Virus record (IMG/VR): IMGVR_UViG_3300023119_000152
Coordinates: 1 to 21,063 of that record
Source: a virus
Length of the DNA: 21,063 bases
Strand: one strand, 5' to 3'
Part shown: positions 1-21,063 of the stretch, in pieces
Layout of the letters: each line of letters begins with the position of its first letter
Numbering within the stretch: position 1 is the first letter of the stretch
Notes under the pieces: generated by a model
Databases searched by the model: none
Told to the model about the DNA's origin: nothing
Seen by the model: the letters and a program-made list of their open reading frames with translations, nothing else
Made by a program: the position numbers and the translations under genes

Positions 1-16
1 AAAAAGAACATCTGCG

Positions 17-316
17 ATGGTCACACTTAAAAAAGCTGATCCTGATACAAAAAAAGAAGCCTTTGAAAAAGCTGGTATATCAGAATTAGCAGATGAGTTT
101 GTTTTTGAATTAGGTAATATTGAAGTTGCTGAAGAAGAACGAGGTAAGCTTTTACCGCATCATTTGTTAAATCGTTTGTTAGGCATTCGTTCTGGACGTG
201 GCGCTACCATTTATTGTTCAACAGAAAGTGAAGAAATAGCAAACATGTTGATGGGTTTTCGTTTTGAACGATTAGGAAAGAATGAAGGTAAACCATTTTT
301 ATTAGGACTTATGTGA
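17..316 (+). CDS. Hypothetical protein, possibly 5'-truncated
   Basis: Function not recognised. The 99-residue soluble protein is acidic at its N-terminal half and has no membrane segment. The reading frame is open upstream to the edge of the window and no convincing ribosome binding site precedes this ATG, so the gene may begin outside the window. Its TGA overlaps the GTG start of the next gene, which places it in the same late tail/baseplate operon. A small virion or assembly protein is the natural guess from position alone; nothing in the sequence proves it. Confidence 0.6.
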   Translation: MVTLKKADPDTKKEAFEKAGISELADEFVFELGNIEVAEEERGKLLPHHLLNRLLGIRSGRGATIYCSTESEEIANMLMGFRFERLGKNEGKPFLLGLM

Positions 317-1038
317 TATTACTGAATGAAGACGAGAATGATGTCGAAGAAACTGAGGGTGAGGAACAACCAGAGGAACAAAAAGATCTAAGGTCAATTG
401 ACCAGCAAACAAATGATATTATAAAAAGTGACAGTCGAACGAAAACAAATCTGAGTGACACAAAGAAATGGTTTCGTGAGAAGATCAATCAGGTATTATA
501 TCCCACAATGCGAGTGATGGGAGTTCGTGAAAGACCGAACAGTTTCTATCATCAAAATAAAGAATATCGCATTTTTCGTGGATCTCAAATACGACCAGGT
601 TCTTTATACTGCTGGTTCTATGATCCAAAATACAAGAGGACATTACCATACTATGATGCGTTTCCTGTTGCTTTTGTATTGTCTATGTACAATAATGGTT
701 TTCTTGGCATCAACTTACATTATCTACCTCTTCGTGCAAGGGCTACTCTTCTGACACGATTGTTGGATAATATGATGCGTAAAACTTCTTATGGTAGTCA
801 TTTGGATTTACAATACCGTACTCTACAAGCAGCATCACAATATCGTGAAGTGATGCCCTGTATCAAAAGATATTTGATTTCAAATGTTCGTGGTCAAATG
901 ATTGAGATTCCACCAGAAGAATGGATTCGCACAATCTTTTTACCACTCGAAAGTTTTCAAAAGAGAAGTTCTGGAGCAGTTTGGTCAGACTCTTTACGCA
1001 AGGCAAGACAAACAGGGTTTCGTAGGAGAATAAGGTAA
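313..1038 (+). CDS. Conserved phage protein, probable virion structural component
   Basis: The 241-residue protein starts with GTG overlapping the previous stop codon, with AGGA about five bases upstream; no ATG fits as well. Residues 1-55 are very acidic and probably disordered. The rest is compact, aromatic and basic, with a block reading PGSLYCWFYDPKYKRTLPYY followed by GFLGINLHYLPLRAR. I associate this block with conserved proteins next to gp26 in T4-like marine myophages, usually annotated only as structural. The C-terminus is arginine-rich. It is stop/start-coupled (TAATG) to the tube-domain gene and lies in a cluster of tail genes, which supports a tail or baseplate role. The exact function is unknown. 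Confidence 0.75.
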   Translation: MILLNEDENDVEETEGEEQPEEQKDLRSIDQQTNDIIKSDSRTKTNLSDTKKWFREKINQVLYPTMRVMGVRERPNSFYHQNKEYRIFRGSQIRPGSLYCWFYDPKYKRTLPYYDAFPVAFVLSMYNNGFLGINLHYLPLRARATLLTRLLDNMMRKTSYGSHLDLQYRTLQAASQYREVMPCIKRYLISNVRGQMIEIPPEEWIRTIFLPLESFQKRSSGAVWSDSLRKARQTGFRRRIR

Positions 1039-4000
1039 TGGCAGTTCAATCACTAAATGACCAAAGGTATTATGCAGCTCAAAATCAACTAAAAGATCGA
1101 TATGAAAAAACTGGAGCTGTAGGAACTCCAGCTCCTTGGGAATATGGAACTGAAACTACACCTTTTACTATACAGAATTTAAGAAATAAAATTAGTGGAG
1201 TCAATCAACTCTCAAAGTTTTATTTTGATTTGCCTAAAATAAGAAATGAATCAAGTGACCGTACTAATTTAGTTAAGAAAGCTTGGGACTTAACAACTGC
1301 AGATTTACCTGGCGCCTCGCAAGCTTTAAAGAATATTTACTTTTATTCTGAAAATATCACAATACCAATGAGAGGAATCAATACAGATCCTCATGTGTAT
1401 GCGAACGGTTTTAAGTTCGAAGCTCCAATCGGAACAAATTACGGTGATGGTGATATAGCAATCACCATGATTGTTGATAAAGATTACTACCTATATGATT
1501 TCTTTATGAATTGGATGAATCAAATTCATAGCAAAAATACAGGCTATTTTTCTTTTCATGATCAATACGTTACAGATATTGATATCTATCAATTGAATAA
1601 TGTGGGAGTTGACTTCTCGAAGAATTCAAATTTTGATAATATGATCGCTGATACTACTAAAGGATTTGTTAACTATAAAGTATCATTAGGAAATTGTTAT
1701 CCTAAAAGTGTGACCGCAATTGAATTCAAACATGAAGCGGCCAACGAGAGAACTAAAATCACAGTTGGATTCACTTATGAAAAAATTGATTACGAGAATC
1801 CTAAACGAAATAAGATTGATTTGAGTGTTCCGATTGATCCTCGTTTTGCCAATATTAATCAGCTTGAAGAACGATATAATCTTCCTTTTGTGAACAAACC
1901 ACAACCAGAAGCTCCTTTTTATGATCCTACAAAAGATCCTAGCCTGAATTTTGGCGCTCAAGGAGCAGATACTTCTACCGATTCGAAAATGTTCAATGTT
2001 GAAGATTATTATAAACAAAGAGATGACTTTTATAAAGCGGCATCATTTGATTATTTTGACCACCCTACTATGGAATCCCCAACAGCAGAAGATTTTCGAA
2101 GAGTAAGAGGTGATAATTTTAATGCGATCAATGAAGCTGAACTAGATAATATTATCACAACTATTGAGAGTCGAAATCCTCCTAAATGGGTATATGATGA
2201 AGATTCAATGCGTTGGTCACAAAATCCAGAATGGCAGTCAGAACAAGAAATTCGTAATGAGGCAATTGAACAATGGTTTGAATATACAAGAGAAAAATTA
2301 ACTATTGATTCCGAGACACTTCAAGAAGAAATTGAAAGTCAATTAGAAGATATAGAAAGAAATCAAGAAACATCTCTATACATTACTGATGAAAATGGTT
2401 ATGCGATTGAAAATCCTAATTATGACCATCGAAGATATCCTGGTGAGACTGACGAAGAATTTGCAGAAAGAAGAGCAAAAATAAGTTTAGGAGTTGTAGA
2501 TGTTCCTGACCGTGGCGAATTTACTGATGATGAAGGAAATTTTGATATGGAATCTTTCTCAAGATATATGGCAGATAATATTACAAATCAAGATGTGATT
2601 GATCAATTCAATCGTACTTTACCTGCAGGTATGACACCGACCGGTAATCCTGACCGTAAACATCAAACTTTTGAGGAAATATATGACCGTCTAAAAGAAG
2701 ATAATGATTCATTACCAGATGAGATTATAGTAAGTCCAGGCCCTGGTGTAAATCATGTGATCACAAAACCAAATCCAGAAAAGAAAACAGAACTTGAACT
2801 ATATAACGAAGCAATCAATGAACTTGCTGGATACGGTAACTCAAGAAGTAATGTGGGTCCTGAAACAATTATGGCTCCTTCAAAAGCTGATGGCATGCAT
2901 CCAGTTCCCGCATCAATTGTAAATGATCCAAATCCACAAGTATTAGAACAATACGCTAAAACATTATATGACGAGGGCGGCCCAGACATTCGTGACTTTG
3001 CTACACAAAAAGCAGAATGGGCTGAAGAACAACATTTACGAAACATGGCACATGTTCAACTAGAAAATAGTGAGGTGAGTGATAAACTTCAAGACCTTTT
3101 ATTAAATGAGGATCGCAACTATTCGCCAGAGGATGTATTGCACACTCTTCCTGAAGAAATGAATAAGTTTGATGTAGACAATCCTCAAACAGAAACACAA
3201 AAAGTTAAAGCTGCTTTGATTAATCGCCTTGCTGTTGGAGAAGGAACAGTACCTTTAAATGAAAGAGAAACAAATATTCTGCTTGATATAGTCAATGACC
3301 AATATGGTTTATCAATTCCTCATGGTACGAATTTATATGAAAATCCAAGAGCAATCACGGATGCGATGAGAGGAAGAGGTTTTGACCAAGAATTATTTGT
3401 TCATTTTCGAGAAAGAGAACGTGAGTTAACAGAAGACCAAGCAAATATGCAGACTCTTAGTGTGAATCAAGCAACGAATGCTCTCAATGATGTTGTGAAT
3501 AATATTAACGCAAATCACGCAATTTCAATGCTCAATCGTGCGGGTGAACACGGTCAACAAATTCAAGACGCAAAAGATGCGGCTCAAATGAAAAAAATTG
3601 AAGAGATACGAGAAAATTATCGACAAGAACTTAACTCACCAACACGTAATTTTTGGCGTGACATGGTTGAACAACAAAGACAAGATCGAATCGACAAAGG
3701 AGGAAATCCACAGTATACTGGAAGAGAACAAGCAATTATGGATGCTGCTGATGATGGAAAAATGACAAGCCAAGATCTACACACATTTGCTTCTGTATTA
3801 CATCAAGAACAGATTGATGAAAATCGTGTTTATCGTACTAGTTTAGAAGAAGGATTTAAACCTGAAGAAGTTGGTGTCAATGCTTATTATAATTTTCAAG
3901 CAGCAAAACAACACACAAATCATGAAACAACTGTACATACTCCAGTTACAACAGAAGAAGAAAGATTCAGAATTGCTGGTAAATCTTTAGCACAGCAATT

Positions 4001-4172
4001 ACGAGAGAGTCAAGCTGCAGCGGGATATGCTTCGAATCTGGATGTTCCAACAGATCAATTACAACTTATGTCTTATCTTAAAAGATATGAAGAACTTGGT
4101 CCTGATGAAAGAAATCGTGTGCTTGTTGTCACTCGTGCAATCATCGAAGAAAATCGAGAAAAACAATTATGA
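1038..4172 (+). CDS. Tail-tube-fold baseplate protein (gp48/gp54/gp19-like domain) with very long C-terminal extension
   Basis: AGGAG lies upstream and the start overlaps the previous stop (TAATG). Residues of about 30-265 have the pattern of the T4 gp19 tail-tube superfamily: a loop NIYFYSENITIPMRGI, a block DIAITMIVDKDYYLYDFFMN, and a closing strand set around NCYPKSVTAIEF and KITVGFTYEKI. In T4 this fold is used by the tube protein gp19 and by the tube initiators gp48 and gp54. The remaining ~780 residues are charged, Glu/Gln/Asn-rich and probably helical or disordered, with no domain I recognise. T4 gp48 and gp54 are about 320-365 residues, so the extension is unusual. The tube-fold call is fairly strong; the gp54 versus gp48 assignment is not decided. 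Confidence 0.75.
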   Translation: MAVQSLNDQRYYAAQNQLKDRYEKTGAVGTPAPWEYGTETTPFTIQNLRNKISGVNQLSKFYFDLPKIRNESSDRTNLVKKAWDLTTADLPGASQALKNIYFYSENITIPMRGINTDPHVYANGFKFEAPIGTNYGDGDIAITMIVDKDYYLYDFFMNWMNQIHSKNTGYFSFHDQYVTDIDIYQLNNVGVDFSKNSNFDNMIADTTKGFVNYKVSLGNCYPKSVTAIEFKHEAANERTKITVGFTYEKIDYENPKRNKIDLSVPIDPRFANINQLEERYNLPFVNKPQPEAPFYDPTKDPSLNFGAQGADTSTDSKMFNVEDYYKQRDDFYKAASFDYFDHPTMESPTAEDFRRVRGDNFNAINEAELDNIITTIESRNPPKWVYDEDSMRWSQNPEWQSEQEIRNEAIEQWFEYTREKLTIDSETLQEEIESQLEDIERNQETSLYITDENGYAIENPNYDHRRYPGETDEEFAERRAKISLGVVDVPDRGEFTDDEGNFDMESFSRYMADNITNQDVIDQFNRTLPAGMTPTGNPDRKHQTFEEIYDRLKEDNDSLPDEIIVSPGPGVNHVITKPNPEKKTELELYNEAINELAGYGNSRSNVGPETIMAPSKADGMHPVPASIVNDPNPQVLEQYAKTLYDEGGPDIRDFATQKAEWAEEQHLRNMAHVQLENSEVSDKLQDLLLNEDRNYSPEDVLHTLPEEMNKFDVDNPQTETQKVKAALINRLAVGEGTVPLNERETNILLDIVNDQYGLSIPHGTNLYENPRAITDAMRGRGFDQELFVHFRERERELTEDQANMQTLSVNQATNALNDVVNNINANHAISMLNRAGEHGQQIQDAKDAAQMKKIEEIRENYRQELNSPTRNFWRDMVEQQRQDRIDKGGNPQYTGREQAIMDAADDGKMTSQDLHTFASVLHQEQIDENRVYRTSLEEGFKPEEVGVNAYYNFQAAKQHTNHETTVHTPVTTEEERFRIAGKSLAQQLRESQAAAGYASNLDVPTDQLQLMSYLKRYEELGPDERNRVLVVTRAIIEENREKQL

Positions 4173-4181
4173 AAGGAAATA

Positions 4182-4910
4182 ATGCTTTTACCAAAATTGA
4201 ATCGAATTACATATCGTTTGACATTACCTTCAAATGATAAAGAAATTACTTATCGGCCGTTCACAGTTGAAGAAGAAAAGATTTTACTGACGGCTCAAGA
4301 ATCGACATCACCAGATGATGTTTTGAATGCAATGAGACAAATCATTAATAATTGCATTCAAACTGAAATTGATGTAACTAAACTTCCGACTTTTGATATT
4401 GAATACTTCTTTCTCAACATTCGGGCAAAGTCAACAGGTGAAGAAATTGAATTGATTGTTCGTCATCCAAATGGTGTCAATTCAAAAGAACAACCTTGCG
4501 ACCATAAAGAGAATGTAAAGATTAATATTGAATCAATCAAGGTTGAAAAATCAAAGAAACACACCAATCGTTTTCAATTAGATGATAATGTTGGTGTAGT
4601 GATGAAGTATCCAAGTATGGAAGCTTTAGCATTTGGCGACCTTAATGATTTTGATTCTTTTGTGAAAGTAATTGCAAATTCAATTGAACTTATTTTTGAT
4701 GAGAATGATACTTATCCAGCAGAAGACTGTAGTGAAAAAGAATTGATTGAGTTTGTAATGAGTATGAATCAAAAACAAATTGCTATGATTCAAGAATTTT
4801 TTGAAACAATGCCCGTATTGAAACATGAAATCAATTATATCTGTACTGGATGTGAATGTAAAGAGAGTGTTACAATACAAGGATTTCAAAATTTTTTTTT
4901 ATCGCCATGA
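4182..4910 (+). CDS. 26: gp26-like baseplate hub/tail assembly protein
   Basis: The 242-residue protein follows a clear AAGGAAATA ribosome binding site. It resembles T4 gp26-family proteins (T4 baseplate protein family), especially the marine versions: an opening MLLPKLN..TYRLTLPS, then TYRPFTVEEEKILL, LPTFDIEYFFLNIRAKS.GEEIEL, and a cysteine-containing C-terminus with C221, C224 and C226 followed by QGFQNFF. C106 with the C-terminal cysteines could bind a metal (inference). In T4, gp26 is needed for baseplate hub assembly. The gene ends in a run of nine T that contains a -1 slippery heptamer, and its TGA overlaps the gp51-like ATG. A frameshift would add the 60-residue gp51-like domain, giving a product of about 302 residues. 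Confidence 0.85.
   Translation: MLLPKLNRITYRLTLPSNDKEITYRPFTVEEEKILLTAQESTSPDDVLNAMRQIINNCIQTEIDVTKLPTFDIEYFFLNIRAKSTGEEIELIVRHPNGVNSKEQPCDHKENVKINIESIKVEKSKKHTNRFQLDDNVGVVMKYPSMEALAFGDLNDFDSFVKVIANSIELIFDENDTYPAEDCSEKELIEFVMSMNQKQIAMIQEFFETMPVLKHEINYICTGCECKESVTIQGFQNFFLSP
4895..4901 (+). other. Candidate programmed -1 frameshift site (T TTT TTA)
   Basis: In the gp26 frame the codons read TTT TTT TTA, so T-TTT-TTA is a perfect X-XXY-YYZ heptamer, the same as the HIV gag-pol slippery site. Slipping back one base enters the gp51 frame, which is open from here through ATC GCC into its ATG. A Shine-Dalgarno-like AAGGA at 4879-4883 lies 11 bases upstream, as at the E. coli dnaX site. A weak stem, GATTC/GAATC (4916-4931), lies downstream. 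Confidence 0.6.
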
Positions 4911-5089
4911 GTAACGATTCTTTAATGAATCATTACACTTTGAATTTTGATTTGATGTATCATCATCATTTTTCCTTGACAGAATTAAATCAAATGTATC
5001 CTTATGAACGTGCGATTTATGTAGACTTACTTAATGGATATCTTGAAAAGAAACATTTAGAAGAACAGCAACGAAGAAACGCAGGCTAA
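4907..5089 (+). CDS. 51: gp51-like small baseplate hub/tail assembly protein
   Basis: The 60-residue protein contains the pattern LMYHHHFSLTELNQMYPYERAI, with YERAIYVDLLNGYLE after it. I associate this with the small proteins beside gp26 in T4-like phages, often named gp51, which is a baseplate hub assembly factor in T4. It is much shorter than T4 gp51 (about 250 residues), so the symbol is tentative. The same M.P.ER..Y...L pattern is common in the T-domain of tail assembly chaperones. There is no ribosome binding site in front of its ATG, only the T9 run, so it is translated by coupling through the ATGA overlap, by -1 frameshifting from gp26, or both. Confidence 0.7.
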   Translation: MSNDSLMNHYTLNFDLMYHHHFSLTELNQMYPYERAIYVDLLNGYLEKKHLEEQQRRNAG

Positions 5090-5090
5090 T

Positions 5091-8000
5091 ATGGCTTTAC
5101 CATTACTTACAGATTCAAAAGTAACTGTTGATGTAAATCATGATTCAACTTCTTTGAAAGGAATTGACTTATCTTTAAAACAAGTCGTAAGTGAATTACC
5201 AAAACTTTTCAGTAAAGAAATTGAGAAACAAACTGAAGAACTTAAAGATCATGATACGAATATAAACAAAAAGAAGGTTGAAGAAACTGTTGAAACAATG
5301 AATAAATTTGCCGATGTTCTCAAAGAAAACATTGGTCTGTTTCGTAAGTCAGATTCTTATCAAGCAATGCAAAGGTCTCGGCTTGAAGGTAATCAAGTAA
5401 TAGGTTCTACCGGACAACAACCTGCTGTTGTTCCACAAAGAAATACATATGCTGTTCAAAATCTATCACTTGGTCGTATAGCCGGCGACACAATGAGAGA
5501 AGGTCGTGATCGACTTTTGAATCGTTTTCGTGAAAATTCTTTTATAAAGTTTGGTTCTCGTTTAGCAGATGGTATAAATGCCTTTCGTGGTCAACCTACA
5601 AATTATAGTCAAAATCGTGAACAAACTCAAAGTGAATTAGAATCTGAACAAAAAGATAATCGTAATCAAAAGAAAATCATCAATCTTCTTGAATACTTAC
5701 CAAAAATTCTTCTCAAGTTAGATGGTGATAAAGACGAAAAGAAAGAAGAAAAAGGTCTTCTAAGAAAGTTACTTGATGCGTTTCTGATTTTTAAAGCTGG
5801 TAATTGGCTTGCGAGTTTAATAGGTGGAGGTCTTGGTGCTGCCGGTATCGGTGCTTTGATGGCAAAAGCAGGTACTCTTCTTGGTGCTGGTTTAGGTATT
5901 GGTGCGGCGATTGCTAAATTAGGTTTAGCCGCTGTGATTGGCGCAGCAATTCTTGGAACAGTTTTTGATTCATTCATGACATATTTTAAAAATTCAGATG
6001 ATTGGAAAGCGGGACCAATAGCAAAGATTTTTGGTTCAATTTTAGGAGGTTCTGGAGGTGTATACAGTGCAGCTTTACGGGGTATCACAGGAGCTTATCT
6101 TGGTTTTAAAGCAGGTGCTTTATTCGGACCTATGGGAGCAATTATCGGATTGATTCTTGGTGGTGTAATTGGTGCGATTACAGGTTATATTGGTGGTGAA
6201 AAAATAGCAGAAACAATGAGTGAAATTGGTGATGATTTTGCCGAAGGTTGGAAAAAACTGATGGCAATTCTGACCGGAAAAACAATCGATGATGTTCGTG
6301 AAAAAACATTGAGAGTGATCGATGAAACAAGTGATCCTACTTCCAAAACTGAGTTGACAAATTCACTTGAAAATGTTGAAAATTCAAATGATAGATTACA
6401 GGCGGCCGAAACAAAAAGGAATGAACTTTTCGAAAAGGTAAAAGAGCAAAGAAATATAAATGCTCAAGGATCCACACCAGATAGCAGAGAAAAATTAAGA
6501 GAACTTGAACAACAATATAACGAAGCAATCAAAGAATATGATGAGGCAAGAAAAAATTTTCGTGAAGATTCAAGGAATTTGAGTGCTGATGTAAACACTC
6601 AAGATAGTGTCAATCAACTTGATAAAGTCATCTATGGTAAAGAAGGTGAAACTGTAGAAATTCAAAAAGACGGTTTGTTATATGGTAAAGATAATATTGA
6701 AGTAACAGTAACTCCTCAAGAACAACGAATTGCTGCAAATCAAAAACGTAATGTACTCAGTGAAAATAGACTTCGAAGATTACAGCAAGACCTTGTTCAA
6801 GATGCATCTACATCTCCATTGCTTGAAGAAAGCACACGAAAGGAATATCAAACTGCTCAAGAGACTATTGAAGAGAAAGGAAGTTTACTGAATAAAATTC
6901 CTTTATTTGGTTCATTTTTTGATGATGAAGAAATGGCAAAAGCCAAAGCAACAGTTGAGAGAATTGAAGCTGAACTTTTACAAAAGAAAAAAGATACACG
7001 TCTTCGTATGAATCAAATTGAAGCAGATATGGCAGCAACTGTTCAAGAAAATATTGGCTTAGGTACACAAGACAGGTCAGAATCAATGACCAATATTATA
7101 TCAGGTGAAACACTTGGTGGTCCAGATGCACAACCAGAACCACGACAAAGAATAAATTCTAAAGCAAATGAAAGAAGTATTTCTGTAGATCCAGCGAAAT
7201 CAAAAGATGGAGGCAGACAAGACCAAACTTCAATTCAAGAAATTAAACCTGATGCTGTTGTAGCAAATCTTTCAGATGAACAAGTGAAGACATATGCTCT
7301 TGAATTGATCCGAAGAGAAGAGATGGGTTCAAAATCAGCCGCTCTTACACCAATTCAAGATCCTGCTAAGTATTGGAAAGATGATGGATCAAAAATGATG
7401 CAACTTGGTTATGGTTCAAACTTCATCAAAGAAGGAAATGAATGGGTGAAAGTGAAACCTGGATATGAAAATTCAAATGGTGAAATGGTTTATCCTCATC
7501 AGTTGAAGTCAGAAGCTGAAGCTGAACAATTACTTCGTGATAGTTTTAATCGTGAATTTGATCAATTTATGAAAGATCCAGAAAAGAAAGCAATCTTTGA
7601 TCAAATTCAAAATCCTGCTCGTAAAATGGTTTTGATGTCCACCATTTATCAATTAGGTGAACACGGCATGGATAAGTTTAAGAAAACTTGGCCTTTGATA
7701 AAATCGGCTGTCGAAGAGCAAGATTGGAATCTAAAAGGATATCGTTGGCAAACTGCCGCAAGAGAAATGGCAAATTCAGTATGGCATAATGAACAAACAC
7801 CTGAACGAGCCGGTAGAGTTGTTGATGTAATTGCGAATGGTGGAGATGTTCGATGGGATGGTGGTGTTATCTATCAACAATCCGCCGTACCATCAGTTGC
7901 TGCTCGGCAAGGTGGTAAAGAGGCGGTAAAGGCTAAAGCAGGAGCAGAAGGAAGAGTTGTTACACAACTTGAAGAGATTGTTGTTGGTGATTATAAAGGT

Positions 8001-8345
8001 ATTGAAAACAATCCTGAAGTTGTGATACCAATGAATGATTTGGAAGAAAGAGTTCTGCAGACAGTCACAAAGATGATGGAGATTCGAGACCAAACAGCAA
8101 GTCGAAACAATGAACTTTTATCAATGAATAATGAATTGCGAATGCAGAAGTTTATTGAAAGTACTCAGAAGATTGAACAGAGGATACAAGCGAAGGAGAG
8201 TATTGAAAATTCAAGAAATCAAGTAGTGATGCCTCCTGTAATCAGTCAAGTGGATAATTCTCAACTCAATCAAACAAATCAAAGTATTATCATTAATCGC
8301 CCAGTTGAGAATGCTCACAATCCATTCCGATTATCACTCGGCTAA
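5091..8345 (+). CDS. Tape-measure-like virion protein with T4-lysozyme-like (GH24) domain
   Basis: The 1084-residue protein has an N-terminal coiled-coil-like part (about 1-100), two long Gly/Ala/Leu-rich hydrophobic stretches (about 229-300 and 335-372), a charged helical middle, and a lysozyme-like domain at about 728-915. The domain is seen from EE at 743-744, D765 before GS, QLGYG at 771-775, YQLGEHGMDKF, and HNEQTPERAGRV at 900-909, which parallels T4 lysozyme NQTPNRAKRV. The position matching catalytic T26 is Q771. The C-terminus (SQVDNSQLNQTNQ, ending in NPFRLSLG) is typical of large phage tail proteins. Hydrophobic segments, length and position right after the gp26/gp51 pair suggest a tape measure (gp29 role) carrying a peptidoglycan hydrolase. 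It could instead be a separate hub lysozyme. Function beyond the lysozyme resemblance is inferred. Confidence 0.75.
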   Translation: MALPLLTDSKVTVDVNHDSTSLKGIDLSLKQVVSELPKLFSKEIEKQTEELKDHDTNINKKKVEETVETMNKFADVLKENIGLFRKSDSYQAMQRSRLEGNQVIGSTGQQPAVVPQRNTYAVQNLSLGRIAGDTMREGRDRLLNRFRENSFIKFGSRLADGINAFRGQPTNYSQNREQTQSELESEQKDNRNQKKIINLLEYLPKILLKLDGDKDEKKEEKGLLRKLLDAFLIFKAGNWLASLIGGGLGAAGIGALMAKAGTLLGAGLGIGAAIAKLGLAAVIGAAILGTVFDSFMTYFKNSDDWKAGPIAKIFGSILGGSGGVYSAALRGITGAYLGFKAGALFGPMGAIIGLILGGVIGAITGYIGGEKIAETMSEIGDDFAEGWKKLMAILTGKTIDDVREKTLRVIDETSDPTSKTELTNSLENVENSNDRLQAAETKRNELFEKVKEQRNINAQGSTPDSREKLRELEQQYNEAIKEYDEARKNFREDSRNLSADVNTQDSVNQLDKVIYGKEGETVEIQKDGLLYGKDNIEVTVTPQEQRIAANQKRNVLSENRLRRLQQDLVQDASTSPLLEESTRKEYQTAQETIEEKGSLLNKIPLFGSFFDDEEMAKAKATVERIEAELLQKKKDTRLRMNQIEADMAATVQENIGLGTQDRSESMTNIISGETLGGPDAQPEPRQRINSKANERSISVDPAKSKDGGRQDQTSIQEIKPDAVVANLSDEQVKTYALELIRREEMGSKSAALTPIQDPAKYWKDDGSKMMQLGYGSNFIKEGNEWVKVKPGYENSNGEMVYPHQLKSEAEAEQLLRDSFNREFDQFMKDPEKKAIFDQIQNPARKMVLMSTIYQLGEHGMDKFKKTWPLIKSAVEEQDWNLKGYRWQTAAREMANSVWHNEQTPERAGRVVDVIANGGDVRWDGGVIYQQSAVPSVAARQGGKEAVKAKAGAEGRVVTQLEEIVVGDYKGIENNPEVVIPMNDLEERVLQTVTKMMEIRDQTASRNNELLSMNNELRMQKFIESTQKIEQRIQAKESIENSRNQVVMPPVISQVDNSQLNQTNQSIIINRPVENAHNPFRLSLG

Positions 8346-8492
8346 TTTATCATCAAGTTCTTCTTTTGCGATTGTGAAAAGGCCGGCTGAAACTTCTTTG
8401 ACTTGATCACGAACTTCATCAAATAATACAGGGTCAACAAATGCGATGGCGAGAAAAGCTCCAATTGCCATCATGAATAAACTTCTAAGCAT
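8334..8492 (-). CDS. Small single-span membrane protein
   Basis: The chosen start gives 52 residues and has a strong AAGGA eight bases upstream. A longer in-frame start at 8582 would give 82 residues, but it sits within a few bases of the predicted late transcription start and lacks a ribosome binding site. Residues of about 4-20 are a hydrophobic helix (FMMAIGAFLAIAFV), followed by an acidic amphipathic tail. Its 3' end overlaps the end of the tape-measure-like gene by 12 bases in convergent orientation. A T4-type late promoter lies upstream at 8587-8594. Function unknown; a small late envelope protein. Confidence 0.6.
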   Translation of the reverse strand: MLRSLFMMAIGAFLAIAFVDPVLFDEVRDQVKEVSAGLFTIAKEELDDKLAE

Positions 8493-8513
8493 TTTACGAT
8501 TCCTTATTGAAAG

Positions 8514-8585
8514 AAGACGACCCACGTAGGGAATGCCGCTATATCTAAGCAATGCCCGTGTTATATGTAATACGTGAGTCATCTT
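8514..8585 (-). other. Long imperfect stem-loop in the leader of the small membrane gene
   Basis: Arms 8571-8585 and 8514-8528 can pair over 15 positions on the transcribed strand, 13 Watson-Crick and two U-G, with a loop of about 42 bases. The stem begins almost at the predicted late transcription start (about 8581) and ends nine bases before the ribosome binding site at 8501-8505. It could stabilise the mRNA 5' end or control translation. Confidence 0.5.
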
Positions 8586-8586
8586 T

Positions 8587-8594
8587 TATTTATA
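8587..8594 (-). promoter_or_regulatory. T4-type late promoter octamer TATAAATA
   Basis: This is a perfect match to the T4 late promoter octamer on the minus strand. It overlaps the TAA stop of the 53-residue gene upstream and faces the small membrane protein gene. T4 late RNA polymerase (gp55/gp33/gp45) would start about six bases downstream. Confidence 0.65.
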
Positions 8595-8751
8595 GATTAT
8601 AGTATGAACGAAGATTGATTTCTTTTCGATCAATCACTTCGGTTGGTTCTTTATTTTCGATGGCCTTTTTAATCATTTTTGCTACACTGGCTTCTTTTCG
8701 AGCAATTACGATTTTTCGTTTATAGGCACGTCTTTTTTCTTTTCTTGTCAT
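8590..8751 (-). CDS. Small basic hypothetical protein
   Basis: The 53-residue protein starts MTRKEKRRAYKRKIV and is strongly basic in its first 20 residues. Its ribosome binding site GAGGA lies just before the ATG and overlaps the end of the upstream gene, so it is the fourth gene of the early operon starting near 9590. Function unknown; the basic N-terminus could bind nucleic acid or a host protein. Confidence 0.65.
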   Translation of the reverse strand: MTRKEKRRAYKRKIVIARKEASVAKMIKKAIENKEPTEVIDRKEINLRSYYNL

Positions 8752-8757
8752 ATTTCC

Positions 8758-9159
8758 TCATTGATAGGGGTTTGGAATAATCATGTAGTTTTGATCAACA
8801 ACCACAACTTTGCTCTTTTTGGCTTCTTGAGGTGTGAAGAAAGACTTTTCACCACCATGGCCTTTACCTTTTGTCTTATCACCAATCTTATACATTAGCT
8901 TGATCGCAAGTTGACTGACTGGTGTAAAGATAATTTTACCATCTGAATTCACTCGACGCATGACAGTGGGATTAGCATCTTTTTCCATTGAAGTAATAAG
9001 ACGGGGCTTGCTGAAATCACTGACGACTTTTCCTTCTTTGTTGATTTTGTATTCAGTTTCTTTGAGTTTTTCACGAATATCCTTTTCTGGTTTATTTTCC
9101 CAATCTTGAATAAATTCTTGCCAGGCTTTCTTCAGTTCAGAGTTTGTTATAAAAGCCAT
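8758..9159 (-). CDS. Hypothetical early protein
   Basis: The 133-residue soluble protein opens MAFITNSELKKAWQEF and has an AGAGGA site six bases before its ATG. The N-terminal half is helical and charged. The middle has SKPRLITSMEKD followed by PVSQLAIKLMYKIG and a flexible Gly/Lys stretch KTKGKGHGGEK. No family recognised. Its start overlaps the end of the 46-residue gene by 13 bases, so it is translated within the same early operon. Confidence 0.75.
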   Translation of the reverse strand: MAFITNSELKKAWQEFIQDWENKPEKDIREKLKETEYKINKEGKVVSDFSKPRLITSMEKDANPTVMRRVNSDGKIIFTPVSQLAIKLMYKIGDKTKGKGHGGEKSFFTPQEAKKSKVVVVDQNYMIIPNPYQ

Positions 9160-9287
9160 TTTTCATCCTCTGTTAAAGTTATGCGACGTTCAGCAATCAT
9201 TTCAGCAAGATGTTCAGAAGCAAGTTCTTCCCAGTCTTCTTCAGTGAGATAGTCTTCTCGGTCAAAAGAATCTTTTTCGTATGTCAT
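9147..9287 (-). CDS. Small acidic hypothetical protein
   Basis: This 46-residue protein, MTYEKDSFDREDYLTEEDWE then LASEHLAEMIAERR, is very acidic and probably a single long helix. GGAG lies six bases before the ATG, directly after the stop of the upstream gene, and its end overlaps the next gene by 13 bases. Second gene of the early operon. Function unknown; acidic mini-proteins of phages often bind host enzymes, but nothing specific is visible. Confidence 0.7.
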   Translation of the reverse strand: MTYEKDSFDREDYLTEEDWEELASEHLAEMIAERRITLTEDEKWLL

Positions 9288-9289
9288 AA

Positions 9290-9556
9290 TTATCTCCAAT
9301 CTTTCTTGTCGCCCATCCATTCATTGTAAGCGTAGCCAGCACGATATGCTTCGATCTGCTCTGCGGTCATATCAGCTTCGAAAATATGTGTGCCACGGAT
9401 TTTGGAACCACCTTTCCAATAGTTTGGTTCTTCGGGTCGGTAGTAATAACTATCACATGAACCTACATCAAATGGAGATCCATGAGATTGGTCATACTTC
9501 TCTTTCAAGGCTTGCATCTGCTGATGCTGGTCTTTCGAAAGAATTTGAATCTGCAT
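9290..9556 (-). CDS. Conserved small phage early protein
   Basis: The 88-residue form starts at the ATG at 9556, preceded by AAAGGTAAGT. An upstream in-frame TTG at 9580 has no such site and lies almost at the predicted transcription start, so it is rejected. The protein has the pattern SCDSYYYRPEEPNYW..G, then AEQIEAYRAGY, and ends KKDWR. I recognise this as a widespread small phage protein family of unknown function. It is the first gene after the early promoter at 9589-9625 and leads a four-gene early operon. Confidence 0.75.
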   Translation of the reverse strand: MQIQILSKDQHQQMQALKEKYDQSHGSPFDVGSCDSYYYRPEEPNYWKGGSKIRGTHIFEADMTAEQIEAYRAGYAYNEWMGDKKDWR

Positions 9557-9588
9557 ACTTACCTTTGTTGAGGTTGTCAATCACTCAC

Positions 9589-9625
9589 TATGATCAGATC
9601 ATAGCAGACTGACAGGAAATGTCAA
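9589..9625 (-). promoter_or_regulatory. Early sigma70-type promoter P1 with palindromic -10 region
   Basis: On the minus strand TTGACA (9625-9620), a 16-base spacer and TATGAT (9603-9598). The -10 is the left half of the perfect palindrome TATGATCTGATCATA (9589-9603). A T/A-rich stretch lies upstream of the -35, like an UP element. It drives the operon starting at 9556. Confidence 0.85.
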
Positions 9626-9634
9626 GGGATTTTT

Positions 9635-10009
9635 TTAATTTATTGAAAAGGGGGAAACTTCGAATTCAGCAACACTGCTGCGGTTGTATTCGAAATGGCT
9701 TCTCTGCTTGAAGTACCACTTTTCGAAAACGGGATTACCGAATTCGTCTTCATCGACGGCAACATAGGCTAAGGTTTTTAGGACTCTACCATAGCGGAAG
9801 CCGCTGTCAAGGCAGTGACCGTTGTCGGAGAAATATGGGGTTGAAACCCAGATTTTGTGGGGAAGTTCGGCTTTATGCTCGGCACCCCAGCCCTCTGTCT
9901 CACGATTCTCGGAGTATTCAAAGAGATGACCGTTCTCTTTCTCATCGAAGCGACCAAGAATTGAAGAATCACCGGTGCGAAAGTAGGTTGAGGTATCTGC
10001 AAATGCCAT
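9635..10009 (-). CDS. Hypothetical early protein, paralogue of the 13127-13384 gene
   Basis: The 124-residue protein starts MAFADTS behind GAGAG six bases upstream. It shares with the product at 13127-13384 the pattern MA[FL]A, then GRF.EKE....L[FY]EYS.N, then [LF]PHKI, then a strand ending in V.VD and FE.W. The two are therefore homologous within this genome. It contains many aromatics and no membrane segment, so it is probably a small beta-rich domain. Sole gene of the transcript from promoter P2. Function unknown. Confidence 0.75.
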   Translation of the reverse strand: MAFADTSTYFRTGDSSILGRFDEKENGHLFEYSENRETEGWGAEHKAELPHKIWVSTPYFSDNGHCLDSGFRYGRVLKTLAYVAVDEDEFGNPVFEKWYFKQRSHFEYNRSSVAEFEVSPFSIN

Positions 10010-10046
10010 ATGAATCTCTCAGTGGAGGTTGATGTGTCTCAATCAC

Positions 10047-10083
10047 TATGATCAGATCATATCAGACTGGCAGAAAATGTCAA
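10047..10083 (-). promoter_or_regulatory. Early sigma70-type promoter P2 with palindromic -10 region
   Basis: TTGACA (10083-10078), 16-base spacer, TATGAT (10061-10056) on the minus strand, with the perfect 15-base palindrome at 10047-10061. It reads into the gene starting at 10009. Confidence 0.85.
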
Positions 10084-10086
10084 GAA

Positions 10087-10353
10087 TTATTTGTCTACCA
10101 TTCCCGAAATGTCAGATGGTTTCCAGTTTTTATTCACTTTCAAAAACTCTTTAATTGGATCGTCTCGGAGTGAGAAAATTTGCACTGCCTCATACTTCTT
10201 AGGCGCTTTTTCTCCTTGTGGACGAACCAAGAACCCAATTCTTGCTCCTGCTTTACTCATCAAATCTTTTAGTTCTAATTTCACTGCTTTTGATTCTTTT
10301 GATTCATTTACTATACGGTTCACGTCTTGAACGAGTTTCTTACTGATTTCCAT
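10087..10353 (-). CDS. Leader-bearing protein (..VNRIVNE..), putative capsid-targeted cargo
   Basis: The 88-residue protein starts behind TAGGAAAAATCA. Its N-terminus, MEISKKLVQDVNRIVNE, matches the leader shared by four proteins at 15224-16833, with a V-N-E that could be a prohead protease site. The remainder (LKDLMSKAGARIGFLV, then APKKYEAVQIFSLRDDPIKE) looks like a small alpha/beta domain, unrecognised. It is the only gene between two early transcription units that has a late promoter (10396-10403) directly upstream, which fits a virion protein. Packaging and injection are inferred from the leader and the late promoter. Confidence 0.7.
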   Translation of the reverse strand: MEISKKLVQDVNRIVNESKESKAVKLELKDLMSKAGARIGFLVRPQGEKAPKKYEAVQIFSLRDDPIKEFLKVNKNWKPSDISGMVDK

Positions 10354-10394
10354 TGATTTTTCCTAAGTTACGGTATAAAATATAATTACTGCAA

Positions 10395-10565
10395 CTATTT
10401 ATCAGAAAAATTTCTTGGTTTGAAAGTTACTTCTGTGAATCGCCCTGTGCTTTCCCAGAAAGATGAGATGTTTCTTGCTGCTACGATTCCTTTGACTTCT
10501 GTCACATCGAGCAACTGTCCGTTTGCGTAGCCGAAGATTGTGTATTTTGTCTTTCGTAGGTTCAT
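10395..10565 (-). CDS. Small hypothetical early protein
   Basis: The 56-residue protein starts at ATG 10565 with GCGAG upstream; a GTG at 10598 lies inside the promoter and is rejected. The sequence, MNLRKTKYTIFGYANGQLLD and then TEVKGIVAARNI, suggests a short beta-rich fold. Sole gene behind promoter P3. The last codons (GAT AAA TAG) also form the late promoter of the next gene. Function unknown. Confidence 0.65.
   Translation of the reverse strand: MNLRKTKYTIFGYANGQLLDVTEVKGIVAARNISSFWESTGRFTEVTFKPRNFSDK
10396..10403 (-). promoter_or_regulatory. T4-type late promoter octamer GATAAATA
   Basis: This is a one-base variant of the T4 late octamer, on the minus strand, overlapping the last codons and TAG stop of the 56-residue gene. 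It faces the leader-bearing gene that starts at 10353. Confidence 0.55.
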
Positions 10566-10598
10566 GGTCAAATCTCGCTGGGGTTGATAATCAATCAC

Positions 10599-10635
10599 TA
10601 TGATCAGATCATATCAGACTGGTCAGAAATGTCAA
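10599..10635 (-). promoter_or_regulatory. Early sigma70-type promoter P3 with palindromic -10 region
   Basis: TTGACA (10635-10630), 16-base spacer, TATGAT (10613-10608), with the perfect palindrome at 10599-10613 on the minus strand. A run of T on the + strand (A on the transcribed strand) sits just upstream of the -35. It reads into the gene starting at 10565. Confidence 0.85.
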
Positions 10636-10646
10636 GAACTTTTTTT

Positions 10647-10724
10647 TGGTGGGCCCTCTCGGACTTGAACCGAGGACCATCCCGTTATGAGCGGGGTGCT
10701 ACTAACCAACTGAGCTAAGGGCCC
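10647..10724 (-). tRNA. tRNA-Ile(CAU), tRNA-Ile2 type
   Basis: The minus strand folds as a complete tRNA: acceptor GGGCCCT/AGGGCCC, D-arm TTAGCTCAGTTGG, anticodon loop CTCATAA, T-arm GGTTCAAGTCC, and an encoded 3' ACCA. The anticodon is CAT. The body resembles E. coli tRNA-Ile2 (which begins GGCCCCTTAGCTCAG) more than initiator or elongator tRNA-Met, so after lysidine modification by host TilS it would read AUA. AUA is common in AT-rich phage genes and rare in many hosts. It lies at the end of the operon that starts at promoter P4. Confidence 0.9.
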
Positions 10725-10730
10725 ATATTT

Positions 10731-11057
10731 TTATGGTAGAAAAAACTCTTTGAGGTGTTGTCCTAATGACATCATGACAGTACCTAATAGGAATACATTT
10801 AATACAACAAGGCTTCGGTCATTCCAATTAGCAGCAACCATTGCCCATAATGTCAATCCTATAGCAGTGAATACCAAATTAAAAGGTGGTAATGAAAGAT
10901 TGGTAAGGAGTGTGCCAACAATAAGAAAGAAATTGCCGATCCATTTTGCCCAATAAGTCCAGTCATCAGTGGGTGTGACAATCTTTGTTAACTGTGGATC
11001 ATTCTCAATAATTTGTTCTACATCTACAGTAAGATTATCTATTTGCTGTTCTGACAT
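10731..11057 (-). CDS. Small three-span membrane protein
   Basis: The 108-residue protein starts MSEQQIDNLT; its ATG overlaps the TAA of the gene before it (TAATG), which supports this start over a longer reading of the frame. After a polar N-terminal 35 residues there are three predicted membrane helices at about 38-54, 58-77 and 83-98, joined by short loops including SLPPFNLVF and ANWNDRSL. The layout recalls small phage and bacterial inner-membrane proteins of unknown role with W....D.....N motifs. Third gene of the P4 operon, just before the tRNA. Confidence 0.7.
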   Translation of the reverse strand: MSEQQIDNLTVDVEQIIENDPQLTKIVTPTDDWTYWAKWIGNFFLIVGTLLTNLSLPPFNLVFTAIGLTLWAMVAANWNDRSLVVLNVFLLGTVMMSLGQHLKEFFLP

Positions 11058-11224
11058 TATAAAGCTTTTTCTTTGTCTTTTAACTTTTCGAGTAGGAGCA
11101 AAACCATTGTTTGCAATTGATCCGAGTTTTTTTGCTCCTTCTTCAGCTTCTCCTCCATCTCCTCCATCGCATCCTTCCACCCGGCGGTGTAAACCTTGTC
11201 ATAATCAAAGTTTTGCTTTGCCAT
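11057..11224 (-). CDS. Small coiled-coil hypothetical protein
   Basis: The 55-residue protein starts MAKQNFDYDKVYTAGWKD and continues as a Glu/Lys/Leu-rich helix, very likely a coiled coil. Its ATG lies three bases after the previous stop (TGATTATG), so it is probably translationally coupled; no strong ribosome binding site is visible. Longer readings extend into the upstream gene. Function unknown. Confidence 0.6.
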   Translation of the reverse strand: MAKQNFDYDKVYTAGWKDAMEEMEEKLKKEQKNSDQLQTMVLLLLEKLKDKEKAL

Positions 11225-11226
11225 AA

Positions 11227-11463
11227 TCAAACTTTTGGTGTGGTGTAAACAGAAAGAGCCACATTGCCACAGCATCTCACGATACCATCTTTGATATAGT
11301 CTCGCAACTCTTGGCTGGTTTCCATGTGGCGGCAGAACAGGTCATGGCTCATCTCTGCCATGTCTGCGGCTTTGTCGAAGGCTGCGGGAAGCCAGGCTGC
11401 CTGAGCAGGGGTGAGGTTCATCAGGGTGGCGAGTTTCAGGAGTTTTTGTTCACGAAGAAACAT
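11227..11463 (-). CDS. Hypothetical early protein
   Basis: The chosen start gives 78 residues (MFLREQKLLKLATLMNLTPA) with GAG eight bases upstream. An ATG at 11475 would add four residues but has no ribosome binding site, and a GTG at 11493 is too close to the transcription start. The protein is helical, with PAAFDKAADMAEMSHDLF and ELRDYIKDGIVRCCGN. No family recognised. First gene of the P4 operon, which continues through a coiled-coil protein and a membrane protein to the tRNA. Confidence 0.65.
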   Translation of the reverse strand: MFLREQKLLKLATLMNLTPAQAAWLPAAFDKAADMAEMSHDLFCRHMETSQELRDYIKDGIVRCCGNVALSVYTTPKV

Positions 11464-11499
11464 AGCGAATCTCATTGTAGGTTGGTCAATCACTCACTC

Positions 11500-11536
11500 A
11501 ATGATCAGATCATAGCAGACTGGTCAGAAATGTCAA
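11500..11536 (-). promoter_or_regulatory. Early sigma70-type promoter P4 with palindromic -10 region
   Basis: TTGACA (11536-11531), 16-base spacer, TATGAT (11514-11509) on the minus strand. The palindrome is one base pair shorter at its outer edge here (ATGATCAGATCAT, 11501-11513). It reads into the gene starting at 11463. Confidence 0.85.
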
Positions 11537-11544
11537 GAACTTTT

Positions 11545-11868
11545 TTAATCACCTCTTTGTAATTTTCGAAGTTCATCATAAAGAACATCAAAATCTACAG
11601 GCTCTCCCAAGCGTCGAATCACTCCATAAACTTGACTATATTCTAAATCAAATTTGTCTGCGATTTGTTCTACAAATTCTTTTTTATTTTGAACTGGTTT
11701 GCGAGAAGGTCCATATATCAAACCATCATCTTCACCTGCTTCACGATAACGTCTATCAATATTATTTGTAGGAATATTTCCTTGAGGTCTTGCGACATTA
11801 TCCATTCCTCCCCATTTTCCTTCCATCACACGATGAACACTTTGAATAAACTCCGAGTAACTTTTCAT
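11545..11868 (-). CDS. Leader-bearing protein (MKSYSEFIQ..), putative capsid-targeted cargo
   Basis: The 107-residue protein starts behind AAAGGAAATCA. MKSYSEFIQSVHRVMEG is close to the T4 capsid-targeting leader (MKTYQEFIAE in T4 internal proteins, from memory), and V-M-E before G18 could be a cleavage site. The middle is polar and probably disordered. The C-terminal ~45 residues (KKEFVEQIADKFDLEYSQVY, GVIRRLGEPVD) look like a small helical or helix-turn-helix-like domain (weak). It has its own late promoter, which lies inside a hairpin of the leader. Injection is inferred. Confidence 0.7.
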   Translation of the reverse strand: MKSYSEFIQSVHRVMEGKWGGMDNVARPQGNIPTNNIDRRYREAGEDDGLIYGPSRKPVQNKKEFVEQIADKFDLEYSQVYGVIRRLGEPVDFDVLYDELRKLQRGD

Positions 11869-11879
11869 TGATTTCCTTT

Positions 11880-11911
11880 GATAAAGTAAATGTAATTATT
11901 TACTATTTATC
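11880..11911 (-). promoter_or_regulatory. Late promoter GATAAATA embedded in a leader hairpin
   Basis: The octamer GATAAATA is at 11911-11904 on the minus strand and overlaps the TGA of the upstream gene. The left arm 11911-11898 (GATAAATAGTAAAT) can pair with 11891-11880 (ATTTACTTTATC) over 12 base pairs with a two-base bulge and a six-base loop. The stem ends right next to the ribosome binding site AAAGGA. Late RNA, starting near 11898, would lack the left arm; readthrough RNA would contain it. Confidence 0.65.
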
Positions 11912-12173
11912 AAAAACAATATTCACTCACATAATTCTGAGCTAGTTCAGCTTTTCTTTTACGACCAGCTTCGAAAGCAGCATAGGCAATTGAATGCTTG
12001 ACATGAGGATTTGCAAAATCTTTGCGACAACCAAGCCAGTAGGCATTGCGACAGGGTGTAAGTGGTGCTGCTTCAGAGGTATAAATTCTCATGGCTTCTT
12101 CGAGTGAAAGATCCATGAATCTCTTTAATGTTTCACGATATTTGCGAACAGACCAAGATACATGCTTTTTCAT
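11910..12173 (-). CDS. Hypothetical early protein
   Basis: The 87-residue protein (MKKHVSWSVRKYRETLKRFM) follows TGGAG and its ATG overlaps the stop of the 34-residue membrane gene by one base. It contains PLTPCRNAYWLGCRKDF followed by HSIAYAAFEAGRKRKAEL, a pattern of a small phage family in which an A..AF.AG helix recurs. Function unknown. Third gene of the transcript from promoter P5. Confidence 0.7.
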   Translation of the reverse strand: MKKHVSWSVRKYRETLKRFMDLSLEEAMRIYTSEAAPLTPCRNAYWLGCRKDFANPHVKHSIAYAAFEAGRKRKAELAQNYVSEYCF

Positions 12174-12277
12174 TATATGCTCCAGTAAAAATTCATATAC
12201 ACAAAGGTGATGAAAGAAGGTCCAAAAATCATCAGAATCATACCAATCAGAGGTAAGAGAGATTCACGCTTTTTCAT
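12173..12277 (-). CDS. 34-residue single-span membrane protein
   Basis: This short gene lies between two larger ones and overlaps both: its ATG is inside the last codons of the gene upstream and its TAA shares a base with the ATG of the gene downstream. It encodes MKKRESLLPL, then a hydrophobic helix (IGMILMIFGPSFITFVYM), then NFYWSI. AGAAG is a weak ribosome binding site before it. The perfect stop/start coupling on both sides supports it as real. Function unknown; basic N-terminus and one helix suggest an inner-membrane mini-protein. Confidence 0.6.
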   Translation of the reverse strand: MKKRESLLPLIGMILMIFGPSFITFVYMNFYWSI

Positions 12278-12635
12278 TAAGAACTTCTTTTAAATTCTTT
12301 TCCATTTCTTCATCAACGTCCCAGAAGATCCAATCACCATTATTCAACAGAACATAGATATATTCACAGCCATAGTCTAAAGCAATATTACTGTAAAGTT
12401 CGCCTCTGGTTTCACAGACTTCTTTCATTTCATGATAAGCACTTGACTTCGTTTCAGCAACTGTTTCGGCTAAAGCAGAAAAGCCTTGGAGGTCAACGAG
12501 GTCACGAATATTTTCTGAATTGTAATGCTTGAGGAGAGTTGCGCCAACACCTTCAGGATAACCATCCCAGTGGCAGTAGCAGCCTGAATACATACCATTC
12601 TTCATTTCGTAAGCGATATAACTTCTTGTTCCCAT
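12264..12635 (-). CDS. Conserved MGTRSYI-family phage protein
   Basis: The 123-residue form starts at the ATG at 12635 with AGAGGT just upstream; a longer reading from a TTG inside the promoter is rejected. It opens MGTRSYIAYEMKNG and has YCHWDGYPEGVG followed by LLKHY. I recognise this MGTRS...CHWDGYPEG signature as a common small phage and bacterial family of unknown function. The C-terminus has YIYVLLNNGDWIFWDVDEE. First gene of the P5 operon, probably an early host-interaction or accessory protein. Confidence 0.8.
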   Translation of the reverse strand: MGTRSYIAYEMKNGMYSGCYCHWDGYPEGVGATLLKHYNSENIRDLVDLQGFSALAETVAETKSSAYHEMKEVCETRGELYSNIALDYGCEYIYVLLNNGDWIFWDVDEEMEKNLKEVLNEKA

Positions 12636-12669
12636 GATACCTCTGTTGTTGGGGAAAGTAAACTCACTC

Positions 12670-12706
12670 AATGATCAGATCATATCAGATTGGCGGAAAA
12701 AGTCAA
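12670..12706 (-). promoter_or_regulatory. Early sigma70-type promoter P5 with palindromic -10 region
   Basis: TTGACT (12706-12701), 16-base spacer, TATGAT (12684-12679) on the minus strand, with ATGATCAGATCAT at 12671-12683. The -35 differs from the other copies by one base. It reads into the MGTRS gene that starts at 12635. Confidence 0.8.
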
Positions 12707-12797
12707 GGGATTTTTTTAAAAAAATCGAACCATGAATGTAGGGCACAAGAATCACCAATAGACAAAAAACTTTGAATGCGAGTATATAGTATTTCAT
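12675..12797 (-). CDS. Possible 40-residue membrane peptide
   Basis: An ATG at 12797 opens MKYYILAFKVFCLLVILVPY followed by a short polar tail, with one strong hydrophobic helix. It is the only candidate in the space between the hairpin at 12821-12839 and promoter P5. Against it: no ribosome binding site is visible and the last codons run across P5. It may be a chance open frame. Confidence 0.3.
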   Translation of the reverse strand: MKYYILAFKVFCLLVILVPYIHGSIFLKKSLDFFRQSDMI

Positions 12798-12820
12798 AGG
12801 TTGTCGACACGGTGAGTAAA

Positions 12821-12839
12821 GGCCAGCATGTTGCTGGCC
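12821..12839 (-). terminator. Terminator-like perfect hairpin
   Basis: GGCCAGCA and TGCTGGCC form a perfect 8-base-pair GC-rich stem with a 3-base loop, seven bases after the TAA of the 12847-13122 gene. On the minus strand it is followed by TTTACT, a weak U-tract. It probably ends the transcript containing the lipoprotein and its two followers, or stabilises its 3' end. Confidence 0.55.
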
Positions 12840-12846
12840 AGTGGAG

Positions 12847-13122
12847 TTAGAAATTAGAAATGTATTGTGGTGTATCGTAACCGCTCTGAAGCAAGTCAAC
12901 AACAGCAGAGAGATAGGTGACATGCTCATCTTCGTTTGATGGGCCAAATCCTACAGTTTTTGCCTGATTACCACGAACATAGCCAGTTTCGGTCAAAGCA
13001 TCATCAATGTAATAAAACACCTCGTCAGCATCATCTGGTTGAAGGTCATGTAAATCAATCAACACATCACCTTTTTGCTCACGAACATGATTGAATTGAT
13101 CAACAACTGAAGATAAAGACAT
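12847..13122 (-). CDS. Hypothetical acidic protein
   Basis: The 91-residue protein follows a strong AAAAGGAG that lies over the stop codon of the gene before it. It opens MSLSSVVDQFNHVREQKGDV and has LHDLQPDDADEVFYYIDDAL. It is acidic and soluble, with an alpha/beta look (central strand VLIDL), and no recognised family. Last gene of a three-gene unit behind the lipoprotein; a GC-rich hairpin follows seven bases later. Confidence 0.7.
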   Translation of the reverse strand: MSLSSVVDQFNHVREQKGDVLIDLHDLQPDDADEVFYYIDDALTETGYVRGNQAKTVGFGPSNEDEHVTYLSAVVDLLQSGYDTPQYISNF

Positions 13123-13126
13123 AATG

Positions 13127-13384
13127 TTACTCCTTTTTAGAATTCATAATACGGTGGCTGTTGTCAAGCATCAGCCACGTTTCAAAAGAAGGTGCTGTTG
13201 AATCAACAACAACCTTTGCACGAGAAAACATCACGTTACCATAATAATAATGACCATCATCATATATTTTATGAGGAAACTCAAACCTCGTCTCCTCATC
13301 GTTATTCGAATATTCGTATAACTTTCTTGATTCCTTTTCAATAAATCTACCGACAACACATACCGAATTAGGTGCGAGTGCCAT
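13127..13384 (-). CDS. Hypothetical protein, paralogue of the 9635-10009 gene
   Basis: I chose the ATG at 13384 (85 residues) because it gives MALAPNS, matching MAFADTS of the paralogue; the ATG at 13393 is three codons longer, and neither has a clear ribosome binding site. Shared blocks are GRF.EKE....L.EYS.N, FPHKI, and FETW near the end. The shared glycine and aromatic positions suggest the same beta-rich fold. It follows the lipoprotein gene by 12 bases and so could be read from both early P6 readthrough and the late promoter at 14000-14007. Confidence 0.7.
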   Translation of the reverse strand: MALAPNSVCVVGRFIEKESRKLYEYSNNDEETRFEFPHKIYDDGHYYYGNVMFSRAKVVVDSTAPSFETWLMLDNSHRIMNSKKE

Positions 13385-13396
13385 ATAGTTCATATG

Positions 13397-13963
13397 TTAG
13401 AGATTGTCAAGATTAGCCACGGGTCCTTCTGGTATTGCGGCTTTTTTAAGATGTTGAGTCGCAGATTTCACAGACTTGGTCGGAACACGAACCATCGCAA
13501 ATGCTGAATAACCAAGTTGTTCATTTTGATCAAACACTGGTTCTACCCAAGTTCTCCATGCTGAAATTTTTGAGATCACACTTCGGCTGGTGGTCTTATT
13601 TTTCTCTTTCGTTGCATAGCTTTGATTGATTACATTTGTACTAGCAGATTGAGCAACATTCATTTCTGAATAATCCATGTCAATGGATTGTGTGATATAC
13701 TCACTCAACCGAAAAGAAGCATCACGATAGGCGTGTTTTTTTGCTTCACGTTCAGTATCAAAGACCATTGATTGACCAACTTGGTAAATAAAGTCACCTT
13801 CTTCCCACATACCTTGTTGAGTCCATTCAGGCCTGGCATCTGTTAATTCCTGATTGTATCGCATTCGCTCCATAGGATTTGACGGATCATTCGGCAGAGT
13901 TACTTGTGAACAACCGGCTGACAATAGAGCAATTGCGATTGCAAATAACATATATTTTTTCAT
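13397..13963 (-). CDS. LPP20-like outer-envelope lipoprotein
   Basis: The 188-residue protein starts behind AAGGAG. Residues 1-17 are a lipoprotein signal peptide (MKKYMLFAIAIALLSAG) with the lipidated cysteine at C18. The mature part has RPEWTQQGMWEEGDFIYQVG followed by an A..AYRDA..RLSEYI helix, the pattern of LPP20-type lipoproteins and related flagellar/peptidoglycan-associated proteins; it probably sits on the periplasmic side of the outer membrane. Its leader has a late promoter (14000-14007) inside a hairpin. Phage lipoproteins often serve in lysis (spanins) or superinfection exclusion; at this size exclusion or envelope modification is more likely than a spanin. That role is inferred. 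Confidence 0.75.
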   Translation of the reverse strand: MKKYMLFAIAIALLSAGCSQVTLPNDPSNPMERMRYNQELTDARPEWTQQGMWEEGDFIYQVGQSMVFDTEREAKKHAYRDASFRLSEYITQSIDMDYSEMNVAQSASTNVINQSYATKEKNKTTSRSVISKISAWRTWVEPVFDQNEQLGYSAFAMVRVPTKSVKSATQHLKKAAIPEGPVANLDNL

Positions 13964-13984
13964 AAAATTCTCCTTATTATAAAA

Positions 13985-14007
13985 ATAAAAACACTCTGTT
14001 ATTTATC
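13985..14007 (-). promoter_or_regulatory. Late promoter GATAAATA embedded in a leader hairpin
   Basis: GATAAATA (14007-14000, minus strand) overlaps the TAA of the upstream gene. ATAAATAACA (14006-13997) can pair with TGTTTTTAT (13993-13985), nine base pairs with one bulge and a GAG loop. The stem is AT-rich and weak and ends about nine bases before the ribosome binding site at 13975-13970. Late RNA would start near 13994 and lack the left arm. Confidence 0.5.
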
Positions 14008-14338
14008 TTTTAGACCTTTCAACAATATAAACGGCAACTCGTTCAGCCTTATCTAAAGGTAGATAACATTGATATTCTCCAACATATGTTTCATGAGCTA
14101 CACGTGAGCCTCGTCCTCTTCGACGGATTGAATAATTCTTGAGAGGATTTCTTTTTCTTAGATGAGAAATAAATTCTTGAAGAGATTCCAATTGGTCATT
14201 CACATCAGTTTCACCTATCTTGATTGAAGTCTGTCCGTAAGGATTACGAATTTTGTTAAAGCGGTCTAACATGATTTCTGTGAAAGCACAAATTAATTGC
14301 TTTTCTGTGAGTGTTCCGAGAACATCTCTTACTGACAT
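14003..14338 (-). CDS. Hypothetical early protein
   Basis: The 111-residue protein starts behind AGGAG six bases before ATG. It opens MSVRDVLGTLTEKQLICAFT, is helical in its first half, and has a basic stretch NYSIRRRGRGSRVAHETYVG that could contact nucleic acid. No family recognised. Only gene between promoter P6 and the late promoter of the lipoprotein; its last codons and stop form part of that late promoter. Confidence 0.7.
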   Translation of the reverse strand: MSVRDVLGTLTEKQLICAFTEIMLDRFNKIRNPYGQTSIKIGETDVNDQLESLQEFISHLRKRNPLKNYSIRRRGRGSRVAHETYVGEYQCYLPLDKAERVAVYIVERSKR

Positions 14339-14362
14339 AAGCTTCTCCTAGAGATTGTTGAC

Positions 14363-14400
14363 TATGATCAGATCATAGCAGATTGATTCAAAAATGTCAA
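14363..14400 (-). promoter_or_regulatory. Early sigma70-type promoter P6 with palindromic -10 region
   Basis: TTGACA (14400-14395), 17-base spacer, TATGAT (14377-14372) on the minus strand, with the perfect palindrome at 14363-14377. It reads into the gene starting at 14338. A late promoter of opposite direction begins ten bases from its -35. Confidence 0.85.
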
Positions 14401-14409
14401 GTCTTTTTT

Positions 14410-14417
14410 TATAAATA
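14410..14417 (+). promoter_or_regulatory. T4-type late promoter octamer TATAAATA
   Basis: A perfect T4 late octamer on the + strand, 27 bases before the ATG of the response regulator gene. It is back to back with early promoter P6. Confidence 0.65.
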
Positions 14418-14444
14418 ATTAAAAAACTTTCACTGAGAACTGTC

Positions 14445-14987
14445 ATGTCAAATTATCGCATTCTACTTGTAGACGATGAGCAAAAAATCTTAGATGCCTA
14501 TATGGATATCCTTTCAAGGACAGAGGATATAGGAATCAAAGAACTTCGTAATATGGCTTCAGCACTCTTTGATGACGAAACACATGTTGCCAAATCTTTC
14601 AACCAGTCTCTTGATAGCATCGGTGCTTCTCAGGTGATTCAAGAAAATGTAAAACTCCGTTTAGATACTGCTCAACAAGGTGAAGAAGCCATTTCAATGG
14701 TTTCAAAGGCTCTCGAAGAACAAGATCCGTATCTTGTTGCTGTCTTAGATATGCGAATGCCACCGGGCATCAATGGATTCGAAACTGCTTGTAAACTAAA
14801 CGAACTTGATCCAAACATTGAGATTTGCTTCATCACAGCATATTCTGACACACCGTTTGAATCAATTGCTAAAACACTGGGCGCTGGTCGTTTTCTCTTG
14901 TTACGCAAACCAGTGAACACTCAAGAACTTTCTCAAACGATTCAATTCTTGGGTGAACATGGTTACAAATGTCACAAAGAACGATAG
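14445..14987 (+). CDS. Stand-alone response regulator receiver (CheY-like) protein
   Basis: The 180-residue protein is a receiver domain with no output domain. Conserved sites are the acid pair D10-D11 (ILLVDDEQ), the phosphoacceptor D102 (AVLDMRMPPG), T131 (FITAYSD) and K155 (LLRKP), so it should accept phosphate from a histidine kinase. About 45 residues (roughly 26-70) are inserted after the first helix. The same insertion and the QGEEA....DMRMPPG.NGFE pattern occur in receiver domains of some proteobacterial sensory hybrids, which suggests capture from a bacterial host. GAG nine bases upstream is a modest ribosome binding site. Expression is predicted to be late. It could sequester phosphate from a host kinase or bind a host partner; this is inference. 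Confidence 0.85.
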   Translation: MSNYRILLVDDEQKILDAYMDILSRTEDIGIKELRNMASALFDDETHVAKSFNQSLDSIGASQVIQENVKLRLDTAQQGEEAISMVSKALEEQDPYLVAVLDMRMPPGINGFETACKLNELDPNIEICFITAYSDTPFESIAKTLGAGRFLLLRKPVNTQELSQTIQFLGEHGYKCHKER

Positions 14988-15106
14988 TCAATCCGCTTGT
15001 TTGCTTGACGGTCTTTCTTTGAATATTTTCGAATCTTTTCGAATTTCTCAGAATAGCGAGAGCGGAGAAGGAGAGCCCTTTCGGCTCCGAGTCTTGCTTT
15101 TTTCAT
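14972..15106 (-). CDS. Small basic early protein
   Basis: The 44-residue protein follows AGGGAG and its own sigma70-type promoter (15140-15168). The sequence, MKKARLGAERALLLRSRYSE and then KFEKIRKYSKKDRQANKR, is strongly basic and probably a helix or pair of helices. Its end overlaps the response regulator gene by 16 bases in convergent direction. Short basic phage proteins often bind RNA, DNA or polymerase; no specific family recognised. Confidence 0.65.
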   Translation of the reverse strand: MKKARLGAERALLLRSRYSEKFEKIRKYSKKDRQANKRIDYRSL

Positions 15107-15139
15107 GAGGTCTCCCTTAGTTGATTGATTATTTTAAAG

Positions 15140-15168
15140 ATCATAGCATATGAAAATTGAAAAGTCAA
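15140..15168 (-). promoter_or_regulatory. Early sigma70-type promoter P7, palindrome absent
   Basis: TTGACT (15168-15163), 17-base spacer, TATGAT (15145-15140) on the minus strand, ahead of the 44-residue gene. The upstream A-rich run and the TGCTATGATCT context match P1-P6, but the right half of the palindrome is replaced by TTTAAAA, so only one GATC remains. A natural comparison for the operator idea. Confidence 0.75.
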
Positions 15169-15179
15169 GAAAAAAAATA

Positions 15180-15187
15180 TATAAATA
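15180..15187 (+). promoter_or_regulatory. T4-type late promoter octamer TATAAATA
   Basis: A perfect T4 late octamer on the + strand, 36 bases before the first gene of the four-gene leader-protein operon. The + strand between 14987 and this site holds no gene. Confidence 0.65.
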
Positions 15188-15223
15188 TACCATATACTTT
15201 ACAATAAGATAAAGAGGATTTTT

Positions 15224-15826
15224 ATGACGCCCGATTTACTGAGCAAAATTAGTTCAATTGTGAATTCAAGTTTTGTTCCAAAAAACTTGACTGAAGTTGA
15301 ACAACCTGGTCCAAAAGCTCAAGCAAATAAACCAGAAGGATCAACTCAGGAAGACCCAAAAACAAATACAACAAGATTTAATAATATTTGTAAAAACCTA
15401 TCTTTTAAGAAATTTAAAGTTCGTGAAACAAAACCATATACATTTTCTGTTGAACCTAATTTTTCTAAAATGAAAACTCAATCATACATGATGATCAAAG
15501 GCGATAAAAGTCAACTTGAAAAACTAAATAGCCAAAGTGTTAATATAAAAGCAAAAAATGGAGACTTTTTATTTAAAGATAGTGATGGTCAAACAAGAGT
15601 AGTACAAAAGGCAGCACTTAATAAAGAATATTCTGGAAATGTGGGTGGTCCTTTGAAACATAAAAAAGATACAATGCGAGAAGTTGCTCGATACACAGGT
15701 CCTGATGTAGAATTTGCTTCAGGTACACAAAAAAGAACTCTTCGAAAAGGAGAGTATTTAGTCAGAGATGGTGGTCACTATGTAAATATAAGTGCTAAAG
15801 TCTTTGGACAAACTTTTGAAATCTAA
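15224..15826 (+). CDS. Leader-bearing basic protein (..ISSIVN..), putative capsid-targeted cargo
   Basis: The 200-residue protein starts behind AAGAGGA. MTPDLLSKISSIVNSSF matches the shared leader, and L-T-E (LTEVE) about 8 residues later could be a prohead protease site. Residues of about 27-60 are Pro/Gln/Asn-rich and disordered. The rest is basic and beta-rich, with repeated short strands (SYMMIKGDKSQLEKLNSQSV, ending GEYLVRDGGHYVNISAKVFG). No family recognised. First gene of a late operon in which all four proteins carry the leader, so a structural or injected head protein is likely. Confidence 0.7.
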   Translation: MTPDLLSKISSIVNSSFVPKNLTEVEQPGPKAQANKPEGSTQEDPKTNTTRFNNICKNLSFKKFKVRETKPYTFSVEPNFSKMKTQSYMMIKGDKSQLEKLNSQSVNIKAKNGDFLFKDSDGQTRVVQKAALNKEYSGNVGGPLKHKKDTMREVARYTGPDVEFASGTQKRTLRKGEYLVRDGGHYVNISAKVFGQTFEI

Positions 15827-15842
15827 ACTAAGGAATAAAAAA

Positions 15843-16154
15843 ATGCCAATTCATAGCAAGTCAGTTTATCAGGATATCGCCTCTGTAGTTAATCCCGCAT
15901 ATGCTCGAAAAAGATCAATCAATGAAGCGGATGCTCCAATGAAAGTTGGCGCTGCAAAGGCACCTTCAGCAGAAGATGTAGTTCATGCAATTACACGTGC
16001 TTTAGAAACTGGAAGTAATGAAGTAAAGAAAACTGCACGACAAGAAGCTCAAGCACTCAAGGACCCAATGAAAAAAGCTTTGAATGACTTGATGGATGCC
16101 TGTCCTGGATTTCCAAAAGCATCTGAAGTTTCAGATGAAAAAGAGAGCAAATGA
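15843..16154 (+). CDS. Leader-bearing helical protein (..IASVVN..), putative capsid-targeted cargo
   Basis: The start at 15843 (104 residues) follows TAAGGA; a longer reading from 15792 overlaps the previous gene and is rejected. MPIHSKSVYQDIASVVNPAY carries the shared leader, with S-I-N-E before ADAP as a likely cleavage site. The mature part is Ala/Lys/Glu-rich and probably all-helical (AEDVVHAITRALETGSNEVK, KDPMKKALNDLMDACPGF). It could be a small nucleoid-like or internal head protein, which is inference. Overlaps the next gene by ATGA. Confidence 0.65.
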   Translation: MPIHSKSVYQDIASVVNPAYARKRSINEADAPMKVGAAKAPSAEDVVHAITRALETGSNEVKKTARQEAQALKDPMKKALNDLMDACPGFPKASEVSDEKESK

Positions 16155-16486
16155 ACAAAAAACAAGTGATTGAAGATATCAATCAAATTGTTAATTTATT
16201 TGAAGATTCACGAAGTCCTTTTCAAAAGAAACAGAATGCTTTGTTTGCTTTAGGTCAATTATTGGTTCAGGTGAATAAGCAAATTAAAGAATTACAAGAA
16301 GTTCATGGAATCACAGCACCTGAATTTAATCAAATCAAAGGATTACTTGGAAAAACAAAAATGATGGAAAAGACTACTTTGGATAATTTGATTAAAAATG
16401 ATCCTGAATATAAGAAGATTCAAAAAATTGGCTCAGAAGCTCAACGAAAAAATGCTGGCGTTTCAAGAGACAAATGGAGAAGATAA
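16151..16486 (+). CDS. Leader-bearing protein (..INQIVN..), putative capsid-targeted cargo
   Basis: The 111-residue protein starts with an ATGA overlap and has AAGAGAG upstream. MNKKQVIEDINQIVNLFED is the clearest copy of the shared leader, with L-F-E before D19. The remainder is Lys/Gln-rich and helical (KKQNALFALGQLLVQVNKQI, PEFNQIKGLLGKTKMME), ending in a basic tail RDKWRR. Function unknown. The tail overlaps the next gene by 13 bases. Confidence 0.7.
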   Translation: MNKKQVIEDINQIVNLFEDSRSPFQKKQNALFALGQLLVQVNKQIKELQEVHGITAPEFNQIKGLLGKTKMMEKTTLDNLIKNDPEYKKIQKIGSEAQRKNAGVSRDKWRR

Positions 16487-16833
16487 GTTATCAATTATAT
16501 GAAGAGATCAATCGTATAGCAAACGTTCATCTTTATGAAGGTGCGAAGTATTCTGCTGAAGATGTATGGTTGATTCAAAATAGCTTGGATTCAAATTCTC
16601 CTTTGGGAAGAAAATTTTCAAGAATTGATACACCTATTTTTACAAAAATGAGTAAGTCAGAAAAAGAAAATGCGACTTATGATGTGGCTTTGACAATGAA
16701 TGAAATTGGACAGATTCGTCAAAGTTTGATGTCGTTTCAAAAACGAGTGAAAAACCCACCTAAAAGAATAGCTGAATTGATTCAATTGCATACACCTAAA
16801 CAAAAATTAGGAGCAACAAAGCAAATTAACTGA
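16474..16833 (+). CDS. Leader-bearing protein (..INRIAN..), putative capsid-targeted cargo
   Basis: The 119-residue protein starts behind AAGAGA within the end of the previous gene. MEKISYQLYEEINRIANVHL carries the shared leader, with L-Y-E before G23. The rest is helical and polar (VWLIQNSLDSNSPLGRKFSR, MNEIGQIRQSLMSFQKRVKN). No family recognised. Last of the four leader proteins; its TGA is followed at once by the ATG of a small lipoprotein. Confidence 0.7.
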   Translation: MEKISYQLYEEINRIANVHLYEGAKYSAEDVWLIQNSLDSNSPLGRKFSRIDTPIFTKMSKSEKENATYDVALTMNEIGQIRQSLMSFQKRVKNPPKRIAELIQLHTPKQKLGATKQIN

Positions 16834-16834
16834 T

Positions 16835-17005
16835 ATGAATTATAGATATTCACGAATTATTACAGCAAGTTTATTTCTTTTTATAGTGACAATAGCGAGT
16901 TGTTCTAAAAAAGTTTCGAATAGTTTTCCTATTTCCTGTGAACGAGAAAACCCCAAGGGTGCTGGTCATTCCACTTATGGTATACATCAATTGTGGTCTT
17001 GCTGA
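16835..17005 (+). CDS. 56-residue predicted lipoprotein
   Basis: The start follows the previous stop by one base (TGATATG), suggesting coupling; no good ribosome binding site is visible. MNYRYSRIITASLFLFIVTI then AS-C gives a basic n-region, a hydrophobic core and a lipobox I-A-S-C with the lipidated cysteine at C23. The mature peptide is only 34 residues, begins CSKKVSNSF, and includes two more cysteines (C35, C56). Size and lipobox are like the small outer-membrane spanins (Rz1-type), but no inner-membrane partner is adjacent, so that is only a possibility. Its end overlaps a convergent gene by 19 bases. Confidence 0.55.
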   Translation: MNYRYSRIITASLFLFIVTIASCSKKVSNSFPISCERENPKGAGHSTYGIHQLWSC

Positions 17006-17349
17006 TTCACTTCATCTCGAATATCAATCGCATCATCAAGTGATATTTTTAGCATTTCACGAAAATATTTGCGACAATCATTATAACGATAGTATTGTTC
17101 CTCTGACATATCATCAATACTTCCTGCCAATTCTAAGCACATCTCTTGATATAATTCTTCTGATTTCAAAACTTCTTGAAAGACCGGACGATACTTTGTT
17201 GGATTCGAAAACATATCATCAACAGTATCATTCGATAACTTAAAGATACTCTCCTCACTCATCACTTCAGCAGAAGAACAGATGCTTGCGGTGACAACAA
17301 TTGTGAAGAAAACAACAGATGCGATAAAAAAATAATCAACGGCTTTCAT
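16987..17349 (-). CDS. Secreted or periplasmic hypothetical protein
   Basis: The 120-residue protein starts with an ATGA overlap and AGAGGA nine bases upstream. MKAVDYFFIASVVFFTIVVT followed by ASICSSA-E looks like a signal peptide with cleavage after A27, or an N-terminal anchor. C24 does not fit a lipobox because Ile precedes it. The mature part is acidic and helical (SIFKLSNDTVDDMFSNP, EQYYRYNDCRKYFREMLKIS). Last gene of the operon starting at 19880. Periplasmic function unknown. Confidence 0.7.
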   Translation of the reverse strand: MKAVDYFFIASVVFFTIVVTASICSSAEVMSEESIFKLSNDTVDDMFSNPTKYRPVFQEVLKSEELYQEMCLELAGSIDDMSEEQYYRYNDCRKYFREMLKISLDDAIDIRDEVNQQDHN

Positions 17350-17930
17350 TTGTGTAAATCCTCTATAGCTTGTTTGCGGTCAATTTGTTGAATCATTGAA
17401 ATCTTATTTGTATTGAACAACACCATCATTGTTTCTTTCCAACCAAATGGTGAATTGTGAATTTCATAATCAACTCCATGTTTAACTAAAAAGTCTCGCA
17501 TTCCTTTACGTCCTCTTTCGGTTCGTAACAAATTGTCATTGATACAAAAATTTAGAATAATGTAAGCACCAACTTTTCCATTCTCATCAAAACGAGAATT
17601 CTCAATTCGATCTTTGATTTTTTGAACCTTTGGTCGTCCAAGACTACTGATTAGTTCATCAATACTTGAGATGTTGACTTTGACTTCATTGATTTCTTTT
17701 CCAGGATTGACATGAACTTTATAAAGTTTGCGTGAACCCTTTGCATATTTCTCCACAACTTGAGCAGATGTGGTCAGATAGAGACCAGGTCCATATTCAA
17801 TTCTTTTGCTGCGAGGAACTCTTGCTATATCCTCTGGTGTTAGTCGATTGTCTGAACTTAGTTTGAGATTTCCACCATGATAGAAAACGAGACTCTTATC
17901 TTCGGTGAGAAATTGTGAAAAAGTTTTCAT
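17346..17930 (-). CDS. ADP-ribosyltransferase-like protein with capsid-targeting leader
   Basis: The 194-residue protein begins MKTFSQFLTE, very close to the T4 internal-protein leader, with F-L-T-E before D11 as a likely prohead protease site. The next part has FYHGG at 16-20 and YGPGLYLTTSAQVVEKYA at 46-63, the H and G-LYLT...A..YA blocks expected of an H-Y-[EDQ]-type ADP-ribosyltransferase fold. The third catalytic position is not certain. T4 injects the Alt ADP-ribosyltransferase from its head to modify host RNA polymerase; this protein is not Alt-like in sequence but may act at the same point. AAGGAAGC precedes the ATG, which overlaps the methyltransferase stop. Leader and fold are seen; injection and target are inferred. 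Confidence 0.7.
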   Translation of the reverse strand: MKTFSQFLTEDKSLVFYHGGNLKLSSDNRLTPEDIARVPRSKRIEYGPGLYLTTSAQVVEKYAKGSRKLYKVHVNPGKEINEVKVNISSIDELISSLGRPKVQKIKDRIENSRFDENGKVGAYIILNFCINDNLLRTERGRKGMRDFLVKHGVDYEIHNSPFGWKETMMVLFNTNKISMIQQIDRKQAIEDLHK

Positions 17931-18820
17931 GCTTCCTTGGTAAAAAGTTCAAAAAGAATGCTTTCTTCCTGTTTTTCGATTGTTACCGGTCCTAATCGTT
18001 CAGCAATTTTTTTCGCATCACCCTTGATAAACATCAAAACGTTCTGATGACATTTAGCAATCTTACGAGAAGCATTCATAAACCGGTTAGATCGTAGTGC
18101 TGCTGTTGCGGGTTCTTGTAGTAAAATCATTTCATTATAAAAATTCAACCCTGCGTTCTTGAAAGCACGAACAGTATCTGAAGCAAGACCAACATAGTTA
18201 CCATTCTCACGAACTTCTCCCACAACGAAAACAGCAAATGAATTTTCTTTCAATTTCTTACATGATTCATAAATGATTGTTTCATAAAAGTGACGAAACT
18301 CAGCATATGATTTCATTGCGGACAGGTCTCGCTTATCATTTGAATAGACCTCAAGGTCATAATAAGGAGGGCATGTGAACATAAAATCATATGTTTTTTT
18401 CAGCTTTTTCACATTCATAGCATCATCATGAAGCCACTCAGGAAAATGCGACTGGCAGAGATCCTGAGCCTGCTGGCGATTATGTTCCAGCTGTGTCGAA
18501 GATAAATCAATACCTGTATAATTTCGTTTACAATGACTCGCTACAATACCACGAACAGAGCCACCAGCAAAAGGATCCAGAATCGAATCATTCTCTTTTG
18601 TGAACCATTTATACATGATTTCACAAAGCACAGGATCAAAGATACTGGTGCGATTTTGTTTTTTTGCTAACAGTTCAGACAAGCCTAATAAGTTTGATTC
18701 TCGTCCTAATTCACTTTCAATTCCTAAATTCAACCAAAACCGACGCCGGTCTTTCCATCTCTTCTGCTTGACATCAAGAACAGAAATAGGTGGGATCATA
18801 TATACATCTTCTAATCTCAT
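17927..18820 (-). CDS. DNA methyltransferase (N6-adenine or N4-cytosine type)
   Basis: The 297-residue protein has SAM-binding motif I (ILDPFAGGSVRG, DPFAGG at 82-87), a following YTGIDLS strand, and motif IV as CPPYYD at 150-155, in the [DNS]PP[YFW] position but with C first. That order fits amino-methyltransferases that modify adenine N6 or cytosine N4. The C-terminal part (FAVFVVGEVRENGNYVGLAS, HQNVLMFIKG) is typical of this phage-common family. No restriction enzyme is adjacent, so it probably protects phage DNA or modifies host DNA. It lies one base after the stop of the 352-residue gene and overlaps the ADP-ribosyltransferase start. Target sequence not known. Confidence 0.85.
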   Translation of the reverse strand: MRLEDVYMIPPISVLDVKQKRWKDRRRFWLNLGIESELGRESNLLGLSELLAKKQNRTSIFDPVLCEIMYKWFTKENDSILDPFAGGSVRGIVASHCKRNYTGIDLSSTQLEHNRQQAQDLCQSHFPEWLHDDAMNVKKLKKTYDFMFTCPPYYDLEVYSNDKRDLSAMKSYAEFRHFYETIIYESCKKLKENSFAVFVVGEVRENGNYVGLASDTVRAFKNAGLNFYNEMILLQEPATAALRSNRFMNASRKIAKCHQNVLMFIKGDAKKIAERLGPVTIEKQEESILFELFTKEA

Positions 18821-18821
18821 A

Positions 18822-19880
18822 TTACATTACTATTACCTTTCCAACTACACTATCAAACATTTTGTTAATTGATGATTCAGTATTACTGATCATTTTCTTA
18901 TAATAGCTCACTGCTTGTTCCATTACAAACTTATCAGAGATCGCCAATGCGATGCTTCCCATACCAGAACCTCTGTAGACAAGTTTTTCCGGAAGTTTAT
19001 CTAACTCAAATCGAAAAGGGAGTTTGCCCGGTGGTTCTTCTTCCCAAACATTCTTTGTTCCTGAAGCATACCAAACAAATGCTACAAAAGTGTCATAGAG
19101 CAGTTCGTAAAAACGCTGATACGTTACTGTTCCTTTGTTGCGTTTTCCTTCTCCTTGCTCGTATTTGTCTGTTTGTCTAGCACTATTGAAGTTACCGAAT
19201 GTTCGAAAGAACCAGTGAATAATATCTTGACCATCGTTGATATTATTTGTTCTCAGTGTTCGAAGACGATCAATCCAAGCTTTTCTTGCTTGCTCATAAC
19301 CTCGGTCTGTTTTGTATCGATCTTCATCAGGCATATAGTTGTCGATTAGAAACTCATAAATTTCATAACGAATAGCTTCCACAAAGTTACTATAAAAAGC
19401 AGACTTTGATCCACCACGGTTCAACCCATGACCCATACGATGCATAATGATCCAAGGAGTCATACCAATTTTTTGATCACCTACATTGTTTACATAAACC
19501 ACATTGATTGACTTGCTTGCTTGTGGTGTAAGACCGCCGGTTGGTGAAAGAATCTTGGCTCTTTCAAGATAATCATTTAATTTACTTTCACCTTTTAGGT
19601 CACGGTCTGTTAAAACACCATGTTCTGACCAACGATTACTTCCTTCAAAATCACCAAAGTAAATTCGAAAACTTTGTTTGAATTCTTTGAGAACTCTGGT
19701 GAGTGTGTCTTTTGTTCTTGGATTTTTAATCTTCGCCTGGTCGGCTCTCGAAAAAGAGGATTTAGGTTTTTCACTTTTATTAAGGATTAGCTTACCTTTT
19801 CTTGTTCGACGATTCGCTACATCTTTATCATCATAGCTGTCGAGTGGTGCTTCGATTAGGAATTGTGAGAATGATTTCAT
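18822..19880 (-). CDS. Leader-bearing 352-residue protein, putative capsid-targeted cargo
   Basis: MKSFSQFLIE before APLDS is the best leader and cleavage-site match in the window. Residues of about 15-60 are basic and disordered. A core domain follows, with IYFGDFEGSNRWSEHGVLTD, NVVYVNNVGDQKIGMTPWII and HRMGHGLNRG (147-156). HRMGH resembles a zinc-protease HExxH, but the catalytic Glu is Arg, so protease activity is doubtful. The C-terminal third is helical. First gene of a four-gene operon. A late promoter at 19913-19920 and a leader hairpin lie upstream, and AAAGAG is partly in the stem. Function unknown; packaging is inferred. Confidence 0.7.
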   Translation of the reverse strand: MKSFSQFLIEAPLDSYDDKDVANRRTRKGKLILNKSEKPKSSFSRADQAKIKNPRTKDTLTRVLKEFKQSFRIYFGDFEGSNRWSEHGVLTDRDLKGESKLNDYLERAKILSPTGGLTPQASKSINVVYVNNVGDQKIGMTPWIIMHRMGHGLNRGGSKSAFYSNFVEAIRYEIYEFLIDNYMPDEDRYKTDRGYEQARKAWIDRLRTLRTNNINDGQDIIHWFFRTFGNFNSARQTDKYEQGEGKRNKGTVTYQRFYELLYDTFVAFVWYASGTKNVWEEEPPGKLPFRFELDKLPEKLVYRGSGMGSIALAISDKFVMEQAVSYYKKMISNTESSINKMFDSVVGKVIVM

Positions 19881-19920
19881 AGGTAACTCTTTGATAAATT
19901 ATAAGTTACCTATATTTATC
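19881..19920 (-). promoter_or_regulatory. Late promoter GATAAATA embedded in a leader hairpin
   Basis: GATAAATA at 19920-19913 (minus strand) overlaps the TGA of the DoxX-like gene. AGGTAACT (19911-19904) can pair perfectly with AGTTACCT (19888-19881), which touches the ATG and takes in part of the AAAGAG ribosome binding site. An alternative pairing is GATAAAT (19920-19914) with ATTTATC (19899-19893). Late RNA starting near 19907 would lose half of the left arm. Confidence 0.65.
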
Positions 19921-20734
19921 AATCTGAGTAGCTGCCATCATCAATGAAGGCTTTTGTTTTTGTGCCCGGTTCGTCAGGTGAAGATGTGAGAATCATTGCT
20001 GCGGCGCCCATAAAAGCAAAACATAAACCCGCAATCAGAACAAATGCTTTCTGTGCCATTTTGTCGGGAAGAAAGTGAGGTAAGTTTTGACTACTGATAT
20101 CTTCACCATCAAGTAAACTATGTATTTCTTTCTCTTCTCTTTGTGTCATATGAAAAGAAGAAACCTCTGCTCTCATTGTAAAGAAGGGGCGAAAGTATGA
20201 TCGATATCGATGAACAAGATAGAGAAGAGCAACGCCCATCAACAAAGCAATTGGTAGACCAGACCAGTCAAGAAAGAGATGATAAAGACCGATGTTCAAC
20301 ACAATCGGTGCGGAAACAATCAAGGTCAATGGCATGTAAAGACCAAAAAGAAAAGTAATTCCTACAATCAATTCAATAGTTTTCACAGCAGGTAATAGAT
20401 AACCAGAGGCAACCAAACCACGAACAAAAAGGTCTGCTTCTGTTGTCATTTCAACTACACCAGAAGGAACAAAGTTGAAGATACCATGAAGACCACCCAT
20501 CACCAAAAAGACACTTGCGAGATAAAATCTTGCAAGAAGAACGCTGATGTTACTGTAATCAATACCATGATATAGTTTTAGTGTATTACCTGTATGTTCA
20601 TCATGGTGTGTAATGTGATAGTAGAGACCAAAAATTGCCAGCATTGTTACACCGACAACGAAATAATGCCAATTTCTTTCAAAGAAATAGGCGAATAAAC
20701 CATATAAAACGGATGTTGAAAAGATATTTTCCAT
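19919..20734 (-). CDS. DoxX-like multi-span membrane protein
   Basis: The 271-residue protein starts behind TAGGAG. It has about six hydrophobic helices (near 24-40, 64-84, 114-132, 135-152, 160-175 and 229-249). The core has LLARFYLASVFLVMGG, GLVASGYLLPAVKTIELIVG and VSAPIVLNIGLYHLFLD, the pattern of DoxX-related proteins, which in bacteria are inner-membrane proteins linked to quinone or thiol redox chemistry. The C-terminus is polar. DoxX-like proteins are unusual in phages, so host capture is likely. A late promoter for the next operon begins over its stop codon. Function in the phage is unknown. Confidence 0.7.
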   Translation of the reverse strand: MENIFSTSVLYGLFAYFFERNWHYFVVGVTMLAIFGLYYHITHHDEHTGNTLKLYHGIDYSNISVLLARFYLASVFLVMGGLHGIFNFVPSGVVEMTTEADLFVRGLVASGYLLPAVKTIELIVGITFLFGLYMPLTLIVSAPIVLNIGLYHLFLDWSGLPIALLMGVALLYLVHRYRSYFRPFFTMRAEVSSFHMTQREEKEIHSLLDGEDISSQNLPHFLPDKMAQKAFVLIAGLCFAFMGAAAMILTSSPDEPGTKTKAFIDDGSYSD

Positions 20735-20741
20735 TTGTCTC

Positions 20742-21053
20742 CTATGCTGCTATACTATAACCATATGATTGAATAAAATTCACAAATGATTTTTGTCCTG
20801 AAAATTTATCCTGATATAATAAATGAAATGCAGTACTAATAATTTCAGGTGGGTAACTTTTACGAGGAATTGAAAATCCAGAACCTTCACTTCCTAATGA
20901 ATTTTCAATAAGGTTTTGATAGAGATATTTATCCTGACCTACAATAACCTCTTTGAGTTGAACACAAATTCGGTCATAATTTTCATCACTAATAATCGAT
21001 TCATCTAGTTGATAATAAAGAAAAGAATGAACTAAAAATTGGCGAATAAGCAT
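20742..21053 (-). CDS. Small protein resembling the DNA ligase Ia domain
   Basis: The 103-residue protein has YYQLDESIISDENYDRICVQ near residues 14-33, close to the YY..D.P.ISD.EYD.L signature of the N-terminal Ia domain of bacterial NAD+-dependent DNA ligase, which binds the NMN part of NAD+. The rest (SIPRKSYPPEIISTAFHLLY) does not match the ligase adenylation core, so this is a stand-alone domain-sized protein, which I recall in T4-like marine phages. The start is close to the edge of the window; no clear ribosome binding site. The gene is eight bases upstream of the DoxX-like gene. Confidence 0.6.
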   Translation of the reverse strand: MLIRQFLVHSFLYYQLDESIISDENYDRICVQLKEVIVGQDKYLYQNLIENSLGSEGSGFSIPRKSYPPEIISTAFHLLYQDKFSGQKSFVNFIQSYGYSIAA

Positions 21054-21063
21054 ATCAATTTTC

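Follow-up and report, generated by a model that had tools for sequence, protein, structure and literature searches.

Genes 26 and 51 of an uncultured T4-like phage are very probably a single gene decoded by a programmed -1 frameshift

Background

The junction of gp26 and gp51 in an uncultured T4-like phage, represented by the IMG/VR record IMGVR_UViG_3300023119_000152, raises the question of whether these are two genes or one. The window analyzed here is the whole available stretch of 21,063 nucleotides. In it gp26 ends in a run of Ts and gp51 continues in the -1 frame, an arrangement that recalls the frameshifted tail assembly chaperones (TACs) encoded just before the tape-measure gene of long-tailed phages.

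The gp26/gp51 frameshift in T4-like phages has been known since 2022, and the window is a further example of a known device. It is reportedly conserved in several T4-like groups, T4 being said to use genes 26 and 51. Our literature search found no paper tying T4-like gp26/gp51 to frameshifting under those names, the key paper using the term "tail assembly chaperone". The TAC genes of T4-like phages were identified by Vladimirov, Gautam and Davidson (2022, Virology 566:9-15), and poly-T -1 signals in "TAC-N genes of T4-like phages" are mentioned in PMC12846349, which cites that work. The published T4-like TACs share with the window the gene family and, very probably, a -1 frameshift from TAC-N to TAC-C, which in the window lies near a putative tape-measure gene; the window differs in coming from an uncultured phage, and from a clade with a run of nine Ts (T9, containing T TTT TTT and T TTT TTA) and an ATG that overlaps or lies next to the stop codon. 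Likewise, lambda gpG/gpGT (Xu, Hendrix and Duda 2004) resemble the window in combining a short protein with its -1 extension, just before the tape-measure gene in lambda and before a tape-measure-like gene in the window.

Results and discussion

The gp26/gp51 junction

The gene for gp26, a putative short chaperone (TAC-N), occupies positions 4182-4910 on the plus strand and encodes 242 amino acids, ending with the TGA at 4908-4910. The TAC-C element, gp51, is an extension in the -1 frame on the same strand (4898-5089), with 63 codons counted from 4898, an ATG at 4907 and a stop codon at 5087-5089. The 3' end of gp26 reads AAT TTT TTT TTA TCG CCA TGA, and the ATG of gp51 overlaps the TGA as ATGA (4907-4910). 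The T9 at 4892-4900 is the longest T run of the window and is in phase for -1 slippage. Three overlapping in-frame heptamers of the form X XXY YYZ are present here, namely AAATTTT at 4889, TTTTTTT at 4892 and TTTTTTA at 4895, and the candidate slippery site comprises the last two (T TTT TTT, 4892-4898, and T TTT TTA, 4895-4901; together 4892-4901, plus strand). The initial annotation had assigned slippage to T TTT TTA; this heptamer is indeed present in the frame needed for a -1 slip, but the site that aligns with those of relatives, as judged by a conserved Gly four codons upstream, is T TTT TTT, one codon further upstream. The gp51 frame is open through 5089, and slippage at either T-run heptamer would yield a fusion of 302 amino acids, the approximate length originally proposed, with residue 240 being F or L depending on the heptamer. 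Apart from those at the end of gp26, no in-frame heptamer in the tail genes of the window opens into a -1 ORF exceeding 6 amino acids.

Conservation of the slippery site and of the extension

A search of IMG/VR with gp26 recovered 80 loci, all of which show a run of at least six Ts shortly before the gp26 stop codon, followed by an open -1 frame. We assembled a main set of 57 non-redundant relatives from these loci and from isolate genomes in annotated records, with less than 95% nucleotide identity over the 3' part of gp26. In 57 of the 57 the gp26 frame contains a T TTT TTN that is separated from the stop codon by 0-3 codons, and gp51 is open in the -1 frame; the sequences share ancestry, so that these counts are of non-independent events. 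The comparison of junctions suggested with the initial annotation thus encountered no relative in this set with a missing site or a different frame relation. The heptamer is TTTTTTC in 44 of them, TTTTTTT in seven and TTTTTTA in six, and its first Phe codon is TTT throughout, whereas TTT and TTC stand at 423 to 223 among the other Phe codons of the same genes. Correspondingly, the fraction of identical codons among pairs with the same residue is 1.0 at the first Phe of the heptamer, as against 0.23-0.76 at other nearby codons. Site and frame are retained in the Straboviridae phages ValKK3, phiAS5, AS-yj and LPCS28, as well as in Pelagibacter phages, Methylophilales phages, OLIVR5, Atu_ph07, phiW-14, phiN3 and phiM9. 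From the aligned sequences we conclude that the slippery signal is real and strongly conserved, and not a product of chance.

Protein-level conservation of the extension sets in at the first codon past the slip, with the sequence R-I/L-x-L-A-H-E-S-L-E-N-Y-Y. In its first 14 codons 38 of the 57 relatives have no ATG, and 31 have no ATG, GTG or TTG. Given the lack of start codons in those 31 relatives and conservation beginning immediately after the slip, a frameshift is the simplest way in which the C-terminal domain could be expressed.

In Kuttervirus-like phages the gp26 3' junction ATTTTCATTTAATTTTTGAAATTGATTTA is identical in DNA, although the proteins are 70-100% identical. This invariance suggests a signal acting at the RNA level.

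Likely stimulatory elements

A Shine-Dalgarno-like AAGGA at 4879-4883 (plus strand) is a likely stimulator of -1 frameshifting. It had been placed 11 bases upstream of the slippery site, a distance that is correct for T TTT TTA and becomes 8 nt for T TTT TTT; lying 23 nt before the gp51 ATG, it is too far away to be the ribosome-binding site of gp51. Across the 57 relatives the predicted pairing with the anti-Shine-Dalgarno sequence averages about -6 kcal/mol in 12-nt segments whose centers lie 9-15 nt ahead of the heptamer, as against about +1 to -2.5 kcal/mol outside this peak. Downstream, RNA folding in the same relatives reaches its lowest mean z-score, -1.99 by mononucleotide shuffles, in the 60-nt segment that starts at +10 from the first base of the heptamer, and approaches 0 further along. 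The window has a possible but weak 3' hairpin at 4911-4936 (plus strand); the region 4902-4970 folds at -12.4 kcal/mol with a z-score of -1.36 by dinucleotide shuffles, values that lend no support to a strong pseudoknot or hairpin at this particular junction. An upstream Shine-Dalgarno-like element, a heptamer and a tendency to form a downstream hairpin are also features of the -1 signal of Escherichia coli dnaX; the dnaX heptamer is an A run, unlike the T run of gp26/gp51, and the gene is unrelated. The T run is equally unlike the slippery sequence of lambda, G GGA AAG.

Frameshifting and its alternatives

The nature of the T9 tract allows two further ways in which the frames could come to be joined. 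Homopolymers are prone to sequencing and assembly errors, and the initial annotation had allowed that a miscounted T9 might separate what is truly one frame. Yet an identical T9 occurs in three other IMG/VR contigs, relatives at 64-76% protein identity also keep a T9, and the frames are related in the same way in isolate genomes that have T6C, so that these independent contigs and relatives effectively refute an error, which we consider extremely improbable. Alternatively, RNA polymerase rather than the ribosome might slip on the T9, giving transcripts with an extra U; T runs of about nine do provoke transcriptional slippage, and this tract is the longest of its kind in the window. However, 44 of the 57 relatives have only TTTTTTC at the same place, which is short for efficient transcriptional slippage, and keep the same -1 arrangement, while the phase of the heptamer and the Shine-Dalgarno-like element point to ribosomes. 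Polymerase slippage as the source of the shift is hence unlikely, though ribosomal and transcriptional slippage could be additive in the T9 clade.

Equally, gp51 might be a separate protein, translated by termination and reinitiation at the ATGA of 4907-4910, with the T run being incidental. The overlap of ATG and TGA in the window, an ATG at the same place in the four nearest non-redundant relatives, and the treatment of gp51 as a separate gene in database records would favor this view. But the heptamer is universal in the main set and the ATG is not, over half of the relatives offer no start codon at all near the beginning of the extension, and protein-level conservation of the -1 frame begins before any ATG is reached. 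As a general mechanism reinitiation is thereby ruled out, and as the explanation of this junction it is very improbable, somewhat more so than polymerase slippage; given the ATG at 4907, it could also make some gp51 in the clade of the window.

We therefore favor, with a probability of about 0.93, the interpretation that gp26 and gp51 form a single gene with a frameshift, encoding a TAC-N/TAC-NC pair that corresponds to G/GT of lambda. The initial proposal of a T4-lineage version of G/GT, which as noted has a published precedent, is supported by the site found in 57 of 57 relatives, by the predicted TAC-like N-terminal fold of gp26 and by the tape-measure-like neighbor (both discussed below). 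Most ribosomes would read gp26 to its stop codon and produce the short chaperone TAC-N, whereas a minority would slip back by one base on the U run, helped by the upstream Shine-Dalgarno-like sequence and probably by a downstream hairpin, and continue in the gp51 frame to give a TAC-NC of 302 residues. By analogy with lambda G/GT, TAC-N and TAC-NC would jointly coat the product of the downstream gene, the putative tape measure, and bring in subunits of the tail tube. The efficiency of slippage, the chaperone activity and the binding of the tape measure are properties that we infer for gp26/gp51.

Protein families, folds and gene neighborhood

Profile searches match gp26 to PF12322 (E 6.6e-62) and PHROG_150 (E 1.2e-65), and gp51 to PHROG_634 (E 3e-19). 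In the PDB, the structures that best match an AlphaFold model of gp26 (pLDDT 86) are 3fgx (Z 8.2), the HK97 TAC 2ob9 (VIA Z 7.4, with gp26 residues 1-85 aligned) and YqbN 3klu (Z 7.1), all within residues 1-95, a moderate match (Z 7-8, Foldseek E ~1) at a level of Z that may reflect a common arrangement. We take 3fgx and YqbN to be TAC relatives. By sequence, no similarity of gp26 to the solved TAC chains and no solved relative of gp26 was found. On moderate scores the model suggests that the N-terminal ~90 residues of gp26 are TAC-like, resembling the HK97 tail assembly chaperone, and such an N-terminal fold would be common to TAC systems of the lambda G/GT type. A TAC identity of gp26 is also what the gene order leads one to expect. 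The gp51 domain is modeled as three helices (mean pLDDT 85), and a search of the PDB with this C-terminal domain returned no structural match.

The gene that follows (5091-8345, plus strand) encodes 1084 amino acids and fits the tape-measure-like role earlier proposed for it by its position and size, an assignment that remains putative. Residues 808-917 of its product form a T4-lysozyme-like domain (phmmer E ~1e-6 to T4 lysozyme). In the phage HTVC008M gp26/gp51 are followed by one small ORF and then by a gene annotated as a putative tail tape measure. The slot of the 5091-8345 gene is occupied in a related cyanophage by a "tail lysozyme domain-containing protein". Upstream of gp26, positions 1038-4172 encode a protein of 1044 residues, with a match to tail tube families over residues 94-259 (phrog_45, E 4.8e-20); its C-terminal extension spans nearly 800 residues, and the proteins encoded at this position in relatives have about 170-320 residues.

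The separate genes of T4 and their relationship to the proposed fusion

An examination of the T4 counterparts places the locus in the T4 gene 26/51 family, with gp26 belonging to PF12322 and the extension matching the C-terminus of T4 gp51. PF12322 matches both T4 proteins (gp26, E 8.8e-64; gp51, E 3.9e-52), and T4 gp26 covers positions 14-235 of the PHROG_150 profile, T4 gp51 positions 13-280. T4 gp51 thereby spans almost all of this profile, with the part homologous to gp51 of the window, whereas T4 gp26 ends before it. The match of the window's gp51 to T4 gp51 is confined to the C-terminus of the latter (207-243, E 1.9e-4); the -1 extensions of the relatives align to the same residues, 207-243, and show no match to T4 gp26. 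The end of T4 gp26, GLKEFFELL, is retained, with FF written as TTC TTT, and a slippery site is absent there. T4 genes 26 and 51 are separate, divergent and arranged head to head. Judging by these matches, T4 gp26 is evidently the short form and T4 gp51 the full-length homologue of the fusion, encoded as two genes without a frameshift. When the gp26 alignment was compared by hhalign with the complete T4 gp51, no more than a short and probably spurious stretch aligned; it is the Pfam and PHROG matches that can be relied on for this link.

As to a second gp26 paralogue in the window, the 21-kb fragment of this incomplete genome contains one gp26 match only. According to PMC10885494, which cites Vladimirov et al., some T4-like phages have a short gene together with a long gene for the fusion. 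In RB43 (2501-3794) a long gp51-like and a short gp26-like form are encoded by overlapping tandem genes on one strand; the T4 pair is divergent instead.

Modified candidate sites in Ackermannviridae-like phages

Phages of the Ackermannviridae, and others like them, have another residue in place of the first Phe of the heptamer, but all ten genomes examined preserve the -1 register. Their candidate sites, mostly N NTT TTY, keep TTY as the A-site codon after a T: G GTT TTC in 3M, C GTT TTT in VAP7, G ATT TTC in S118 and phiEa2809, A ATT TTC in XF4, A CTT TTC in D533, VPALA and TSW001, G GCT TTC in YC, and G CTT TTT in K475. The site of 3M is the slippery site of T7 gene 10. An ATG overlaps the stop codon in several of these genomes and is missing in several others, with ATT in S118, ATC in 3M and ATA in phiEa2809 at that place. 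Expression of gp51 in these phages may rely on slippage, on reinitiation or on a rare start codon. It is conceivable, though we advance it tentatively and as somewhat less probable than not, that at least three states of the T4-like TAC frameshift occur: the three-part T TTT TTN signal, resembling that of dnaX, in the group of the window, the T4 duplication without frameshift, and a rebuilt candidate site in the Ackermannviridae-like phages. The changed site of the latter is possibly the residue of novelty in this analysis, and these variants offer natural tests of the requirements of a -1 site.

Implications for annotation

The large environmental sample confirms that many T4-like phages outside the T4 group appear to have gp26 and gp51 as one frameshifted gene. 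In public records gp51 is given as a separate "baseplate hub assembly catalyst", is started too late, or is missed, and corrected annotation would supply full-length TAC-NC proteins for work on the control of tail length. The public annotation of S-WAM1 lacks gp51 altogether, and that of Sf-FP1 starts gp51 at an internal ATG, cutting off part of the conserved domain.
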